Shown here piece by piece: positions 1-64,000 of a DNA stretch of 64,000 nucleotides. Source of the stretch: a virus; the IMG/VR virus record IMGVR_UViG_3300023184_000030, positions 108,850 through 172,849 of that record. One strand, written 5' to 3'. Under the pieces are notes generated by a model. It searched no databases. It saw only the letters and a program-made list of their open reading frames with translations, and was not told the origin of the DNA. A program made the position numbers and the translations under genes. Within the stretch, counting starts at the first letter, position 1; each line of letters begins with the position of its first letter.

Positions 1-78
1 AAAGTCGGTTTGGACCAACTCGTCCAGCTTCATGTTGTTTAGTGCTGAACTGGATATAATTATAGAATCTCTTTCCAT
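1..78 (-). CDS. 5' end of an unidentified gene, cut by the window edge
   Basis: An ATG at position 78 opens a frame of 26 codons that runs off the left edge without a stop. It begins MERDSIIISSSALNNM and continues to the edge. It starts seven bases after the stop of the gp53-like gene, the tight spacing seen throughout this late operon. In T4 the genes around gene 53 encode baseplate wedge parts, so a baseplate protein is likely by position only. Too little sequence is present to recognise a family. Confidence 0.55.
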   Translation of the reverse strand, partial: MERDSIIISSSALNNMKLDELVQTDF

Positions 79-84
79 TTATCT

Positions 85-675
85 TTAGTTTGTCTGCGGT
101 GTATTGAATCCACCTCCGCCAGCATTCGGAGCGAATACAAAGAATCCTTTTTCTTTGAGTATAGTTTTTTCCCCTGGTTGTAACACATTAGGTGGAAGGT
201 TAAGTTCTGGCTTATTTTTTATCTTATCCTGTAAAAATTTCTTCCTACCGTCGCTTACTTTAAATTTTTTCTGCTCTTGATTTTTCTTGAATACATTATT
301 AGGATTTGTATTTGTGTTGGATGGAACCTCCTGATTCAGAGCTTTCTTAACTCTAAAACTTTCTTTTACAGTACTAGCATCGGGAATTGCTAAAACCATG
401 CCTTCTTTTAAAGAAAATGGATTACCTATTGCATTAAACTTTAATAGCGACCCAACCATACCCGGATCTCCTAGCTTAATAGCTGCTATTAAATCAGGTC
501 TCATTTGGTAATACTCAGTAACGATAAAAAAAGAAGTTATCGATACTGGTAAGTTGTTATATGTTATTGATGCTTTAGTCAAATCCCATATACCATAGGT
601 CCCCGTAGCATTCAAATCGGTTTGAGGATTAAATACCGATTTATTCTGGGTAATAGTGTCTATTATTAATGCCAT
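85..675 (-). CDS. 53: baseplate wedge protein, gp53-like, with LysM-like fold
   Basis: A 196-residue protein, the same length as T4 gp53. Residues about 50-97 have LysM character: an aromatic-rich segment (YYQMRPDL), a leucine-rich stretch around LLKFNAIGNPF, and the closing LKEGMVLAIPD, which matches the usual 'L..G..L.IP' ending. T4 gp53 is a baseplate wedge component with such a LysM-like region. The C-terminal third is Asn/Lys/Pro-rich and probably extended. It lies directly downstream of a large tail protein gene in the same operon. The assignment rests on length, the LysM-like ending and context; overall identity to T4 gp53 is not obvious by eye. The start is an ATG. Confidence 0.5.
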   Translation of the reverse strand: MALIIDTITQNKSVFNPQTDLNATGTYGIWDLTKASITYNNLPVSITSFFIVTEYYQMRPDLIAAIKLGDPGMVGSLLKFNAIGNPFSLKEGMVLAIPDASTVKESFRVKKALNQEVPSNTNTNPNNVFKKNQEQKKFKVSDGRKKFLQDKIKNKPELNLPPNVLQPGEKTILKEKGFFVFAPNAGGGGFNTPQTN

Positions 676-685
676 TTTATATTAA

Positions 686-2560
686 TTAATTTCCGCCTGG
701 ACCCAAAGTGTCAGGTAAAGTGTCAAGCTGACTATTCCATAATCCAGTCGATAATCCTTGATTCGGAGTGTCTTGGCTAAGTACGTTTCCTGCCACATCA
801 GCAACGGCTCCAAAGCTTTGTAAATTAGCAGATGTTTTTTGAGAACTATGATAAAGTCTTCCGTCTCCCCTATTAAATATACTTTCAATTTCTCCTCTTT
901 CTCTGCTTCTTGCGTGTTTTAATGTGAATGTTGCTTTCATAGTGGTTGGGAAATCATCAGGACCTAGGGTGTCACCGAATTCAATGCTAACCCCATCACA
1001 TAGCAGATTTCCAATCATTGCAATAGGATTACATGGATTACCTATAACTACGTGCCATTCTCCTATCGGTGCTCCTGTTAAAAAGCTTAAAGGTGCTTGG
1101 TACTTCTCTATAAATTCACCGGTCATAGCTGTTTTCAAGAATCTAGAAGCATCATCACCTAAAGCGCTCGTTATTTCTTTTAGTGTATCTGATATATTAT
1201 TTCCAGCATTTTTACCTAACCTTGTATAGATCTCTTTTATCTTAGCAATAGAGGATTCGTCATTTTCTCCTACCCCTCCGCTTCCTACTGTTTCAGGTGT
1301 CTCCGCTGAATCACCACCACTCGTGAGGTTAGATAATTTGGATCCGTACGTAATTAGCCATCCCATTGGATCCTTATAATATTCCTGAAGTCCTTCGTCT
1401 CCCCCAGGAAATCCCATTGCAGGAAAGTTGCTGTTATATCTAATATCAGGGGTTAAAAAATTCCCGTAATTTGTGCCAATAGATAAAAGATTACCCATTA
1501 AATCCAAAAAAGCAGCCTTACTGTTAACTTCACCTACTGAGCTCAATTCATATTCAAATATTAGAGTTAATCCGTCCCAGGTAAAACTAAGACCTGTACC
1601 TCTGGTAAACCCATCAGTAACGACATCAACGGGGGTCCAAATATATTCACCCATTATACCTGCTCTTTCCTTAGAAAGATCCCTTAGGCCCTTAGCTCTT
1701 ATACCCTTACTTATTGTTTCATCCTTGTCAGTTGCAATGATAGCTCCCTCAGCAAGAGCTGCACCTGCATCAAAAGCATTACCCATTCCCTCCGACATTT
1801 TCTGTAAAACACCACCAAAAAACTTAACCGGGCCATCCTGGAAAAATCCCTTAGAAAAGGCTTCCTGTACTAAAGTAGCTCCTTGAGAACTTGGGTTCCA
1901 TGTCATTCCAGTACTGAATGCTATAAGATCACTTAGAACATTTCCAGTGTTACCACCAAACCAGGTAACCGCCTGTGCAACAGGTCTACCTGCTCCGCCA
2001 GCGTGATAAGATTCGGTGCTTTTAATACTGTTCTTTTGCCCAGGAACAGAAAGATTATCCAAAACAGGGGTAGGAAATCTTCTCAATGTTATCATATAGT
2101 TATTAGGGATAGTACCGTAGTGTTTACAGTACAAAAAGTCTTTCCAATAATAAGGTGCAGAAAGTCCGCCTATGATAGATCCTTCTATGCCACCGAGGAG
2201 TCCGCCTAATATACCTACGTTTACGTCGGCTACTGCTTCAAATGTTGATGTTTCTCTAACAAGAAAACCAGCTGTTGGATTTTTAGACTGTATTGAGGAT
2301 ACCCTAGTGTTATAATCGGAAGATTCAGATCTATAATAGGCATCGATGAAATCGTTTCCCCCGCTTCCTAGAGAATAAAAAAGGTATTGCCCATATTTTC
2401 CTGGTGTCCTCTTAGCAGCCTCATAGAATAAACTCCTGGCAGTCGGACCCTTATATGGATTATTAGAACCTAGATTACTTGCTTCGGATATTATATCACC
2501 AGCAGTACCCTGAAGTGCTGCTTCATAGAGTAAACCAAACCTTTCCTTATCTCCTGGCAT
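686..2560 (-). CDS. large tail/baseplate structural protein
   Basis: A 624-residue protein in the baseplate operon, ten bases upstream of the gp53-like gene. A hydrophobic Gly/Ile/Leu segment (VGILGGLLGGIEGSIIGGL) lies near residues 113-131, followed by the phrase YMITLRRFPTP. The C-terminal part (about 500-580) contains IGEWHVVIGNPCNPIAMIGN and a GPDDFPTTM/TLKHARSRERGEIESIF pattern that I associate with tail-tube-proximal baseplate proteins of large myoviruses. It could be a gp48/gp54-type tube cap or initiator, but I cannot prove that. The middle region (about 430-470) is Gly/Ser/Glu-rich and probably a linker. No enzymatic motif was seen. Confidence 0.5.
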   Translation of the reverse strand: MPGDKERFGLLYEAALQGTAGDIISEASNLGSNNPYKGPTARSLFYEAAKRTPGKYGQYLFYSLGSGGNDFIDAYYRSESSDYNTRVSSIQSKNPTAGFLVRETSTFEAVADVNVGILGGLLGGIEGSIIGGLSAPYYWKDFLYCKHYGTIPNNYMITLRRFPTPVLDNLSVPGQKNSIKSTESYHAGGAGRPVAQAVTWFGGNTGNVLSDLIAFSTGMTWNPSSQGATLVQEAFSKGFFQDGPVKFFGGVLQKMSEGMGNAFDAGAALAEGAIIATDKDETISKGIRAKGLRDLSKERAGIMGEYIWTPVDVVTDGFTRGTGLSFTWDGLTLIFEYELSSVGEVNSKAAFLDLMGNLLSIGTNYGNFLTPDIRYNSNFPAMGFPGGDEGLQEYYKDPMGWLITYGSKLSNLTSGGDSAETPETVGSGGVGENDESSIAKIKEIYTRLGKNAGNNISDTLKEITSALGDDASRFLKTAMTGEFIEKYQAPLSFLTGAPIGEWHVVIGNPCNPIAMIGNLLCDGVSIEFGDTLGPDDFPTTMKATFTLKHARSRERGEIESIFNRGDGRLYHSSQKTSANLQSFGAVADVAGNVLSQDTPNQGLSTGLWNSQLDTLPDTLGPGGN

Positions 2561-2580
2561 TTTTAACTATCACTATTTTT

Positions 2581-2910
2581 TTACAAATTGTGGATAGCAT
2601 AATCTATTGTTTCTGAGAATTCCTCAAGAAACTCCTCCAAATTTGATTTAAAGTCAGGAGGCATGTTTCTATAGCAAACAAGTATACTATCACACTTATT
2701 ACTATATATTCCTTGAGTTATTTTATTACGAATTGAATGATTTAGTATAAATTCGGATTCGGGATTTAGATTAATTGTCTCATATCCAAGATCTCTTATT
2801 ATTTTAGTTATGTCTATAACATAGAAATCACAAGAAAAATTTGATCTTTTTCTTGCCTCTTTTGGTGAGTGTTTGGAAATATAAAAATTCACATTGGTCC
2901 CTTTAGTCAT
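2581..2910 (-). CDS. hypothetical protein, 109 aa
   Basis: A small mixed alpha/beta protein with no family I recognise. It begins MTKGTNVNFYISKHSPKEAR and has a predicted beta strand around SILVCYRNM, followed by an acidic helix near the C-terminus. It starts three bases after the preceding gene's stop, so it belongs to the same transcription unit as 2913-3200. The initiation codon is ATG with no Shine-Dalgarno, as elsewhere here. No membrane segment or metal-binding motif is visible. Confidence 0.6.
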   Translation of the reverse strand: MTKGTNVNFYISKHSPKEARKRSNFSCDFYVIDITKIIRDLGYETINLNPESEFILNHSIRNKITQGIYSNKCDSILVCYRNMPPDFKSNLEEFLEEFSETIDYAIHNL

Positions 2911-2912
2911 TA

Positions 2913-3200
2913 TTAGCTATTTTCTATTTTTTCCCAATCTTTGCTCAATAGCATCGACTGAAAACTACCGTACTCGTTAGATTCGTTTCGGTATGTAAAT
3001 ATTTCATTATCTTGAATGCTATCAGGTTTTTCAAATTTTCTTTTAGCTATCTCGTTATTCTTCATATCCTGAAGATTTTGTCTATGTAACTCCCTTCCGT
3101 TTTCTGCACTGGTCATCGACGAATTTTCAGAAAATGGTTTATATGACTTAAGTAAGCCAAATTGTCTAAGTAGTTTTCTTCTTTCTCTTCTATTTTGCAT
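2913..3200 (-). CDS. hypothetical small basic protein, 95 aa
   Basis: The protein opens with a very basic segment (MQNRRERRKLLRQFG) and is otherwise hydrophilic, rich in Asn, Glu, Ser and Lys. It is probably largely disordered or a short helical nucleic-acid-contacting protein, though no known family is evident. It sits between the Nudix gene upstream and a 109-residue unknown downstream, with very short gaps on both sides, so it is probably co-expressed with the late baseplate genes. Confidence 0.55.
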   Translation of the reverse strand: MQNRRERRKLLRQFGLLKSYKPFSENSSMTSAENGRELHRQNLQDMKNNEIAKRKFEKPDSIQDNEIFTYRNESNEYGSFQSMLLSKDWEKIENS

Positions 3201-3211
3201 TTTTAATTTCT

Positions 3212-3799
3212 TTAGATGTCTACACTAAATCCTTTTGATTTACCAAAGGTTGAATCGTCTCTGTTATAAAGATCCATACCAACTACAAACTTAAAAAGTT
3301 TTAAAAATATTGCAGGAACGAATACGTCTTTTGCTTTAACAACATCGTTAGCTGGGATAAAGATGAACTCCGATAATCTCTCAGATTCTGATCCATCTGT
3401 CGTAGGTGTACCCCTTTCTATTCCAGTGACATCCACACCAAAGCAAGGATGCTCCGCATCCACCATTTTAGAGGCCGTTACAGTGCCTAAAAAGTGCCAC
3501 TTAGTGTTATCATCAATATCAAATCCTGACTCTTCTTTTAGCTCCCTTTTAGCTGTTTCCAGGAAGTCTGGATCTTCTTCCTCTGATGTTCCCGATATCA
3601 GACTAATAGAATATCCACCTTCCCTAAATGGGTTCTTTTCCTTAAGGACTCCTAGCATTAATGGTAATCCCTGATCGTCAGTAACAAAGGGTAATATCAC
3701 AACAGATTCTACAGTTGATCTTATACCTACTTTACCTTCTCTTTCGACTACATCAAATTTTGGTGTAGATGAAAGTATTTTTTCTGAATTATTCGTCAT
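3212..3799 (-). CDS. Nudix hydrolase family protein
   Basis: A 195-residue protein with a Nudix box around residues 69-91. It starts at GTSEEED and ends with the diagnostic RELKEESGF, matching the R-E-U-x-E-E-x-G-U half that binds the metal. The first half of the box is one residue longer than the canonical GX5EX7 spacing. Nudix enzymes hydrolyse nucleoside diphosphates linked to another moiety (NTPs, NAD-type dinucleotides, capped ends). T4 carries nudE, but this protein is longer and not obviously orthologous. Its 3' neighbour is an unknown gene and its 5' end overlaps the preceding gene by 11 bases, suggesting translational coupling. The substrate cannot be predicted. Confidence 0.8.
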   Translation of the reverse strand: MTNNSEKILSSTPKFDVVEREGKVGIRSTVESVVILPFVTDDQGLPLMLGVLKEKNPFREGGYSISLISGTSEEEDPDFLETAKRELKEESGFDIDDNTKWHFLGTVTASKMVDAEHPCFGVDVTGIERGTPTTDGSESERLSEFIFIPANDVVKAKDVFVPAIFLKLFKFVVGMDLYNRDDSTFGKSKGFSVDI

Positions 3800-4451
3800 C
3801 GCTTTCTTGTTTTACTGTTGTTGTTCTTTTTTCCCCTACTGATGAAGGTGCTTTAGCTTTTTCTACCTTTTCATAATAAGACTTTTTGATTGAATCTGCA
3901 AGGGATGCTTTAATATCCTCTATGTCTACTCCATCCAAAACAAAGTCTATTATTTCTCTTTCTGCATCTTCAAAAGAGCCCGATAAAACAGTGTAAAGAT
4001 CCTTTGGTGGAAGATTCAATTTTATCTTAATCGAAACATCAACCATGTTTTTTTTCTGCTTTTTCAGTAGCTTATATATCGGGGAATCGTTTTGAGGTAT
4101 TTTAGAATCATCATATATTATTGATGTAACTGATGTATGCTCATTAGATCTTGTCTGAACTGGTGGATTGTTAACTGGAATACTCTGTACAGGTTGTGCA
4201 GGCAGCATTATCACATACTCATTAAGAAGCTCTGAATTTATTCTTTTCCCGCTCTGGAACTCTATGAATGAAAGATCCCCATTTAATACAATGTCCTTGT
4301 ATTTTTCATCCATTCCAATATCATCACCTTTGATCCATTGGTAATCAAATGCACCATAATATGAGCGAGCATCATTTATTGTTTGTTCACTTATTTCCAT
4401 TTTTTTCTTTTTTTTATCCTTCTTATTAAATAATGAAGACAATATCCCCAT
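3789..4451 (-). CDS. hypothetical protein, 220 aa, basic N-terminus
   Basis: The protein starts MGILSSLFNKKDKKKKK, a short amphipathic helix followed by a lysine cluster, and ends with a hydrophilic tail rich in Lys, Thr and Glu. A central Pro/Asn/Gln-rich linker (about 80-110) separates two folded parts. The second part (about 130-190) looks alpha/beta, with 'IKIKLNLPPKDLY' and an acidic helix. I recognise no family. The gene lies five bases from its upstream neighbour and overlaps the Nudix gene, so the three are translated together. The leader resembles the SKLFKK segments repeated in the protein at 42895-44631, which may be coincidence. Confidence 0.6.
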   Translation of the reverse strand: MGILSSLFNKKDKKKKKMEISEQTINDARSYYGAFDYQWIKGDDIGMDEKYKDIVLNGDLSFIEFQSGKRINSELLNEYVIMLPAQPVQSIPVNNPPVQTRSNEHTSVTSIIYDDSKIPQNDSPIYKLLKKQKKNMVDVSIKIKLNLPPKDLYTVLSGSFEDAEREIIDFVLDGVDIEDIKASLADSIKKSYYEKVEKAKAPSSVGEKRTTTVKQESDDE

Positions 4452-4455
4452 AGCT

Positions 4456-4725
4456 TTACTTTTTATCAGATTTTTTAGGAATTGTTTCTAAAGTTCTTTG
4501 ACTATACGATTCATCAAATGATCTTATATTGCTATAAAGATCCCCTGTAGTTATCCAGGAAGACTCACCTCTTTTACTTTTTCTCTTATCGTATTTCCAG
4601 ACCTCTATTATATTATCTAGATCCTTATCTGGGTGTCTGGAATACTCTACCACAGAATACCCAGAGACCTTACTTAAAGTAAGTCTTTCTCCGTAGGGTA
4701 AAACAAAATCCTCATCTATCTCCAT
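4456..4725 (-). CDS. hypothetical protein, 89 aa
   Basis: A small, charged protein with an N-terminal acidic segment (MEIDEDFVLPYGERL) and a probable beta-rich core (YSVVEYSRH, IIEVWKYDKR). No recognisable family. It lies between a gene with the capsid-targeting leader (4771-5700) and the 220-residue unknown, in the same orientation and with short spacing, so it probably belongs to the late capsid-associated operon that begins at the promoter near 6153. Confidence 0.55.
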   Translation of the reverse strand: MEIDEDFVLPYGERLTLSKVSGYSVVEYSRHPDKDLDNIIEVWKYDKRKSKRGESSWITTGDLYSNIRSFDESYSQRTLETIPKKSDKK

Positions 4726-4770
4726 ATCTAATTGTAGAAATTGGAGGAGTCTTTGTTTCGACTTTAAAAT

Positions 4771-5700
4771 TTATTCTTCTGGTAGTTTTGCAGAGATCTC
4801 TTCTACTTCTCTCTTGTTCATGAATTCAGAAAGGAGTGAAGCTATATTCTTTAGCATTTCTCTGTCTTGTGATCCTGAATCTACTGAACTCCTATAGTGC
4901 TTTAGCAAAGACTCCTCGTCAGAGTTGTCTTGTATATCCATTGCTCTCTTAGTTAAATATTTAACATAAGGATCTGGATTTTTTACATCAGTAAATCCCC
5001 CCGGAACTGTAATTATGTCCATATCTGGGATTTTAAAAGATGTTTTTTTATTTAGAGAATCATTGTTTATATAAACACAAGGATGGTGATCGCTAGAATT
5101 TAGATATATTTTAAATTTAGATAAAAGATCATCCTTAGCTCTCTTTGATATCTCAATAAGCATTCCATTATCTAATTTAGCATCCCAAATGTAATCTCCG
5201 CATGATTCGAAGGATTCTATGGATCCAGGTATACCTAACAAATCCATAAACAATTCTACATCGTCTTGTGCATTCTGTGTTGTCCTGTCTTGTCCTGTGG
5301 TTTTTGAATATTCTAAATGATTTGCAAAATCTTCAATGAAATCATCTATCCTTGATCTGTTACTTTCTTTTGATATCCACTTCTTATAGGGATCTAAGTC
5401 TAATTCTATTATAGAACCATTATTATCTTTTTTAAATGAAATCGCATCATTGGGTATCCAAACATACTCCGACTCGTTGCCAGAGGAATCTACATAACAT
5501 ATAGCTATGGACGTTTCATTTTTCTTAGGAATTATTATTTTATCGGAAGGTATTTCTTTTTCCCCAGCTGTTAAATCTACGGGAGATATAATATAACCGC
5601 CATCCCATGAATCTTTAACCCCTGGTATGTGATAAGATTGTCCCTCGTTAATCTTATTTTTCTGAAAATCATTAAATCCTAATATCATCCTATTATACAT
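4771..5700 (-). CDS. putative capsid core protein with targeting leader, 309 aa
   Basis: The N-terminus MILGFNDFQKNKINEG (from the second Met) matches a leader shared by many genes here: a hydrophobic start, an F-x-x-F/W pair, then I/L-N-E followed by a small residue. T4 internal head proteins have the same design (IPIII begins MKTYQEFIAEA), and the prohead protease cuts after the Glu. I infer that this protein is packaged in the prohead core and cleaved after Glu in INEG. The rest (about 290 residues) has no recognised domain. The annotated ATG at 5700 overlaps the upstream stop; the ATG at 5688 is equally possible. The biochemical function is unknown. Confidence 0.6.
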   Translation of the reverse strand: MYNRMILGFNDFQKNKINEGQSYHIPGVKDSWDGGYIISPVDLTAGEKEIPSDKIIIPKKNETSIAICYVDSSGNESEYVWIPNDAISFKKDNNGSIIELDLDPYKKWISKESNRSRIDDFIEDFANHLEYSKTTGQDRTTQNAQDDVELFMDLLGIPGSIESFESCGDYIWDAKLDNGMLIEISKRAKDDLLSKFKIYLNSSDHHPCVYINNDSLNKKTSFKIPDMDIITVPGGFTDVKNPDPYVKYLTKRAMDIQDNSDEESLLKHYRSSVDSGSQDREMLKNIASLLSEFMNKREVEEISAKLPEE

Positions 5701-6133
5701 TATCGTTTCCGAAAGAAACCGTAATTTTAAAATTCTTTGGATCTGTAGATTTATTCATATCGATTAATAGATTCTTTGGATAAGTAGGTATTACGCTAGC
5801 AAGCTTTTCCACATTAAGTTGGCTATAATCTATGGTTTTACCAGGTATCAAATCTATATCAAATTGTTTATGTTCGTTCGGATAATCATCCACGCTAAAC
5901 TCAAGCTCTATCAGATCAATATTAAATATGAAATCATCGATACCTGCTTTTTTAATTATCAGATCAATGCTATACTCAATAAAAGCTTTAGAATCATCAA
6001 TGTCGCTGTATTCATCAGGCCTATTAAAAAGATCAATCTCAATATATTTTAATTCCATCCCAAATGAGTAATCCCCTCTAGAAGCACCCTTCTTAGAAGA
6101 GCTAAATGCAGAATAGTCGTAAATTCTTCCCAC
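5693..6133 (-). CDS. hypothetical protein, 146 aa, first gene of a late unit
   Basis: The start codon is GTG (position 6133). The leader MGRIYDYSAFSSSKKG resembles that of the 7367-8029 protein (MSRIIKDFDAFSDEETNES), so it may belong to the group of predicted capsid-targeted proteins, although it lacks the L/I-N-E cleavage residues. The body is acidic with alternating strands (FIFNIDLIELEFSVDDY). It is the first gene of a minus-strand unit served by the GATATATA element at 6153-6160, and it overlaps the next gene by eight bases. No known family. Confidence 0.55.
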   Translation of the reverse strand: MGRIYDYSAFSSSKKGASRGDYSFGMELKYIEIDLFNRPDEYSDIDDSKAFIEYSIDLIIKKAGIDDFIFNIDLIELEFSVDDYPNEHKQFDIDLIPGKTIDYSQLNVEKLASVIPTYPKNLLIDMNKSTDPKNFKITVSFGNDNV

Positions 6134-6152
6134 TTTTGTTAGATTTTTCTTC

Positions 6153-6160
6153 TATATATC
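6153..6160 (-). promoter_or_regulatory. late promoter element GATATATA
   Basis: On the minus strand this reads CGGATATATAGAAG, about 20-27 nt upstream of the GTG start at 6133. It matches the repeated late motif of this genome ([G/A]ATATATA). It lies back to back with a plus-strand copy at 6185-6192, forming a divergent promoter pair. Confidence 0.55.
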
Positions 6161-6184
6161 CGATTTACTATTTTTAATAACGGG

Positions 6185-6192
6185 AATATATA
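6185..6192 (+). promoter_or_regulatory. late promoter element AATATATA (plus strand)
   Basis: GGGAATATATAATTAAG lies about 30 nt upstream of the only plus-strand gene (6222). It is the same motif, in the same position relative to the start codon, as the minus-strand late elements. This supports the motif being functional rather than AT-rich background. Confidence 0.5.
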
Positions 6193-6221
6193 ATTAAGTA
6201 TACTAACTAAATAATAAGGGT

Positions 6222-6950
6222 ATGACAAAGAGCATAAGTCCTGTATGGTTCCTTAGAGAGCCTATAGATCCAGAGCACAAAGAGTATGTGCTATTAGATT
6301 ACTTAAAAGAAACGAGTAAGAGGTTAAACAAGGAAAATTGTTACCCTATAATGAAGGAAATCTCCAAGATAGTAAAAATACTAAACGAATTTAGGAAGGA
6401 TAAAACAATTAGTGAATCCGTCAAGAAGTCGCTGGGAAAGGTGGACAGAGACTATATCAATTCTTTCGTCTTTAAGGATCTTTTACCCGGTCAAAAGGAA
6501 ACCCTAGATCTTATAATAGAAGACTCTCTGGAGACATTGTATGACTATTCCGAGATATGTTTAGATATCTTAAAGGAGGAAGAATCTAAAATAAAAATAT
6601 TCCGGATTCAATCCAAATTTGATAATGAGGATAATCTTGTAAATTCAGGAATAGTTATCATCAGAAATATGGTAACTGATAAACTACTTAATTATTTCTT
6701 TAAATCAAATGTCAGAATGGAAACACCAGATGGAGACAAGGAGGTTTCAATTTTAAAGAAGATACATTTAAAAAATTCATTCTTCTCATTGAACTATGAG
6801 TATATCTACCATGAGATCCTAAATGAGATCAACACAGATAACAAATATTCGCCCAAATTCTATGTTGTTGAGATATATGAGAACTTCGAGGAAACATCTG
6901 AGATCTACAAGTTAGCCAAAGAAAAATTCATAGAACATATAGGAGTATAA
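6222..6950 (+). CDS. hypothetical protein, only plus-strand gene
   Basis: A 242-residue, Lys/Glu/Ile-rich protein with no family I recognise. The N-terminal half is predicted all-helical (ISKIVKILNEFRKDK and following); the C-terminal half looks alpha/beta (IKIFRIQSKF, SGIVIIRNM, FYVVEIYENFEETSEIY). It starts at an ATG preceded by AATAAGGGT, one of the few purine-rich leaders in the window. It has its own late-type promoter and shares a bidirectional terminator with the convergent gene at 7003-7350. Its isolation on the opposite strand, with its own signals, suggests an independently acquired module (a moron-like gene). Confidence 0.75.
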   Translation: MTKSISPVWFLREPIDPEHKEYVLLDYLKETSKRLNKENCYPIMKEISKIVKILNEFRKDKTISESVKKSLGKVDRDYINSFVFKDLLPGQKETLDLIIEDSLETLYDYSEICLDILKEEESKIKIFRIQSKFDNEDNLVNSGIVIIRNMVTDKLLNYFFKSNVRMETPDGDKEVSILKKIHLKNSFFSLNYEYIYHEILNEINTDNKYSPKFYVVEIYENFEETSEIYKLAKEKFIEHIGV

Positions 6951-6957
6951 GGATCAC

Positions 6958-6984
6958 AAAAAAAGAGCCAATAGGCTCTTTTTT
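6958..6984. terminator. bidirectional intrinsic terminator
   Basis: AAAAGAGCC at 6961-6969 pairs with GGCTCTTTT at 6974-6982 around an AATA loop, flanked by A-runs on the left and T-runs on the right. It lies between the stops of two convergent genes (6950 on plus, 7003 on minus) and can terminate both. Confidence 0.85.
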
Positions 6985-7002
6985 ATTATAGGGTTATTCC
7001 TT

Positions 7003-7350
7003 TTAGAAATCCTTTAGCCTAGTTATAGATGAATCAATATTTAATGATTCGCTGGCATCCATATTAAAAATGCCACCTACACCTGGCGCATCAACAATAC
7101 CTGTTTTATCACTTCCCATATTTATTCTATAACCCGGTGCATCTATTTTAGATTGCTTACCGAAAACAGAATCTGCGTATCCCGCATAATCGTATGCTGG
7201 TTCTCTTTTTATTTCTGATTGGCCTGATTTTGGTGACATCTCGCCTGACTGGTTTTCACCCGAGAGAGGCTTATATGTGTTATCATGCACTTTTGAAAGG
7301 AATTTCTTAAAATCTAAGATTTCTCTTTGCGATACGTTTTGTATATTCAT
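7003..7350 (-). CDS. putative capsid core protein, 115 aa
   Basis: The leader MNIQNVSQREILDFKKFLSK contains the F-x-x-F pattern (DFKKF) shared with other predicted capsid-targeted proteins. The rest is Gly/Ser/Asp-rich and probably extended (for example KPLSGENQSGEMSPKSG), with little hydrophobic core. It follows the 7367-8029 gene by 16 bases and ends at the shared terminator, so it is the last gene of a unit from the promoter near 8050. T4 packages small basic internal proteins of similar size, but this one is roughly neutral. The function is otherwise unknown. Confidence 0.55.
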   Translation of the reverse strand: MNIQNVSQREILDFKKFLSKVHDNTYKPLSGENQSGEMSPKSGQSEIKREPAYDYAGYADSVFGKQSKIDAPGYRINMGSDKTGIVDAPGVGGIFNMDASESLNIDSSITRLKDF

Positions 7351-7366
7351 GGTTTATTTTTTAATA

Positions 7367-8029
7367 TTAAGATTCTTTTTTTCCAGACAAAGAATTCCAG
7401 AAAGTTGAAAGGTAATCCATTGCTCCCGCGCTATTTCCTGATTTAGTTGAGTTACTAGGTTTACCATAGAATTGTGCGGCCTTATCTTTTGCAATACTTG
7501 AAAGCTGTGCTTTATCGCTAGGATTCAGGGATGCTAAAGCGTCTCTTCCAACAGATCCTTTTGCTCCAGGACCTCCGAATGCTTCTATTAGTGCATTTTC
7601 TATTATCATTCTTCCTTTATCCGATTGTAACCCCTCTCTTAATGTAGAGTAAAGCCATCCTGTAGGTTTTATACCCATTTGTGTAGCTAGAGTATCTAAA
7701 CCTTTTCTTTGTATAAATTCCTGTAAAGCTTTTGCCATCATTGGTGCAAGGTATTCAACGTTAGCTTTTTCCCCTGTTAATAATTTAGGGTAATCTTCAA
7801 TAGGAATCTGGTCTATAACTTCCTGTACGATAACAGACATATTAGAGTTTTCTTCAACCCCTATCTGCTCCATTAATTTAGCAGCAACCTTTTGTTTTAT
7901 AGTTTTTCTGAGGCCCTCACCAGCAAATCCGAGTAAGCCATTAAAAAATCCACCCAGATCGCTGAACTGGAATGATTCGTTTGTTTCTTCGTCAGAAAAT
8001 GCATCAAAATCTTTAATAATTCTAGACAT
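7367..8029 (-). CDS. putative capsid core protein with targeting leader, 220 aa
   Basis: It begins MSRIIKDFDAFSDEETNESF, with the F-x-x-F pair and N-E-S that resemble the leader and cleavage context of other core proteins here. After that comes a Gly/Phe-rich amphipathic stretch (DLGGFFNGLLGFAGEGL), similar to the segments following N-E-A/G in the 12928 and 13866 proteins. The remainder is helical, with a Ser/Lys/Gly-rich tail. It is the first gene after the late promoter element at 8050-8057. I infer an internal head protein processed by the protease at 16879-18843; no enzymatic motif was seen. Confidence 0.55.
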   Translation of the reverse strand: MSRIIKDFDAFSDEETNESFQFSDLGGFFNGLLGFAGEGLRKTIKQKVAAKLMEQIGVEENSNMSVIVQEVIDQIPIEDYPKLLTGEKANVEYLAPMMAKALQEFIQRKGLDTLATQMGIKPTGWLYSTLREGLQSDKGRMIIENALIEAFGGPGAKGSVGRDALASLNPSDKAQLSSIAKDKAAQFYGKPSNSTKSGNSAGAMDYLSTFWNSLSGKKES

Positions 8030-8049
8030 CTATGTTCTTTTATTTTAAC

Positions 8050-8057
8050 TATATATC
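8050..8057 (-). promoter_or_regulatory. late promoter element GATATATA
   Basis: The minus strand reads TGTGGATATATAGTTAAAAT, 21-28 nt upstream of the ATG at 8029. It fits the consensus GGATATATA of this genome and separates the late core-protein unit from the early asnB operon upstream. Confidence 0.55.
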
Positions 8058-8087
8058 CACAGAAGAATTATTAATCCAAGGAGTATA

Positions 8088-9494
8088 TTATACGTTGTCC
8101 AGAAAAAGATCCACAGCTTTTTGTCTATATTTAAGCTTATCCTCCTTAATCTCTGGATTTTTTAATGCCTCTTTCTTTCTATTAACAACTGAGTCCGGAA
8201 GCATTGGACCAAATGTGTCCTTTAGTATCTTTTTATCAGTTCTCCATTCGAGGGGAAGATGTAGAGCAAATCTAACTATATCAAGATTTAAGAAAGGACT
8301 TCTTAGCTCCAGTGTATGAGCCATTGACATCTTATCTAATCGGGGTAAGTGATAATATGGTAACTCCTCAAATACATCAGACTGCTGTGAGTCATATTCA
8401 TGTATTCTTGAATATCCTCCAAATAGCTCATCCGATCCGTCGCCACTTAAAACTATCCTATAACCAGATTCTTTCTTAACTGCCTCGAATAAATGATACT
8501 GTGGGATCACTGAGCCTAAATCCACCGGTGTTTCATTCCATAGCGTGTATATAAGAGCATTCTTACTTGAATCCATACTATAGTCTAGAAAATTGACAGG
8601 AGTGCTTAAATGGGCGCTTAAATCATTTACAAACGGGGTTTCTCCATTCTCTATAGTAAACCAGGTAACCCTGGCATTCATTTCTTTTAATACCCCTGCT
8701 ATAATCGAAGAATCGAGACCTCCTGATACCAAAAGTGATATTGGATAGTTCTTAGAAACAAGTCTATTTTTTACACTCTCAAACATCTTATCCCATAGCC
8801 AACTCATATGGGTTTCATAATCCGCACCTTCTAGTTCGGATATCGGGGATTCCCAAGTTCTATAGTAAGGGCCATACGTTTGTTCAAATAGGGGTGATGC
8901 TATATTATAAAAATAAAAGGTGTTAGGAAGGATTCTTTTAATCGATTTAATCGGTGTTCTGTTGTCCTTATTGTAACCCCATTTTCTGATAGCACTTATA
9001 TAGGTTTCGTCTAACTCATCCAGTACCGTGGTAAGACCTTTAATCTCTGAACAGATCTCCCCCAGGTCGTTTTTATAAAGGCATTTTTTTCCCAAAGGAT
9101 CTGTGAATGCAATCACACTCCCTTTATTTGAGTCGTATATTACAACTGCCCAAAATCCATCCCAAGTTTGTATGTGTGGTGAATATGCAGCAGCAAAGAA
9201 TTCCAGATTACCCCCTTTATAGCCACTGAATAAACTACATAGATATTCGGTATCAGAGGAGAATGTAGTTCTGTCATAATTAAATATTTCCCCATTAAAC
9301 ATCAAATATACACCAGGTGAAACTTCCCTTGGCTGATTCCATTCATCTCCATCGGAGGTCTGAATTGGCAATCTATGATGGCATAAGGTAACCTTATCAA
9401 GTTCCTCCACAGATCTTTCTATCCCTCTGTGTTTTATTGTATCCAAAATTTCCGGATGCTTATCCGCTCTAGTTGTTAATAGTATTCCGCACAT
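8088..9494 (-). CDS. asnB: asparagine synthase (glutamine-hydrolysing), compact
   Basis: The enzyme amidates aspartate to asparagine using glutamine and ATP. Cys2 after the start Met (MCGILL) is the class II glutaminase nucleophile. The glutaminase domain (about 1-160) retains HHRLPIQ and the NGEIFN motif. The synthetase domain carries the PP-loop SGGLDSS at 257-263, then SGDGSDELFGGY and the RSPFL motif. At 468 residues it is shorter than E. coli AsnB (554) but has every key motif I checked, so it should be active. It forms a two-gene operon with the kinase at 9501 behind a host-type promoter at 10104, so it is probably expressed early. Phage-borne copies are uncommon; a role in amino-acid supply is inferred. 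Confidence 0.93.
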   Translation of the reverse strand: MCGILLTTRADKHPEILDTIKHRGIERSVEELDKVTLCHHRLPIQTSDGDEWNQPREVSPGVYLMFNGEIFNYDRTTFSSDTEYLCSLFSGYKGGNLEFFAAAYSPHIQTWDGFWAVVIYDSNKGSVIAFTDPLGKKCLYKNDLGEICSEIKGLTTVLDELDETYISAIRKWGYNKDNRTPIKSIKRILPNTFYFYNIASPLFEQTYGPYYRTWESPISELEGADYETHMSWLWDKMFESVKNRLVSKNYPISLLVSGGLDSSIIAGVLKEMNARVTWFTIENGETPFVNDLSAHLSTPVNFLDYSMDSSKNALIYTLWNETPVDLGSVIPQYHLFEAVKKESGYRIVLSGDGSDELFGGYSRIHEYDSQQSDVFEELPYYHLPRLDKMSMAHTLELRSPFLNLDIVRFALHLPLEWRTDKKILKDTFGPMLPDSVVNRKKEALKNPEIKEDKLKYRQKAVDLFLDNV

Positions 9495-9500
9495 GTTTTT

Positions 9501-10061
9501 TTAATTAAAAAGTATATCTTCAAACATTGAGTCTATATTGCTCACTGATTGGTCGTCGAATTTATTTGTAAATGCCCATATCTTATGTAGTCCAGCTTCT
9601 TGAAACATTGATATTACTTTCTCATAAGTAGCTCTTTCCCTCGTGTCGCCATCTATATGATCCCACTGATCTTTACTTCTATCTGACTTGTCTGGATTTT
9701 CCCCATTTATATAAATGATAGTGATCTCGTGAAGAAGCGAGTATTTCTTCAATATCTCTATTTGATTCTTAGCTTCTTCCTCAGTTATTCTACCCTCGAG
9801 CAATCCCCACACTAAGACAGTTAATATTCCTCTGTCGTGTATGAACGATCCCTGAGGTATGTCTTTTGCTAACTGCATAAGCATAAATTCTTTGCCCAAT
9901 GAAAATGCATGGGCTTCTTTGCTATCCTCGCTTTTTAGATTTAGATCGCTAAAGAAATTAGCAAACTTAAACTGAAATCTTGGAATATGAAAATATTCTG
10001 AGATATGCTCAGATAAAAATGTCTTGCCTGAATTTCTTGGACCTTCAAATACGTATACCAT
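9501..10061 (-). CDS. P-loop (deoxy)nucleoside/nucleotide kinase-like protein
   Basis: From the ATG at 10061 the protein is 186 residues and starts MVYVFEGPRNSGKTFLSE, a Walker A loop (GPRNSGKT, residues 7-14) right after the first strand, as in thymidylate and deoxynucleoside kinases. An HDRGIL motif (the DR of the DRx signature) lies about 80 residues in, and an Arg-rich segment near the C-terminus (DTRERATYEK) could be the lid. A longer reading from a TTG at 10106 is possible but would begin inside the promoter's -7 box, so I chose the ATG. Its partner is asnB. The substrate is uncertain; nucleotide salvage is likely. Confidence 0.7.
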   Translation of the reverse strand: MVYVFEGPRNSGKTFLSEHISEYFHIPRFQFKFANFFSDLNLKSEDSKEAHAFSLGKEFMLMQLAKDIPQGSFIHDRGILTVLVWGLLEGRITEEEAKNQIEILKKYSLLHEITIIYINGENPDKSDRSKDQWDHIDGDTRERATYEKVISMFQEAGLHKIWAFTNKFDDQSVSNIDSMFEDILFN

Positions 10062-10103
10062 ATATTTCTTTCTATAGCGGAACACCACACATGTTCCACA
10101 TAG

Positions 10104-10140
10104 CAAATATAATAAATTAGTACGGAAAAAGCACGAAAAA
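10104..10140 (-). promoter_or_regulatory. early/middle promoter, Bacteroidota-type -7 box
   Basis: The minus strand has TATATTTG at 10111-10104 (matching TAnnTTTG), with CCG 19 nt upstream (10123-10125) and a T-run beyond. The same three parts with identical spacing occur at 23138, 29618 and 42847. It drives the kinase and asnB operon. The T-run region abuts the terminator of the preceding gene. Confidence 0.7.
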
Positions 10141-10168
10141 CCCCGATCTTTATTAGAATCGGGGTTTT
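10135..10168 (-). terminator. intrinsic terminator
   Basis: On the minus strand AACCCCGAT pairs with ATCGGGGTT (10158-10166 with 10139-10147), followed by a T-run. It lies directly after the stop of the 825-residue gene (10171) and ends the long late capsid unit before the early asnB promoter. Confidence 0.85.
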
Positions 10169-10170
10169 AT

Positions 10171-12648
10171 TTATTTTGCTTCAATATTAACGCATTTGAA
10201 AGGTGATTGCTGCGGTATCTCATCGAATGAAGTTGAATTCATTCTTTTGACATGCGTTGCTATGCTAGGATAAATGTCAGCAGCTATATAATAGCAGTTA
10301 TTACCTAGAATATTTTTTATTCCGCTATCAGATCCTTTCATGTTACCTAATATGCCAATTCCATCAAGCGAAGATGACATCTGCCTTTTGGATGTAGTTT
10401 TCTTTTTCTTAATATCATCATATTCTCCTACGATGATTTTAGATCCCTCATAAGTTAATAGGGGTCCGCTGTCTGAGTCATCTTCAGTTAGACCGAATAT
10501 ACTATCTTTAGATATTCTTTTAGCTGTAGAAGCGCCTAAAACATTATCATTGATCCATTTTATACAGCTTACGAATTTGCTTCCGTCAAAGGTAACACAG
10601 TTAGCTATCATTACAAGGAAGTTGTTAATAGCAACAAATTCCTCTTTACCTAAATCTGGACTTCTATCACTTTTTTGTAAAGCGATGTTAAAAGCTCTAG
10701 ATATGTCGCCCTTAAGATTATCGTAATCTATAAAAGGAATTTCTTTATTCTTGATAGACGATTCCATCATTTCAAAAGGTCCAGAAAGATCTAGATCATC
10801 GTTATCTGAATTTTTACTAATTAATTGTTTTATACCATCATATCTAAACTGGGGTCTAATCATACCGAACGTTGTCCAACCTTTAAGATAATTTCTAAGA
10901 AATTCAGTTGCGTCTTCGTTGCCTAATGTTTTAATTTGTCTAGCCTCTGTCCATTTGTTCCAGTTGCATGGGGTTTTTAATGATGATGATCCTAGGTTGA
11001 TATTATAAACTGCACCTTTAGAAAAGAAATATGAGAATTCTTCCGCTGGTTTAGCTTTATCTAAAGCTAGATTCCAATCTTTTATAAATTCTGTGCTGTA
11101 GGATGATTTAAGAGATCCATCCTGCTTAATAAAATCATCAGACTCTACTTTTATATTATATTCAGATCTAAGTTTTTTAGCTAATCCACGTACTCCTGAA
11201 GCTGATTTTGCATCAGATGATCCTGATGATTTTTCTGGAGATGCTACTGCTCCTTGAGCTTTATATTGAACAGCTAACTCCTTTTCAAAATCAGAATTGT
11301 TGATAGTGATTTTACCCTCATTAACACTAGAGAATAATTCAGAAATACTTTTAACATAACCCGAATTAGATGTGCTTTCATGCATTTTTGTTCCTATCGT
11401 ATGCAAAGCTGTATTGATAGCTTTTCTATTCTTATCTGAAACCCAATCTGAAGCAATTATATCAGTTAATAATGCTTGGTCTATCTGACCGCTTGCATTT
11501 TTATTACCTGATAATTTTTGGATAGTTGAGATAACAGAAGTTGTAGCTGGACCATATTTTCCATTAGGACCTCCTTTAGATTTTATCAGCTTACCTGCAG
11601 AAGTTATACCGTCACAAAGTGCAGTTTGAATAGCAAAGATTAATCCGCTTCCTTTTATCTTCTTATCAGAATCTGCATCCCCTCTTTTTAAAGGAAAAAT
11701 TGCTTTAGCAGTTTCCACTTCTTTAACCTCATTTTCATCCTTGATAACCTTAACAGCTATCCCGTACTGTGTCTTTGCTCTAGTCATAAGATCTAGTGCT
11801 TGATTAACTAAATTAGTAACGTCGGAATACGTTGTATAAACTTCTTCGTCATCCTCTAACTTTTGTAGAGATCTATTTGCTGTTTGAATCATAGTGTTGT
11901 TAAATTCTTCCTGAAATTTATCAACTTGCTTTTCTAATTCTTCAAGCATTTTTCTATTCTTGTCTCCACCATCTGTATTATCTAAAGCCTTTCTTTTCTC
12001 GTCAAGATCTAGAAATGTTCTTTTCCAATCTCTTCCATATCCTGATTTTTGATCTTTACCCTCGGAAGAACTTATTAGATTGGTAAGTAATTTTTTTAGA
12101 TTATCAACTCTTCTTTTATAACCAGTGAAAATAGATTCATTTAACATATCATCAGAATCAAATCCTTCGCTGTCATTTAGCTTCTTAGCTTCTTCTTCTG
12201 CTTGTTTAGCTATGTTGTCTATCGAATTCTGAAGTTTAGTTGTAGCCATCTTAAACTGCTTAAATATAACCTCATCTTTAGATTTAGAAATTTCTGAAGT
12301 TCTATCAAGTGCTTCAGCAAATTTATGTAAGCTCTCAAGATACAGTCTTTTAGCTTCTGCATATTTAGAATTTGCTAAATCATTATCGTCTGCATAGTCG
12401 ATCAATTTAGCGGTTAAAGATTTTACCGTTTTAGAACTTGCAACATCGGAAAGCTTAAGCCTGATAACATCTGGATTTCTATCCCTTTTTGGAGCCAAAT
12501 CAAAGGTTAATATCTTGAAAGCATTTAAAGCATTATCACAAACCTTAACAAGCAAAGAATCTACTTGTTCATTTTCTAATAGCCTAGTATAATATCCTTC
12601 CAATAGCTGTTTAGCTACCTGATTGTGGATGTATGGATTATTGTTCAT
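10171..12648 (-). CDS. large capsid-associated protein with peptidoglycan-binding-like domain
   Basis: An 825-residue, mostly helical, Lys/Asp-rich protein. Early residues carry possible protease sites (QLLEGYY, RLLENEQ), and near residue 173 there is DDMLNESIF, matching the L-N-E-S/A/G context of the major capsid and core proteins. Around residues 330-420 a segment (AIQTALC, then GKYGPATTSVISTIQKL, then ASGQIDQALLTDI) has the spacing of a PG_binding_1 domain. It shares an operon with three coiled-coil core proteins, transcribed from 15041 toward the terminator at 10135. I infer a packaged virion protein, perhaps ejected or acting on the cell wall during entry. No catalytic lysozyme motif was seen. 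Confidence 0.6.
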   Translation of the reverse strand: MNNNPYIHNQVAKQLLEGYYTRLLENEQVDSLLVKVCDNALNAFKILTFDLAPKRDRNPDVIRLKLSDVASSKTVKSLTAKLIDYADDNDLANSKYAEAKRLYLESLHKFAEALDRTSEISKSKDEVIFKQFKMATTKLQNSIDNIAKQAEEEAKKLNDSEGFDSDDMLNESIFTGYKRRVDNLKKLLTNLISSSEGKDQKSGYGRDWKRTFLDLDEKRKALDNTDGGDKNRKMLEELEKQVDKFQEEFNNTMIQTANRSLQKLEDDEEVYTTYSDVTNLVNQALDLMTRAKTQYGIAVKVIKDENEVKEVETAKAIFPLKRGDADSDKKIKGSGLIFAIQTALCDGITSAGKLIKSKGGPNGKYGPATTSVISTIQKLSGNKNASGQIDQALLTDIIASDWVSDKNRKAINTALHTIGTKMHESTSNSGYVKSISELFSSVNEGKITINNSDFEKELAVQYKAQGAVASPEKSSGSSDAKSASGVRGLAKKLRSEYNIKVESDDFIKQDGSLKSSYSTEFIKDWNLALDKAKPAEEFSYFFSKGAVYNINLGSSSLKTPCNWNKWTEARQIKTLGNEDATEFLRNYLKGWTTFGMIRPQFRYDGIKQLISKNSDNDDLDLSGPFEMMESSIKNKEIPFIDYDNLKGDISRAFNIALQKSDRSPDLGKEEFVAINNFLVMIANCVTFDGSKFVSCIKWINDNVLGASTAKRISKDSIFGLTEDDSDSGPLLTYEGSKIIVGEYDDIKKKKTTSKRQMSSSLDGIGILGNMKGSDSGIKNILGNNCYYIAADIYPSIATHVKRMNSTSFDEIPQQSPFKCVNIEAK

Positions 12649-12662
12649 AATTTATTAATCTT

Positions 12663-12935
12663 TTAGTATATATTTTCTTTAGGTCCAGCAGCATTCTTAC
12701 CAGTATTACTCTTTTGTATTTCAGCTGAAAGGCTTTTCATCAAAACGGATATTTCCTGATATATCCCTGCTTGTTGATTTATACTTGCTATCTCTGAAGC
12801 AGTATCTCCAGGTTTTTTAGAATCCTTAGCACTTTTAATTGCATCAAATTTTTGGGAAAGAGTTGTTTTTATTCCCTGTACTTTGGTTTCCCCACTGTCT
12901 TCCTCATTAACAAGGAATTCTCTAAATTTAAGCAT
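12663..12935 (-). CDS. putative capsid core protein, 90 aa
   Basis: Reading from the ATG at 12935 gives MLKFREFLVNEEDSGE, an excellent match to the F-x-x-F...N-E leader and to T4 internal protein leaders. A TTG start at 12947 would add four residues before this and is less likely. The mature part is a short helix-rich, Lys/Ser-rich polypeptide (about 75 residues). The gene overlaps the upstream core gene by eight bases, consistent with coupled translation. I infer a small internal head protein, analogous in design but not in sequence to T4 IP or gp67/68. Confidence 0.6.
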   Translation of the reverse strand: MLKFREFLVNEEDSGETKVQGIKTTLSQKFDAIKSAKDSKKPGDTASEIASINQQAGIYQEISVLMKSLSAEIQKSNTGKNAAGPKENIY

Positions 12936-13866
12936 ATTTTCTAGCAATTGTTATTTTGGATCTTAGATCTCTTATTTCATCCATATATTTCTCTCTGATC
13001 TCCTTTATTCTTTTCGAAGCTAATTCTCTTGCTTCCTCCGGAGTAGTTGAGTTTTCAACTTCTTTATTTAGAATATCCCTTTCCATATCCATAGCAACAT
13101 ATCTGTCATTTCTCTCTTTTAAAAGGAAGGAAACAAGTTTCTTTGCTTGGGCAGGAATGTATCCCTTTATAGCATTTGTAAATTCGGTCAAAGGAAGTTT
13201 AGCAATAAATTCAAACGAAGCATCGCTTTCATTTCCTGATTTAGTGGAATTATCTGTTCCGGTGGTAGATCTAGTTGATCTTGATCTATCCTTAAATCTC
13301 TCGCCTGACTCAATGTCCTTAGTCATTAAGTTACCATACCTATTTCTGAAGTCAGTATCCTTTTGCTTAGCTTTTAGAACTGCTGCTTTGTACTTAGCAT
13401 ATAGTGATCCGGAAAGTGATGAATCGGCTAGATTTTTAGCTCTTTTGTACATCTCCTCAGCTATATCAGCATCAACGTTTGTTTTAAGTTTCTCCCAATA
13501 TATTCTAACTCTTTTATTCTCGCTTACCACATCTCTAACCTTAGTGAATATGCTTTCAGTCCTCTTCTCATGGGATCTAGACTGAGCATCCATTAACTCG
13601 TTATTTCTTTGAATCAAACGATCAATTCTTTTTATCTCTGCAGGATCGCTTTTAGTTTGAGATCTTTCCAGATCTAATTTATCGATCTCAACATTAATAT
13701 CTTCCCATTTTTCAACATATTCAATCTCTGCTGATCTATACTCATTAGCTAATTTATCTAATGAATCTATACTGCCACCAAAAGTGCCACTCAACCAGTT
13801 TTTTATCTTGTCAAATACACCAGCTTCGTTTAAGCTGTCCCATTCTTTAAATTTTAAAGTCATCAT
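12928..13866 (-). CDS. putative capsid core protein, coiled coil, 312 aa
   Basis: It starts MMTLKFKEWDSLNEAGVFD: F-x-x-W followed by L-N-E-A, an almost textbook T4 prohead-protease site (L-x-E before Ala). After it, VFDKIKNWLSGTFGG resembles the post-cleavage segment of the next upstream protein (IFGDYLKNSLSKFF). The rest is long charged helices (residues about 40-150 and 240-310), probably coiled coil, with a Ser/Thr/Arg-rich linker near 195-215. It overlaps or abuts both neighbours. The role as prohead core or internal protein is inferred from leader, helices and location next to gp23 and gp21. Confidence 0.65.
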   Translation of the reverse strand: MMTLKFKEWDSLNEAGVFDKIKNWLSGTFGGSIDSLDKLANEYRSAEIEYVEKWEDINVEIDKLDLERSQTKSDPAEIKRIDRLIQRNNELMDAQSRSHEKRTESIFTKVRDVVSENKRVRIYWEKLKTNVDADIAEEMYKRAKNLADSSLSGSLYAKYKAAVLKAKQKDTDFRNRYGNLMTKDIESGERFKDRSRSTRSTTGTDNSTKSGNESDASFEFIAKLPLTEFTNAIKGYIPAQAKKLVSFLLKERNDRYVAMDMERDILNKEVENSTTPEEARELASKRIKEIREKYMDEIRDLRSKITIARKYA

Positions 13867-15014
13867 TAGTTATTTAGTTTATCTTTTGCTGATCTTAATT
13901 TACCAGCGTCAATTTTACCGGTGGGTGTAACAAATACATCAGAAATTATTTTCTTGGTTCCAGAGTTTGCATCTTCACCATCAACTATTCCTTGATTTAT
14001 CATATTGGTTAACTTGGTAAACTCCTGCTCCTTGCTTAATTTTTTATCTATATCTGATTCAGTTTTACCTAGGTCTCTGAATAATTTCAATAGATTTTTT
14101 TTAGAATCTAAGGCTGAGCTAAGTTCAAGCAATTCAATCTTAGACCTTTCTACGTAAGATTTACTAACTTTATCAGGGTTAGCTTTTATTCTTTTTTCTA
14201 AAGTTGTCAATTTCCTTTCGATGTCTGCTCTTAAATCAGCAATATCTTTTTCTAGTTCTTTTTTTCTATCAATGATATCCTTGCCTCTTCTTCCAGCAAC
14301 CTTTCTCTTTTCCTTCTCAGGATCTAACGAAAGATCATCAGAATTATCCGATTCTGGTCCTTCTTCCGATTTGGATTTTTTATCCATTTGGTCTTTTAGA
14401 TCTTGAGCTTTTTCTTCTGCCTCTTTCTTCTTCTCCTTAATCTTCTCTTCGAATTTTTTGATATCCGAATCATCAGCTCTATCCTTAGCTAATTTGTATT
14501 CAAGTTCAGCTAATGCAATTTCGTCATCTGCTCTTGCTGCTTCGAAATATTCTCTTCTTCTAGGATTATTTTCAATGACCTTGTTTATGTAATCCTTTGC
14601 TTTCTTTATCTTAAGAGCATGAGACTTTAGGAAGGATTCAAACTCTCTTATTTTACTGTCTCTATCTTTCTCAACAGCGTTTATTTTTTCTTTATCGTTT
14701 ATCGAACTTAAACCATCTATCTCAGAATCCAATTTCTCTACGCTTTCATCAAAAGCATCCCTCTTTTCTATAATATCAATTTCTAAGTCTACCAGAAGTT
14801 TTCTAGCCTTATCAATCATACCAACTCTAGATAAAGAGCCTAAGAAAAATTTAGAAAGAGAATTCTTAAGGTAGTCTCCGAAGATTCCTTCGTTTATTGT
14901 GTGGTTAGGTTCTGCTGCTTCTAAAGAAGCAAACTCCTCACTAAGTTCACGGTCTACAGTTTCTATTAGAGACTCGTATTTTTTAAAATCATTAAAAGAT
15001 GGTAAATTCTTCAT
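13866..15014 (-). CDS. putative capsid core/scaffold-like protein, coiled coil, 382 aa
   Basis: It begins MKNLPSFNDFKKYESLIETV, containing the F-x-D-F leader, and at residues about 40-44 has TINEGIFGD, the likely cleavage point. Most of the mature part is highly charged helix (for example KIKEKKKEAEEKAQDLKDQM), expected to form long coiled coils like the T4 core protein gp22. It is the first gene of the unit starting at the promoter element 15041-15048 and lies downstream of the major capsid gene and its terminator. It could be a scaffold component or an internal protein that remains after cleavage. Confidence 0.6.
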   Translation of the reverse strand: MKNLPSFNDFKKYESLIETVDRELSEEFASLEAAEPNHTINEGIFGDYLKNSLSKFFLGSLSRVGMIDKARKLLVDLEIDIIEKRDAFDESVEKLDSEIDGLSSINDKEKINAVEKDRDSKIREFESFLKSHALKIKKAKDYINKVIENNPRRREYFEAARADDEIALAELEYKLAKDRADDSDIKKFEEKIKEKKKEAEEKAQDLKDQMDKKSKSEEGPESDNSDDLSLDPEKEKRKVAGRRGKDIIDRKKELEKDIADLRADIERKLTTLEKRIKANPDKVSKSYVERSKIELLELSSALDSKKNLLKLFRDLGKTESDIDKKLSKEQEFTKLTNMINQGIVDGEDANSGTKKIISDVFVTPTGKIDAGKLRSAKDKLNN

Positions 15015-15040
15015 TACAATACAATACTTTTTTTACATTG

Positions 15041-15048
15041 TATATATC
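15041..15048 (-). promoter_or_regulatory. late promoter element GATATATA
   Basis: The minus strand reads ATTGGATATATACAATG, 27-34 nt upstream of the ATG at 15014. It starts the four-gene core-protein unit just after the major capsid terminator. Confidence 0.55.
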
Positions 15049-15081
15049 CAATTTATATTTTCATTCTTAACCAGCAAGCAC

Positions 15082-15113
15082 AAAAAAACCCTAGGATAAA
15101 TCCTAGGGTTTTA
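15082..15113 (-). terminator. intrinsic terminator of the major capsid gene
   Basis: AAACCCTAGGA and TCCTAGGGTTT form an 11-bp perfect stem around a four-base loop (15086-15111), with a T-run on the minus strand. It follows the gp23 stop at 15131 by about 20 bases. Confidence 0.9.
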
Positions 15114-15130
15114 ATTATGCGTGAGTTAGA

Positions 15131-16852
15131 TTATGCTAAACCGCCAGCAGGTACGTTAACATAGAATGTTAAGTACATAGTTTCTGGTAAGAAACCAGCT
15201 TCTACTAGAGCGTATCTAGATTTAACTGCGATTTTAGGTGACATTGTACCTTCAGAGATAGTCTGAATAGATTCTGCCATCATGTAAGGCATAAATTTGA
15301 TACCTGGCTCATCGTCTCCACCTTTTCTACCGATACAAACTCTTGTATCACTGTAGCTCATGTTTTGATCAACATATACAGTCATACCAGCAAGCGAACC
15401 TACAGGGTATAAAGTACCGTTGTTTTGAGTTAAAGTGTTAGAGAATGGAGCGAAAGTGAATTGAGAGATGTCTTGAAGTGCACTTGCAACTGCAGCGTTT
15501 GTAACGATGAAGTTAGCAGGACCTCTTCTACCTCTGTTAGCTACCACGTTAGCAGCTGCAAGGATTCTAGAGAATAATCTTCTTTGTAAAGTTGATAAGT
15601 TCTCATATCCTCCTGATGCAGGACCTGCAGGGATTACCATAGTTCCAGTAGTATCGTCTTTTCTAACATAAGCAGCTGTAGTTCCAGCACCACCACCAAT
15701 AACTAAGTTTAAGTTAAGGTTTTGGTTTTCTACACTGTTGAATTGAGTGTGGTTAGACCATCCTAAAGCAAATGCTCTTGAAAGGATGTGCTTGTTAATT
15801 GCTTGAGAAACCTCGTTAACTAATGCGTTCTCGATCATTGAAATAACATCGATACCGAATTGTTTGTTAAGGTCTTGGATTTGCTCAGTTGTAACTGATG
15901 CAGCAACTTGGAAAGTTTCAGCTTCTACGAATTTAGTGAAAGTTGAAAGACCCATTGAGTTGTAGTAAGTAGACTCAGCAACACCTCTTAACATTGGGTT
16001 GTAAGTTTTAGTACCATCAACGTAAGGACCTTGCCAAGCTTGGTCGTTGTTGAAACCAGCTCCAGAGTAACCTTGGATGTGATCTTCTAAAGCTTTAACT
16101 AATTGTGCAGTACCTGAGGTATTTGCAGTGTAGAATCCTGATCCACCAGCTCCAGTAACTACTTGTGCAGGAGTACCGTTGAAGTAAGAAGCAACGTTAG
16201 AACCTGATGCGATACCAGTGATTTGGAAAATAGCAAATCCATCAATTCTTGATAGACCTACGAAAGTTAGGTTTAAAGTGTTGCTTACAGAAGCAGTAGC
16301 ACCTGCGGTGAAAGTACCAGCAGTAGCACCAGTAGTACCAGCAGCTCCAGAAGCAGTTTGGTAAACTGGGAATTTAATCATTGAAGGAGCAGTAGCTAAC
16401 TGATCAGTTGCATTACCTGCAGCTGCAGCAGCAACTTTACCACCTGCGTATACGTAGTCTAAGTAAGACAAGATACCAGTTGGACCTGACATAGGGATAA
16501 CAGGAACGATATCAAAACCTACAGTCTTCGCAGCTACTTGAATAGCTAATGGAAGTAATGAAGGGAATTTATCGCCTGAACCTTGCCAAGTGTTGTTATA
16601 AAAACCAGCGTTAGCGCCAGTTGATAATGCAGATCCACCACCGAATGATGCACCTGGGAATGCTGGAGGAGCAACAGTACCCATACCGTTTACTACGCCT
16701 AGTGAGTTGTATGCACCAGCAGATTCGTTTAATGAATGGTAATGACAATATTTAGTCAACCATCCTTTTTTGTTCTCATCTGTGATACCAGCCTTGCTCT
16801 CAATAAGAGGTGACCATGTTTCATAGATTTCTTGTTCGTTAATCAATTTCAT
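15131..16852 (-). CDS. 23: major capsid protein, gp23-like
   Basis: A 573-residue capsomer protein of the HK97/T4 gp23 fold. The segment FPSLLPLAIQVAAKTVGFDI followed by PMSGPTGILSYLDYVYAGGK is the conserved gp23 signature. The N-terminal 43 residues look like a removable propeptide: MKLINEQEIYETWSPLIE parallels the T4 gp23 leader, and HSLNE-SAG (Glu43/Ser44) resembles the T4 cleavage motif L-T-E before Ala. The start is an ATG preceded by an A-rich leader with no Shine-Dalgarno, typical of Bacteroidota translation. It lies directly downstream of the protease-scaffold gene and ends at its own strong terminator. No gp24-type vertex paralog was found in the window. Confidence 0.95.
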   Translation of the reverse strand: MKLINEQEIYETWSPLIESKAGITDENKKGWLTKYCHYHSLNESAGAYNSLGVVNGMGTVAPPAFPGASFGGGSALSTGANAGFYNNTWQGSGDKFPSLLPLAIQVAAKTVGFDIVPVIPMSGPTGILSYLDYVYAGGKVAAAAAGNATDQLATAPSMIKFPVYQTASGAAGTTGATAGTFTAGATASVSNTLNLTFVGLSRIDGFAIFQITGIASGSNVASYFNGTPAQVVTGAGGSGFYTANTSGTAQLVKALEDHIQGYSGAGFNNDQAWQGPYVDGTKTYNPMLRGVAESTYYNSMGLSTFTKFVEAETFQVAASVTTEQIQDLNKQFGIDVISMIENALVNEVSQAINKHILSRAFALGWSNHTQFNSVENQNLNLNLVIGGGAGTTAAYVRKDDTTGTMVIPAGPASGGYENLSTLQRRLFSRILAAANVVANRGRRGPANFIVTNAAVASALQDISQFTFAPFSNTLTQNNGTLYPVGSLAGMTVYVDQNMSYSDTRVCIGRKGGDDEPGIKFMPYMMAESIQTISEGTMSPKIAVKSRYALVEAGFLPETMYLTFYVNVPAGGLA

Positions 16853-16878
16853 GATTTTAGTTGTTTTTTTTAGTTTAT

Positions 16879-18843
16879 TTATCTTTTTGGAAATTTTTGC
16901 TCAAGTGCAGAAGCAATATAATTCATATAATCTGAAGAATACGCTTGTGGTTTTGCAGTCTCGGCTACATTTTCACTCTCGTCAAGTTTTTGTACTCCAA
17001 CCAATTTAGCTCCAAGCTGACGTGTTGACCAGAAATTTTTGATCTGGTAAGGTGTATCTAAATTATAGAAGTTTGACTGAGCAACAATTGATTGCTGATG
17101 TCCTTCTGATAAAGATTCCCATACCGGAGCATATTCTGCTGGCATTTCGTCAATAAACTTAAGACCTGTTTTAGTGGTGTCGTCTGACTCGTTAAGAGCT
17201 GTTTCGTTAGCCTTTTGTGTTTCGGCTGGTGTTGTTACTGCTTTAGCAGCTTCGTTGATATTTGAAGCGGTTTTTTGTGTTTTAACCGATTCTATTAATG
17301 AATCAATCTGTGAAGTTAAGTTCTCGTAGTTTCCAGCAAAGCCAGATTCATTAAGACCTGCTTCTGCAGATAGATTTACATTTTCTACTAATGATGTGGT
17401 ATTATCAGAAGGCAATTTATTAGCAATTGATTCTGCGATATACTCACTGTAAGCAATACCTTTGTTTAATTTCTCTGCAAGGTATTCTGAATAGTCTAAT
17501 CCTTTATTAACATTCTCTGCTAAGTAATCAGAATATTCGATATTTTTGTTTAGGTTTTCTGCAATGTACTCAGTGTATTCGATTCCGTTGTTTAATTTTT
17601 CTGCAACGTACTCCGTATAAGCAATACCTTTATCTAAGTTTTCACCTAAGTATTCTGAATAAGCAATACCTTTATCTACGTTTTCTGCTAAGTACTCAGA
17701 GTATTGAATATTTTGATCCAATTTTTCTGCTAGGTATTTAGAATATTCGATATTCTTATCTACGCTCTCAGCTACATACTCAGAATAAGAAATAGATTTA
17801 TCAACATTCTCAGCTAGATATTTAGCATAAGAAATATTTTTATCTAGATTTTCAGCCAAATATTTACTGTAGTTGATAGTGCTGTCTAAGTTTTCTGCAA
17901 GGTATTCACCATACTTAATAGAATTCTCTAAGTTTTCTGCTAAATACTCTGCATATTTTTCAAGCTTAGCAACTCTTTCCTCAAGAGCTTCATTGGCCTT
18001 ACTTAAATCTTCAGATTCAGTTAGCGATGTTTTTTGGGTTTTAGCCTCTGCGATAGCGGCTCTCATCGAATCCATTTCCTTTTTCAAGAAGACTGAATAC
18101 TGATTAAGCTCCTCCGCAGTAACAAATTCATTGTTCTCCATAAGGACTGATTTATTTTTATTGTCTGATTTATTCACGATTTTATTGAATTCTTCGTTAT
18201 TTTCAACTTTATATATCTTCAATGAAGATTCTTTTTCGATACCTAAAGATTCATTTAAGCATTCTAATGTATTTAATATGCTATTATTCTTTATATCCTG
18301 AAATTGCTGTGATGAAAAGCCTTCACTTTCGTAAACTCTTTCAAGCTGAGCATCTTTAAATCCAGGATCTGCTACTAGATCATAGGTAAAGATTTTTTTA
18401 ATTGCCACTTTTTTATCGTTACCAACAGATCCAGCTGCTCTTGAAGAAATAGAAAGGGGAACACCAGCATCTACCAGGTTCTTAGCTATTCTACCCGCTG
18501 GGGTATCAAGAAGCTTCACTTTTATTTTAAGATCTCTCTTACCTTTATCATAATTAAGATCCGTGATCATATGAGAGATGTTCTTAAGCGATACGTCAAA
18601 TTTCTCGGGGTGATCTAATTCACCAACTAATCTATTCTGAGCTATCTTATCTTTTAGATAATCTAGATGAGGTAAATATTCACTCTCTTCATAAATTCTA
18701 TTGTTGTTGTTTTCTTTACCGAAAACAGCAGCAATACCTTCTAGGATATAATCATCTGTATCAGACTTTTTAGCTTCTAGAACGGAATTCTGTCTTTCAA
18801 GGATGAATACCATGTTTTCATTTATTGATTGTAGTTGTGGCAT
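16879..18843 (-). CDS. 21: prohead protease (gp21-like) fused to a 14-residue-repeat coiled coil
   Basis: A 654-residue protein. Residues about 28-175 form the gp21-type serine protease: VGELDHPEKF contains the catalytic His78 and SISSRAAGS the catalytic Ser (133/134), as in family S77. T4 gp21 is only 212 residues. Here the C-terminal 450 residues include a helical segment, then thirteen tandem 14-residue units (299-480) of the type EYLAENLDKGIAYS, then a Glu/Ser/Thr-rich tail. T4 has a separate scaffold gene (22) beside 21, and none is seen here, so I infer that the repeat domain supplies the scaffold function. Possible self-cleavage sites (SINEN, ECLNESL, LNESG) occur along the chain. The ATG start follows the late promoter element at 18872. 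Confidence 0.9.
   Translation of the reverse strand: MPQLQSINENMVFILERQNSVLEAKKSDTDDYILEGIAAVFGKENNNNRIYEESEYLPHLDYLKDKIAQNRLVGELDHPEKFDVSLKNISHMITDLNYDKGKRDLKIKVKLLDTPAGRIAKNLVDAGVPLSISSRAAGSVGNDKKVAIKKIFTYDLVADPGFKDAQLERVYESEGFSSQQFQDIKNNSILNTLECLNESLGIEKESSLKIYKVENNEEFNKIVNKSDNKNKSVLMENNEFVTAEELNQYSVFLKKEMDSMRAAIAEAKTQKTSLTESEDLSKANEALEERVAKLEKYAEYLAENLENSIKYGEYLAENLDSTINYSKYLAENLDKNISYAKYLAENVDKSISYSEYVAESVDKNIEYSKYLAEKLDQNIQYSEYLAENVDKGIAYSEYLGENLDKGIAYTEYVAEKLNNGIEYTEYIAENLNKNIEYSDYLAENVNKGLDYSEYLAEKLNKGIAYSEYIAESIANKLPSDNTTSLVENVNLSAEAGLNESGFAGNYENLTSQIDSLIESVKTQKTASNINEAAKAVTTPAETQKANETALNESDDTTKTGLKFIDEMPAEYAPVWESLSEGHQQSIVAQSNFYNLDTPYQIKNFWSTRQLGAKLVGVQKLDESENVAETAKPQAYSSDYMNYIASALEQKFPKR
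17404..17949 (-). repeat. thirteen tandem 42-bp units coding a 14-residue coiled-coil repeat
   Basis: Within the protease gene, residues 299-480 divide exactly into 13 units of 14 residues with consensus [E/K]Y[L/V/I]AE[N/K][L/V][D/N]KxIxYS. Fourteen residues is two heptads, so a regular coiled coil is expected, with Tyr at fixed positions. Units differ at the DNA level, so the array is old or under selection at the protein level. Confidence 0.95.
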
Positions 18844-18871
18844 GTTTTTTATACTACTTTTTTATGTTTAT

Positions 18872-18879
18872 TATATATC
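18872..18879 (-). promoter_or_regulatory. late promoter element GATATATA
   Basis: The minus strand reads CGTCGATATATAATAAACAT, 29-36 nt upstream of the ATG at 18843. It precedes the protease and major capsid genes. Confidence 0.6.
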
Positions 18880-18903
18880 GACGGAAAAAATTATTTTTTT
18901 CGC

Positions 18904-21537
18904 TTATTCGTATTTTATCCTGTCCTTTGTCTGTTCAACGAATCTTTTGGCAAGTTCAAAGGCTTCACCATCGGTCGCACTATATTTTCTTGATTTATCA
19001 CCGAAAGGAGCATATTTGTTTTTAAACTTAACCTGTGTAGCATCTCCTCTACTATCAAAAACCTCTTTTGCAAAAGTTATAGTTTTCCAGTTTTCTATCT
19101 TAAGTGCCTCTTTATCCCTTGGGGTTAATATGGTATCAAATAGATTTACACCTCCTGACAATTGCGTGTCTCTCACAACTGTAGAATTTTTTCTATTCTT
19201 AATGTCAATGTCATCGGCATTAGTTTTTATATAATAATCATCCTTCTTGGTCTCTGGCTCTTTTTCCTTATCCTCGTCTTTTACCTTAGTGTCATCCGCG
19301 TCTTGAACTTCATCTTTTATAACAGGTTTAACCTCTTCCTTCTTTTCTACGTAAGTATAAAGTCCTCTTTTAGATTCTTCCAGTATCTCATCAGTATTAG
19401 GATCAATCTCAATCGAAGCTCCATTCTTAGCCTTCCAGTCGGTGGGATCGAGTAAGAAGTTAGTAAAGTCACCTGTCTCATATTTTCCTCTAAGACTAGG
19501 GTCCGCATAATCTCTCTCAGTAACAATATAGACTGCTATTTCTGCAGGTCCACTTTTTTGTTTAGATGTTAGATCTATCATCTGAGATCCTTTAGAATCA
19601 ATATCCTCTGATCCTTCTACTGAATTCCCGCTTACTGTTTTAGTCTGAGCGTCTTCTAATACAGAGTATCCTTGCTTCTTAAAGTCAGAGAATTTAGTTA
19701 TTACTTGGGATTCCAATAAATCTGAAAAATGAGATGTATTTAAGCTATCATTAACTTCGGTCTTTTCAGCTTCCACTTTATCCTCAACTGATTTTTGTTC
19801 TCCTGTTTTTATTTTACTCTCGGTCTCTTTTGACATAGTAACGCCAAAGATTCTATTGAGATCATCGGAAGAATATTTAGATAGTTCCTCTGTGGTTACC
19901 TTTTTACCAACAACATTTATTATATTATCCTCAGAGTCGCTGAAATGAAATTCATACTCTTCCGGAGCATTCGGATCAGATACTAATAATGTACCTGACG
20001 AACTGTCGAACTCAGACTCGAATAATTCCCAGTCGCATGATCCCTGATAATTAAACAGAGCATTAAGATCTTTCTCAACAGATAGCATTTGGAAATCTAG
20101 ATCTTCGTTATCGAAGAAACCCCTTTCTATCACATCGCTATTATCAAAAGAAACAAGGGTTAAATCATACTTTGCTATTTGCTTTTGTACCTCTTTCGAG
20201 TTAATCTGACTTAATATGAATATAGATTTTCCTTCTGCCTCTGCAACCTTTACTAGCTCCATTGTTGTTCTAGTTTCATTGCTGAATAAGAAAGAAACTG
20301 CCATACCCCATCCTCCGGCAGGTTGTGACCAGCATATAGTAATAGGCACACCAATCTTTATTTCCTTAGGATCGAATGATCCTTTAGCAAAATCTTCAAC
20401 GTTTCCAAATCTAGGAGCTTGATTTCCACTGAACCAATTCCAGGTCGATCCGACAGCATCAATAGCTAAAAGCGCCCATCCTACCGGATTGGTCCATTCA
20501 GCTGCTTTAGCAAGTCCACCTACGGCTTTAGCACCAGTAATGAATCCTTTTATCATTCCAAAAGATTTTGCTACTATACCTGCCTTCTCCATGTTACCCA
20601 AAGCTTTCTGAAGTCTGGCACCTTCTATCCCTGCCTTACCCATCTTACCCCAGAATGAAACTGCTTTCATTGGATTTATTGCTCCCCAAATTCCCTTTAT
20701 GCCTTTACCAGCTTTAGTAAGCAGACTAGCAGATTTTACTGCATCCTTTCCTGTTCTTAAAAACTTTATTGCTTTCCATCCTCTTCTCAGAGCAAATGCA
20801 CCGCCTAAGTATTTAGCACCGGCAAATATTGCGGTCCCAGCTACAGCATAAGTAGCTATTTTAATTCCGTTATTGAGTGCATCCTGAGCTAAACCCGGTC
20901 CAGTAGAATCATCGCCTACTTTTCCCATTAATTTTCTGTCACTGATGTCAAATAATCTAAACTTAGAGTTTTTATTCTCTATCTCTAGAGGCATCATTTT
21001 ATATGCATCCAGTGTTTCGATCAGATTAGCTCCAGACTCCTGATCTTCAAGGCAAAGAAAAACAGCTTTTGGTTTTCCTGGTGTTTGATTTTTAACGAGA
21101 AATTCATTATCCAATTTTCCCTCAGCATCTAATTTATTATAGGCAAAGTGAAATTTTACTGTCTTCTCCTCTTCTGCCTTATCATTGGTATTTTCTTCGA
21201 ATACCGCATCTGAAATAAAATCACCAAATTTAGATACTCTTCCCTCCACTGGATATTCATTAGCTTCTCTTAATGCTTTTTGCATGGAATAACCGCTGCC
21301 TCCTAGGGATTCCCTAATTATCTCAGAGATATCGCCATACTTTGGCATCTCCTCTGAATCAGCAACCCATTCGCTAGGATTTTTATCTAACCATTTTTTA
21401 AAGTCTGATGAGTATGCCCACCACTGAAAGTCTTCAAGAGATTGGCTTGTTGCTCCCTCCATTTTAAGAGGTATAGTAAACATAGGGAAATCGTTTCCCC
21501 TAGCATATTTACCGTCCGTTGCTAATAATATTATCAT
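18904..21537 (-). CDS. large virion-type protein with central hydrophobic Gly/Ala region, 877 aa
   Basis: No known family recognised. Residues about 215-375 are a long, Gly/Ala/Lys-rich, membrane-active-looking region (KIATYAVAGTAIFAGAKYLG, later EWTNPVGWALLAIDAV) with positive charges spaced between hydrophobic stretches. This is unlike a normal bundle of membrane helices and more like proteins that insert late (pores or ejection proteins). Flanking parts are soluble; the C-terminal 250 residues are Asp/Glu/Lys-rich. It lies between a nucleotidyltransferase-like gene and the prohead protease. A role in DNA ejection or in the core is inferred. The start ATG at 21537 immediately follows the stop of the 21545 gene. 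Confidence 0.6.
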   Translation of the reverse strand: MIILLATDGKYARGNDFPMFTIPLKMEGATSQSLEDFQWWAYSSDFKKWLDKNPSEWVADSEEMPKYGDISEIIRESLGGSGYSMQKALREANEYPVEGRVSKFGDFISDAVFEENTNDKAEEEKTVKFHFAYNKLDAEGKLDNEFLVKNQTPGKPKAVFLCLEDQESGANLIETLDAYKMMPLEIENKNSKFRLFDISDRKLMGKVGDDSTGPGLAQDALNNGIKIATYAVAGTAIFAGAKYLGGAFALRRGWKAIKFLRTGKDAVKSASLLTKAGKGIKGIWGAINPMKAVSFWGKMGKAGIEGARLQKALGNMEKAGIVAKSFGMIKGFITGAKAVGGLAKAAEWTNPVGWALLAIDAVGSTWNWFSGNQAPRFGNVEDFAKGSFDPKEIKIGVPITICWSQPAGGWGMAVSFLFSNETRTTMELVKVAEAEGKSIFILSQINSKEVQKQIAKYDLTLVSFDNSDVIERGFFDNEDLDFQMLSVEKDLNALFNYQGSCDWELFESEFDSSSGTLLVSDPNAPEEYEFHFSDSEDNIINVVGKKVTTEELSKYSSDDLNRIFGVTMSKETESKIKTGEQKSVEDKVEAEKTEVNDSLNTSHFSDLLESQVITKFSDFKKQGYSVLEDAQTKTVSGNSVEGSEDIDSKGSQMIDLTSKQKSGPAEIAVYIVTERDYADPSLRGKYETGDFTNFLLDPTDWKAKNGASIEIDPNTDEILEESKRGLYTYVEKKEEVKPVIKDEVQDADDTKVKDEDKEKEPETKKDDYYIKTNADDIDIKNRKNSTVVRDTQLSGGVNLFDTILTPRDKEALKIENWKTITFAKEVFDSRGDATQVKFKNKYAPFGDKSRKYSATDGEAFELAKRFVEQTKDRIKYE

Positions 21538-21544
21538 CGTATTT

Positions 21545-22381
21545 TTATTTTTCTGTGTATATTTTATCGTAAGACTCGGAATTTACATCTATTAACTTTT
21601 CTATATATCCCTCGTTTCTAAGCTTCTTAAATGTTAAATTGCCAATAGAGAATTCGCCATCTTTACTTAATCCCTCTTTTCTCATCTTCATAATTTTCTC
21701 TTTCAGCTTAGTACTTCTTTTATAAAGTTCTTTAGCATTGTGCGGGAGCACTGATGAAGATACTAGTCTAGTGTGAAGTTGCTCTATCTCGTATGCCATA
21801 GACTCGAATTTTTTATTCACATCATTTTCATCTATTTCTGGCGGATCGAATACTGGGTTCTTTATCCATTCGTTATTTAAAAGAGAAAATAGGCCAGATG
21901 CAATGTGGGGTTCTTTTGCGTCCTGAACATATAGTTCAACATCATACCCTCTTATCGATATGTTATGTCTTAGATTCCATACGAATCTAATTCCATCCAA
22001 GGCTGATTTAAGTATTTGTGGATTGTCATCATCGACGCCTTCGAGATTAACTATGACATGAACGTCAAGGTCTGATAATTTTGTGTAATTAAAATTAGCT
22101 AGGGATCCGGTTAATTGGATATCAACTATATCCTTTTCCTTAAGTATATCATCAAACTTCTCAAAAAATTCTCCTGCTATTCTAAGAAGCTTTTTTCTAA
22201 CCCTCTGATCCAATGTCCATTCAATATCATCACCCTTGGTTTTCTTAGTCCAGAAAATAGGGCTTAGCTCATCGTGATAGAATGGATTTATCTGTCTCTC
22301 TAGTATATGAGAAGATAAGTTAGTGTAATTTTTATAAGATAATACTGAACCCACAAAAAAAGCTTTTCTTGTATATATCAA
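21545..22381 (-). CDS. predicted nucleotidyltransferase (Pol-beta superfamily)
   Basis: The sequence LTGSLANFNYTKLSDLDVHV fits the G-S-x(9-11)-S-D-x-D-x signature of minimal nucleotidyltransferases, with a third acidic position likely in VELYVQD. Such enzymes transfer NMP to RNA, proteins or small molecules; the target cannot be told from sequence. The C-terminal 80 residues are a Lys-rich helix. The longest reading starts at a TTG (22381) inside the hairpin/promoter at 22359-22392, so the real start may be the GTG at 22354 or further in. It precedes the 877-residue virion protein by seven bases and may be co-expressed late from the promoter in the hairpin loop. Confidence 0.7.
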   Translation of the reverse strand: MIYTRKAFFVGSVLSYKNYTNLSSHILERQINPFYHDELSPIFWTKKTKGDDIEWTLDQRVRKKLLRIAGEFFEKFDDILKEKDIVDIQLTGSLANFNYTKLSDLDVHVIVNLEGVDDDNPQILKSALDGIRFVWNLRHNISIRGYDVELYVQDAKEPHIASGLFSLLNNEWIKNPVFDPPEIDENDVNKKFESMAYEIEQLHTRLVSSSVLPHNAKELYKRSTKLKEKIMKMRKEGLSKDGEFSIGNLTFKKLRNEGYIEKLIDVNSESYDKIYTEK

Positions 22382-22392
22382 AGAAAAGCTTT
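22359..22392 (-). terminator. terminator hairpin with late promoter motif in its loop
   Basis: A 12-bp perfect stem (22359-22370 with 22381-22392), followed on the minus strand by a run of T. It sits after the exonuclease stop at 22416. The 10-base loop reads TGATATATAC, a copy of the late promoter motif, so termination of the early unit and initiation of the next late unit appear nested. Confidence 0.75.
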
Positions 22393-22415
22393 AGATGTTA
22401 CTGTAAACTGAATAT

Positions 22416-23123
22416 TTAGCTAGGGAAGCATACCTTTAGCATAACTTCCATTACTGTACTGACATCAAGTTCACAATAAGTTTTGATGTTTTCATAGTCC
22501 TTATCTATCCAGAACGAATCATTTACTTTAGATCCATCCATTATTCCCTTAGGAGATTCTATACCAAGGGAACAAGAAAGAAGGTCTAAACTTAAGTACT
22601 TCTGATGTGTCCAGCTACCAAAAGCAAATACGTCCGAAGTATCAACATAAGGAATCTCCCATGGCTTTTTGTCCCAGATTCTAATATTTGCTGGCGGATT
22701 AATACCATTATAAATCATTCTTTTACCTAGGCACGGAACGTCAAAACCTTTTATATTATGTCCACACAGCTTCCAATTCTTTGAAGCTGCATTATTAAGT
22801 ACCTTAGCTGTTTTAGTTAGAATGTCATGTTCATCGTCACCATAAAAAGAAGCGAATCTTACCTCCCCAGTATCAGTAAATGATCCAAAAGAAACACACA
22901 CAACTCGGGAAAACTCCGGCTCTAATCCAGCCTTTTGTTTATAGATAGCTTCTGGGTCCTCAGCAGATAATGCTGGATATGCTCCAAGATAATATGCTTC
23001 CCTCTTTTTCCATAGCTGCCACAAACGGGGATTAGCATCATGTAATGTTTCAAGATCCTTATAAAGAGCTGCTGTTTCAACATCAAAATAAAGATATTTA
23101 TAAATGTCTTCTTTTTTAAACAT
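22416..23123 (-). CDS. DnaQ-like 3'-5' exonuclease
   Basis: A 235-residue RNase H-fold nuclease with DEDD-type residues: Asp14 and Glu16 in FDVET, GHNIKGFDVPCLGKRM as the second motif, and YCELDV near the C-terminus. The layout fits the predicted PolB-associated 3'-5' exonuclease family, which acts on DNA ends during repair or replication. It has its own early/middle promoter (23138) in addition to read-through from the ligase operon, and ends at the hairpin at 22359. T4 carries DexA in the same functional class, though orthology is not shown. Its neighbour upstream is UvdE, consistent with a repair role. Confidence 0.85.
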   Translation of the reverse strand: MFKKEDIYKYLYFDVETAALYKDLETLHDANPRLWQLWKKREAYYLGAYPALSAEDPEAIYKQKAGLEPEFSRVVCVSFGSFTDTGEVRFASFYGDDEHDILTKTAKVLNNAASKNWKLCGHNIKGFDVPCLGKRMIYNGINPPANIRIWDKKPWEIPYVDTSDVFAFGSWTHQKYLSLDLLSCSLGIESPKGIMDGSKVNDSFWIDKDYENIKTYCELDVSTVMEVMLKVCFPS

Positions 23124-23137
23124 AATTTGGTTTTTTA

Positions 23138-23174
23138 CAAAGATAATAGAATATTGCGGAAATAAAAATTATTT
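23138..23174 (-). promoter_or_regulatory. early/middle promoter, Bacteroidota-type -7 box
   Basis: TATCTTTG (23145-23138 on minus) matches TAnnTTTG; CCG lies 19 nt upstream (23157-23159), followed by a T-rich tract. It is aligned base for base in spacing with the promoters at 10104, 29618 and 42847. It overlaps the 3' end of the UvdE gene and drives the exonuclease. Confidence 0.7.
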
Positions 23175-24068
23175 CTTAGAATTTTTATTTATTACTATAG
23201 GAGGAAGAGACTTATGATCCATCCTATATTTTAAACATGCATCTTCCCTTGCTGGGGATTCTATGATTACATCTATATCCAATCCGAATGTAGGTATCCT
23301 TCTTTTAAGGTATTCCGATTGTTTTGGCATAGAGGGTATTCCATAGTCATCACATTCTTGTGATTCAGAGTGTATAAATACAGGTTTCTGTCCGGCCTTC
23401 CAAGTTGAGCATGAAAGAAAAAGAGCCTCTCTTATACTAAGACCCCCATCATTAAACTGATGTGGGAGTAGTCTAAAACATATTGGGATATTAGATCTGT
23501 AGTAAATGCCAGATAGAAGATCTGTAACTGAAAAAAGACTGGGTTTGTCGTCATTAACAACACAAAGTTTAGAAACGACGCTATTATCCATTTCCAACAA
23601 TCTCTCACAAAAGAGATCCATGGTATTTCTTCTGTTTCCATAAGCCGATCCAACTCTAACCATTATAGATGGGTAATTAACACCTATTAAATCCAGAATG
23701 CTAGATAACCTGGATAGTAACGATATTGTAGAGCTCTTAATATTATCTAATTGAGTACCTAAAAAATACTCCCTATTTATGTATAGAAATATTCGTAAAT
23801 CATTTTTAGTGATTGCAGAATTTATTTCGTCTATTATATGGGATACACCGGATTCCTCCTCTATTACTTCCTTGAAGAAATTTGGGGAAAATTTAAAATC
23901 ACACACGTCTATGCAGGTGATTTTTATATCGATCTCAAGATTTAATTTTATGTTGTCCCTGATCACACAAAGAAATTCCTCGTATGAATTTATCTGTGGG
24001 CTTAGATCCACTGATTCAGAATGAGGACCTATATAAGATAGTTTTGGTGGATTTTGTCCTAATATCAT
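23169..24068 (-). CDS. uvsE: UV damage endonuclease, UvdE/UvsE-like
   Basis: A 299-residue TIM-barrel enzyme. Diagnostic phrases are IGPHSESVDLSP near the N-terminus, MVRVGSAYGNR.NTMDLFCERL, KLCVVNDDKPSLFSVTDLL (the metal-binding E/N-D-D strand), and CFRLLPHQFN with its His. The STWKAGQKPVFIHSES segment is the usual 'TW...P..H.S' near the C-terminus. UvdE incises 5' to UV photoproducts in an ATP-independent repair pathway. T4 solves the same problem with DenV (a glycosylase), so this is a non-orthologous replacement. It is the last gene of the ligase-clamp loader-RNase H operon, fitting a DNA repair role. Catalysis is inferred from family motifs. Confidence 0.85.
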   Translation of the reverse strand: MILGQNPPKLSYIGPHSESVDLSPQINSYEEFLCVIRDNIKLNLEIDIKITCIDVCDFKFSPNFFKEVIEEESGVSHIIDEINSAITKNDLRIFLYINREYFLGTQLDNIKSSTISLLSRLSSILDLIGVNYPSIMVRVGSAYGNRRNTMDLFCERLLEMDNSVVSKLCVVNDDKPSLFSVTDLLSGIYYRSNIPICFRLLPHQFNDGGLSIREALFLSCSTWKAGQKPVFIHSESQECDDYGIPSMPKQSEYLKRRIPTFGLDIDVIIESPAREDACLKYRMDHKSLPPIVINKNSKK

Positions 24069-24118
24069 TTGATCTTTTTAAGATTGTACTGATAAAAGGA
24101 TTTTTAGTTTCCGGTAAA

Positions 24119-24607
24119 TTATCCCCCTGTTGTTTCCAGCCCTAATTCGGACGAATTATAAACAGTTTTAGAATTATATCCCTTATCAACGATTTCGCTG
24201 TTTTTGTATTTGGTTTTAGTGGAAATGTTACCATGTTCACCCCCCTGTGCAAATTTAACGGAATTGCCCTTAATCTCTATAACTCTTTCGGTCTTTTTAC
24301 CCTTATTATAAACTTGAATGAAATATCTATATCCTATATTATTAGGATTTCTGAATGCTCTAACTATAACCCCAGTTACTTTATCCTTTGAATCTAAAGG
24401 TTCAGCTATTACTACATCACCTATTTTAAATTCATCGCCTTTTACATTGGTTGGCATATTGGGATCAGTACCAACAGAAACCGATAAATCGTTAAATGGT
24501 TTATAGTTTATTTTTAGGACGCCATTAGCTCCTCCATAACCATAGGTATCACCAAAAGCTCCGCTTTCTCCTCCAAAGTCCTCGTTTATCGATTTAATAT
24601 ACTTCAT
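24119..24607 (-). CDS. putative packaged protein with capsid-targeting leader, 162 aa
   Basis: The ATG at 24607 (four bases after the upstream stop) gives MKYIKSINEDFGGESGAFGD, with the I-N-E context of the capsid leaders. A longer frame from 24637 overlaps the previous gene and is rejected. The middle part (about 45-105) looks like an SH3/KOW-type barrel: FKIGDVVIAEPLDSKDKVTG, then RYFIQVYNKGK. The tail is Ser/Asn/Lys-rich. It sits oddly among replication genes rather than capsid genes. It may be an early-expressed protein later packaged, or the leader may be coincidental. Confidence 0.6.
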   Translation of the reverse strand: MKYIKSINEDFGGESGAFGDTYGYGGANGVLKINYKPFNDLSVSVGTDPNMPTNVKGDEFKIGDVVIAEPLDSKDKVTGVIVRAFRNPNNIGYRYFIQVYNKGKKTERVIEIKGNSVKFAQGGEHGNISTKTKYKNSEIVDKGYNSKTVYNSSELGLETTGG

Positions 24608-24611
24608 TATG

Positions 24612-25166
24612 CTATTTATCTTCGGAGGCCTCACCATTCTGAAGCGCTAGAAGATCTTTTATTTTTGTAGCCAATTCAAAATTCTCAGTGTCGATTGCTT
24701 TCTTAAGCATCGATTCCAGTCTATTAATATCTGATTCATCCTTTTCCGAATCTTTTTTCTCAGTATTACCTATCACATGAATTCTCTGTGGTGAATAGAT
24801 AACCTCCAAGCTAGAGTCGAATCTTATATTTAATCCAGCTTTTATGTCACCCCCAATAGGTTCATCATCCTCATCATAGTCATCATCTCTTAATTCTACC
24901 CATTCCCCATTAACCCAGAATATCATCCATGGACCATAAAAAAGCTCAGCTACATCATTATCAATAGCATAGTTAAGTAATATCTTAAGCTCAGATTTAA
25001 TGTCATTTTTATTTAGGGTATCAGAAAATACCTTTCTTTTAATACCGGGAATTACTGATGTTCCCTCCCCTACTCCTATCTTAAAGCATTTATTAACTTC
25101 AATAATAGAGTCCCAATCCAAGCTGGAAATAACCTTGTCGATTAGTTTGTTATTCGGTTTCTTCAT
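24612..25166 (-). CDS. unknown protein with C-terminal UVR-like motif, 184 aa
   Basis: The last third (about 145-178), RLESMLKKAIDTENFELATK followed by IKDLLAL, matches the UVR (UvrB/UvrC interaction) helical-hairpin pattern 'L...M..A....FE.A...RD.I..L'. UVR motifs mediate contacts between repair proteins and are also found in McsA-like adaptors. The N-terminal part is acidic, with FYGPWMIFWVNGEW in the centre, and of unknown family. Three genes upstream of UvdE in the operon, it might link the phage to host excision repair or to Clp-type machinery. That is an inference from one short motif. Confidence 0.6.
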   Translation of the reverse strand: MKKPNNKLIDKVISSLDWDSIIEVNKCFKIGVGEGTSVIPGIKRKVFSDTLNKNDIKSELKILLNYAIDNDVAELFYGPWMIFWVNGEWVELRDDDYDEDDEPIGGDIKAGLNIRFDSSLEVIYSPQRIHVIGNTEKKDSEKDESDINRLESMLKKAIDTENFELATKIKDLLALQNGEASEDK

Positions 25167-25179
25167 TTCTTATATATTT

Positions 25180-25599
25180 CTATTTTTGAAACCCTGCCTG
25201 GTCCGATATGTCAGATACCCAAGAAGCGTATTTAGCTGGATAAAAATTCTTAATAGTTTCTATGTCTCTTTTGGATACCCTATATTTATCCCTTATGAAA
25301 GATTCTATTAATTCCGATGCTTTAACCTCCTCTATCTTAATTCCTTCCGATTTCTTAGTCTTTGTATATAACCAAACTGGTGGTTTAGAAAACCTTGCTG
25401 AGAGGGTTCCGTGCCACCAATCTACCACAGGAGCAGGTACAACCTTCAGCTTATTGAACTGATTTGCTTGAACTGGAAATTGTATAGCCATTATTCGGTT
25501 GATCATAAAAAAGTTTCTAGACTTGTCTATTTTACCGACCGCTTTCCACTCATTAGCTTTGTTATTAAAAATGAGTTTTATTATATCAAATAATTGCAT
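25180..25599 (-). CDS. hypothetical protein, 139 aa, in replication operon
   Basis: A basic, mixed alpha/beta protein starting MQLFDIIKLIFNNKANEWK. The WHGTLSARFSKPPVWLYTKT segment in the centre is Trp/Pro-rich and probably a beta core; the C-terminal half is helical (YRVSKRDIETIKNFYP, then ASWVSDIS). Genes of similar size and composition accompany RNase H in some T4-type phages, but I cannot name the family. Spacing of six bases to the RNase H gene and 13 to the next gene supports co-transcription from the 29618 promoter. Confidence 0.55.
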   Translation of the reverse strand: MQLFDIIKLIFNNKANEWKAVGKIDKSRNFFMINRIMAIQFPVQANQFNKLKVVPAPVVDWWHGTLSARFSKPPVWLYTKTKKSEGIKIEEVKASELIESFIRDKYRVSKRDIETIKNFYPAKYASWVSDISDQAGFQK

Positions 25600-25605
25600 A
25601 TTGTA

Positions 25606-26754
25606 TTATTTTAAGAAATTTTCAAAAGGATCAAATCCCTTAGGTTGAACTGGAGTAACTATCCATTCGGTTCCATCTAGTATTTTTATTCTGTCCAGTG
25701 TTACTGATTTCTTTTCTAGCTTGATTCCTCTTGTAGTTTCCATTTTACATAGGAAAGAAACATTCTCAGGTATTACCGTGTTATCTAACCACATAAGTTT
25801 GATATTTCTTAAGAAATTATTCTTTACCTTTATCCTATTTTCTGTGCTATCAACTCCTTTGCATATCTTTAGAATTAAAGGGGATATCCAATTTAAAAAA
25901 TCATCGTCAGCGACTAATGATTTTATTGATAAATTTTTCCATTTAGATTCGATCAGAAGGTCGTAAATTTTCTCCGCACTCTTTGGGGTAAATCTAGTGA
26001 TCTTTCCAGCATTTTCGAATTCCCATACGCTAGGTACAGAATCACCCTTGTCACCTATTAATATCTTATTAAATATGAAGGGAAAGCTGTCTATCTCTTC
26101 TATATCAACTTTCTTTAAGAAATCTTTAAGCCTTTCTTTCTCCGGTGAAATAGTAGATCCCATATTGAATATGCTAACCTCACTTTTTGTTTCATTTAGC
26201 CAATTTTCCTTCCATCCTTTAGGTACTGAAAGAACATTCTTTTTAGAATTACTGTTCCAAGTTGCTGTCCAGACATCGGGGCTCTTCATTCTAGCAAGCT
26301 GGTGTAAATCTTTATCCCCGCTTATTATGATACAACTTTCTCCTATATCGTTGAATTTTTCAGACCAATATAAAAGGAGATCGTCTCCTTCTGCTCCCTC
26401 AACCTTAGAAAAAATAAATCCCATTTTTTCCATGTGAGTTCCGAATGACTGCATAAGATCAAAGAAAATAGACCAGTCTACATTTTCGTCCTTTACCCTC
26501 CCTGATTTGTATCCGCCATCTTCAATTTCTACGTCCTTTCTCCAACTTCTACTATCTGATGCAAAAACTAATCTTCCGCCTACTGGTAGCATTTTAAGAC
26601 ATGAACATAAATCAGTAGCAATCTTTCTGATAAACATAGATTGATCAGATTTGCTTTTCAGAACTTTTCCTGGATCTACATTAGATCCATATCCTGCAAA
26701 TACTCCAAATGTTTTATGGAATATGTAGTTACCGTCTATAAGTATATTAATCAT
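25606..26754 (-). CDS. rnh: RNase H / 5'-3' flap exonuclease, T4 Rnh-like
   Basis: A 382-residue FEN-family nuclease that removes RNA primers and flaps on the lagging strand. It opens with MINILIDGNYIFHKTF (first Asp), then VEGAEGDDLLLYWSEKF and IIISGDKDLHQLAR (clustered metal-binding acids), and LIGDKGDSVPSV (the GDxxDn..G element of the helix-hairpin-helix region). Length is somewhat above T4 Rnh (305). It overlaps the guanylate kinase gene by eight bases and is followed by small genes of the same operon. With ligase and gp44 in one unit, it provides Okazaki fragment maturation. Confidence 0.9.
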   Translation of the reverse strand: MINILIDGNYIFHKTFGVFAGYGSNVDPGKVLKSKSDQSMFIRKIATDLCSCLKMLPVGGRLVFASDSRSWRKDVEIEDGGYKSGRVKDENVDWSIFFDLMQSFGTHMEKMGFIFSKVEGAEGDDLLLYWSEKFNDIGESCIIISGDKDLHQLARMKSPDVWTATWNSNSKKNVLSVPKGWKENWLNETKSEVSIFNMGSTISPEKERLKDFLKKVDIEEIDSFPFIFNKILIGDKGDSVPSVWEFENAGKITRFTPKSAEKIYDLLIESKWKNLSIKSLVADDDFLNWISPLILKICKGVDSTENRIKVKNNFLRNIKLMWLDNTVIPENVSFLCKMETTRGIKLEKKSVTLDRIKILDGTEWIVTPVQPKGFDPFENFLK

Positions 26755-27274
26755 TTCCTCTTCTTATTTTTTCTAATACCTCATCTATCGTGAAGTTTGG
26801 GTTTTTTATTATACAGTCAAAATCAAAAAAGTTTTTAAAATCTTCCCTGTCTGCATTAATTCTTCTCTCTGCTTTATCTGCGTCGTTCCTTCCTGCTAGC
26901 CTTTCTCTTAATATATGTTCATCAATATCGATGAACATTATAAGTGAATCTTTTCTATCTTCAGGTTTAAGTTTTTCTATTCCCGAAGGGGTCATGATAA
27001 AAAGATTAGCTCTATAGAATTCGTCAAGGGACGTTCCGTAGAACCAACTATTAAATTCTACCCATTCATAGAATTCACCTTCCCGTGTCATTCTCATAGC
27101 CTCGTCATAAGTAACGAAGTAATAATCTACCCCGTTAAACTCCCCTTCTCTAGGAGGTCTAGATGTATGTGAGACTGAATAGGTTAAATCTTTTTCTTTA
27201 AGTAACTTAACTAAATGATCCTTTCCTGATCCGCCCTTTCCTGCAATTATTATTCTTCTCCAGTTATCTTTCAT
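26747..27274 (-). CDS. gmk: guanylate kinase-like protein
   Basis: A 175-residue protein with the guanylate kinase layout: a P-loop at the N-terminus (IIIAGKGGSGKDHLVK), the GMP-binding SHTSRPPREGE followed by DYYFVT, then EFYEWVEFNSWFYGTS, and an Arg-rich lid (RERLAGRNDADKAERR). It would phosphorylate (d)GMP to the diphosphate for DNA synthesis. Unusually, the P-loop Ser/Thr after GK is Asp (GKD), as in T4 gp1-type dNMP kinases. The substrate range might therefore be broader than GMP. It lies between gp44 and RNase H with minimal spacing. Confidence 0.87.
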   Translation of the reverse strand: MKDNWRRIIIAGKGGSGKDHLVKLLKEKDLTYSVSHTSRPPREGEFNGVDYYFVTYDEAMRMTREGEFYEWVEFNSWFYGTSLDEFYRANLFIMTPSGIEKLKPEDRKDSLIMFIDIDEHILRERLAGRNDADKAERRINADREDFKNFFDFDCIIKNPNFTIDEVLEKIRRGND

Positions 27275-27275
27275 A

Positions 27276-28220
27276 TCAATCTGTTAGTTTCTGTATTTGA
27301 AACACGAGTGATAATAAAGAAACCATAGGATCTATAACTTGAGTTCTTTGTGACTGATGATCTGCAACCAATACGATGACAGCAGGAATTATCTTCTTTA
27401 ATTCAGGCTTATTGTTAATTATCCAATTTATAAACTCCTCACCAAGTGCGGACATTACCTCATCAACCTTTCCCTGATATTCACCTACTATATTCTGATA
27501 ATTCTTAACAGGATCTTTTGATGTTGTTATGAGAGTATATAAATCCTCATATGACCAGCCAAGCTCATTTATCTTTGCAGAATCTACTTTCTTTATACCT
27601 TCGATCATCCACGTTTGAACCTTATTAAGAGCTGATCTAAAATCAGGGTAATAATTCTTCTGAAACTCCACAAGAGATTCCGAATCTATTTCAATTCCGA
27701 TTTTTCCAAGGATCAATCCTATTCTCTTATTCCATTCTACTTTTAATTCCTCTTCCTCGTTACTGTTTACCGGGTTAAAATCAACAACTTCGAAACGGCT
27801 TTGAATTGCATCAGGAACCTTATTGATATAGTTACACGTAGCAATGAATCTAGCATTGCCAGCGAACTTTTCGACCGTTCCCCTTAGTGCTTTATAGAAT
27901 TGATCGGAAGCTCCGTCAAACTCATCTAAAATAACTATTTTCTTAGACGATTTTCCGTCCATCACTGAAATGGTGGAACAGAAGTCATTTATTTTTACTC
28001 TAATAGTTTCCACCGAGCTCTCGTCGGAGACGTTTATAAACATACTAGGATAGCCGTTAGCTAAGATTTTGGCAAGAGTTGTTTTGCCACATCCTGGAGG
28101 TCCGCTTAAAAGTACATTATGACCTAGACCGTTCGTAAAAAGATTTGATATCCTATGAGGAAGTATCATATGTTTAAGCTCCTTTGGTCTAAGCTTTTCT
28201 GTTAAAAGTTCTTGTATCAT
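27276..28220 (-). CDS. 44: sliding clamp loader ATPase subunit, gp44-like
   Basis: A 314-residue AAA+ protein (T4 gp44 is 319). Walker A is SGPPGCGKTTLAK (residues 39-51), Walker B is KIVILDEFDGA, sensor 1 is ARFIATCNYINKVP and the arginine finger is QSRFEVVDF. It opens the gp45-type clamp and loads it at primer ends, normally as a gp44(4):gp62 complex; gp62 and gp45 are not in the window. In T4 the clamp is also needed for late transcription with gp55, so this gene may tie replication to the late promoters found here. It follows the ligase in the operon. Confidence 0.92.
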   Translation of the reverse strand: MIQELLTEKLRPKELKHMILPHRISNLFTNGLGHNVLLSGPPGCGKTTLAKILANGYPSMFINVSDESSVETIRVKINDFCSTISVMDGKSSKKIVILDEFDGASDQFYKALRGTVEKFAGNARFIATCNYINKVPDAIQSRFEVVDFNPVNSNEEEELKVEWNKRIGLILGKIGIEIDSESLVEFQKNYYPDFRSALNKVQTWMIEGIKKVDSAKINELGWSYEDLYTLITTSKDPVKNYQNIVGEYQGKVDEVMSALGEEFINWIINNKPELKKIIPAVIVLVADHQSQRTQVIDPMVSLLSLVFQIQKLTD

Positions 28221-28253
28221 ATTGTTTCTATAGCTAAAAAATGAAGTTGTTTC

Positions 28254-29600
28254 TTAAAATTTTGAAGAAAGGTCGTCTGCAGAATCTTTATCATGTCTAA
28301 TGTCTACAAAACGAGGTAAGAAAAGAGATCTATTCTCGTGCTTATCTGTAATAGTGACGTTATATAAAACTGCTGCGATTTTTCCAATGTGTGAATCCGG
28401 ATCTTTACTTAAAGATTGTAAATCAAGATCAGTGAATCCTGATCCAACTTTAACATTAAGTGTCTTTGAAGCATCAGTCATAATAAACCCACCGATATAG
28501 CCTTCTCTTTTACCTTCACCTGGATACCATCCAGTAATTTCAAGGTCACATTCATTAACCTCTTTGAACTTGACCCAAGATTTAGATCTTTTGCATTCAT
28601 AAGCACCGTTGTCTTTACAGATTACGCCCTCCCCGCCAATATCTACGATTTTTTTATAAATTGCAGGGACTTCACCAGGATCAGAAAGCTCCCACATCTG
28701 AGCCAGCTTAACTGGAGATTCATCAGATAATCCGCTGGTAATTTTTTCTAAAGTGTGTCTACGATCAATATACTCTAAAACACCAGCTCCTTTATCTAGT
28801 GTTACAAGTTCATCAAAATCGAAAACATTGAATAAGAATCCACTCTCTATATCAATACTTGCTGTTCCTTTTAGTATTTGTGTCACCTTACCGCTAACCG
28901 ACTTTCTATTTAAGTCCGTTAATTCACCATCAAAAAACCAATTACCAGATAAACCTGAGTTTATCATGCAAAGTTTTAGATCGAAAGTTATCTTGGGGAA
29001 GCAAGAAGCATTGAGCTCATTAAATGCCCTCGTAAAATATGTTATCTCACCGTTTTTATATACGGCAATTACACGGACACCGTCATATTTTTCCTCACAA
29101 TAAATTTTGTCCCATTTATCTATTGTTGAATGATCGTCTGTAGCTAACATTAATGAAGGGTCTGGTATTAATTCTCTAGAAACCGCCTTGTTAATTAATT
29201 TTGCACCAATCCCTATGTTCATTCTCTTGGTTAATATCTTCATAAGAGTCTTGCGGAGTTCTTCGTCTTCGCTTTCAACTTCTGATAATTTAGAAGATAA
29301 TAATGTTTCCGCTCTAGATCTTAGCGAATCGTTTGCAGCAGGTGCTTTCTTTAAATCTTCAACCAAATCATTAAACTCCTCCCATAAATTGGGATTATGC
29401 TCTTTAGACTGGGCTGGAAAATTTAACTTATGAAGCTTAGTAGTAACAAAAGGATTGAAGCATGTATCCAGGATATATTCCATCTGTGGATTTATTGACT
29501 CCTTAATTAATACCTGTTTTGCTTTTTGCGAACCATCGCCTGTTAGAGATTCTACCACCTTTAGAATCTTAATACTGTTTACCATCTCATCAAATTTCAT
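28254..29600 (-). CDS. 30: ATP-dependent DNA ligase, T4 gp30-like
   Basis: A 448-residue ligase (T4 gp30 is 487). Motif I is CEEKYDGVRVIAVY, with Lys171 as the adenylated residue. Further motifs are WFFDGELTD (III), GEGVICKDNGAYEC (IV) and SWVKFKE (V). The first 150 residues are the helical N-terminal domain of T4-type enzymes. It seals nicks in replication and repair. It is the first gene of an eight-gene operon (ligase, gp44, gmk, rnh, two unknowns, a leader protein, UvdE) driven by the Bacteroidota-type promoter at 29618, with the ATG about 18 nt from the -7 box. Confidence 0.95.
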   Translation of the reverse strand: MKFDEMVNSIKILKVVESLTGDGSQKAKQVLIKESINPQMEYILDTCFNPFVTTKLHKLNFPAQSKEHNPNLWEEFNDLVEDLKKAPAANDSLRSRAETLLSSKLSEVESEDEELRKTLMKILTKRMNIGIGAKLINKAVSRELIPDPSLMLATDDHSTIDKWDKIYCEEKYDGVRVIAVYKNGEITYFTRAFNELNASCFPKITFDLKLCMINSGLSGNWFFDGELTDLNRKSVSGKVTQILKGTASIDIESGFLFNVFDFDELVTLDKGAGVLEYIDRRHTLEKITSGLSDESPVKLAQMWELSDPGEVPAIYKKIVDIGGEGVICKDNGAYECKRSKSWVKFKEVNECDLEITGWYPGEGKREGYIGGFIMTDASKTLNVKVGSGFTDLDLQSLSKDPDSHIGKIAAVLYNVTITDKHENRSLFLPRFVDIRHDKDSADDLSSKF

Positions 29601-29617
29601 ATATTGTATATTTTTTA

Positions 29618-29654
29618 CAAATATATGAAATGATAACGGTTAAAAAAAATTATT
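29618..29654 (-). promoter_or_regulatory. early/middle promoter, Bacteroidota-type -7 box
   Basis: TATATTTG (29625-29618 on minus), CCG 19 nt upstream (29637-29639), and a T8 tract. It matches the three other copies in order and spacing and drives the ligase-led replication operon. Confidence 0.7.
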
Positions 29655-29821
29655 CAGCATAATTTTGGGAAAGAAATTATTGTAATGACAGTGGCTATCT
29701 AATATCTTCTATTTCACATTTTAACCATACTATATTGAGCCATATAGTATATCGAAGATGTTATGTTGATATGAGGGGTAGAGTCGCTTATAACTGACTA
29801 TAAGCTGTATTAAGAAAATAC
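29655..29821. other. non-coding gap with two perfect hairpins
   Basis: No convincing reading frame lies between the portal stop (29822) and the ligase promoter. Two perfect inverted repeats are present: a 9-bp stem ATACTATAT/ATATAGTAT at 29727-29750 with loop TGAGCC, and a 7-bp stem GCTTATA/TATAAGC at 29786-29805 with loop ACTGAC. Both loops are six bases. Neither is followed by a T-run, so they are not ordinary terminators. They could be part of a small RNA, an RNA-processing site or a protein-binding site. Confidence 0.6.
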
Positions 29822-31435
29822 TTATAAAGTTACTTCTGGTGCTTTCTCTTCGTCACCTTCAGCTGGAGCAGCTTCACCTTCAGCACCTTCGGCTTTAGGA
29901 GCTTCTTTTGCCTCTTTTTTCTTGTAATTTTCGTTAGCTGCTAATTGATCTGGAGTTAATCCGAGATATCTTTGGATAAGGTAATCATTATCAAAATATG
30001 CTTTTTCTTCCTCGCCAGCTTTAACCTTAAGCTCTCCTAGACCTTTGATGAATTCACTTCTTTTAGAAAAATTGGTTAATTGAACCATCTCTTCGAATTC
30101 GCTCTCCCTATGGAAATCTAATCCAAGATTTGTTTTAAAGCTTCTATCTCTAGATAGCTCAGGAAAATCTAAACACATCTGAATGTATAAAGGCTTTACC
30201 AATATCTCCTGAAATATTGATCTTAATCTTCTTAGAAATTTCTCGAATCTTATCTCATCTCTTTCCAATTGATCTATTCCTGTCTGATAATTAACTGGGC
30301 CAGAAGCTCTAGATGCAAACCTAGCATAAGGTATCTTCGAATCCATTTTAAGCTTATTATAGAAATAAAGAACATTATCCATAACGTTGAAATCAGGTCC
30401 GCTTGGATTAAGAGACTCGATTTGAGGTGATTGACCATTCTGTTCTGGAAATAGGTAGTTTTTATAAAACTGAACCTTAGGTCTTCCATTAACTGTTAAT
30501 TCTCCTGATGCGTCATTAATTGCGATATCTTCCTTATAGTTTGACATTAGCTGTCCTAAAGTTTGCATCGCTTTTTGTGGAGATTGGCTTCCTGTTGGTA
30601 TAATGAACTTAAGCCTATAAGAAGCATTCATAACATTCCAGATTATTCTGGAGTTTTCCATAATTCTAAGAATGTTATACGATCTAACTAATCTCTCAAT
30701 ATAGCTAACTCTAGATACGCTGTTTCCTTTAGCATATGAGATATAGACAATCTGCTCATTGGTGAGCTTTCTGGTCATTTGAGGATTCTTTGGGTATTGG
30801 ATCCAAAATTGCTGATATTCGTTTTCACCTATTTTTTCAACCGCTGGCTGAAGTGAAGAAGCATCTAATTCTTTGAATCCTATTATCTCCTTACCCTTAT
30901 TGTCATAGATAATCTCAAAAGCAAGAAATCCATCTATTAGGAACTGTTTAAAATATTGCCATCCTAGTATAGAATTCTGAAATCCAAAAACATTATAAAT
31001 CCTGTTATAATGATCGGCTATCTTATCCTTTACCTTTTCCTTAATATCTAGATTAATGAAAGAAGGATTAGCAAAATAATTTCTATCGTCGTATGTGATA
31101 GATTCGTCTGTAATAGTATCAAGTATAAATTCAATTTCTCCATTTAGTGAAAATTTTCTTAAGAAGTTTCTTTTTTCTATATAATCCTTATCAAAATAAG
31201 CAATATATTTTCTTACCTTAGTATCCTGATAGGAAGCTGTCCAATAGAAAGCATCATCCTGAGTAAACCCAGTTCCTTGCTGAGAGAAAGCTCCTTCAGT
31301 TTTACCTATAGCCTGAGAGTTTCTAACGACCATATCGTCATACTGCATACCAAACTTGGAAACCTTCCCGAGGTTCCTTATTATGTTGCCTAGAGCTGAC
31401 TCGTTAGGTCTTAAAAAATCTAAAAATCCTGCCAT
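29822..31435 (-). CDS. 20: portal protein, gp20-like, second copy
   Basis: A 537-residue portal protein. The core KGNSVSRVSYIERLVRSYNI and DEIRFEKFLRRLRSIFQEIL phrases are typical of T4 gp20, which forms the dodecameric ring for DNA packaging and tail joining. It is a close paralog of the protein encoded immediately upstream (31445-33055): they align along their whole length and share the FGM.YDDMV.RNSQA. start and the EKAPEVTL end. Both keep all the conserved blocks I can see, so neither looks like a pseudogene. The C-terminus is Ala/Glu/Pro-rich. It is the last gene of the gp55-gp4-portal run and no terminator was found after it. Confidence 0.9.
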   Translation of the reverse strand: MAGFLDFLRPNESALGNIIRNLGKVSKFGMQYDDMVVRNSQAIGKTEGAFSQQGTGFTQDDAFYWTASYQDTKVRKYIAYFDKDYIEKRNFLRKFSLNGEIEFILDTITDESITYDDRNYFANPSFINLDIKEKVKDKIADHYNRIYNVFGFQNSILGWQYFKQFLIDGFLAFEIIYDNKGKEIIGFKELDASSLQPAVEKIGENEYQQFWIQYPKNPQMTRKLTNEQIVYISYAKGNSVSRVSYIERLVRSYNILRIMENSRIIWNVMNASYRLKFIIPTGSQSPQKAMQTLGQLMSNYKEDIAINDASGELTVNGRPKVQFYKNYLFPEQNGQSPQIESLNPSGPDFNVMDNVLYFYNKLKMDSKIPYARFASRASGPVNYQTGIDQLERDEIRFEKFLRRLRSIFQEILVKPLYIQMCLDFPELSRDRSFKTNLGLDFHRESEFEEMVQLTNFSKRSEFIKGLGELKVKAGEEEKAYFDNDYLIQRYLGLTPDQLAANENYKKKEAKEAPKAEGAEGEAAPAEGDEEKAPEVTL

Positions 31436-31444
31436 TTCTTATTT

Positions 31445-33055
31445 TTATAATGTTACCTCTGGTGCTTTTTCTTCCCCTTCTTCACCCTTCTCTCCGCCTT
31501 CTTTCTTCTCCGCCTTCTTCTTTTCCTTCTCTTTTCTCTCCATGGCTTCCTTGTTTGCAATGATATCTTGTCTAGACATACCAAGGAATGTTTCAATAAG
31601 AAATGCAGTAGAGAAATAGGGTTTTTCTTCGTCTCCAACTAATCCTGCCATAGCAGTAACAGATTCTTTTCTTTTGTTTATCACGTCCATTTCTTGATTG
31701 ATCTTAAATGGATTATCAGAAAAATAATCAAGTCCTAATTGACTTTTAAACATGAAGTCTTTTTCCAAATGAGTATATTTCTTAGCCATCTGAATCCAGA
31801 GTGGCTTAGTTAATATCTCTTGAAATACAGATCTTAATCTTTCGATAAATTTGGCAAATCTTACTTCCTCCTTGTCCAATCCTTCTGCACCGTTAGAATA
31901 AGGGGAGGTATTACCGCCATCAGGGGTATGAAATCTAGAAGGCGGAACTTTTGATTCCTGAACAAACTTATCAAAGAAATATGATAAAGGTGCTGGATCA
32001 TTCAAGTTAGGTCCTTCAGTATTAACAGGCTCGATAGTAGGTGTACCATTAACACCAGAAGGCATCAGATAGTTCTTATAGAACTGTATTTTAGGTTTAC
32101 CGTCTACTAGTAATTCTCCGCTATCGTCATTTAGCTGAATATCTTCCTTATAGATACTCATAAGTTCGCCTAGTGTCTGCATCCCCTTTTGTGGTGATTT
32201 AGTACCAATAGGAACTGTCATCTTTAATCTGAACGAAGAATTCATTACTGACCATATAATTCTGGTATATTCTATAATCCTCAGAATATTATAAGGTCTA
32301 ATCAATCTCTCAATATAACTTACTCTAGAGATCGAGTTTCCTTTAGCATATGATATGTAAATTATCTGGGGATCGTAAAGTACTCTTCTTCTTTTTGGAT
32401 CCTGAGGGAATTGTGTCCATGTATTGATAAACGTACCATCTATTTGTTTCTCAACCGATGGCACAATAGTAACCGGATCTAATTCTTTGAATCCTACGAT
32501 ATACTTACCGTCATTATCATAGATTATCTCAAAGCATAAAAATCCATCAACTAAAAACTGTCTGAAATATTGCCAGCCAGTTATATCGTCACTGAATCCC
32601 CATATATCATAAAGCTTTTTGTAATTCTCATATAACTCATCTTTAAGCTTCTCGTTGATGTTTGTTATATCAATAAAGTCTGGATATGCAAAAAAGTTAG
32701 CAGGATCATAAGATATAGCTTCATCACATATCGTATCAAGTACCCATTCTATTTCTGGATTAAGCGAAAACTTTCTCAAATAATCTCTTTTTCCCTTATA
32801 GTCCTTGTCAAAGTAAGAAATGAATTGTCTTGTAGTGATATCCTGCTTTGCTAACGTCCAAAGCATGCTTTCGTCTTCTACATTAGCCTTATTCTTATTT
32901 AAGAACGCAGCTTCTGTTACACCAACTGCTTGTGAATTTCTGATGACCATGTCATCATACTTCATACCAAAAGTACTCAGCTTTCTCACCGATTCTCTAA
33001 TCCTCTGTATAACAGGGGATTGGGATGGATCATTATTATCTACAAAACCGGCCAT
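31445..33055 (-). CDS. 20: portal protein, gp20-like, first copy
   Basis: A 536-residue gp20-family portal. Conserved elements: GWQYFRQFLVDGFLCFEIIY, KGNSISRVSYIERLIRPYNI, KSPQKGMQTLGELMS, and VRFAKFIERLRSVFQEILTK near the crown-forming C-terminal region. The tail is a Lys/Glu-rich low-complexity stretch ending EKAPEVTL, as in its downstream paralog, nine bases away. Differences cluster in the loop after the KIQFYKNYL block and in the charged tail. It follows a gp2-position gene and gp4, so head-completion and portal genes are grouped. Which copy forms the functional ring, or whether they mix, cannot be told from sequence. Confidence 0.92.
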   Translation of the reverse strand: MAGFVDNNDPSQSPVIQRIRESVRKLSTFGMKYDDMVIRNSQAVGVTEAAFLNKNKANVEDESMLWTLAKQDITTRQFISYFDKDYKGKRDYLRKFSLNPEIEWVLDTICDEAISYDPANFFAYPDFIDITNINEKLKDELYENYKKLYDIWGFSDDITGWQYFRQFLVDGFLCFEIIYDNDGKYIVGFKELDPVTIVPSVEKQIDGTFINTWTQFPQDPKRRRVLYDPQIIYISYAKGNSISRVSYIERLIRPYNILRIIEYTRIIWSVMNSSFRLKMTVPIGTKSPQKGMQTLGELMSIYKEDIQLNDDSGELLVDGKPKIQFYKNYLMPSGVNGTPTIEPVNTEGPNLNDPAPLSYFFDKFVQESKVPPSRFHTPDGGNTSPYSNGAEGLDKEEVRFAKFIERLRSVFQEILTKPLWIQMAKKYTHLEKDFMFKSQLGLDYFSDNPFKINQEMDVINKRKESVTAMAGLVGDEEKPYFSTAFLIETFLGMSRQDIIANKEAMERKEKEKKKAEKKEGGEKGEEGEEKAPEVTL

Positions 33056-33087
33056 TTAGTATATTTTAGTTATTCTAGTTACGAAAC

Positions 33088-33693
33088 TCAAATTAATTTC
33101 GATTGATATTCCTTATATATCCCTGCTATATCTAAGCCCTCTACTTGGGATTTTCTAAGATATGGTAATTTATACCAATCACCAAGATCTAAAATGCTGA
33201 TCTCTCTTATGAATGATGTCTTAAATCCAAAAACTGCAGACTCATAACCTGTACCTAAAAGAATTTTTTTAAGATTCCGATTTGTTAAAGGCAAGGGAGT
33301 TATTGCTCCCCCTTTTGTGTAATGATTCTGATTCTTCTCTATGAGACTACCAAAGCTATCGTATATTTTACCTAATATTTTCAGCCTATATTCGGGAGGG
33401 GTTACTATTAGGTCTATACCAGAGAGTATAACACCATTCTCCTTTGTCTGGTAGGAATCAGTACATAGTACTATTGGGTTTCTGTCTATAAACTTTCTTT
33501 TCTCAGTGATCTCACTGTCTGTGGGATAAGGGAAAGAGTATATCTCGCCTGGTATAAACGGAGGAGAGAACTTTTTTTCTGATTTTCCCCCTTGGAAATA
33601 CTTTTTTGAAAATATATCATCAGTATTCTTTACAAGATCTGCAATACTGGGGAATTCTTTTTTATATTCTAATACTAATTCTGAATATGTCAT
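33088..33693 (-). CDS. structural protein in the T4 gene 2 position
   Basis: A 201-residue protein. IPGEIYSFPYPTDSEITEKR followed by FIDRNPIVLCTDSY resembles a motif ('PG.iY.F.Y....L...D..P.V') that I associate with small virion proteins of T4-type phages. It overlaps the gp4 gene by four bases (ATGA). In T4, gene 2 (DNA end protector) is adjacent to gene 4, so a gp2-like role is plausible by position, although T4 gp2 is 274 residues and I see no clear similarity to it. No membrane segment or catalytic motif. Confidence 0.45.
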   Translation of the reverse strand: MTYSELVLEYKKEFPSIADLVKNTDDIFSKKYFQGGKSEKKFSPPFIPGEIYSFPYPTDSEITEKRKFIDRNPIVLCTDSYQTKENGVILSGIDLIVTPPEYRLKILGKIYDSFGSLIEKNQNHYTKGGAITPLPLTNRNLKKILLGTGYESAVFGFKTSFIREISILDLGDWYKLPYLRKSQVEGLDIAGIYKEYQSKLI

Positions 33694-34175
33694 CTACTTT
33701 TAAATAGGAATTTTTCATCGACCACGCCGAATCTAAACCCTCTTTTTTCTGCCCATTCCTTTGCTGCTTTGAATTTTGCCTGATTGGTTATCCATACCTG
33801 CATACTATGATTATATGACTTTAACTTAGCAAGTGTCATAGCTCCTTCGTAGATAGGCTTTTGAGTTTGTCTTTCTGGTTTTATTTCGATAATCCACTCT
33901 TGCTCTTCCTCTGATTCTTTAAGTACCTTTATATAGAAATCTACATTATAATCATGCTCTTTCTTATCGAGCGGATTAAAATACTTAATTGCTATAGGCT
34001 CCGAACTCCATTTTAATATAGAATCATTGGTATCACAATAAACGCAAAATCGATATTCCCATGAAGATCTGTATATTATATTATGAATGTCGCCAATATA
34101 CTTTTCCGGCTTAGAGGGTTCAAATTTTCCGGATTTATAATCACCATTAGGCTTTACCTTCTTTATATCGGTCAT
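33690..34175 (-). CDS. 4: head completion protein, gp4-like nuclease
   Basis: A 161-residue homolog of T4 gp4 (gp50/65), which completes heads after packaging. The match is strong: HNIIYRSSWEYRFCVYCDTN, then ILKWSSEPIAIKYFNPLDKK, HDYNVDFYIKV and EWIIEIKPERQTQKP. The D-Y-N-V-D-F-Y and E-I-K pattern is the D...ExK core of a TnsA/PD-(D/E)XK-like nuclease, consistent with trimming of packaged DNA ends. The N-terminus (GKFEPSKPEKYIGD) also fits gp4. It lies between gp55 and the gp2-position gene, overlapping the latter by four bases. Confidence 0.92.
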   Translation of the reverse strand: MTDIKKVKPNGDYKSGKFEPSKPEKYIGDIHNIIYRSSWEYRFCVYCDTNDSILKWSSEPIAIKYFNPLDKKEHDYNVDFYIKVLKESEEEQEWIIEIKPERQTQKPIYEGAMTLAKLKSYNHSMQVWITNQAKFKAAKEWAEKRGFRFGVVDEKFLFKSR

Positions 34176-34186
34176 GGAGATTCTAA

Positions 34187-34546
34187 TTAAACGTTATAAG
34201 AGTTATCGTCACCAGTTATATAACTAAATGGTATCATCTTAGGACTTTTTGGTGGATGTAGTTTCTTCCACCCCTTTGCAAATCCGTTCTTAGCTATTTG
34301 TGTAAAATAAGCAAATGGATTATTAGACTTTTCTGGGTTGAATCTGTCCCAATATTTACAAAGATCTTCCATAGCAAATGCCATGCAGTCTTCTTTGTCT
34401 TCGGGATCTTTATAAGCCATTTTTTTAGATATACCCTGTATCATCAGGTTAAACATCCTTATGGTCTCAGGGGTTAGCTTACCCAATTTTTTCGATTCTA
34501 TAACAGCGACAATAAGTTCACTATTTCTAACATATTCTTTTGCCAT
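34187..34546 (-). CDS. 55: late transcription sigma factor, gp55-like
   Basis: A 119-residue protein resembling T4 gp55 (185 residues). VRNSELIVAVIESKKLG matches the T4 NNKELLQAIIDWK region, and FNPEKSNNPFAYFTQIAKNG matches the sigma region 2-like FDETKYKNPHAYITQACFN block, including the NP.AY.TQ core that recognises the late promoter. The T4 C-terminal segment that contacts the clamp is absent or very short here, so activation may differ. gp55 directs host RNA polymerase to late promoters (TATAAATA in T4); the GATATATA elements in this window are the probable counterpart. It is followed by gp4 eleven bases on. Confidence 0.88.
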   Translation of the reverse strand: MAKEYVRNSELIVAVIESKKLGKLTPETIRMFNLMIQGISKKMAYKDPEDKEDCMAFAMEDLCKYWDRFNPEKSNNPFAYFTQIAKNGFAKGWKKLHPPKSPKMIPFSYITGDDNSYNV

Positions 34547-34608
34547 TAGTTCTTTTATTTTTTAAGGTTGGTGTTACTCTTTCTAGTAGAAAAAGTGTAA
34601 ATTATTTC

Positions 34609-34645
34609 AAAAAAAAGAGAACGTAGGCTATTGTCTACGTTCTCT
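34609..34645 (-). terminator. intrinsic terminator
   Basis: AGAGAACGTAG pairs with CTACGTTCTCT (34616-34626 with 34635-34645), followed by a T8 run on the minus strand. It lies 13 bases beyond the stop of the shifted-frame extension at 34658, not directly after the zero-frame stop at 34810. This supports the extension being part of the gene. Confidence 0.9.
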
Positions 34646-34657
34646 CTTGATTTAATG

Positions 34658-34813
34658 TTATTTAGAATCTTCTTTAGTTTCTTCCTCTTCTTGTTCTTCT
34701 TGCTCTTTACCAGTTGGTGCTTTACTTAATTTTCCTACCGAAGAATCTACAAACTCTTTTCCTGGTGAATTTTGATTGTCTGCCTTAGGAGCGAAATAGA
34801 AGTTACGACTTAG
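34658..34813 (-). CDS. -1 frame C-terminal extension (51 aa) of the 839-aa protein
   Basis: The zero frame of the upstream gene ends ...TTA AAA AAA AAC TAA. The heptamer A AAA AAC is a classic -1 slippery site in the correct register, directly before the stop. In the -1 frame there is no stop for 51 codons: it reads through RNFYFAPKADNQNSPGKEF, then VDSSVGKLSKAPTGK and a Glu-rich tail. The frame contains no ATG, GTG or TTG, so it cannot start by itself. The terminator begins just after its stop. Alternatives are an A9 homopolymer error or a mutated longer gene; in all cases the 51 codons look like real coding sequence. Confidence 0.65.
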   Translation of the reverse strand, partial: LSRNFYFAPKADNQNSPGKEFVDSSVGKLSKAPTGKEQEEQEEEETKEDSK

Positions 34814-37329
34814 TTTTTTTTTAAATCGTCTGCTTCGTCTAGGTTGTATCCCATTTCGTCATTTACTTCGAAATCAATATCACCTTCTGCTCCAGGAGCT
34901 TCAGCTAGATTCATAAATTTATCCAATGAAGTTACATGCTTTGTTTCTTTAGCATTTTTACCTTTTTCCGGTGCATCAGCTAAATTAGCATCTACACCTT
35001 CTCTGATATTATATCCTATTTCTTTGTTCTTTCCGTCTGCGTCTTCGCCTTCAAAGTCAGTTTTATCTTTAGTCTCTGGTGCTTTATCATCTAAAAGATC
35101 TTCACCTTCAACTTTAGCTTTTTCTTTCTTGTTGTTACCTGGTGCCTTAGCCATTGCATCTGCTTTAGCTTTAGCCTCATTTACAGTTATATTGTAACCG
35201 TGCATGTGATCTAATTCCATTTCGATCTCTCCACCTTCACCTTTAGGTGCTTTGGTAAATCCGTGTCCGTCTGCAAATGTTTTCAATAAAGCTTTTTGCT
35301 CTTCTTCGCTTAGTGCAGATTTATTTAGGTTTCTTGAAATCTCATCAGATTCTTTAACGTCACCGCCTTCTTCTTCGCCTTTAGCATCGTTATCAGAATT
35401 TTTTTCTGCCGCTTGACTTAGTGCTTCTTCTAGATCAGAGATTTCATTAACTAAGAAATCTGATGTTTTACCTGTGTCTAAAAGAATAGTGAATCTACCT
35501 GAAGATCCATCTACAGATATGATCTTTCCAGTTTCACCTGATTCTTTAACTTTAATATAATCACCAATGTTAAATTTCTCATCCTCAGATAGTGTTTCTA
35601 CATCGGGAGTGCTTTCAACTTTACCTAGTTCTATATTGATCTGATTCCATTTTTCTCTCAATACTGAAAGTTCATTATTAAGTAGGGAATGTGCAGATTT
35701 CATTTCTTTTGAAGCAGCATATAATGGATTGTTTTCCATTAAGCTCTCAACTTTATTGATTTGTTCTTCTACTCTAGAAATATTTTCTAATACTTTAGTT
35801 CTGTCATTAATCATGATAGACTTAAGTTTTTGCTCTCCGTCCAAAAATTCGGTTAATCCTTCAGAAATATCATATCTTAAGTAGTCCTTAACCATTTTAA
35901 CAGCTTGAGATCCATTTACTTTATAAATTGAATTCTCTCTCATTCCCTCATTAATCCTTTGAAGGTAGATTTCATTGTTCCATTTGATAAGGTTGATAGA
36001 TACACCTTCGTAAATATTAGAAGTTATATTCTTAGCAAAATCTAATTCAACGACATTAGAGAAGTTTACATAAAGATTAAGGATATCATTAACTACTTGA
36101 GATTCGTTAACAGCAAAATGAGATGCTGATTCTAATCCTAATACCTTACCTAATTCACCAACGCTTCTGAAGTTTAATTTTGATTTACCAAGATAAACAG
36201 ATACGCTTTCATTTTCTTCTACTAAACTAACGTATTTCTTACCTAATTGAATTAGAATACCATTTTCGTTAATTCTAACATAAGATCTAACTGATGCGTT
36301 TACCAATCCGATATAATCAGATGGAACTGAGCCAATTTCTTTAGTACTTAATTTCCTGAAAGATTCACCCTGTGCTTCAAATAGGCTGTTACCTATTGCA
36401 AAGATAGTCTTATCACCTTCGATTAATATTGGTGAGTAAATTCTACCTACTTTTGATTCTCCCTGAGCATTAACAGGAATTTCTAATTTTCTAGAATCAG
36501 CTGCTTCGTTAACATTAAGATAATTGATTAAATTTCTAACAACTGGATTGAAAGACCATTTAGTAATTTCTTTAGATAATAGACCAGAAGATTTACCTTC
36601 AGAAATTAACCAGTTGTTTAATGACTCGCTAAGCTCAGAATAGAAGCTATAGTTTCCACTTTGCTTGATAGATTCTAAAACTTTAGATACTTCGATTTCT
36701 CTAGAGAATTTAGTAGATTTCTCTTTTAATCCCTCGATCAAAGGTAAAACAGTAACGTCCCATTTGAATGATTCTAATTCAGCAATAAAGTTATTAATTA
36801 CTGCGAATTCAGGTACGTCTTTATTTGCGATGATATTTGCATATTGCTCGCAAACAATTTTAACCTTAGGGTATTCGTATATGGAAAGGCTTCTTAACTT
36901 GTTGATCGATTCTAAAACTCCTAGATTTTTTAATCCCTGAGCATCAACAAAAGATTTAGCACTATCGTCATGCGAAGCTAAATTGTTTAGGCTTTCCAAT
37001 AATGAATTGCTAGTATCTTCTTTCTTTTCTTCCTTATCTAAATAGGAACCAGAATTATTTAAAGATGCGTTAGCTTTTAGTCCTTTCCAGGATTCCATTA
37101 AAGATGATGCTGCTTTTTTAGAAGCCTCCATCTGTTCGCTCTTTATTGATTCCCAATGATTTTTTAATTCTGGGGTTGCTTCTACATTTGAAGCTTGCTC
37201 GTTAAGAGCGGCAAGAACTTGGCTTTCGCTCATTTCCGATGATCCGTTAAGATAGCTTTCGCATATCTGTCTAACATCTGGAGATTTTGTTAGTTCTTTC
37301 AATTTTTTAACTTGGTTTATAAAATCCAT
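34810..37329 (-). CDS. large virion/core-type protein with acidic repeat tail, 839 aa
   Basis: No known family. The N-terminal 60 residues contain possible protease sites (LAALNEQAS). The main body is mixed helix and strand, with many L-N-E/I-N-E triplets (YLNVNEAAD, VRINENG, QRINEGM). Around 605-655 FNIGDYIKVKESGETGKI begins a KOW/SH3-like barrel similar in style to that in 24119-24607. The last 140 residues are acidic and low-complexity, with three GYN-containing repeats. The gene has two late-type motifs upstream (37354, 37387) and ends at an A9 slippery site. High length, processing-like sites and location near head genes suggest a capsid-associated protein; this is inference. Confidence 0.65.
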   Translation of the reverse strand: MDFINQVKKLKELTKSPDVRQICESYLNGSSEMSESQVLAALNEQASNVEATPELKNHWESIKSEQMEASKKAASSLMESWKGLKANASLNNSGSYLDKEEKKEDTSNSLLESLNNLASHDDSAKSFVDAQGLKNLGVLESINKLRSLSIYEYPKVKIVCEQYANIIANKDVPEFAVINNFIAELESFKWDVTVLPLIEGLKEKSTKFSREIEVSKVLESIKQSGNYSFYSELSESLNNWLISEGKSSGLLSKEITKWSFNPVVRNLINYLNVNEAADSRKLEIPVNAQGESKVGRIYSPILIEGDKTIFAIGNSLFEAQGESFRKLSTKEIGSVPSDYIGLVNASVRSYVRINENGILIQLGKKYVSLVEENESVSVYLGKSKLNFRSVGELGKVLGLESASHFAVNESQVVNDILNLYVNFSNVVELDFAKNITSNIYEGVSINLIKWNNEIYLQRINEGMRENSIYKVNGSQAVKMVKDYLRYDISEGLTEFLDGEQKLKSIMINDRTKVLENISRVEEQINKVESLMENNPLYAASKEMKSAHSLLNNELSVLREKWNQINIELGKVESTPDVETLSEDEKFNIGDYIKVKESGETGKIISVDGSSGRFTILLDTGKTSDFLVNEISDLEEALSQAAEKNSDNDAKGEEEGGDVKESDEISRNLNKSALSEEEQKALLKTFADGHGFTKAPKGEGGEIEMELDHMHGYNITVNEAKAKADAMAKAPGNNKKEKAKVEGEDLLDDKAPETKDKTDFEGEDADGKNKEIGYNIREGVDANLADAPEKGKNAKETKHVTSLDKFMNLAEAPGAEGDIDFEVNDEMGYNLDEADDLKKN
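34813..35232 (-). repeat. three degenerate acidic repeats ending in GYN[I/L]
   Basis: In the C-terminal part of the 839-residue protein, an acidic strand precedes HGYNITVNEA (residue 710), IGYNIREGV (771) and MGYNLDEAD (826), spaced 61 and 55 residues apart with Ala/Pro/Lys-rich linkers. They look like short binding motifs on a flexible tail. Confidence 0.75.
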
Positions 37330-37353
37330 GGTCTTTTGTTTTTTTAATCTTTT

Positions 37354-37361
37354 TATATATC
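37354..37361 (-). promoter_or_regulatory. late promoter element GATATATA
   Basis: The minus strand reads CATGGATATATAAAAAGATT, 25-32 nt upstream of the ATG at 37329. A second, weaker copy (AATATATAG) lies at 37387-37394. Confidence 0.6.
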
Positions 37362-37413
37362 CATGTTATGGATAGAAACTTTTTACTATATATTTAAACT
37401 ATGTAGCATTTTA

Positions 37414-37899
37414 TCACTTACAGACTAAGATTTCTAATTTAATATCTATGTCAGCATGTGTATTACAGAAAACTATGCCTCCCAGATCCGAATATACCCC
37501 AGGCTTAGATAAAAGCCATCCTTCGTAAATTGAATCAGTAGCTGATATTCTTTTTCCAGAAAGCACCATTAATTCACCCATATAGTAGGTGTTTCCTAAA
37601 TAAGTCCATTCTAGGTATTTTCTTGATTCTACTGTAGTTGAAGGAAATACAGCTTTTACCCCTATGAATGAAACATATCCGAGATCATCACCAATATCGG
37701 TTTGTTCCAGTAAAAAGCACTTTCCTGCTTTTAAAGTAACCCTACTTTTACTAAAAGATACTGTTTCTTCTAAAAGATCCTTCATATCCAAGTAAATGGG
37801 TAGCTTCATGCTATTACCCTCATCTAACACAAGGCTTCCTCGATAAAATCTGAATCCCGTTCCTTCATCATACGGGCATGTTATTGGTTTAGTTGCCAT
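37414..37899 (-). CDS. small virion-type protein, paralog of next upstream gene, 161 aa
   Basis: A beta-rich protein with no known family. The central block WTYLGNTYYMGELMVLSGKR corresponds to WDYKGNTRNIMGKFMVLTGA in the 224-residue protein encoded just upstream (37904-38578), and both end with a predicted strand (IKLEILVCK versus VKLTIITAN). The two are therefore paralogs that have diverged widely. Separated by four bases, they are surely co-transcribed. Beta-rich fold, lack of motifs and position near core and tail genes would suit decoration, neck or fibre-attachment proteins, but I cannot choose among these. Confidence 0.6.
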   Translation of the reverse strand: MATKPITCPYDEGTGFRFYRGSLVLDEGNSMKLPIYLDMKDLLEETVSFSKSRVTLKAGKCFLLEQTDIGDDLGYVSFIGVKAVFPSTTVESRKYLEWTYLGNTYYMGELMVLSGKRISATDSIYEGWLLSKPGVYSDLGGIVFCNTHADIDIKLEILVCK

Positions 37900-37903
37900 T
37901 TTA

Positions 37904-38578
37904 TTAGTTAGCTGTTATTATAGTCAATTTAACCGTCTTTGACGTTGGGTTAGTGAAGGAAAGCCCTCCGTTTCCTGTATTGGCTGGTCCGGTGTGACCA
38001 TAGGTAGAGAATGGATCAAGATCCCAGCCTTTCCAGTGAAGATCTTTTTTTATAGCTCCCGTTAGAACCATAAACTTGCCCATTATATTTCTTGTGTTTC
38101 CCTTATAATCCCAAAATAGAATTTTCTCGTCGGCTTTAGATTCTGGCAGATAGTATGCTCTAGCTACTATCATTGATGCTTCGCCTAAAGTTCCTTCAAA
38201 AGAACCTGGGTCTATATTAACAGAGTTTAAAGGTCCTATTGTAAACGTTTGTTTTTGGAAATCTGAAAAATCTTGAAGTGGATGAAAAAAAGATGCAATG
38301 TCAAGATAATCTAGGGTAGCAGCTTTTTGGGTAACCACTAAGGATTCTTTTATAAACCTAAGCTCTGGCTTTTCGTTGAATTCTCTAAATGTAGCTTCTA
38401 TCCTGGGTAAAGAATCCCTATTAATTGCTATATTAGTATAGACAGTATCAAATCCCCCGGTTGTTCCCGACATCGGATTAAGTGGATATCCTGCAGATCC
38501 TCCAGCTATTTGATCTCCGCCATCGGTAAGAGCCGATCCTCCGTCAAAGTTATATGTTGATATGTCCTGATCTGCCAC
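37904..38578 (-). CDS. small virion-type protein, paralog of next downstream gene, 224 aa
   Basis: It begins MADQDISTYNFDGGSALTDG, a Gly/Asp/Ser-rich flexible leader of about 45 residues absent from its paralog. The remainder is beta-rich and shares the W-Y-x-G-N...M-G-x-x-M-V-L-x-G block with the 161-residue neighbour. It includes FTNPTSKTVKLTIITAN at the C-terminus, typical of an Ig- or jelly-roll-like last strand. No enzymatic motif. It follows the four-helix membrane protein gene by six bases. Confidence 0.6.
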   Translation of the reverse strand: MADQDISTYNFDGGSALTDGGDQIAGGSAGYPLNPMSGTTGGFDTVYTNIAINRDSLPRIEATFREFNEKPELRFIKESLVVTQKAATLDYLDIASFFHPLQDFSDFQKQTFTIGPLNSVNIDPGSFEGTLGEASMIVARAYYLPESKADEKILFWDYKGNTRNIMGKFMVLTGAIKKDLHWKGWDLDPFSTYGHTGPANTGNGGLSFTNPTSKTVKLTIITAN

Positions 38579-38584
38579 CTTTAA

Positions 38585-39334
38585 TTAATTTATTTTTGTT
38601 GGGTCAATCTCAACCGATGTGTTATATCTTCCAATATTTAATGATTCTACACTTTCACCAACTGGTTCGGCTAATGTTATAGGATCAACCTCAGTAACAG
38701 ACTCAGATCCAACAATAGAATCTGATGCAATCTCGGAAGTATTATCATATGAATCTAATCCGCTAATGAACTCTATTTCTTGAGAATCCCCACCATCAAC
38801 TACATCCTCTACCTTTTCATCTAGAGATTCAATTGAATCCTCGATCATCTCTATTTTTTCTTCTAAGGCCTCTATGGTTTTTTCGGGTGCTATTGAATCA
38901 TCAGATGGTTTAATGTAGTCAACTAAAGATTTTATGAATCCTAATGCAACAACAGGAAGTATTGCTCCACTAACAAGGGAAAGAACTCTTTTCTGATATA
39001 TGAGATCCTCCTCAGTAAGCCCAAATAATTCGATCCAACCCTGGAAATTATTCAAATGAGTGTATGCGTAATACGTGTTACCCATAGCTTGCATAAGGGT
39101 TAATATTAAAAAAAGACCCCAAACTATACCCTTGTTCATTTTATCTAAAGTAATAATAGAAGCAAGAGAAGCTGCAGCACCAACTTCGAAAGCCAATGCA
39201 AGACTTATAGCTAACCAATTAGGATTGGATAGCTTAAAGAAGTCTATTACGTGTATTGTCGAGATTACAGAAACAAGTAGGTACAGCGTAACAAATGTAC
39301 CTATTATGAAATAGCTCGTTGTTTTCTTTCCCAT
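38585..39334 (-). CDS. membrane protein with four predicted transmembrane helices, 249 aa
   Basis: The N-terminal 140 residues contain four hydrophobic segments: FIIGTFVTLYLLVSVIST, WLAISLALAFEVGAAASLAS, IVWGLFLILTLMQAMGNTYY and VLSLVSGAILPVVALGF. These are followed by about 100 acidic, Glu/Asp/Ser-rich residues with a heptad-like helix (EKTIEALEEKIEMIEDSIES). The start overlaps the stop of the preceding single-span gene (TAATG), so the two are probably translated as a pair. A lysis role (holin-like) or an inner-membrane role during infection are possibilities; nothing in the sequence decides. It is not T4 holin-like (one span). Confidence 0.7.
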   Translation of the reverse strand: MGKKTTSYFIIGTFVTLYLLVSVISTIHVIDFFKLSNPNWLAISLALAFEVGAAASLASIITLDKMNKGIVWGLFLILTLMQAMGNTYYAYTHLNNFQGWIELFGLTEEDLIYQKRVLSLVSGAILPVVALGFIKSLVDYIKPSDDSIAPEKTIEALEEKIEMIEDSIESLDEKVEDVVDGGDSQEIEFISGLDSYDNTSEIASDSIVGSESVTEVDPITLAEPVGESVESLNIGRYNTSVEIDPTKIN

Positions 39335-39633
39335 TATTTAAAACTTTCAAGTTTTTTAATTTCAAGATCAATTTCAGATTGGCGATTAACGTCCATGATT
39401 TTTCTGTCCGTAGATTGAATCATTCTTTTTTCTACCTTTAATCCCTCGATCTCAATAATCTTATTAAGCTCGTTTTTAGTACAAAGCGAATCCATATAAG
39501 AGCTTTGTATCTTAGCATTTTTCTGTAGCTTATCTACGTCTCGATTAACTCCACATTGTCTCAATAGGATAATAAGGGTTAAGAATAGGGTGATAGCCCA
39601 AGAATAACTTTTAATTTTTTCTATCGTTTTCAT
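39334..39633 (-). CDS. single-span membrane protein with coiled-coil domain, 99 aa
   Basis: Starting at the ATG at 39633 (MKTIEKIKSYSWAITLFLTL) the protein has one N-terminal transmembrane segment (about 10-25) and then a charged helical region. A longer frame to 39681 would begin inside the upstream terminator and promoter, so I reject it. The topology (N-terminal anchor, periplasmic coiled coil of about 70 residues) is that of inner-membrane spanins or Rz-like proteins, but no lipoprotein partner was found nearby. It overlaps the four-span membrane gene by one base. A late promoter element lies at 39654. Confidence 0.65.
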   Translation of the reverse strand: MKTIEKIKSYSWAITLFLTLIILLRQCGVNRDVDKLQKNAKIQSSYMDSLCTKNELNKIIEIEGLKVEKRMIQSTDRKIMDVNRQSEIDLEIKKLESFK

Positions 39634-39653
39634 ATAGCTGTTTTTTATTTCTT

Positions 39654-39663
39654 TATATATATC
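39654..39663 (-). promoter_or_regulatory. late promoter element GATATATATA
   Basis: The minus strand reads TATAGATATATATAAAGAAA, 21-30 nt upstream of the ATG at 39633. It follows directly on the terminator at 39681-39714, marking a unit boundary. Confidence 0.55.
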
Positions 39664-39680
39664 TATACCGAAACACAACA

Positions 39681-39714
39681 AAAAACCGATCCTTAAAAAA
39701 AGACCGGTTTTTTT
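39681..39714 (-). terminator. intrinsic terminator
   Basis: On the minus strand ACCGGTC pairs with GATCGGT (one G-T pair) with flanking A/T extensions and a long T-rich tail. It lies 20 bases past the stop of the 174-residue gene at 39735. Confidence 0.8.
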
Positions 39715-39734
39715 ATATAACGTGGTTTATTCTA

Positions 39735-40259
39735 TTATCCCAAAGAAACCCCTTGCATAGCAGCTCCTAATTGCTTTTCTAGATCTTTAATCTCAGCAAC
39801 ATCTTTCTTAGCATCGCTTAATGCCTGATCAAAAGGCTTATATAATTCGATAAAGGTTTCAGCGCTTTTAAGTCCTTTACCTCTGCCTTTAGAGATAAAA
39901 TAATGACTTGCTTCCAGCGGTAAAGCAGACATATAAATAACCTGATTCTTTACTCCCTCTTTTTTAATCTTTTGAATTTGCTTACTTACTTCTTTAACAC
40001 CCAAAGCTTCAGTAGAATTCCACTCAGCCTCATTTGCCATGAAATCTTCATATTTAGCTAAAAGCTCTTGGCTAAATGTTATTGCATAAACTTTAGTTTT
40101 GATCTCTTCCTTTCTAGATTGGATTTGGGATTCTAAAGACTCAACAAGATCCTTATCTATAGAAAGACCGCTCTCTTGGTTTAAAGTATCGAAATCGATA
40201 GATGAAGATGCTCCAGGCCCTTCCTGAACTCCTAATGTAGTTTCTTTTTGCTTTGCCAT
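39735..40259 (-). CDS. hypothetical helical protein, 174 aa
   Basis: A charged, mainly helical protein starting MAKQKETTLGVQEGPGASSS, a flexible leader. A heptad-rich segment (LVESLESQIQSRKEEIKTKV) and a second helical region near the C-terminus (DAKKDVAEIKDLEKQL) suggest coiled coils. The central part NQVIYMSALPLEASHYF is probably folded. No family recognised. It is transcribed alone or with the PD-(D/E)XK gene upstream (47-base gap) and ends at its own terminator. Confidence 0.6.
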   Translation of the reverse strand: MAKQKETTLGVQEGPGASSSIDFDTLNQESGLSIDKDLVESLESQIQSRKEEIKTKVYAITFSQELLAKYEDFMANEAEWNSTEALGVKEVSKQIQKIKKEGVKNQVIYMSALPLEASHYFISKGRGKGLKSAETFIELYKPFDQALSDAKKDVAEIKDLEKQLGAAMQGVSLG

Positions 40260-40306
40260 ATTGTTTTTGTATTTATTTATTTTAGTTGTTTTTATGTAAT
40301 TGTTTC

Positions 40307-41113
40307 TTAATCGATAGAAAAAATATCAAAATCTACTCTATTATCATTAAGGTATGCTCTAAGAGGCTCTCTCAAATCCTTTGTCCGATATACTTTCGCA
40401 GGTCCTTCCGGACCAATATGACAAAGGAATCCATCTTGAGTCTCTATGTTTGCTTCCTCCTCTAATATCAGTCTATATAGACTAATCTGGATGGAATATT
40501 CATTATGATTGTTTTCATAGAGGTGTGAGAAAGGTCTAAGTAATTTTTTATATCTACCCTTGGGATGCTCGTCATGCTTAAAATCCCCATTTGTCTTCCA
40601 ATCCCCAATTAGTAAAAATGGCTTATCGTGTTCTTCTGACCAAAAAAGAAATGGCTGATCTATAGTTCCAGCTAATCTCCATCTTCTAGAAAATATTTTT
40701 AGCTCCGACTTAAGTGGTAATAAAACACTTAGTCTTTTATCGTGGATCTCCATGAACTTTTCAATTCTTTCCCTTAATATCTCATCATCGGGAATAATCG
40801 GGGCTTTACCACTCCAAAAGTCTTCTATCCATTTATGAACTCTAGTACCCAAGCTATTAGCTACATCAGCCTTACCCTGCCATTCATTAAGAACTACCGA
40901 AACATCAACACCTCTCTCGTCTGCCTTTCTTTTAGACCAATATTCTCTGTCAAAGGGAACTTTAAATGTTTTGAGAAATGTTGTTACCGAATCAAACTTT
41001 GAAGAGTTATATCGATATACGTGTGAAGGTTCATCAAATGTAAAACCCCTGTCATCGAATATTTCCAGCTTTCTTTCTATCTCTTTTTTAGCACCTATCA
41101 GTCTAGAATCCAT
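40307..41113 (-). CDS. PD-(D/E)XK (RecB/Cas4-like) nuclease
   Basis: A 268-residue single-domain nuclease. Motifs in order: GTRVHKWIE (His93), SELKIFSRRWRLAGTIDQPF (Glu137, Asp152), LIGDWKTN (Asp171, Lys173) and the RecB-type YSIQISLYRLIL (residues 206-217). This is the full set for the RecB-like or lambda-exonuclease-like superfamily, so metal-dependent DNA cleavage is expected. No Fe-S cysteines as in Cas4. It is the last gene of an early operon with dCMP deaminase and an ECF sigma. Roles could be host DNA breakdown, recombination or processing of phage DNA; timing suggests an early function. Confidence 0.85.
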   Translation of the reverse strand: MDSRLIGAKKEIERKLEIFDDRGFTFDEPSHVYRYNSSKFDSVTTFLKTFKVPFDREYWSKRKADERGVDVSVVLNEWQGKADVANSLGTRVHKWIEDFWSGKAPIIPDDEILRERIEKFMEIHDKRLSVLLPLKSELKIFSRRWRLAGTIDQPFLFWSEEHDKPFLLIGDWKTNGDFKHDEHPKGRYKKLLRPFSHLYENNHNEYSIQISLYRLILEEEANIETQDGFLCHIGPEGPAKVYRTKDLREPLRAYLNDNRVDFDIFSID

Positions 41114-41558
41114 AAAACAAATTAATTATGTAACTTCTGTTTGATATAGCAAATGCTATTAAACAAATCTCTAGGATAAATCTAAATATCCATATCCAGC
41201 TCAATTCTCTAAAAACGTATTGGTAAACTACCAGATAAGACTCCTCGTTAGTTCCTTTAACAGGCTCTATCCATAGAGTTATTAATTCCTCTACGTTAAT
41301 AGTCTTGAAGTATTCGTTTATAGGCTTTATCTCATTCATAACAAAAGAAGGTCTTGCTTCTTTTGGTAGATCTGCAGAAAATAAAACCTCGGGAGGTAGA
41401 TTTACTACAGTATAGATTCTGCCGAACCAATCTATTCTCATTCCTTTTCTAGTCCAGATAGGTGAATCATTCAACTCTTTTTTTATGATCTTAAGATAAT
41501 CCCGATATACTTTGATATCGTTATAAACTTTAAAAAATTTTAATATAGCTAGCCACAT
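41103..41558 (-). CDS. hypothetical protein with C-terminal membrane segment, 151 aa
   Basis: The N-terminal 110 residues are soluble, with WTRKGMRIDWFGRIYTVVNL and LPPEVLFSADLPKEARP in the middle. The C-terminus has a hydrophobic stretch (WIWIFRFILEICLIAFAIS) that should anchor it in the membrane. It is in the early operon between ECF sigma and the nuclease, overlapping the latter by 11 bases. A membrane-anchored partner of the ECF sigma is conceivable because ECF sigmas are often controlled by membrane anti-sigmas. It lacks recognisable anti-sigma features, so I only note the possibility. Confidence 0.6.
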   Translation of the reverse strand: MWLAILKFFKVYNDIKVYRDYLKIIKKELNDSPIWTRKGMRIDWFGRIYTVVNLPPEVLFSADLPKEARPSFVMNEIKPINEYFKTINVEELITLWIEPVKGTNEESYLVVYQYVFRELSWIWIFRFILEICLIAFAISNRSYIINLFYGF

Positions 41559-41592
41559 ATTTTTGCTTTATATTTTATATGGAGATTATGGA

Positions 41593-42225
41593 TTAATGTT
41601 TCCCGTCCATCTTTTTTTTGATCCTTCCCCTTGCTCTTCTTATCCGTGTAGCAATGGACCTTTTCTTAATCCCATACTTTTCTGCGATGTCCTTGTATTT
41701 CATACCGTTAATCTCCCTATCAATCATGATATCCCTATAGGTATCAGGTAGCGATCTGATTTCGTCCAAAACAGATTCATATACAGAGTCAATGGTATTT
41801 TCCTCGCTAAAGAAACCATATGCAGGATCATCCTCAATAGTATAAAATCCCCCTATATCACCTATTGTGTTTTTAGAAGAGAGATACTCCAAATCTCCAT
41901 CCTCATGAGCTATTAATCTCTTTCTGGATTTTAGTAGTAATAGGGATTCGTTTCTTGCTATGTTATAACACCAAGTGGAAAAATTACCCCTCTCCATATC
42001 ATATTGGTCTATCTTTAGCCATATCTTGGACATGGTATTAAGAAAAGCATCCTCTGCTAATTCCATGTCCTTTAGAATTAAAAAGCAATGGTTGGATACC
42101 CCAGGTTTAAGTCTGTTGAATAAATCACTAAATGACTTGTCTGTTTTCTTTAGAATGAAATCTTCTGCTAGCGTTTGAATGTTTGTCTCTTTAATCTCCT
42201 TTGTTTCTCTGGGTTCTTTTTGCAT
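41593..42225 (-). CDS. ECF-type sigma-70 family factor
   Basis: A 210-residue protein with both ECF sigma domains. Region 2 is AEDAFLNTMSKIWLKIDQYD then NFSTWCYNIARNESLLLLKS (core-binding and -10 recognition helices). Region 4 is LPDTYRDIMIDREINGMKYK then DIAEKYGIKKRSIATRIRRA (the -35-binding helix-turn-helix). Between them is a non-conserved linker. It is second in the early operon, three bases after dCMP deaminase, so it would be made early and could direct a middle class of transcription. It is distinct from the gp55-like factor, so the phage carries two sigma factors of different families. Confidence 0.9.
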   Translation of the reverse strand: MQKEPRETKEIKETNIQTLAEDFILKKTDKSFSDLFNRLKPGVSNHCFLILKDMELAEDAFLNTMSKIWLKIDQYDMERGNFSTWCYNIARNESLLLLKSRKRLIAHEDGDLEYLSSKNTIGDIGGFYTIEDDPAYGFFSEENTIDSVYESVLDEIRSLPDTYRDIMIDREINGMKYKDIAEKYGIKKRSIATRIRRARGRIKKKMDGKH

Positions 42226-42227
42226 CT

Positions 42228-42830
42228 TTAAATTTGGTCAAATTGGTTAATTTTATATAATTCTATCCCAGCCTCTATTAGAAATGGAAGTGAATCGGGT
42301 TTTCTATAAACTTCTGAAAAAACTACTCTTCTTATTCCTGATTGTATTATCAATTTAGAACATTCAAAACAGGGAGAAAGAGTTACATATATCGTAGATC
42401 CATCGGAACTTTGCGTACTCTTTGCAAGTTTTGTTATCGCATTTGCTTCCGCATGAAGAACATATGGTAATGTGACCATATCCTCGCTCTCACAAATATT
42501 AGGAAATCCTGTGGGTGATCCGTTGTATCCATCGGAGATTATTGACTTATCCTTTACCATTAAACATCCGACCTGCATTCTTTTACAGTGAGAATTTTTT
42601 CCCCATGTTTTAGCCATCTGTAAATAGATAAGATCGTTTTTCATTGCCTTTGTATTTTCACCATACAATGGGCTTTTTTGAATGGCATCGGAATGATCCC
42701 ACGAGATGTCAAAGGTTTTTCCTATTTTTTTAACACTCCAATTATTTATGTTAAGAAAATTTGGATTGGAGAAATCAAAATCTCCCGAAACTATTTCTCT
42801 TCCTGAATGTGATAGGGTAGATAACTCCAT
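42228..42830 (-). CDS. cd: dCMP deaminase
   Basis: A 200-residue zinc deaminase converting dCMP to dUMP for dTMP synthesis. VLHAEANAI supplies the zinc-binding His and catalytic Glu, and TLSPCFECSKLI the PCxxC zinc ligands. CKRMQVGCLMV and SDGYNGSPTGF are the usual substrate-side phrases of the T4 Cd family. The first 50 residues are an extension relative to typical enzymes. First gene of the early operon, behind the promoter at 42847. It works with the kinase-type genes elsewhere in the window to shape the dNTP pool. Confidence 0.93.
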   Translation of the reverse strand: MELSTLSHSGREIVSGDFDFSNPNFLNINNWSVKKIGKTFDISWDHSDAIQKSPLYGENTKAMKNDLIYLQMAKTWGKNSHCKRMQVGCLMVKDKSIISDGYNGSPTGFPNICESEDMVTLPYVLHAEANAITKLAKSTQSSDGSTIYVTLSPCFECSKLIIQSGIRRVVFSEVYRKPDSLPFLIEAGIELYKINQFDQI

Positions 42831-42846
42831 TAGTTTATAATTTCTA

Positions 42847-42883
42847 CAAACATAAGAAATAAGTACGAGGAAAAAAAATATTT
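42847..42883 (-). promoter_or_regulatory. early/middle promoter, Bacteroidota-type -7 box
   Basis: TATGTTTG (42854-42847 on minus) matches TAnnTTTG; the CG pair aligned with CCG in the other copies is 19 nt upstream (42866), followed by a T8 tract. It drives dCMP deaminase, ECF sigma, the membrane protein and the nuclease. Confidence 0.7.
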
Positions 42884-42894
42884 TATGATATTTT

Positions 42895-44631
42895 TTAGAT
42901 TCTTCTAGAATCTGGTCTAAATGGTTTATCTATTGCCGAAACTGTTAGCGGACCTTCTAAAAGTCCTGCTATCCTAGTGAGTGCATTTTTTATATCCTGT
43001 ATATCTTTATCGCTGCCCAATCCAGGTGTACCTGATCCTGTGGATTCATTTTGTGCATCACCAGATTTTTTACTATCAGTAGGCTGCGATTTACTGGTTA
43101 ATTTATCATCCGAAGCATTAGTTTTTGGTGTACTTTTAATTTCAGCCGGAGCTTCTTTCTCTTTTGCAGGTTCCTTTTTAGATACGGGGGTGAGCTTTTT
43201 TACCTCGCTTACGAGAGCTGGTTTTTTATTTTGGGGAACAGGTTCATTAAGATCCTTGTCTTTTTTATTATCTAATTTTTTAAGTGATCCTAATCCAGCT
43301 TTCACTAAAGCTCCGCCAGGTCCAAAATTTCCTGCAGCATTTCCTGCAACTCCAAGTGCGCCCTTTCCTATTTTAGATAGTAGTCCTGGTTTTTTTTCCT
43401 CAGTTTTTCCTTTTTCATCAGGTGATTTTTTTTCATCCGGTGCTTCGTCTTTATCTTTAGACTTATCCTTTTTAAATAATTTTGAGAAGAATCCTTTTTT
43501 AGATGCTTTTTCCTCTTTATCTTCAGGCTTATCCTTTTTAGGTTCTTCATCAGATTTAGTATTAAATCCTTCCTTTTCTAATTTAGATAATTTATCCTCT
43601 CTAGAAGCATCTTTAGCTTCTCCTTCTTCTTTTTCTTCTTGAGCTAATTTTGAATAGAATTCTGCTTTAGGATCTTTTTCCTCTTTATCTTTAGATTTAT
43701 TTTTTTTACCTAATTTTGAAAAGAATCCTTTTTTAGATTCTTTTTCCTCTTTATCTTCAGACTTATCTTTTTTATCTAATTTCGTTTTATCAGATTTGCC
43801 TTTAATAAAATCTGAAAACTCCTTGTCTTCTGCTTCCTCGCCTTTTTCTCTATCATAATTAAATACATAATCTTGTAGTTCTGATTCTATATCATCTTTA
43901 GAATTTTCTTTATCGTTAGATAGCCTGTATCTAATAATTCTTATTTCATTATCGCTCGGATATCTCTGGCCAACTTTTGGTTTATCAGGTTTTACTATTT
44001 CTAGAAATTCATTATATCCCTTTTTATCCAACCCTTTTTCATATCTATATTCTGAATCTTTTTTATCTTTATCCTCTTTAGAAACGTTTAATTTATTTGA
44101 ATCTATAAAAGATGCACTTTCATCAGCAGGTAAAACCTTTGTTCCCTTGGATAAATTAACTATCTCTGGTCCCCTTTCACCAACTATTGCAGGTCCAGTT
44201 TTAGTAACATCCCCACCCTTTTCGAATTTAGGTATTTTTATATTTTTTATTAATGAACCTATATCAAATCCGGGTTTATCTTGGGATTTCTTACTTTCAT
44301 TCGGCACTGATTTTTTAGGTGCCGGTTCATCTATTTTTACTTTATTTTCTTTTTTATCAGGAATAGTATTTTTTGGACCTTGGTTACCTACAATAGATTC
44401 AAGCATTTTGCTAATATCTCTTAAATGGTTATCGATATTATCAATCCCCTTACTATTATCTATATTAGGTTTAGCATCATTTGGTGCAGGCTTTTTCTCA
44501 ATCTTCCCTGCTGCAGGATTAGAAGCCTCAGTAACGGAAGTATTTTTCTTTAAAGCATCTGTTAGGGAATTCATATTCCTACCAAGATCTGCAATCTGAG
44601 AAAATAATTTTTGATTTGGGTCTGCTGCCAT
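42895..44631 (-). CDS. tape-measure-like tail protein with charged low-complexity repeats, 578 aa
   Basis: It occupies the position after tube genes and the gp26-like gene. Residues about 140-172 contain FEKGGDVTKTGPAIVGERG followed by PEIVNLSKGTKVLPA, a motif very common near the C-terminal part of phage tape-measure proteins. The length (578) is near T4 gp29 (590). Most of the rest is Lys/Asp/Glu-rich, with repeated units such as KKGFFSKLGKKNKSKDKEE and KKGFFSKLFKKDKSKDKDE, then a Gly/Ala segment (GALGVAGNAAGNFGPGG). Tape measures are usually long helices, so this composition is odd; it could be another tail protein carrying the motif. The late promoter element is at 44651. Confidence 0.55.
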   Translation of the reverse strand: MAADPNQKLFSQIADLGRNMNSLTDALKKNTSVTEASNPAAGKIEKKPAPNDAKPNIDNSKGIDNIDNHLRDISKMLESIVGNQGPKNTIPDKKENKVKIDEPAPKKSVPNESKKSQDKPGFDIGSLIKNIKIPKFEKGGDVTKTGPAIVGERGPEIVNLSKGTKVLPADESASFIDSNKLNVSKEDKDKKDSEYRYEKGLDKKGYNEFLEIVKPDKPKVGQRYPSDNEIRIIRYRLSNDKENSKDDIESELQDYVFNYDREKGEEAEDKEFSDFIKGKSDKTKLDKKDKSEDKEEKESKKGFFSKLGKKNKSKDKEEKDPKAEFYSKLAQEEKEEGEAKDASREDKLSKLEKEGFNTKSDEEPKKDKPEDKEEKASKKGFFSKLFKKDKSKDKDEAPDEKKSPDEKGKTEEKKPGLLSKIGKGALGVAGNAAGNFGPGGALVKAGLGSLKKLDNKKDKDLNEPVPQNKKPALVSEVKKLTPVSKKEPAKEKEAPAEIKSTPKTNASDDKLTSKSQPTDSKKSGDAQNESTGSGTPGLGSDKDIQDIKNALTRIAGLLEGPLTVSAIDKPFRPDSRRI

Positions 44632-44650
44632 TTAGTTAGTATATTATATC

Positions 44651-44658
44651 TATATATT
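44651..44658 (-). promoter_or_regulatory. late promoter element AATATATA
   Basis: The minus strand reads ATGAATATATAGATATAATA, 20-27 nt upstream of the ATG at 44631. It lies just beyond the stop of the shifted-frame extension at 44685. Confidence 0.5.
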
Positions 44659-44684
44659 CATTTACTAGGTATGCTTAAATATAA

Positions 44685-44918
44685 TTACCTACCGAAACTA
44701 AATACCTCTTTAATCCCGCTCTTAGCTTTATTTTCTGCATTATCCAATTCTATGGCATCGTTAAGTTTATCTATCCATATCTGGTATTCGTAAAAGGGAA
44801 TACTTTCAACCCACTCCGGGTCTAGACCATGTTCTCTCCATAATCTAAATTTAATATCAAAGTAGTTCTCTAAAGATATTTGAAATAACGAAAAGAGATC
44901 TGATCCCGTCGGGAAAGG
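44685..44918 (-). CDS. out-of-frame extension of the gp26-like gene (+1/-2), 77 codons
   Basis: The frame is open from 44918 to a stop at 44685-44687 and overlaps the last 62 bases of the gp26-like gene (stop 44857). Its distal part reads FRLWREHGLDPEWVESIPFY then EYQIWIDKLNDAIELDN and ends SFGR, clearly protein-like. No ATG or GTG exists in the frame, and the only TTG lies about 20 codons from the end. Expression therefore needs recoding (+1 or -2) in the overlap; TTTCCCG at 44910-44916 is one candidate slip point. Placement between tube and tape-measure-like genes is where tail assembly chaperones with programmed frameshifts lie in many phages. Confidence 0.65.
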   Translation of the reverse strand, partial: PFPTGSDLFSLFQISLENYFDIKFRLWREHGLDPEWVESIPFYEYQIWIDKLNDAIELDNAENKAKSGIKEVFSFGR

Positions 44919-45930
44919 TTATTCTAGCGGTGACCTCCATATCACCGCATACTGGGCACTTTTGATTTACTTCTAGTTTTGTACCTACTTTAATTCTTTC
45001 AGAAAGTTCAAAATATAAGCTAAATTCTTCTTTTGTCCAATAGTCGCTTTCTCTCATTCTTGAAAGTATTCCTTGGAAATTTAGATCCCTCCATTCATTA
45101 AATAGGAAGGGAGCTATATTAAGAAATCCCTCATCAACCTCAATATCTCTTTTATCACATTCTTTTACGAAAGATACTATTTCTTGTGTTACTCCTATAC
45201 TAGGTATGTATAGATTTATTGTTTTATCAATTTTTTTGATATTAAAAACAAATCCCCTTGTTTCTTCATTATAATATCGGGATACGTTTTCGTCTAAAAC
45301 ATAGGAACTTAATACCCCAGTTCTTAATTCTATTCCATCATTGAATGGACAATCCACTGTTTGGTTGCAATTTTTCTTAGGTTTAAGTATTATCGAATTC
45401 TCGCCCTTTATAAAAGTAAGATCCCTAATAGCCATTATTATAAAAAATCTATCCTCCTGTTTAAGATCCTTATAAGAAACTACACCTTCATTGGGAAATT
45501 CCATTCTAGAGCACCTATCTATAATATGTGTTAACTTTTCCTCGATATCCAATTTATCATCATCGTCAATAGTTGAAAAATGCCTTATCTCCCTAACCTC
45601 TGCTGCTCTAATAGCAATCTTTGTTCCATCGGGATAGTATTTACCGCCTGAAGGTAGAATGATGACTGGTATGTTTTTCCATCCCGTTTCAAACGAAACC
45701 GGCTTATTTAAAATTTGGGATTTACCCAATGATGACACCGATTCGACATTTTGAATTGGTTGAATCGGTTGTTGTTCTGGCCGATGAATTGCCTCAGTGT
45801 TATTTAAGGATTCAGTGACTTTAGATGTGTTATCTGCTACTACTGAAACGGGATTAGGGTCATCATATTCTATACCCCCTGCAATTTCCTTTCTTCTAAG
45901 TACTTCTTCTGGTGAAATGTTGTTATCCAT
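44857..45930 (-). CDS. 26: gp26-like baseplate/tail assembly protein
   Basis: A 357-residue protein. After a disordered Gln/Pro-rich N-terminus, IPVIILPSGGKYYPDGTKIA then EVREIRHFSTIDDDDKLDIE matches the start of the T4_baseplate (gp26) family. The C-terminal KCPVCGDMEVTARITFPDGI with CxxC plus the FPDG-R-S-L-F phrase is its usual end. T4 gp26 (208 residues) is needed for hub assembly; this version is longer. It follows the second tube gene and a terminator, with its own weak TATATAAT-type element near 45953. The 3' end overlaps a second frame without a start codon, so it may be made in two forms. Confidence 0.75.
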   Translation of the reverse strand: MDNNISPEEVLRRKEIAGGIEYDDPNPVSVVADNTSKVTESLNNTEAIHRPEQQPIQPIQNVESVSSLGKSQILNKPVSFETGWKNIPVIILPSGGKYYPDGTKIAIRAAEVREIRHFSTIDDDDKLDIEEKLTHIIDRCSRMEFPNEGVVSYKDLKQEDRFFIIMAIRDLTFIKGENSIILKPKKNCNQTVDCPFNDGIELRTGVLSSYVLDENVSRYYNEETRGFVFNIKKIDKTINLYIPSIGVTQEIVSFVKECDKRDIEVDEGFLNIAPFLFNEWRDLNFQGILSRMRESDYWTKEEFSLYFELSERIKVGTKLEVNQKCPVCGDMEVTARITFPDGIRSLFVISNIFRELL

Positions 45931-45968
45931 GTATTTACTTTTGTTTTCTTATTATATAACAAAAAACA

Positions 45969-45998
45969 AAAAAGGAGACAAATTAATGGTCTCCTTTT
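45969..45998 (-). terminator. intrinsic terminator after the tube genes
   Basis: AAAGGAGAC (45971-45979) pairs with GTCTCCTTT (45989-45997), with a T-rich tail on the minus strand. It follows the stop of the second tube gene at 46021. Confidence 0.85.
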
Positions 45999-46020
45999 GC
46001 ATTTAATTGAAAATATATCG

Positions 46021-46596
46021 TTACATAAACAAATCTTCCCAGTAATCACATATCCATGATGCAGATACCGTGTAGATAGCTGGATTTTCGTAATCTAACT
46101 GCATATCATTAATAGCAGTACTGATAAAGCAAGAAGGTATTCTAATTCTTCTAAATACATCTCCTCTTTTATTAAATATTGAGATAACCATAGAACCAAC
46201 ATAATCGCTCTTAATACCCATCGCACCGGTTAGCGGGTTATAGATCAAATCGCTCCATTGTCTAAGTATCTTATAAACACTCATTGAATTTACGTCATTT
46301 AAGTTGACCTCAAATTCCATTGTTAATGTCATATCACTGGTAGTAGGCTCACCTGCAGCATATCTTCTTTGAGCAAACTTGTAGGTTTGTTCAACGTTTC
46401 CGTTTGCTAAAATATCTACAGCCAAACCAGTTATAGATTTAACCTGTTGTGCTAAAATTGATTCTCCCTTGAAAGTCGTGTTAGCATCTACTATTCCCGA
46501 AGGAGGCGTGATCAAAACCTCAAATTGGTTAAGATATACCGGTTCATAGTTGTTTATCGCGGCTTTAGAATTTGTATAATGTGGTAAACCTGCCAT
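46021..46596 (-). CDS. 19: tail tube protein, gp19-like, second copy
   Basis: A 191-residue gp19-type tube protein. It starts MAGLPHYTNSKAAINNYEPV followed by YLNQFEVLITPP, and contains LNDVNSMSVYKILRQWSDLI then YNPLTGAMGIKSDY, the conserved tube core, then FRRIRIPSCF and a C-terminal WICDYWEDLF. It is a clear paralog of the upstream 46614-47168 product. T4 encodes one gp19 that stacks as hexamers from the baseplate; two paralogs here may build different parts of the tube, or one may serve as a tube initiator or terminator. Co-transcribed with the sheath; ends at a strong terminator. Confidence 0.9.
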   Translation of the reverse strand: MAGLPHYTNSKAAINNYEPVYLNQFEVLITPPSGIVDANTTFKGESILAQQVKSITGLAVDILANGNVEQTYKFAQRRYAAGEPTTSDMTLTMEFEVNLNDVNSMSVYKILRQWSDLIYNPLTGAMGIKSDYVGSMVISIFNKRGDVFRRIRIPSCFISTAINDMQLDYENPAIYTVSASWICDYWEDLFM

Positions 46597-46613
46597 TTAT
46601 TTTTTTTATTTTT

Positions 46614-47168
46614 TTATAAGAATAAATCATCCCAATAATCAACTGCCCAAGTCATATCATCTATTTTGAATATATCGGTCGAGGTGTAATTAAGATTCAT
46701 TTCACTTATTGCTTTAGTAGGATAGCAGTCTCTGCATGTTATTCTTCTGAAAACGTCCCCTTGTTTATTAAAGATAGAAACTACAATAGTACCCGTATAG
46801 TCATTCTTGAGGCCCATTGCTCCTGTTAATGGATTATAAATTAAATCACTCCATTGTCTCAATGTTTTAAAAACATACATTGAGTTGTCATCATTTAAGT
46901 TGACGGTAAAGCTTAAACTTAAATCCAGATAGGTATTATCGGGTTTAGCACCAGCATAATTTCTTTTAGCAAACTTATACTTTTGCGTAACCAGTCCTGG
47001 GTTTTTATCTAAGGTAAGACCTCCAACCTTTGTTACTTGCTGAAGGAGTATTTCTCCACCGATAACAGCAGAGGGTGGTATAACCGTAACCTCAAACTGA
47101 TTCAGGTAAACAGGTTCATACTTGTTTATTGCTGATAGTGAATTTTGATAATGTGATAGTCCTGCCAT
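46614..47168 (-). CDS. 19: tail tube protein, gp19-like, first copy
   Basis: A 184-residue tube protein starting MAGLSHYQNSLSAINKYEPV. The core LNDDNSMYVFKTLRQWSDLI then YNPLTGAMGLKNDY and the end WAVDYWDDLF parallel the second copy. Main differences are in the loop after the first strands (shorter here) and the C-terminal third (DCYPTKAISEM versus SCFISTAINDM). It is directly downstream of the sheath gene, as in T4 (18 then 19). The duplication is in tandem, with an 18-base gap between copies. Confidence 0.9.
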   Translation of the reverse strand: MAGLSHYQNSLSAINKYEPVYLNQFEVTVIPPSAVIGGEILLQQVTKVGGLTLDKNPGLVTQKYKFAKRNYAGAKPDNTYLDLSLSFTVNLNDDNSMYVFKTLRQWSDLIYNPLTGAMGLKNDYTGTIVVSIFNKQGDVFRRITCRDCYPTKAISEMNLNYTSTDIFKIDDMTWAVDYWDDLFL

Positions 47169-47204
47169 ATTCAGTTTATATTTATCTTAGTTGCCCAAAA
47201 GGCT

Positions 47205-47227
47205 CCAATTCGCATTATACGAATTGG
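47205..47227 (-). other. hairpin at the sheath gene stop codon
   Basis: CCAATTCG and CGAATTGG form a perfect 8-bp stem (47205-47212 with 47220-47227) whose loop contains the sheath stop codon. Only a short T4 run follows. It may be a weak terminator or processing element that sets the sheath:tube ratio. Confidence 0.5.
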
Positions 47228-50200
47228 GTAAAGCCTCCTGCTGCTATACCACCTGTTCTTGTAACAGTAATTCTATTAATGAATTTCTGTATACCTCTAG
47301 CAGGTTCGATGATAACGTCTATGATTCCCATATTCATATCGATGATTGCTGGAGTGTTATTAGAAGCATCCATAACAGTTTGGTAGTTGTAGATTCCGCC
47401 TCCGGCTCTTACACCGTCTAAGTAGTTATCTACTAATGTTTTAATTTCAAGTCTAATTGAATCGTCATTGAAATCAAATAAGTAGTTAGAAAGAATTGAC
47501 TGAACGTCAGTTTCAATACTTATTAAAAGATCTCTTACGTGAACTAAGTTGAACGCAGAGTTAACTTGCTGATAAGCAGTTTGGTTACCGAAGATAACTA
47601 CTCCGATTCCTCTTCTCTTGATGATTGGGTTAATACCGAACGGTTCAAGATTTCCTCTGTCCTCATCAGTAAAGTCATATTCAACTCCTACGATATTACC
47701 GCCTCCGCTTAGAATACCTCTTTTTTGACCTGCGATAATTGCATAAGGTTCACCGGTAGCAAATTTTCTAACAAAGTTATTAGATACCATAGCAGCTGGT
47801 GGTACGTTTAGATTTCTATTAGATTCTCTGATAGTAATATAAGGAGCGTAGAATGCAGCAAATTTAGATCCTTCTGCTTCACTAGGTAAGCTGAAAGTAT
47901 AAGAAGGATTTAGTGATAGGTTACCCCCATCAGCTATATAAGCAGTATTTAAACTTGGATAAGGATTAACAGCTGTAGGTGCGTTAGTAAATCTAGGATC
48001 TGTACTCTTTTGAAACTGTTCCATAGAAGGAGCATTAATAAGAGCAAGCGATTGTTGTCTAATCATTGCTAATCTACTTAACTGGTATTTAGAGTTAGGT
48101 AAGATTTGGCCAGAGAATGTATCTACCACATATCTGAATGATATAACGTCCTTAGAAGCTAATGTCTTAGCGATGTTAGTATCGTACATAACATCAAGTA
48201 TTTCAGAAACCCTAGCATCACTACCATTAGGCCTGTGTGATTCTTTCATAGTGAATCCAGAAAGATAAGCGAAATCAAAAGATCTTGTAAATTGAGATAT
48301 CGATTGGAATTTCTGAACTCTAGACGTATTACCGTCTCCTGAATAATAAAGGATTGGTCTAGCACATACTACTCTGTAAGTTCCTGATGTAGTTGTCGAA
48401 GCAACAGTGGTAATCTTAGCTAATCTGCTTTGTTGATTACCTGTTGCAGGCACGCAGATGTCAAGATCAGTACATACTACCAAATCTCCAACCGAAAAAG
48501 GTACGTTTCCATTAGAGTCTTCAGTTACATAGAATGATGTTGTGTCTATTCTAGTACAGTCTACGAATTCGTTAATCGATCCCTCTTGAGAGATAATATC
48601 AAATTGCTGATCATCTACCGAAGTACCTATATTATCAGAAGCGTAAGTAGCAGAAAATAAAGCTATATTATTTATAGTGTTACCAGCTAAAGAAACGTTT
48701 GTATGAGATCTTGTGTTAACGTAATTAAACTGATCTCTATCTATTGTGTTTTCAAAAGTAAGATAATTTACAGAAGATCCTGCTGAATTTAACCAAACGA
48801 TGTCACCGTCTGCAAGTTCAGCATATTTAACATTTTGGAATAATGGAGATGCGTTATAAGCTTGCAGAACAATTGATGTTCCGTTAGCAGCATTAGGACC
48901 AGTTACACCGTTAGGCGTAGGCACGTTAGCAACTCTATCTAAGTAGTCGGAGTTACCGAATTGGTAAGCACTAGAGTAAAAAGGTTTATTACTTCCAGAG
49001 GCTCCGGTGTTGTAAGAGGTTAAGCTATAAACAGGAGATACTGTTATACCTTGAGATCTATAGTAAGCTGTATCTAACGGGTGAGAGAAGAATACTCTAA
49101 GCTCCCCGCTAACATCTTTAGTTCCGGTAACTTTAAGTTTAACCAAATCATGTAAAGAGAATTGGTTTATTAATGCTCCTGTTGCTCCGGAGATACCTTC
49201 AACTATACCAATTATGTATTTCTGATCGTTAGAAGAGTTAACTGTTAAGAAAGTTTTTAGTTCATTCTTTTCAGTAGCACCGCTTAAGTATCCAGCAGCT
49301 CCACTAGTTCCTGCTGTTTGTAAGTAATGTAATCCACCGTCATAAGCATTAGCATCATAAGCGGCAAAAGCTTGATAAGCAATACCTGCTGTTGATCCTG
49401 CGTTGATAGTGAATAAAGTACCTGTGTTCATACCAGATGTGTATCCTGTAGCTCCGGTAGGACCAACAAATCCTCCAGCTCCAGTAACCCCTATTACATT
49501 CTGCGTGTAGAGGTAATCGGCAACTAATGCCTGATCGTAACTTAAGAAGTTAATTGCAGGGTTAGCTAAATCTCTATTTCCCGATAATTCATCGATAAGG
49601 TGATTACCTACTAGATCAATCTGATATGGATTAGAGCAAATGTTATCGAATGCTTGTTCATCAATAGCACAGAATAAACCTGTTGCTGGCGAGTTAGCAT
49701 TTACTAATGTTTGAATATACTGGTTAACCCCATTAAGATCCACAAAGTCAGGAATTATACATCCGGTTACTGAAGTAACTATATTAACATCCTGTTGATT
49801 AAGGAAAGAGTCTATTTGGCTTTTTATAAATCCATTATTAGTAAAGTAATTAGACCATTTAGGATCTAAAGCTAAAGCTGCATAATTTGTCCAATCTCCG
49901 GATACTGCTATTACATCAATGAAATAATCTGACATATAGTCATAAGGGTGCATAAAGGTAGGAACGTTATTAGCTCCATACCAATCTAATGCAAAGATAT
50001 CATAACCTTTTAAAGGTTTAGTCGAGTCAGTAGACTTTCTAGTAATAATACTAATAGGGGTTTTACCTAAATTGGTTAAAGCAAATAGCCTTCCTGTATC
50101 AGGTGTACTTAACGTTGCTAAGAAATATTTTGTATCTGCATACCAGAATCTCTCTTTATTGTAGTAAGATGAATATAACTCAGATGTTACCACCCCGTTA

Positions 50201-50565
50201 TATTGCTCAGTATCAAGAGAGTATGCTATGTATGTAACCTCATCGGCATTTCCTGTGTCAGTATCATCATTTAACTTTAATAGATTTAATCCAAATACTG
50301 GACCTGTATTTAAACAAGTTAGTATAGATCTATGGAAGAAAGATCCCTTATTTTCTAAAGATCTATCAATGTCTCCAAACACAGAGATCATAGTAGTAGG
50401 ATCTGGAATGTACACAGGAGTATTGAAAGGTCCTTTGTTTGAGAAACCCACAACCAATCTAATCGTTTGAGATGTTAGGATGACGCTTTGTGACGCGTCA
50501 AATTCAAGAGTATAAACTCCTGAGGCTTTAAACTGGGAATAGTCTATTTTAACCTTATTTGCCAT
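47215..50565 (-). CDS. 18: tail sheath protein, gp18-like, oversized
   Basis: A 1116-residue contractile sheath protein; T4 gp18 is 659. The N-terminal part (MANKVKIDYSQFKASGVYTL, later LVVGFSNKGPFNTPVYI and SFFHRSILTCLNTGP) and the C-terminal polymerisation domain (AIIAGQKRGILSGG, IIKRRGIGVVIFGNQTAYQ, VRDLLISIETDVQSILSNYL, MGIIDVIIEPARGIQKFI) are well conserved. The extra length lies in the middle (about 300-800), rich in Gly/Ala/Thr/Ser and beta-forming, presumably additional domains on the outside of the sheath. It is the first tail gene after the late element at 50596 and is followed by two tube genes. Confidence 0.93.
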   Translation of the reverse strand: MANKVKIDYSQFKASGVYTLEFDASQSVILTSQTIRLVVGFSNKGPFNTPVYIPDPTTMISVFGDIDRSLENKGSFFHRSILTCLNTGPVFGLNLLKLNDDTDTGNADEVTYIAYSLDTEQYNGVVTSELYSSYYNKERFWYADTKYFLATLSTPDTGRLFALTNLGKTPISIITRKSTDSTKPLKGYDIFALDWYGANNVPTFMHPYDYMSDYFIDVIAVSGDWTNYAALALDPKWSNYFTNNGFIKSQIDSFLNQQDVNIVTSVTGCIIPDFVDLNGVNQYIQTLVNANSPATGLFCAIDEQAFDNICSNPYQIDLVGNHLIDELSGNRDLANPAINFLSYDQALVADYLYTQNVIGVTGAGGFVGPTGATGYTSGMNTGTLFTINAGSTAGIAYQAFAAYDANAYDGGLHYLQTAGTSGAAGYLSGATEKNELKTFLTVNSSNDQKYIIGIVEGISGATGALINQFSLHDLVKLKVTGTKDVSGELRVFFSHPLDTAYYRSQGITVSPVYSLTSYNTGASGSNKPFYSSAYQFGNSDYLDRVANVPTPNGVTGPNAANGTSIVLQAYNASPLFQNVKYAELADGDIVWLNSAGSSVNYLTFENTIDRDQFNYVNTRSHTNVSLAGNTINNIALFSATYASDNIGTSVDDQQFDIISQEGSINEFVDCTRIDTTSFYVTEDSNGNVPFSVGDLVVCTDLDICVPATGNQQSRLAKITTVASTTTSGTYRVVCARPILYYSGDGNTSRVQKFQSISQFTRSFDFAYLSGFTMKESHRPNGSDARVSEILDVMYDTNIAKTLASKDVISFRYVVDTFSGQILPNSKYQLSRLAMIRQQSLALINAPSMEQFQKSTDPRFTNAPTAVNPYPSLNTAYIADGGNLSLNPSYTFSLPSEAEGSKFAAFYAPYITIRESNRNLNVPPAAMVSNNFVRKFATGEPYAIIAGQKRGILSGGGNIVGVEYDFTDEDRGNLEPFGINPIIKRRGIGVVIFGNQTAYQQVNSAFNLVHVRDLLISIETDVQSILSNYLFDFNDDSIRLEIKTLVDNYLDGVRAGGGIYNYQTVMDASNNTPAIIDMNMGIIDVIIEPARGIQKFINRITVTRTGGIAAGGFTQFV

Positions 50566-50595
50566 TATTTTTTAAGATATTTTTTGCTTCTTTAC

Positions 50596-50603
50596 TATAT
50601 ATC
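50596..50603 (-). promoter_or_regulatory. late promoter element GATATATA
   Basis: The minus strand reads TTTCGATATATAGTAAAGAA, 31-38 nt upstream of the sheath ATG at 50565. It gives the sheath/tube genes a start independent of the terminase unit. Confidence 0.6.
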
Positions 50604-50638
50604 GAAATAGAAAGTAGAATATTAGATCCGTTGCATGT

Positions 50639-52480
50639 TTAGAGCAATTTATTGAAATCTCCATAGCTTCTTCCATCTTTAGTGGAAGGACCTCTATTTC
50701 CGTATCCGTATTCATCGTTTTCCGTTGATATACCAGCTTCAAGCTTTAGTGTTATTAATTGTTTATATTCATTGTCGAGTTCATCAAACACATCGCCAAC
50801 CATCTGATTAAAATCGTACCCATCAAAAAGACCCGGCAAATTCACCAAAGTCATTGCTACGTCATCGTGTCCAGTTTGGCTAGAATATGTTCCTCTGTTA
50901 TTAAGTCCGAATGTAAATAGTTCAGGGATTGTCCATTTCTTATCATTTACTAAGATTTTTCCCTCCCTTATTAAGCTTCTTAGAAGTTCGCAGTACTTCA
51001 TCTTATTCTTTTCGTTGTACTTAATACCTGGTTTTAAAATCCTTGCAGATTCAGAATGCTTTGTGAATAAGAACATCTCATCGTAATAATCATCATCAGT
51101 CATTAATTTTTCATAAAGTAATTCACCTTTGAAGTTCATTTCAATAGCTAGCTTAACTCTATCCACGCTAACAACCTTTATCAATCCTCTTAATAACTTA
51201 ACAAGTTCTTCAAGCTTTATCTCATTATCTCTAAAAACCCCAACCTGTACAAGACCAAAGAAATCTGATTCATCCTCAAATTCCACAATTGATTCTATAA
51301 CCTTTTTAGGTAAGGGGGTAACCTTAAATATATTAACGACAGTAAAGTCACCTTTTATTCCTGCGCTTATATCAACGGAAAAAACGAACTTCTTCCCTGG
51401 GGAATTCGCGTTATCTAAGTTAAATTTAGGATGCCACAGAAGTTTTTCGTAATTAAGACTTTCCTCATAATGTAAGCAATCTATCTCCCTCCATTCATAT
51501 TCAACCTCATTAGACTTAATCTTTTTAAGCTCATTTGAGCCTAAAAGTAGGGATGATGAGCTTAGAAATTGGTTACCGTATTCCTGGTTAAATAGCTCCT
51601 CGCTTCCAAGGTTACCTATTTCTTTTTGTTTCCAAGCTTCATCTCTTCCGGGAACTTGCCACCAATCAACCCTTATTGGATTGAAACTATTTTCTCCAGT
51701 GAGAGCGCCCTGGTAAATCTCATAGAATTTATTCATTCCATTCGGAGTGGATGTTATGATTATTCTAGACACCTTTGATGACGATACCGTTGGATATGTC
51801 GATCTAAAGAATGCTTCAATAAAGTTAGCATTAATGTGAGCAAACTCATCCATATAAAGAAAGTGAATTGTAAAACCAATACCTGATGTTTTAGTTGTAG
51901 TCTTAGCTAGAATTCTACATCCATTATCAAATCTCATTGACATCACGTTATTAACTATCATTCCTGGCTTAAGAAAGAAAGGAAGACCTTTTATGATTGC
52001 TTTAATCTTGTCCATTAGCTCTTCCGCGGTATCTCCAACGTTGGCTAGAATCATAGCATTTTTATCGTGATTGAATAGAAGATACCAAACAAGAATTACT
52101 GAAGATGTTATAGATTTACCAACCTGTCTCGGTGCTAGAAATATATTAAATCTATTTGCCTGGTATTCTCTAAGTACAGAACTTTGATAATCTCTAAGCT
52201 TGATATAATTTAATCCCTCATCTGTCATTACTTGGCAGTATTTAGAGAAATATGTAACATCCTCTGCACATTTTCTCATCTCGAGGATCTCTTCGTTAGT
52301 ATACTCCCAAAGTAGATTTGGTTTTTTCAGATCAGGATTTCCGTCATGAAATGGGTTATCCACTTCTTTGTAATCTAATCCCTCTTCATCGATTTTTCTA
52401 AGAAGTTCGTTTACCCTTTCTGTGCTCCAATAGCTACTTTCTGATTGGACTTCCTCTTTTTGTACTGCTTCTGAAAACAT
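50639..52480 (-). CDS. 17: terminase large subunit, gp17-like
   Basis: A 613-residue packaging motor (T4 gp17 is 610). ATPase domain: Walker A LAPRQVGKSITSS (115-127), Walker B HFLYMDEFAHINANF (206-220) with the catalytic Glu212, and coupling motif RIIITSTPNGMNKFY. Nuclease domain: KFVFSVDISAGIKGDFTVVN with the first metal Asp, VKLAIEMNFKGELLYEKLM for the second acid, and HDDVAMTLVNL near the C-terminus for the third. It cleaves concatemers and pumps DNA into the prohead through the portal. One base separates it from the gp16-type gene upstream, as in the T4 16-17 pair. Confidence 0.97.
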   Translation of the reverse strand: MFSEAVQKEEVQSESSYWSTERVNELLRKIDEEGLDYKEVDNPFHDGNPDLKKPNLLWEYTNEEILEMRKCAEDVTYFSKYCQVMTDEGLNYIKLRDYQSSVLREYQANRFNIFLAPRQVGKSITSSVILVWYLLFNHDKNAMILANVGDTAEELMDKIKAIIKGLPFFLKPGMIVNNVMSMRFDNGCRILAKTTTKTSGIGFTIHFLYMDEFAHINANFIEAFFRSTYPTVSSSKVSRIIITSTPNGMNKFYEIYQGALTGENSFNPIRVDWWQVPGRDEAWKQKEIGNLGSEELFNQEYGNQFLSSSSLLLGSNELKKIKSNEVEYEWREIDCLHYEESLNYEKLLWHPKFNLDNANSPGKKFVFSVDISAGIKGDFTVVNIFKVTPLPKKVIESIVEFEDESDFFGLVQVGVFRDNEIKLEELVKLLRGLIKVVSVDRVKLAIEMNFKGELLYEKLMTDDDYYDEMFLFTKHSESARILKPGIKYNEKNKMKYCELLRSLIREGKILVNDKKWTIPELFTFGLNNRGTYSSQTGHDDVAMTLVNLPGLFDGYDFNQMVGDVFDELDNEYKQLITLKLEAGISTENDEYGYGNRGPSTKDGRSYGDFNKLL

Positions 52481-52481
52481 A

Positions 52482-53261
52482 TTATTCTATTATATCGTCC
52501 TCGATAATGAAGTCGCTTTGATCTTCCTCATCGTCTTGTGGACGGAATTTATCATCAATCAATTTTTTCTCTCTCGCATTAACAACAGAGTTGGGATCAA
52601 GTTCTATAGGTTTAACATCAATAACCTCGTTTCCTAATATATCTCTAAGACCCTCCATTATACCTCTTGTTCCTCTAGATCTTATACCAGCTCCATCTGT
52701 ATTAGAGGGATAGAAAGTATTGGTCTCACCAGTCTCGCTCTGATCCATAACTACCCCACCTGAATGTTTCTTCACTTCAAGTTCAGTATTTACCCTTTTA
52801 TAGCTCTGCTCCATTTTTTCAAGATAAGCCTGATAATCCTTGGGCATTTGCATTATTTGAGATTGAAGCTGAGCAAGCACCTCAAAAATTCTAGGATGCA
52901 TGTTTCCTAAATCTATCTCTTCAAGAAGTTTAGTGATTGCATGTTGAGCAGATTTCATCTGAAACATCATTGATGAAACATTCATCGCGTCAACCTTTTT
53001 CTTAAGATCAAGGAATTCCACGTGCCCGTGAGCTCCCGGGTCGACATAGAATTTTGCTACAGAATCCATTAATGATCTAGCCTCAGTCAAAGCACTGAGC
53101 TTCTCATCAGCAAAATTCATCAGTTCTGATGTTTTAAGTCTAGGAAGGTCGTCTGAATCTAAAGAAATAGAATCTAAGGCTTCTTCCATTATTATGGCAT
53201 CAAGATTCTCTTTTATTTTTTCCTGTATTACCTTCTCTGGTTTAGGTTTTCTTCTTGGCAT
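52482..53261 (-). CDS. 16: terminase small subunit, gp16-like
   Basis: A 259-residue protein immediately upstream of gp17. The middle region (about 75-165) is helical: HVEFLDLKKKVDAMNVSSMM, then HPRIFEVLAQLQSQIMQMPK and YQAYLEKMEQSYKRVN. This is the same helix pattern as the T4-type gp16 oligomerisation domain, which forms rings that stimulate gp17. The first 40 residues are basic then acidic (MPRRKPKPEKVIQEKIKENL), and the C-terminus is very acidic (RPQDDEEDQSDFIIEDD). T4 gp16 is 164 residues, so both ends are extended. Position and helix pattern carry the call. Confidence 0.8.
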   Translation of the reverse strand: MPRRKPKPEKVIQEKIKENLDAIIMEEALDSISLDSDDLPRLKTSELMNFADEKLSALTEARSLMDSVAKFYVDPGAHGHVEFLDLKKKVDAMNVSSMMFQMKSAQHAITKLLEEIDLGNMHPRIFEVLAQLQSQIMQMPKDYQAYLEKMEQSYKRVNTELEVKKHSGGVVMDQSETGETNTFYPSNTDGAGIRSRGTRGIMEGLRDILGNEVIDVKPIELDPNSVVNAREKKLIDDKFRPQDDEEDQSDFIIEDDIIE

Positions 53262-53264
53262 ATT

Positions 53265-55754
53265 TTATCTGTTTCTAGCGAACTTAGGTATGTTCAGCAC
53301 TGGTTTAGCGTTATCAATTATGTGTGCTAGCTGCGAATCCCTTACTATGTTTTGATTTAAAACAGTGGATTGGGTATCAACATCTATCATATTTTTAAAT
53401 AGTCTTATATTACTTAGATATATCGGACCTGTGAATATTTTATAAGCATTCGTCTCTGTTCCATAAAATGGGCTTGCTTTATCTGTGATAATATTGGACG
53501 GAGCAGCAAATAGTATAGGTTCAGTAAACATTCTAACTTCCTCGTGTAGCTTTTGTAATTTACTAGATTGCTCGTTCGGATTGACAGGGTCATACGTCAT
53601 TCCCCATATATTAGCAGCTATCTGTTTATAGGTATTTGAAATATTAACAACTACGCCATACCATTCACCATATTCTGGTGTAAATTGTAAAGGCGAATTT
53701 ATAATCGTACTATTGAGTCTGATGACCAAACTTCCCTGTCCTAAGAAAGGATTAGTATTTTCGTCCATTACACCGGAGTGTATTAGGTCTACTCTCATAC
53801 CTTTCATATCAGAATTCTCGTCTAAATAAAGACCACTTATTAAGTTTCTACTTTGTGCTTTTTGTACTTTCCAAATTATAGTTCCTTGAGAGAAAGTGGT
53901 TGAGTTGTTTTTTACCGTGAATCTATATTCATCAATAACAGATAAAACTTCATATCCTCCCGAGTGTAATTTATCAGCCTTTATTGCAACATAACCTTCC
54001 GGATTTGAAGCATACGATTCCCATTTTTCTAATCTATGCCTATTTGGATAAGTGCTTAAATATAAATAATCTGAATCTGAGTTCTCAAGGGTTGCATTTA
54101 ATATGGGATAACCTCTTTTAGTCATCTTGGTATTATCGTAGAAATCTCTTAAAGTAAACCAGCATGTGTATGCTAATTCCTCGTTATCTCTTAATACAGG
54201 TAATGCTTTATATCTAACAGCATTCTTATATCTGGTAGGGTCAAATACGAATTCTGAGGTATCAGCAAAAGCTTCGCTTAGATCATAATAGTTATTTAAT
54301 ACTATTGTCCAGTTATTATTAAGATCATATTCAATTATCGGAAGTTCTTTATAGACATAAGATCTAATAGGATCTTGAGACATCTGGGTTATTGTCGTAG
54401 CGTACTGTTGTGGCTTAGAAGACTTTAATTCCTCCGCCTTAACTTCCTCACCAAATAACTCCTGAGTAGTAACCGCTATTCCTTCTAATTCCTCTTTGTA
54501 AGCAGGATCTTGAAAATATGTATTACTTCTAGGACTATATTTCTGTAGTTCTATTTTAAAATAAACTGGGGCATTCATGAAATCTCTAAATAAATAAGTT
54601 GAGTTTATTTCATAAATACGATTTGTAATAGGGAAGTAAAGTATATCTCTTTTCCTAGGTTGAGAACCTTTACCAAATATGCTTTCAAAATATTTTCTAT
54701 CTATTTGGATCTCAAAAGGATTTTCGAACTGAAGTCCAAAAGGATCGTAATTTATTTTATTATCAGGGAATTGATTTTGAGGAACTAGTATCTTAACACA
54801 TTTCTCATCAACGACATTAAAAAGAGTGTATTCTCTAAGTATAACATCCTTACCTCTACCCTGTGGCTGAACAGAATAGTAATTTGCTTCCAATCCAAAA
54901 ACTTTATTAACCATTTGGCTTAAATCCTGATAGAGATTTAAAGCTTTATTTACTGCATAAGGATTAAATGTGAAATTACAATCACTGAATATAACAGGCC
55001 TAGTGGAAACCTCATTAGAACATATTAGTGCAGGTTTTGATATAACTTTCTCTGGTGTAGGAGCATAGTCCAGATCAAGTTCAAATTGAACTATCACTAT
55101 ACTAGGATCTATTGGTTCATCAGTGTTATAGATTATTGTACCATCATCATTAATAAGGACGGAGGTGAATCTGAATTCAGGGTAGAATTTATTATTAGGG
55201 TCTAATATTATTTCAGAAAGATCCGAGAATTCGTTTGTTAATCCTCCTAATGCTGTTCCAACATTTGTCCAAAGTGACCAAGTTTTACCGTCTATACTGT
55301 ATCTGAAGTCAATAGCAATATCATCAGCATCTACTCTAGATCCTGTATTATTACTGTTTCCAGCATCAATTATCCAACCCTTAAATTTAGTAACATATGT
55401 AAATGGGTTATCCCACGATAGAATCCTGTAATTACCTATATACGTGAAGTTTAAGGCACTATCTAGCTGTTCTATTCTGGTATTATAATAATCAATGCTA
55501 GCGCAAGGCTTGTAGTAAGTTTTGCCATCTATTACAACTGTGTGATATCCATCACATCCTATTTGTAATGCTCTAGCTTTTGCAGATTCTATGGTAGCAA
55601 AAAGATTATCTACCGAGGATTTTTTAATCTTATCGGTGTTCTGCAATCCATCATGATATTTGTATCTTATATCGGTAAGGTCATACTGCTCCCCGCTTCC
55701 GTTATAAACCGGTGTTCCTTTCTTAGGAAACTTGTCCTCTGGGTTAAAACTCAT
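53265..55754 (-). CDS. large virion structural protein, neck-region position, 829 aa
   Basis: A beta-rich protein with no certain family. Residues about 120-175 look like a discoidin/jelly-roll type module (WDNPFTYVTKFKGWIIDAGN, FRYSIDGKTWSLWTNVG). Around 365-400, RKRDILYFPITNRIYEINST resembles the GD.I.fP....F.I..V pattern of gp14-type neck proteins. A C-terminal part (about 640-760) with GLYLDENSDMKGMRVDLIHS and WYGVVVNISNTYKQIAANIW may be a lectin-like sandwich. In T4, genes 13, 14 and 15 precede 16 and 17, so the position suits a neck or collar protein, here fused with carbohydrate-binding-like modules. It is first in the terminase unit (promoter 55777). Confidence 0.55.
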   Translation of the reverse strand: MSFNPEDKFPKKGTPVYNGSGEQYDLTDIRYKYHDGLQNTDKIKKSSVDNLFATIESAKARALQIGCDGYHTVVIDGKTYYKPCASIDYYNTRIEQLDSALNFTYIGNYRILSWDNPFTYVTKFKGWIIDAGNSNNTGSRVDADDIAIDFRYSIDGKTWSLWTNVGTALGGLTNEFSDLSEIILDPNNKFYPEFRFTSVLINDDGTIIYNTDEPIDPSIVIVQFELDLDYAPTPEKVISKPALICSNEVSTRPVIFSDCNFTFNPYAVNKALNLYQDLSQMVNKVFGLEANYYSVQPQGRGKDVILREYTLFNVVDEKCVKILVPQNQFPDNKINYDPFGLQFENPFEIQIDRKYFESIFGKGSQPRKRDILYFPITNRIYEINSTYLFRDFMNAPVYFKIELQKYSPRSNTYFQDPAYKEELEGIAVTTQELFGEEVKAEELKSSKPQQYATTITQMSQDPIRSYVYKELPIIEYDLNNNWTIVLNNYYDLSEAFADTSEFVFDPTRYKNAVRYKALPVLRDNEELAYTCWFTLRDFYDNTKMTKRGYPILNATLENSDSDYLYLSTYPNRHRLEKWESYASNPEGYVAIKADKLHSGGYEVLSVIDEYRFTVKNNSTTFSQGTIIWKVQKAQSRNLISGLYLDENSDMKGMRVDLIHSGVMDENTNPFLGQGSLVIRLNSTIINSPLQFTPEYGEWYGVVVNISNTYKQIAANIWGMTYDPVNPNEQSSKLQKLHEEVRMFTEPILFAAPSNIITDKASPFYGTETNAYKIFTGPIYLSNIRLFKNMIDVDTQSTVLNQNIVRDSQLAHIIDNAKPVLNIPKFARNR

Positions 55755-55776
55755 TATTTAGTAGATATCTTTTCTT

Positions 55777-55784
55777 TATATATC
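55777..55784 (-). promoter_or_regulatory. late promoter element GATATATA
   Basis: The minus strand reads AGTGGATATATAAAGAAAAG, 23-30 nt upstream of the ATG at 55754, the first gene of the terminase unit. Confidence 0.6.
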
Positions 55785-55806
55785 CACTTAAATAAATAAG
55801 AGAAGC

Positions 55807-56988
55807 TTAGACTTCTTTAGAAGCCCATTCGATAACTGATTGAAATACACGTTCTGGCGTTATTGATTTGGTACATTCAAAATGTCTATCTGTATCCTTG
55901 TGCTCCGGACACCACCACCAATCGCCTTTATCGAACTTATGCTCAACTTTATTGAAGCAGCCATGACAAACATCTTTGTTTATTATACGAAGAGTTTTAT
56001 CAGAAAATTCGCAAAATGGCTGGCTAAAACCTGATATCATAACAACAGGAACGTCCAGTCCCCAAGATAGCCAAGAAAGGCCAGAGCTAACTCCGACAAA
56101 GAATTCGCAATTAATTATATCGCTCATTGTGTCTTCTATCGGTCTATCTCCAGTTCTATCAATCACATTTGAAAAATGATTTCCCTGCTTATGAATTATA
56201 ACAACTTCATATCCTATATTTTTAAATAGATCGATAAGCTGTTGCCACCCACCAGGATAGTTCCAATGCTTTGCAGCAGCAGTAGATTCTGTTCCTATAC
56301 AGATGTATTTTTTATCGGATGGTTTTTCCTTTATTGTTTTCTTTAATCTCGGTCTGATCTCACCTACGTACTCAAGGCCTAACATATCCGATGCAACTTT
56401 CTGAAGTGGACATAATCTAGGATCAACTTTATGGTAATTGATATCCGTTTCCTGATACCAGCCAATACCTAATAAGACGTCAATATTATCTTCTCTGTAT
56501 CCTGGATGTTTGAATTTGAGAACATCGTACTGTCCTTCGAATAAATGATTCCAAAAAGTGGTAATGGTTATATCTGAACAGTTATGAACTTCAGCAAATC
56601 TATTAACATAAGGTACCCAAGCTAAGGTGTCTCCGAGAGAACTGCTTTCTAAAGCAATTATTACTTTACCTGATCTTATCTTTTTAAGCAGATTAAATTC
56701 ATGAACCTGATCACCGTTCTTGTCATAAACGAATATAGTTATATCATCGATCCATCTTCGGTATGCGTAGCAGAAATGCCCAGTGATTATCTGACTAGAA
56801 AATATAACAGAACCTGTTGCATCTTTTATATGTACTGTATATGGTTCAAGATTAAAATCACCAAAGTCTATCGTTACTTTAGGTGATTGATCAAACTGTG
56901 TCCTTATCTTTACCTTATGCTTGAATATAGGGTAATCTGACTTTTTTATGTCATCATAGATAGCTATTGATTCCTTGTGTATCTGCAT
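55807..56988 (-). CDS. TibC/BAHT-like heptosyltransferase with four-cysteine metal finger
   Basis: A 393-residue GT-B glycosyltransferase. After an N-terminal beta-rich domain (about 1-105), the GT-B part begins VIIALESSSLGDTLAWVPYV, with IGWYQETDINYHKVDPRLCP and a nucleotide-sugar site region CIGTESTAAAKHWNYPGGWQ, then FFVGVSSGLSWLSWGL. Near the C-terminus four Cys (341, 344, 360, 372) lie in VCHGCFNKVEHKFDKGDWWW-C and HFEC, the arrangement of the iron finger of TibC/Aah autotransporter heptosyltransferases. Those enzymes add heptose to Ser of bacterial adhesins. In a phage late operon beside fibre genes, a virion protein is a likelier target (inference). Confidence 0.82.
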   Translation of the reverse strand: MQIHKESIAIYDDIKKSDYPIFKHKVKIRTQFDQSPKVTIDFGDFNLEPYTVHIKDATGSVIFSSQIITGHFCYAYRRWIDDITIFVYDKNGDQVHEFNLLKKIRSGKVIIALESSSLGDTLAWVPYVNRFAEVHNCSDITITTFWNHLFEGQYDVLKFKHPGYREDNIDVLLGIGWYQETDINYHKVDPRLCPLQKVASDMLGLEYVGEIRPRLKKTIKEKPSDKKYICIGTESTAAAKHWNYPGGWQQLIDLFKNIGYEVVIIHKQGNHFSNVIDRTGDRPIEDTMSDIINCEFFVGVSSGLSWLSWGLDVPVVMISGFSQPFCEFSDKTLRIINKDVCHGCFNKVEHKFDKGDWWWCPEHKDTDRHFECTKSITPERVFQSVIEWASKEV

Positions 56989-56991
56989 TAA

Positions 56992-57954
56992 TTATTTATT
57001 TTTTTTAATAAACCCGAGGATTTCTAAAATCTTATAAACATTCTTCGAATCATCATCGGTCATATAATGAGCATTCTCATTGTTATTATATGAATCCGAA
57101 TATGTTGGTAAATTTCTAAATAGTACTGGGGTCTTCCAGGAAAGGGATTCCTTTATACATAGTGGATTCAATTCTACAATTGAATTAAATACAAATAGAT
57201 CTGCAGCCTGATAGAATGTATCAACATCATTTCTTTCGCCCCAAATAGTACAATTTCCAGGTAATTCATCCATTAAGGGTTTCCAGTAGTCTTCAAAATT
57301 AGAAGCTTGATTCCCGATGAAGTGAAATTGGATAGGGAAATACTCAAGAAGTTTAGCGTACTTAATAAGTTCTCCCTGATTTTTACCAGAAGTAAATAAA
57401 CCAACATTTATAACATGCTTCTTTGAAGGATTAAGCCCAAGATAGACAAGAGAATTATTCTTGTCTGGTTTTTTATTTTCAATCGGATATTCTAGAAGTT
57501 CGCTGGGAATTCCTAGAATTTTAAATTTTTCGTCTATCCATTTAGAAACCATAACAAACTTATCTGGTTTATAAATTTTAATACTAGGATCAAATTGTGA
57601 ACTATGACAGCTTTCGCATATAACATAATCCCTTTCAGTTCGGTAAACGTTTCTTAGGACTTCCGTATCGACAAATGTTTCAGGGAGCTCCTCAAAGTGT
57701 ATCACATCGGGTTTTACGTTTTCTATTATTTCGATCAGCCTTTTCTTATTGTCACCAAGGGGTATAAATCTATCTCCAAGAATCGATATTACTTTATTTC
57801 TTTGGACAACATAGGCATCTCCATAGAAATTATACTCCACACAGTATATCTCAGCTGAATCATTTAATGACTCTATCTTCTTTAGCAGATACTGTGGGAG
57901 TCCTCCGGTGGAAAAATGGGGCGAAACATAAAGTATCTTCCTTCTATTTTCCAT
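56992..57954 (-). CDS. GT-B (GT4-like) glycosyltransferase
   Basis: A 320-residue protein. It starts MENRRKILYVSPHFSTGGLP then QYLLKKIESL, the usual opening of GT4 enzymes; PDVIHFEELPETF is the acceptor-side strand. The donor domain has HVINVGLFTSGKNQGELIKY and ends with AADLFVFNSIVELNPLCIKE, where the Glu-rich E-x7-E type motif (ELNPLCIKESLSW) binds the sugar nucleotide. It is second-last in the cassette, four bases from the TibC-like gene, so they are co-expressed. Sugar and acceptor are unknown. GT4 enzymes often act on a sugar already placed by another transferase. Confidence 0.85.
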   Translation of the reverse strand: MENRRKILYVSPHFSTGGLPQYLLKKIESLNDSAEIYCVEYNFYGDAYVVQRNKVISILGDRFIPLGDNKKRLIEIIENVKPDVIHFEELPETFVDTEVLRNVYRTERDYVICESCHSSQFDPSIKIYKPDKFVMVSKWIDEKFKILGIPSELLEYPIENKKPDKNNSLVYLGLNPSKKHVINVGLFTSGKNQGELIKYAKLLEYFPIQFHFIGNQASNFEDYWKPLMDELPGNCTIWGERNDVDTFYQAADLFVFNSIVELNPLCIKESLSWKTPVLFRNLPTYSDSYNNNENAHYMTDDDSKNVYKILEILGFIKKNK

Positions 57955-57962
57955 ATTAAGTA

Positions 57963-58238
57963 CTATGCTTCTTTTGTGAATATTCCGCTTTCGAAATCAA
58001 GTTTTCCGTGACCGAATTGATCAGTTACTTTTTTCTGTAAATCTGATTCTCTTAAAGAGATATCTTCTGCATAATCATAAAGAGATTTAATCTCAGATTC
58101 GATAATTTCTAAATCCTTTCTGTGAAATGCTGCTTCGATGTTAAGCCTTCCTACTCTAACAACGTTTGCTGTTAATTCATCTCTTAATTTTTGGATCTCC
58201 ATTAGGAGTTCTTCTGGTAATTTAATTTGTTCTGACAT
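57963..58238 (-). CDS. hypothetical coiled-coil protein in the glycosylation cassette, 91 aa
   Basis: A short helical protein: LPEELLMEIQKLRDELTANV then HRKDLEIIESEIKSLYDYAE and a C-terminal FGHGKLDFESGIFTKEA. Heptad pattern over about 60 residues. No family recognised. It sits inside the glycosyltransferase cassette with 9- and 14-base gaps, so it may be an accessory or simply carried along. Codon and base composition look like its neighbours. Confidence 0.6.
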   Translation of the reverse strand: MSEQIKLPEELLMEIQKLRDELTANVVRVGRLNIEAAFHRKDLEIIESEIKSLYDYAEDISLRESDLQKKVTDQFGHGKLDFESGIFTKEA

Positions 58239-58252
58239 ATTCTTTTTTTATT

Positions 58253-59458
58253 TTATAATGATGGTCCCTTGACCGATGTTAATATTTTAGTCTCAATAGG
58301 GGCATTTTGTTCTATATTTTCCTCTATTATTTTTGTTTTTATTAGGGCTTTCCCATGAAGTTGTCTTACGTAATCACCGGTGTCATAATATGCTGAATTA
58401 TATAAAAGAAAGCTTCTAAACGGAAATGGATTTTTTCTCTTTGGATTTAAGAGTCTTTCTGTACACTCCAGCATAGAATCATAATCCTCCACGCATTCAA
58501 ATGTTTCTGCCATCCACATGATGTGTTCATTTCTCTCATAGCAAAACTGCTCTGCATGGCGATAGTGATGTATTGACGATTCATAATCTCCAATAAATCT
58601 GTAAGCATATCCCATTAAGCAAAGTGCAAGATAGGACATCTCATTGGGGAGATGTCCGATTTTTTTATTTGCCCATCCGTTGTTTACATTCAAATATTGC
58701 TCAAAATAAAATATACATCTTCTCGCGTACTCGTCCGCGTGATCCTTCTTGAAAGGAAATTCTGAATAATTTCCATAGCAATCGGAATAGCTCTTGCCCA
58801 AATACCAAAGGTGATACATGTCATTAAGTATCTTACCGTTTGCAACCTGATCTATTTCAAGTTCCAAAGCATCCCTAAGAAATTTTGTAGGGGAGTTCCA
58901 CGTTTGCCCGTCATTAGTTATGATGTGTCTAAATGATCTAGGTAAATTTACTCTCTGAAACCCCTCGTTATCATTACCGTATCCTTGAAGCAATATAACT
59001 TCATGTCTTTTATCATGTTTGAAGCTCCATGGTAATTTAGAATTCCATAGCCATGTTCTAAAATATATGCTACCCCCAGAATCCGCAGTTATATTAAAAC
59101 TTTGGATATTTGTATTTTCTAATAATCTCCAATCGAAATCACTGTCAACTGCCAGCTGCTCATCAGCATCCATTCTAAGAATCCAGTCGCATCCGTGATC
59201 TGAACTCAAACATGTTTGAAGTGCATGATCTCTATTGAACCCCGGATATTCCCATTTGGTCTCATATAAGAATCCCGGGATTCCTTTTTCACCCATGAAT
59301 CCTCTTATCAGATCCTGTGTCCCGTCAGTTGATCCATTATCCTGTATAACCCAATAATCAACATACATGTAGCAAGATTCGAGCATTCTTAAAATGATCT
59401 TTGCCTCATTAGCAACCATAGCATTTAAGCATATCTTACTTCTCCCTTTCATATACAT
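58253..59458 (-). CDS. GT2 family glycosyltransferase with helical C-terminal domain
   Basis: A 401-residue protein. GT-A domain residues about 1-230: KICLNAMVANEAKIILRMLE, then WVIQDNGSTDGTQDLI (the D-x-G-S-T-D-G-T loop) and CDWILRMDADEQL, containing the metal-binding DAD. The C-terminal 150 residues are helical, TPR-like (YLALCLMGYAYRFIGDYESS, IHHYRHAEQFCYERNEHIMW), a layout also known in peptide S/O-glycosyltransferases such as SunS and in other protein-targeting GT2 enzymes. This favours a protein acceptor, which is inference. It overlaps the upstream GT2 gene by 23 bases. Confidence 0.87.
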   Translation of the reverse strand: MYMKGRSKICLNAMVANEAKIILRMLESCYMYVDYWVIQDNGSTDGTQDLIRGFMGEKGIPGFLYETKWEYPGFNRDHALQTCLSSDHGCDWILRMDADEQLAVDSDFDWRLLENTNIQSFNITADSGGSIYFRTWLWNSKLPWSFKHDKRHEVILLQGYGNDNEGFQRVNLPRSFRHIITNDGQTWNSPTKFLRDALELEIDQVANGKILNDMYHLWYLGKSYSDCYGNYSEFPFKKDHADEYARRCIFYFEQYLNVNNGWANKKIGHLPNEMSYLALCLMGYAYRFIGDYESSIHHYRHAEQFCYERNEHIMWMAETFECVEDYDSMLECTERLLNPKRKNPFPFRSFLLYNSAYYDTGDYVRQLHGKALIKTKIIEENIEQNAPIETKILTSVKGPSL

Positions 59459-60698
59459 AGTTTAAGTAACATTCATCCACGCCAAATTTAAGTCTATCAA
59501 ATCCAGAATTCTGTAATCTCGGACTAGTTTTAGTCTCATTATCCCAATCCCAATCAATTCCTCCGATATCTAATATTCTTTGGTGTATTCTTTCGTTATA
59601 GTGATCCCTGATTAGTCTAGCTCTTCTATTTATATCAATAGAATTATTGCTTGTAGTGGTGTTTTTATCGCTGTACTGGAGATATAACATCTCTTTTATA
59701 TGTAACATTCGGGTATTGAGAAAAGTCCTTATAATGAGCTCAAAATCATCCGCTACAGGAAATCTAATATTATGTCCACCTATCTTCAGATAAACGTCTC
59801 TGCGCCAAATTCTAGCGTGATTTGGCATTCCTATATTAAATCTTATTGTTCTCGGATTTATATCCGCTGTATGGTGAGCTAAATATTCTTTACCGTCGGC
59901 AACTACCATGCTGTGACCAGCATATCCCCAACAATAAGTGTTATCGTGTCGTCCGTACCAATCACCAGATCTATCATTATCATAGCTTTTAAATTCTCCA
60001 TCATCATAAAGCTCACAGCAATCTGTGTATATGAATCCAGCATCTTTATAAATACTAGAAGCATTATAACAGATTTCTAGACAGTTACTAATTAAAGCAT
60101 CATCATGATCTAACTCAAGAAGCCATTCACCTTCACATAGCATAGCTGCTCTATGTTTAACCAGCCCTATATTCCCATTACTGATGGGGAGTATCCGGTG
60201 AATTCTAATTCTGAAATCTTTCTTCGCTAGCTCATTTAGATATCTCCACGTTACATCCCAACTAGAATCATCTACTATAACCCATTCCCAATCCTGCATT
60301 GTTTGCGATTTTAGGCTATCGTACATGCGATCTATCTTGGTACTACTGGTATTATATGTTGGTGTAAATATAGAGAATTTAGGCTTGGATAACAAGCAAT
60401 TTCTAAAGGTTGATTGCACAACTATATCATTTGCTAAAACGTTACCTGGCATCTGTGAATTATACACAAAGCTTATTTCACGAAGCCTAGCATCGTTAAC
60501 GTTTATCTGTTCTTCAATAGATATTATAAGATCAGGCTTATATAATGAATAATCCGCTATAACAGTGTCATTATAAACTAGAGAATATATAACGACCTCA
60601 TCAAATAGACCTTCCTCATAATAGATATCCGATTGAAGATTTATGGTTCCCTTTGTAGGCCAGCCATAAACAATTGCACTGGGTTTTCTTGTTTGCAT
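59436..60698 (-). CDS. GT2 family glycosyltransferase with N-terminal extension
   Basis: A 420-residue protein. The first 105 residues are a separate alpha/beta domain of unknown type (AIVYGWPTKGTINLQSDIYY). The GT-A domain follows: KFSIFTPTYNTSSTKIDRMY, WVIVDDSSWDVTWRYL and EWLLELDHDDALI, with DHDD as the DxD-type metal site. RIWRRDVYLKIGGHNIRFPV then DDFELIIR is the usual acceptor-side GGH/ED motif. The C-terminus, about 80 residues, is charged. First glycosyltransferase after the oxygenase gene, sharing one base with it (TAATG-type junction). Confidence 0.87.
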   Translation of the reverse strand: MQTRKPSAIVYGWPTKGTINLQSDIYYEEGLFDEVVIYSLVYNDTVIADYSLYKPDLIISIEEQINVNDARLREISFVYNSQMPGNVLANDIVVQSTFRNCLLSKPKFSIFTPTYNTSSTKIDRMYDSLKSQTMQDWEWVIVDDSSWDVTWRYLNELAKKDFRIRIHRILPISNGNIGLVKHRAAMLCEGEWLLELDHDDALISNCLEICYNASSIYKDAGFIYTDCCELYDDGEFKSYDNDRSGDWYGRHDNTYCWGYAGHSMVVADGKEYLAHHTADINPRTIRFNIGMPNHARIWRRDVYLKIGGHNIRFPVADDFELIIRTFLNTRMLHIKEMLYLQYSDKNTTTSNNSIDINRRARLIRDHYNERIHQRILDIGGIDWDWDNETKTSPRLQNSGFDRLKFGVDECYLNYVYEREK

Positions 60699-61276
60699 TA
60701 TCTCTCTGTATTAAAAAAGAATAATTGGAATAGTCTTCCGTTTTCTTTACAGTCGCCAAAGTAGTCTAGGGAGACGTGGAATAGATCACCCCGATAAAGG
60801 GCAAGTCTATTATAAACGTTTCCTATCTTATCTACCATCTCCCATTTGGTGTAGTCTTGAGAATATTTATTGTGAATGGCATTTGCATTCTCCTCCTCCG
60901 TGTGCTCGTCATTTTTCCAATTACGAAGACCATTTTCTTTAAGCTTAAATAATCCTGTTCCCGATGAAAGTGGTGCATCTGGGGTTAGATAAATAATACC
61001 AGCCCAATTTGTAGTGTAATCTGAATGTATCCACGATCTATCAGATGCTAACGTGTATTGAAAAGCACCAGTTGAATCATCTCCCCACCATGTAACGCTT
61101 CCTGCAAAAGGCCTGATTATATCCTCGATCAACACCTTAGCGCTATCGGTGATAAAGGATGCTGTTCTTTGCCCAGGATAGTTTCCCCTTGAGCTAAATT
61201 CTTGACTAAGAGCAAAAGCTCTAACGTCGTCAACATTATTATAAAAATCATCAACTATTAAACTCTGTACTCTCAT
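60698..61276 (-). CDS. 2OG-Fe(II) oxygenase-like protein
   Basis: A 192-residue protein with a double-stranded beta-helix oxygenase pattern. Fe ligands are His84 and Asp86 (SWIHSDYTTN) and His167 (GDLFHVSLDYFG), and Arg181 (NGRLFQLFFF) is the likely 2-oxoglutarate ligand. Gly-x-R near the start (YPGQRTAS) is common in the DUF6445-type branch of this superfamily. Such enzymes hydroxylate amino acids, small molecules or nucleic acids. It is the first gene of the glycosylation cassette and is followed immediately by four glycosyltransferases; hydroxylation of a fibre residue before sugar addition is a possible role, as in collagen modification, but unproven. Confidence 0.78.
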   Translation of the reverse strand: MRVQSLIVDDFYNNVDDVRAFALSQEFSSRGNYPGQRTASFITDSAKVLIEDIIRPFAGSVTWWGDDSTGAFQYTLASDRSWIHSDYTTNWAGIIYLTPDAPLSSGTGLFKLKENGLRNWKNDEHTEEENANAIHNKYSQDYTKWEMVDKIGNVYNRLALYRGDLFHVSLDYFGDCKENGRLFQLFFFNTER

Positions 61277-61356
61277 AATCTAATTTATAGATTATATTAA
61301 AATGTTTGGTTTAAGTTCCAGAAAGATTACTACGGGATAGCAGTCTGGGGTCATTT

Positions 61357-61394
61357 AAAAAATTAAATCCCTATTGAAAGGGATTTAATTTTAT
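61357..61394 (-). terminator. intrinsic terminator after the LamG fibre gene
   Basis: A 14-bp perfect stem (61359-61372 with 61379-61392), flanked by A-rich and T-rich tracts, 19 bases past the stop at 61413. It separates the fibre genes from the glycosylation cassette, which therefore may have its own promoter; none was clear to me. Confidence 0.9.
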
Positions 61395-61412
61395 TTTGAA
61401 AGGTATTTAATT

Positions 61413-62606
61413 TTAGTAAATAGATTGTGTTTTAGTGTAAATATCCCTAGTCTGAGCTTCAGTTAGAAGGCCTGTGTATATATGAAGAGCACCGATCCTT
61501 CCGTCTACGAAAGTACCAGCTACTGGTCCTAAACCAAATAAGCTACATCCAATATAAGAGGTAGTAACGCCACCAGTATTAAAGTTACCCGTTGCGTAGA
61601 ATGGGTAATCACCAGTTTGTATAGCGGCACCATCCAGAGAGGATTTAATGTTTCCTGTTGGGCTCAGTCCATCTATTGTTAATACCAGATTATGCCAAGC
61701 TCCAAATGAAACTCCAGTATATAATCTTGTACTAGTTATGTTGTTTCCAGCTCCTTGTTGTTGTGGATCACCATCATAAAACATTTCTCCAGAACTGTTA
61801 ATGTATATTCTGCTCCAAATATCAGTAGCTGGTCCAGTTATACTATTACCAGATGCTGAACTAGTTAATTGAAAAAGAGTTGCTATTTGGCCCCCCGCTG
61901 GAGCTGTTACTTTAAACCAGATACTAATAGTCATTCCTTCAGCATTGTTTAAGGCATTGACTGGGTCAAATGAAATATAATCGTTACTAGATGAGGTAAA
62001 AACCATGGCATTCTTATTAGTAGAATCCCAATATGTTGAACTCTGTAAAGAACCAGTAGTTCCTGTATACCCACTTAAATCATAAATTGCAGTTCCAGTG
62101 AAAGGATAAGATGCCATAAAAGAAGGATCATATGCTGCTACTAATGGGGTAGCTGTGTTGTATGATATTCCCGGATAATCCCTGTTTACAGGAAGATATT
62201 TATTCTGACCTATTAACCATGTTATAGCTTGATCGTATGTTGTGTGTTTGGTTACCGGGGACATACCAGGAAGTCTGTTTATCGTGTTGAGTATGTCTGT
62301 TGTAGTACTGCCGGTAATACCCCAGCCTACCGCAACGTTTGTTGAAGGACTGTAGCCTTGGCTAGTCTCATCGGAATAGATTGCATAAACAACATTTGTG
62401 TTGTTTGATCCGTTTGCAGTTGCTCCGATGTCGATACCATTTCTCCATTCAGTACCTCCGTATCCTCCACTGAAGTTTGGAAAATCGCTAGCTACTGATC
62501 CAGGATAAGCTAAACCTAAAGCTACTGAAGAATAACTTGGGATTAGTGCTCCTGCTAACTGTGAAGCGTTTTTAGGTGCTACTGAGCTTATGTTATTTAT
62601 TGCCAT
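61413..62606 (-). CDS. tail fibre/adhesin with LamG (concanavalin-like) domain
   Basis: A 397-residue Gly/Ser/Thr-rich protein. The C-terminal 230 residues form a LamG-type beta sandwich: MVFTSSSNDYISFDPVNALN, MTISIWFKVTAPAGG, then SFGAWHNLVLTIDGLSPTG, IKSSLDGAAI and IGALHIYTGLLTEAQTRDIY, the standard end. LamG modules in phage fibres bind glycans on the host surface. The N-terminal 150 residues (SSVAPKNASQLAGALIPSYS onward) probably attach it to the virion or another fibre. It has its own late element (62631) and terminator (61357), so it is a single-gene unit between the collagen-like fibre and the glycosylation genes. Confidence 0.8.
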   Translation of the reverse strand: MAINNISSVAPKNASQLAGALIPSYSSVALGLAYPGSVASDFPNFSGGYGGTEWRNGIDIGATANGSNNTNVVYAIYSDETSQGYSPSTNVAVGWGITGSTTTDILNTINRLPGMSPVTKHTTYDQAITWLIGQNKYLPVNRDYPGISYNTATPLVAAYDPSFMASYPFTGTAIYDLSGYTGTTGSLQSSTYWDSTNKNAMVFTSSSNDYISFDPVNALNNAEGMTISIWFKVTAPAGGQIATLFQLTSSASGNSITGPATDIWSRIYINSSGEMFYDGDPQQQGAGNNITSTRLYTGVSFGAWHNLVLTIDGLSPTGNIKSSLDGAAIQTGDYPFYATGNFNTGGVTTSYIGCSLFGLGPVAGTFVDGRIGALHIYTGLLTEAQTRDIYTKTQSIY

Positions 62607-62630
62607 TTGTTTTTATGATTATTTTTATAC

Positions 62631-62638
62631 TATATATT
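62631..62638 (-). promoter_or_regulatory. late promoter element AATATATA
   Basis: The minus strand reads AGTAAATATATAGTATAAAA, 25-32 nt upstream of the ATG at 62606, overlapping the stop codon of the fibre gene by one base. Confidence 0.5.
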
Positions 62639-64000
62639 TACTTTTTCTTAAGTTCTTTGAGCTCTGCAGAAAGTTCTTTGATAGCTTCTATTAATAACGG
62701 AACGATCTTCTCGTACTTAACCCCTTTGAAGCCACTATCTCTTGTAGTAACAACCTCAGGTAGAACTGATTCTATTTCCTGTGCTATAACTCCAACGTCA
62801 TGACCTTCAAATCCGTGATGATGCTTATGCTCTAGTTTCCAATCGAACTCATATCCTGAGATAGACTCGACTTTACTTAATGCGTCCGAAATTTTAACGA
62901 AGTTTTCTTTTAAATTTCTATCGGAAGTTGAGAATGCAACCACGTCATTCTGAGCATCGATTCTACCGGAAACGCCGGCGTGAGTAGTGATAGTACCAAC
63001 TTCTAAAGCTGTTGCTACGATTATACCCCCGTTTGCTAGAGTATCTTGTTTAATATCAGAATTTCCTAAAGTAGATGCGCCGGTCCAATAAGCAATCTTA
63101 GGTGTACTACCTCCTGATAAACCACCACCTGCTGCTCCTTGTGCTCCTTGTACCCCCGAGGTTCCTGAAGAACCGGATCTACCTGATGATCCTGCTGATC
63201 CCGCAGATCCTGAAGTTCCACTTGTTCCTGCTGAACCCGATGCACCTTGCGCTCCTTGAAGACCCGATGTTCCAGATGCTCCGTTAACACCAGGTAATCC
63301 TTGTGCCCCTTGTGCTCCAGAAGAACCAGATGATCCAGAAGAACCATTACCTCCTGGAGCTCCTTGAGATCCAGTTAATCCTGATGTTCCTGAAGATCCA
63401 TTTTTACCGGAGGTTCCTGCTGATCCTGCTGATCCTGAAGTACCTGATGTACCGCTGGTTCCTGAAGTTCCGCTGGTTCCTGAGGTTCCGCTGGTTCCTG
63501 AGGTTCCGCTAGTTCCTGCTGATCCTGATGTACCTGATGTACCGCTAGTTCCTGAAGTTCCGCTAGTTCCTGCTGATCCGGAGGTACCCGAAGTACCTGA
63601 CGTACCACTAGTTCCCGAAGTACCTGATGATCCTGAAGTACCACTAGTTCCTGAAGTTCCACTAGTTCCTGCTGATCCTGAAGTTCCTGAGGTACCACTA
63701 GTTCCTGAAGTTCCACTAGTTCCTGCTGATCCTGAAGTTCCAGAAGTTCCTGATGTACCACTAGTTCCTGAAGTTCCACTAGTTCCTGCTGATCCTGAAG
63801 TTCCTGAGGTACCACTAGTTCCAGAAGTACCTGCTGATCCTGAAGTTCCAGAAGTTCCTGATGTACCACTAGTTCCTGAAGTTCCACTAGTTCCTGCTGA
63901 TCCTGAAGTTCCACTAGTTCCTGCTGATCCTGAAGTTCCAGAAGTACCTGAGGTACCACTAGTTCCAGAAGTACCTGCTGATCCTGAAGTTCCAGAAGTA
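62638..64000 (-). CDS. collagen-like tail fibre with S74 intramolecular chaperone, 5' end beyond window
   Basis: The minus-strand frame ending at 62638 is open to the right edge, at least 453 codons. From the edge it encodes about 290 residues of Gly-x-y triplets, mostly GTS and GSA, closing with GVQGAQGAAGGG. A spacer of about 60 residues follows (STPKIAYWTGASTLGNSDIK), then the Peptidase_S74 domain: STSDRNLKENFVKISDALSK, GYEFDWKLEHKHH, GVIAQEIESVLPEV and KYEKIVPLLIEAIKE, typical of self-cleaving trimerisation chaperones of fibres and endosialidases. A GTG-initiated short frame at 62943 covers only the chaperone and is not the real start. The Ser/Thr-rich collagen stretch is a plausible substrate for the cassette downstream. 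Confidence 0.9.
   Translation of the reverse strand, partial: TSGTSGSAGTSGTSGTSGTSGTSGSAGTSGTSGSAGTSGTSGTSGTSGTSGTSGSAGTSGTSGTSGTSGSAGTSGTSGTSGTSGTSGTSGSAGTSGTSGTSGTSGTSGSAGTSGTSGTSGTSGSSGTSGTSGTSGTSGTSGSAGTSGTSGTSGTSGTSGSAGTSGTSGTSGTSGTSGTSGTSGTSGTSGSAGSAGTSGKNGSSGTSGLTGSQGAPGGNGSSGSSGSSGAQGAQGLPGVNGASGTSGLQGAQGASGSAGTSGTSGSAGSAGSSGRSGSSGTSGVQGAQGAAGGGLSGGSTPKIAYWTGASTLGNSDIKQDTLANGGIIVATALEVGTITTHAGVSGRIDAQNDVVAFSTSDRNLKENFVKISDALSKVESISGYEFDWKLEHKHHHGFEGHDVGVIAQEIESVLPEVVTTRDSGFKGVKYEKIVPLLIEAIKELSAELKELKKK
63121..64000 (-). repeat. tandem 9-bp units encoding collagen-like Gly-x-y repeats
   Basis: About 290 consecutive codons with Gly at every third position. Ser and Thr fill nearly all other positions near the right edge (GTSGTSGSA), with more Gln, Ala, Asn and Pro near the left end. 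The DNA is a highly repetitive array of TCCTGAAGT and TCCACTAGT units on the plus strand. It continues beyond the window. Confidence 0.97.

Follow-up and report, generated by a model that had tools for sequence, protein, structure and literature searches.

A run of genes at one end of a phage genome record probably encodes a virion self-glycosylation module, in which a TibC-family enzyme would act on the collagen-like tail fibre that the same phage encodes. In the mechanism we propose, this enzyme and a GT4 partner would put sugar on serines of the fibre, in the host cytoplasm and probably late in infection, with Ser at position Y of Gly-X-Ser triplets as the likely acceptor. The GT4 would probably extend or prime the glycan, two GT2 enzymes and a 2OG oxygenase would be optional tailoring functions, and the sugar coat may make a proline-poor triple helix more stable, shield the fibre from proteases or alter its binding. 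Direct support comes from the family identity of the lead enzyme, its conserved catalytic and metal-binding residues, a branch separate from its bacterial relatives, absence of their usual target repeat and a recurrent association with Ser-rich collagen-like proteins; that the fibre accepts the sugar, at which position, which sugar it is, when it is added and what it brings the phage are what we infer. Our searches of the open-access literature, on phage TibC as well as on fibre glycosylation, turned up no report of this system.

Table 1. Fibre-unit and enzyme-cassette features, in positions of the 64,000-nucleotide stretch of DNA analysed (the window).
Feature	Position	Strand	Basis
Collagen-like tail fibre gene, lacking its 5' part	62638..64000	-	Pfam, PHROG, record end
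Gly-X-Y shaft, 99 triplets, proposed acceptor region	63103..63993	-	residues 3-299 of P0008
Peptidase_S74 intramolecular chaperone domain of fibre	62746..62925	-	residues 359-418 of P0008
397-aa protein, second gene of fibre unit	61413..62606	-	ORF
Intrinsic terminator hairpin, between fibre unit and enzyme cassette	61359..61392	-	folding energy vs shuffles
2OG-Fe(II) oxygenase-like protein (DUF6445), optional accessory	60698..61276	-	Pfam, motif, predicted fold
GT2 glycosyltransferase GT2b, optional accessory	59436..60698	-	Glycos_transf_2 E 1.1e-14 (Pfam)
GT2 glycosyltransferase GT2a, optional accessory	58253..59458	-	Glyco_tranf_2_4 E 1.1e-6 (Pfam)
91-aa coiled-coil protein, syntenic phage gene	57963..58238	-	
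GT4 glycosyltransferase, core partner of TibC-like enzyme	56992..57954	-	Glycos_transf_1 E 1.4e-11 (Pfam)
TibC-like GT9, TibC-family protein O-glycosyltransferase, core enzyme	55807..56988	-	TIGR04414, fold, residues

The window ends where the 172,849-base IMG/VR record ends, so the fibre gene is truncated and the N-terminus of the fibre is absent from the assembled part. Every gene described lies on the minus strand in the ORF list (Table 1), and this list and domain searches agree with the genes and the placement given in the original prediction, whose list omitted the 397-aa gene between the fibre and the terminator. The product of that gene appears LamG-like by eye only, had no match in Pfam and PHROG searches, and has homologues at the same place in some relatives. 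The predicted terminator between the cassette and the fibre side was confirmed as a 14-bp stem with U's after it, at -16.4 kcal/mol (z -5.1; none of 200 shuffles equally stable), and is not among the results of a consensus-based terminator scan. Near the other end of the record, a GT4-TibC gene (C1:8253-10604) supplies a second TibC copy and is accompanied by a GT4-FkbM gene (C1:10608-12542). A search of phage records for related DNA returned short pieces only.

The lead enzyme is a TibC-family protein by sequence and predicted fold, as the original prediction had it. It scores 257 bits against the NCBIfam model TIGR04414, whose curated cut-off is 200 (the second copy, at 223 bits, also exceeds it), and matches PDB 4rap with E 8.9e-50. 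Its predicted structure (pLDDT 88) aligns with TibC (4rb4/4rap) at Z 38.7 and rmsd 2.0 over 357 residues, a match that spans model residues 25-393 and includes the N-terminal barrel, whereas the match to the LPS heptosyltransferases I and II is lower (Z 18.6-19.9). The catalytic base Asp110 of TibC, together with Thr226, Lys230 and Trp305, corresponds to D120, T236, K240 and W306 of the window enzyme, and the four predicted iron-finger cysteines (C341, C344, C360 and C372) are all kept; these roles are those given in PMC4358343. All 52 phage cluster representatives have Asp110, Trp305 and the four cysteines, and 51 of them have Lys230.

One donor-site residue differs. Arg286, which reads adenine in TibC and whose replacement by Ala abolished or largely diminished activity in the experiments described in PMC4358343, is present in 22 of 23 bacterial representatives versus 23 of 52 phage cluster representatives; it is Thr287 in the window enzyme and Met in the second copy, so the adenine contact expected of a bacterial autotransporter heptosyltransferase (BAHT) is lacking. 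This replacement of Arg286 makes it uncertain that the transferred sugar is heptose, as the original prediction implied. A supply of ADP-heptose by the phage itself was considered and set aside, as the record, itself incomplete, has no match to rfaE domain II or SIS_2.

In phylogenetic analysis, 49 of 52 phage rows group separately from the canonical branch (supports 100/95 and 100/100). The strand-loop-strand target repeat TIGR04415 occurs in all 20 sampled genomes of the canonical bacterial branch (membership separately checked), and in none of three chromosomal relatives from the phage branch or 25 phage records; the loci were chosen by hand, 23 from 80 bacterial and 25 from 83 viral ones. 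It is also missing from the phage's own, incomplete record, and an autotransporter-type repeat was accordingly rejected as a target there. In the three chromosomal relatives from the phage branch, GSS/GTS-repeat proteins are encoded nearby instead, at up to ~1 kb (L096, L097) or 5 kb (L095), and Ser/Thr-rich Gly-X-Y genes accompany 6 of 6 non-canonical loci labelled bacterial (these three chromosomal members plus three short contigs that may be phage) versus 0 of 74 canonical loci.

The fibre itself matches Pfam Collagen (E 5.9e-41), Peptidase_S74 (E 1.1e-14) and PHROG tail fibre families, and has the extended Gly-X-Y run and the chaperone domain expected of a collagen-like tail fibre. Gly is in phase in 98 of 99 triplets of the shaft, Ser and Thr make up 77% of the X and Y positions, and the triplets are mainly Gly-Thr-Ser and Gly-Ser-Ala, with Ser at Y in 68 of 99. 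Because the 58 GTS triplets are encoded by 18 different 9-mers, recent DNA slippage alone does not account for the repeat.

To see whether cassette and fibre type recur together, the survey of related phages that the original prediction had named as a check was run. The search of viral contigs gave at least 572 TibC relatives, of which we examined the best 80, plus those from other samples; from a second search the best 80 of 141 were kept. Counts across the 83 viral loci are not dereplicated. A Gly-X-Y gene was found in the flank examined for 29 of 39 phage TibC clusters (median gap 2.35 kb), and this gene was Ser/Thr-rich in 27 of the 29 versus 10 of 110 random Gly-X-Y phage loci. The 39, of 52 phage clusters, are represented by loci fetched through their TibC match, with the longest-shaft locus taken per cluster; the 110 are what remained of 120 Gly-X-Y loci after removal of nine without a run by the definition used and one with TibC in the DNA examined, and three of them (L437, L473, L495) come from TibC-carrying records.

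Whole records gave a similar picture: of 100 GTS-fibre records, 30 have TibC (29 above cut-off), compared with 1 of 91 Ser/Thr-poor ones, and among records of at least 40 kb the counts are 25 of 47 and 1 of 28. For this comparison, 100 loci were taken from each set (119 GTS loci, 120 random Gly-X-Y loci), and the Ser/Thr-poor group takes in seven loci without a run by the definition used. A terminase control, which addresses record size rather than phage lineage, was not enriched (8/50 versus 14/50). In the any-composition sample alone, TibC was present in 3 of 9 Ser/Thr-rich versus 1 of 91 records of all sizes (p 0.002), a difference not significant among records of at least 20 or 40 kb (p 0.21 and 0.19). 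Median Ser at Y was 0.77 in TibC-linked shafts versus 0.02, median Thr at Y 0.01 versus 0.12, and the medians for Lys and Pro at Y in TibC-linked shafts were 0; TibC modifies Ser and not Thr, according to PMC4358343.

Among syntenic relatives, Y-Ser shafts occur in 10 of 15 TibC records and in 0 of 12 records in which TibC was not found, most of the TibC-free records with a shaft being short fragments. TibC-free relatives carry GPT-type shafts at the same place, so within this clade the signal is shaft composition and not the mere presence of a collagen-like gene. Exceptions run in both directions. GTS-fibre records without TibC number 70 of 100, and 22 of 47 among those of at least 40 kb, although these records may be fragments. 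Cassettes without a Ser/Thr-rich fibre, which the original prediction held would count against it, do exist as a minority: 10 of 39 clusters had no collagen-like run in the DNA examined at the locus, four of them (L046, L061, L011, L053) with ~9-10 kb flanking the gene on each side. In addition, full-cassette phages (L344, L347, L349, L359, L049) can have GAQ-rich shafts with few Y-Ser, at least in the assembled part. On balance, the survey favours the fibre as the probable target.

Of 55 stand-alone phage TibC genes (300-420 aa, without dereplication), 41 have a GT4 homologue immediately upstream. The genes for the 2OG and GT2 proteins seem to be optional additions, with a 2OG homologue at 17 and a GT2a homologue at 14 of 83 TibC loci, some of them cut off. 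The 2OG-like protein belongs to DUF6445 (Pfam E 4.7e-11) and had no match in a PDB sequence search; its model (pLDDT 79.7, built from 14 sequences) matches the double-stranded beta-helix of OGFOD1 (E 7.6e-6, TM 0.58). It contains the HxD...H metal triad and 2OG-binding Arg (H84-x-D86...H167...R181), and the triad is lost in 2 of 14 aligned homologues (L048, L051). Collagen-type hydroxylation as a required first step, part of the original prediction, is rejected because the gene is optional and the assembled shaft, with 2 Pro and 1 Lys in its 99 triplets, offers little of the Pro or Lys in Gly-X-Y repeats that a prolyl or lysyl hydroxylase would use. The coiled-coil protein, likewise assigned to the system at first, is probably outside it, since 51 of 130 loci (not dereplicated) have it without TibC in the DNA examined, 29 of the 51 being distant homologues. 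The original interpretation thus stands for the enzyme family and, as the favoured reading, the fibre target.

Glycosyltransferases near phage fibres are usually ascribed to DNA protection or host-surface change (PMC10202952, PMC7029224). Modification of host LPS or capsule to block superinfection, which these papers present as a usual reading for enzymes near tail fibres (PMC7029224) or as one possibility (PMC10202952), would place the cassette beside the fibre because both are host-interaction genes, and GT2 and GT4 enzymes of these families often build polysaccharides. We consider it unlikely here: TibC is a protein-modifying family, the fold is far closer to TibC than to the LPS enzymes, and host-surface change predicts neither the link to collagen-like shafts with Ser at Y nor the same link in chromosomal relatives.

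TibC-type glycosylation with another virion protein as main acceptor (the LamG-like protein, another tail fibre or a baseplate protein, for example) is quite unlikely. A conserved 829-aa gene starts 52 bases past the cassette with no strong hairpin in between, followed by terminase, and some TibC phages lack a nearby collagen-like gene, among them L046, which has a fibre-like protein with NTAVG-type repeats instead; against this, TibC tracks the composition of collagen-like shafts in both phage and bacterial loci, shafts being what was systematically compared. That TibC genes and GTS-type fibres are simply common in one pool of large phages, with no functional tie, is very unlikely. An independent-pairs test in the syntenic clade, with one or two pairs and too few changes, was not significant, and phages infecting Bacteroidota are among the nearest terminase relatives, which may mean that a single host group dominates; yet the link recurs in 29 clusters at 70% identity and in several architectures, extends to three bacterial chromosomes and to Microcystis phage Mel-JY01, a cultured cyanobacterial phage with a named host that carries both parts, and two apparent exceptions (L357, L391) have TibC elsewhere in their records. 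Although T4-like phages are known for glycosylated DNA bases, such a role is hardly credible for a cassette with a TibC-like lead enzyme, whose glycosyltransferases, as originally stated, match no DNA glucosyltransferase family (Pfam, NCBIfam, E up to 0.1).

If fibre self-glycosylation is correct, it offers a different reading for many phage glycosyltransferases of this kind, given the number of viral TibC relatives, and would imply sugar-coated fibres in many phages. It could also make an acceptor code (Ser at Y) legible from sequence, provide a new enzyme branch for glycosylating collagen-like proteins in E. coli, and bear on the stability of proline-free collagen sequences. A broader and more tentative possibility is that one TibC branch, mainly phage-borne, moved from beta-helical adhesins to collagen-like proteins, where it would glycosylate Y-Ser of proline-free Gly-X-Ser repeats with a donor altered in about half of its phage members. 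Sugar would then hold the triple helix together in place of proline or hydroxyproline, with the result that phages could repeatedly have exchanged GPT-type for sugar-coated GSS/GTS-type shafts.

Among known systems, the closest are the BAHT enzymes TibC and AAH, with which the phage enzyme has in common family score, fold, catalytic Asp, Lys and Trp and iron-finger cysteines. It differs from them in its separate branch, in lying by a collagen-like fibre, in the absence of target autotransporter repeats from the records searched, and at the donor site, with Thr for Arg286; at the stereoselectivity residue it has Ser, like AAH and unlike TibC (Pro). Mimivirus collagens and Bacillus BclA are glycosylated collagen-like proteins that similarly pair a Gly-X-Y repeat protein with glycosyltransferases of the same genome, but mimivirus collagen glycosylation uses lysyl hydroxylation, whereas the phage shaft is poor in Lys and Pro and the phage enzyme is TibC-like. 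Mycobacteriophages reportedly glycosylate their own virion proteins as well, with other enzymes and on capsid or tail targets, and we know of no collagen-like fibre in that process. Finally, the host-recognition clusters of pelagimyophages likewise place glycosyltransferases beside myophage tail fibre genes, with GT8 as the commonest family and a role ascribed to change of the host LPS O-chain in PMC7029224.

The window is the terminal stretch (C1:108850-172849) of the 172,849-base IMG/VR virus record, called C1 here, and the original prediction had the gene layout right; all of the genes it describes from 55807 to 64000 run on the minus strand. The GT9 gene, whose product (P0001) is TibC-like, is followed after 52 bases without a strong hairpin by a gene that encodes 829 aa and is conserved in relatives. 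Elsewhere in the record, there is a further gene (C1:36337-37602) with 36% identity to the GT2a of the window across 92 residues, plus three neighbouring proteins of 523-667 aa (C1:67512-72890) with 33-residue stretches of collagen-like Gly-X-Y triplets.

Features in transcription order, followed by the fusion genes towards the opposite end of the record (plain coordinates, window; C1, whole record)
Feature	Coordinates	Strand	Remarks
Collagen-like fibre with Peptidase_S74 domain		-	First in transcription order; cut by record end
397-aa LamG-like protein		-	Second, after fibre; LamG-like by eye
Strong terminator hairpin	61359-61392	-	Between LamG-like and 2OG-like genes
2OG-Fe(II) oxygenase-like protein	60698-61276	-	After terminator
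Two GT2 enzymes		-	After 2OG-like gene
91-aa coiled coil		-	After GT2 pair, ahead of GT4
GT4 enzyme		-	Between coiled coil and GT9
GT9 enzyme (TibC-like, P0001)	55807-56988	-	Last of cassette
Large terminase			Beyond 829-aa gene
1116-aa gene			Beyond large terminase; taken by eye for tail sheath
GT4-TibC fusion (second copy, P0009)	C1:8253-10604		N-terminal GT4 match below Pfam cut-off
GT4-FkbM methyltransferase fusion	C1:10608-12542		Adjoins GT4-TibC fusion

It is probable that the TibC-like enzyme, together with the GT4 enzyme, O-glycosylates the fibre shaft in the cytoplasm and that optional enzymes tailor the glycan, which could benefit helix stability, protease resistance or binding. P0001 scored 257 bits against the NCBIfam model for TibC (TIGR04414; cut-off 200), the C-terminal part of P0009 scored 223 bits, and the best PDB sequence match of P0001 was TibC itself (4rap, E 8.9e-50). 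It is unlikely that these enzymes modify the host surface; the predicted model of P0001 (pLDDT 88) could be aligned across residues 25-393 with TibC at a Z of 38.7 (rmsd 2.0), compared to 21.4 for the next-best GT9 protein and 18.6-19.9 for LPS enzymes. The report on TibC describes Asp110 as the base, Thr226, Lys230 and Trp305 as donor-binding residues, Arg286 as the adenine contact and four Cys as holding iron, with modification found on Ser and not on Thr (PMC4358343). When 52 phage cluster representatives (70% identity) and 23 bacterial representatives were compared, Asp110, Trp305 and the four Cys were conserved in 52/52 phage representatives and Lys230 in 51/52, but Arg286 was present in 23/52, versus 22/23 bacterial representatives, and is replaced by Thr in the window enzyme and Met in the second copy. 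Therefore, the window enzyme looks active and protein-directed, but ADP-heptose is doubtful as its donor.

When viral sequences were scanned with a diverse alignment, at least 572 TibC relatives were confirmed, of which the best 80 were retained; a bacterial scan yielded 141, and again the best 80 were retained. Within the examined flanks, a Gly-X-Y run of at least 30 residues was found near TibC at 61/83 phage loci versus 8/80 bacterial loci, six of the latter being L095-L099 and L111. After clustering, 29/39 phage TibC clusters had such a run, at a median distance of 2.35 kb and on the TibC strand in 24 of the 29, and Ser/Thr made up at least 65% of the X and Y positions in 27/29 clusters versus 10/110 random Gly-X-Y phage loci (Fisher p 2.6e-18, clusters treated as independent). 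A different virion protein as the acceptor seems slightly less likely still than the host surface; TibC-linked shafts differed from random ones in Ser at Y (median 0.77 versus 0.02), Thr at Y (0.01 versus 0.12) and Pro at X (0 versus 0.20), and the bias to Ser at Y fits the preference for Ser reported for TibC. Ser/Thr-rich shafts with Thr at Y do exist (L396, L422, L435, L440 and L480), none of them among the TibC-positive records. One TibC phage (L046) has no collagen-like run within ~10 kb on either side, and contains a fibre-like protein of NTAVG-type repeats (L046:2-3208).

The TibC domain of Microcystis phage Mel-JY01 is 43% identical to that of the window, and an open frame of 1016 aa rich in GTSGSSG repeats precedes the start of its gene by 1.7 kb. 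This frame (L009:2-3052, + strand; PP395634.1) carries long GTS/GSS collagen-like repeats. Two opposite-strand genes are annotated across most of it, and the fibre gene seems to have been overlooked.

Whole records were also sampled with two DNA patterns that were blind to TibC, one for GTS-type fibres and one for Gly-X-Y of any composition. TibC was present in 30/100 GTS records versus 4/100 any-composition records among the matches listed, and within the latter sample in 3/9 Ser/Thr-rich versus 1/91 other listed records (p 0.002), an inner comparison that was not significant for records of at least 20 kb or at least 40 kb (p 0.21 and 0.19). Among listed records of at least 40 kb, TibC was found in 25/47 GTS versus 1/28 Ser/Thr-poor records (p 4.6e-6), while a terminase family, which controls for record size but not lineage, showed no enrichment (8/50 versus 14/50). 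Thus, GTS fibres often occur in records without TibC in the sequence available, yet records that contain other types of collagen seldom carry TibC.

Hitch-hiking of TibC with a phage lineage is very improbable as the source of this link, even though the syntenic clade alone proves little because its tree has only one or two independent changes. Of 54 syntenic loci retrieved with the 829-aa neighbour gene as anchor, those without TibC in the slot had mostly GPT-type shafts, or no shaft in the sequence examined. Shafts with Ser at Y were found in 10/15 TibC records versus 0/12 records without a TibC match, in which absence is weak evidence because most are short (7.5-75 kb); the other five TibC records comprised four GAQ-type shafts, in phages carrying 2OG and GT2 genes, and one GPT-type shaft. 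Two loci with GSS-type shafts and no TibC in the slot (L357 and L391) proved not to be exceptions, since each record has TibC elsewhere; their sole TibC match is of the second-copy type, with an N-terminal GT4-like domain (compare the two fusion genes at L003:8253-12542, in C1).

In some relatives, including ones without TibC in the slot, the position between fibre and coiled coil is occupied by sulfotransferase, APS-kinase-like and CTP_transf_like genes, joined in a few cases by FkbM. These identities were confirmed with Pfam for L188:3263-5763 (a contig shared with L366) and assigned with home-made profiles in L357, L391, L358 and L046:6035-8655. These genes may form a module for sulfation of the fibre, by themselves or alongside TibC (L046). 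Although the window has an intact gene for the large terminase, this gene breaks off after ~166 codons in L014:5769-9366 and L015:9284-12881 and is followed there by two other frames of 379 and 643 aa, which possibly reflects an intron or other insertion.

The accessory genes look optional, with 2OG homologues at 17 and GT2a homologues at 14 of the 83 TibC loci, and the coiled-coil gene is widespread in loci without TibC. The 2OG protein of the window has the metal triad and an oxygenase fold, the latter in conflict with its match to phrog_1644 (PHROG), labelled 'minor coat protein'. The collagen-type hydroxylation originally proposed for it is unlikely with 2 Pro and 1 Lys in the 99 triplets of the shaft, and the protein may act on the sugar or elsewhere. 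The triad is lost in 2/14 homologues (L048:2138-2722 and L051:7406-7981), where His/Asp/His are gone and the gene still lies beside TibC, perhaps in a non-catalytic role.

Phage TibC homologues as such are already on record, because a BFVD entry is titled 'Glycosyltransferase Aah/TibC [uncultured Caudovirales phage]'; a search of the open-access literature found no report connecting TibC-type enzymes with phage fibres. In a tree of 75 representatives, 49/52 phage rows and 5 'bacterial' rows formed one branch (support 100/95) and 17 bacterial rows a separate, canonical one (100/100); the second copy grouped elsewhere with two other phage rows, and the short 'bacterial' contig L111 joined with weaker support. 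The usual TibC target repeat (TIGR04415) was present in 20/20 sampled genomes of the canonical branch, all confirmed to belong to canonical clusters, in 0/3 genomes whose chromosomal enzyme is of the phage branch and in 0/25 phage records. Ser/Thr-rich Gly-X-Y genes showed the reverse distribution, being found at 0/74 canonical loci versus 6/6 other 'bacterial' loci, namely L098, L099 and L111, which are short contigs bearing a bacterial label, and three chromosomal loci, at which TibC lies ~1 kb (L096:7905-11077 and L097:8578-11107, with a similar gene in between, DUF6502 in L096) or 5 kb (L095:3405-11161) from GTSGSSG-type repeat proteins.
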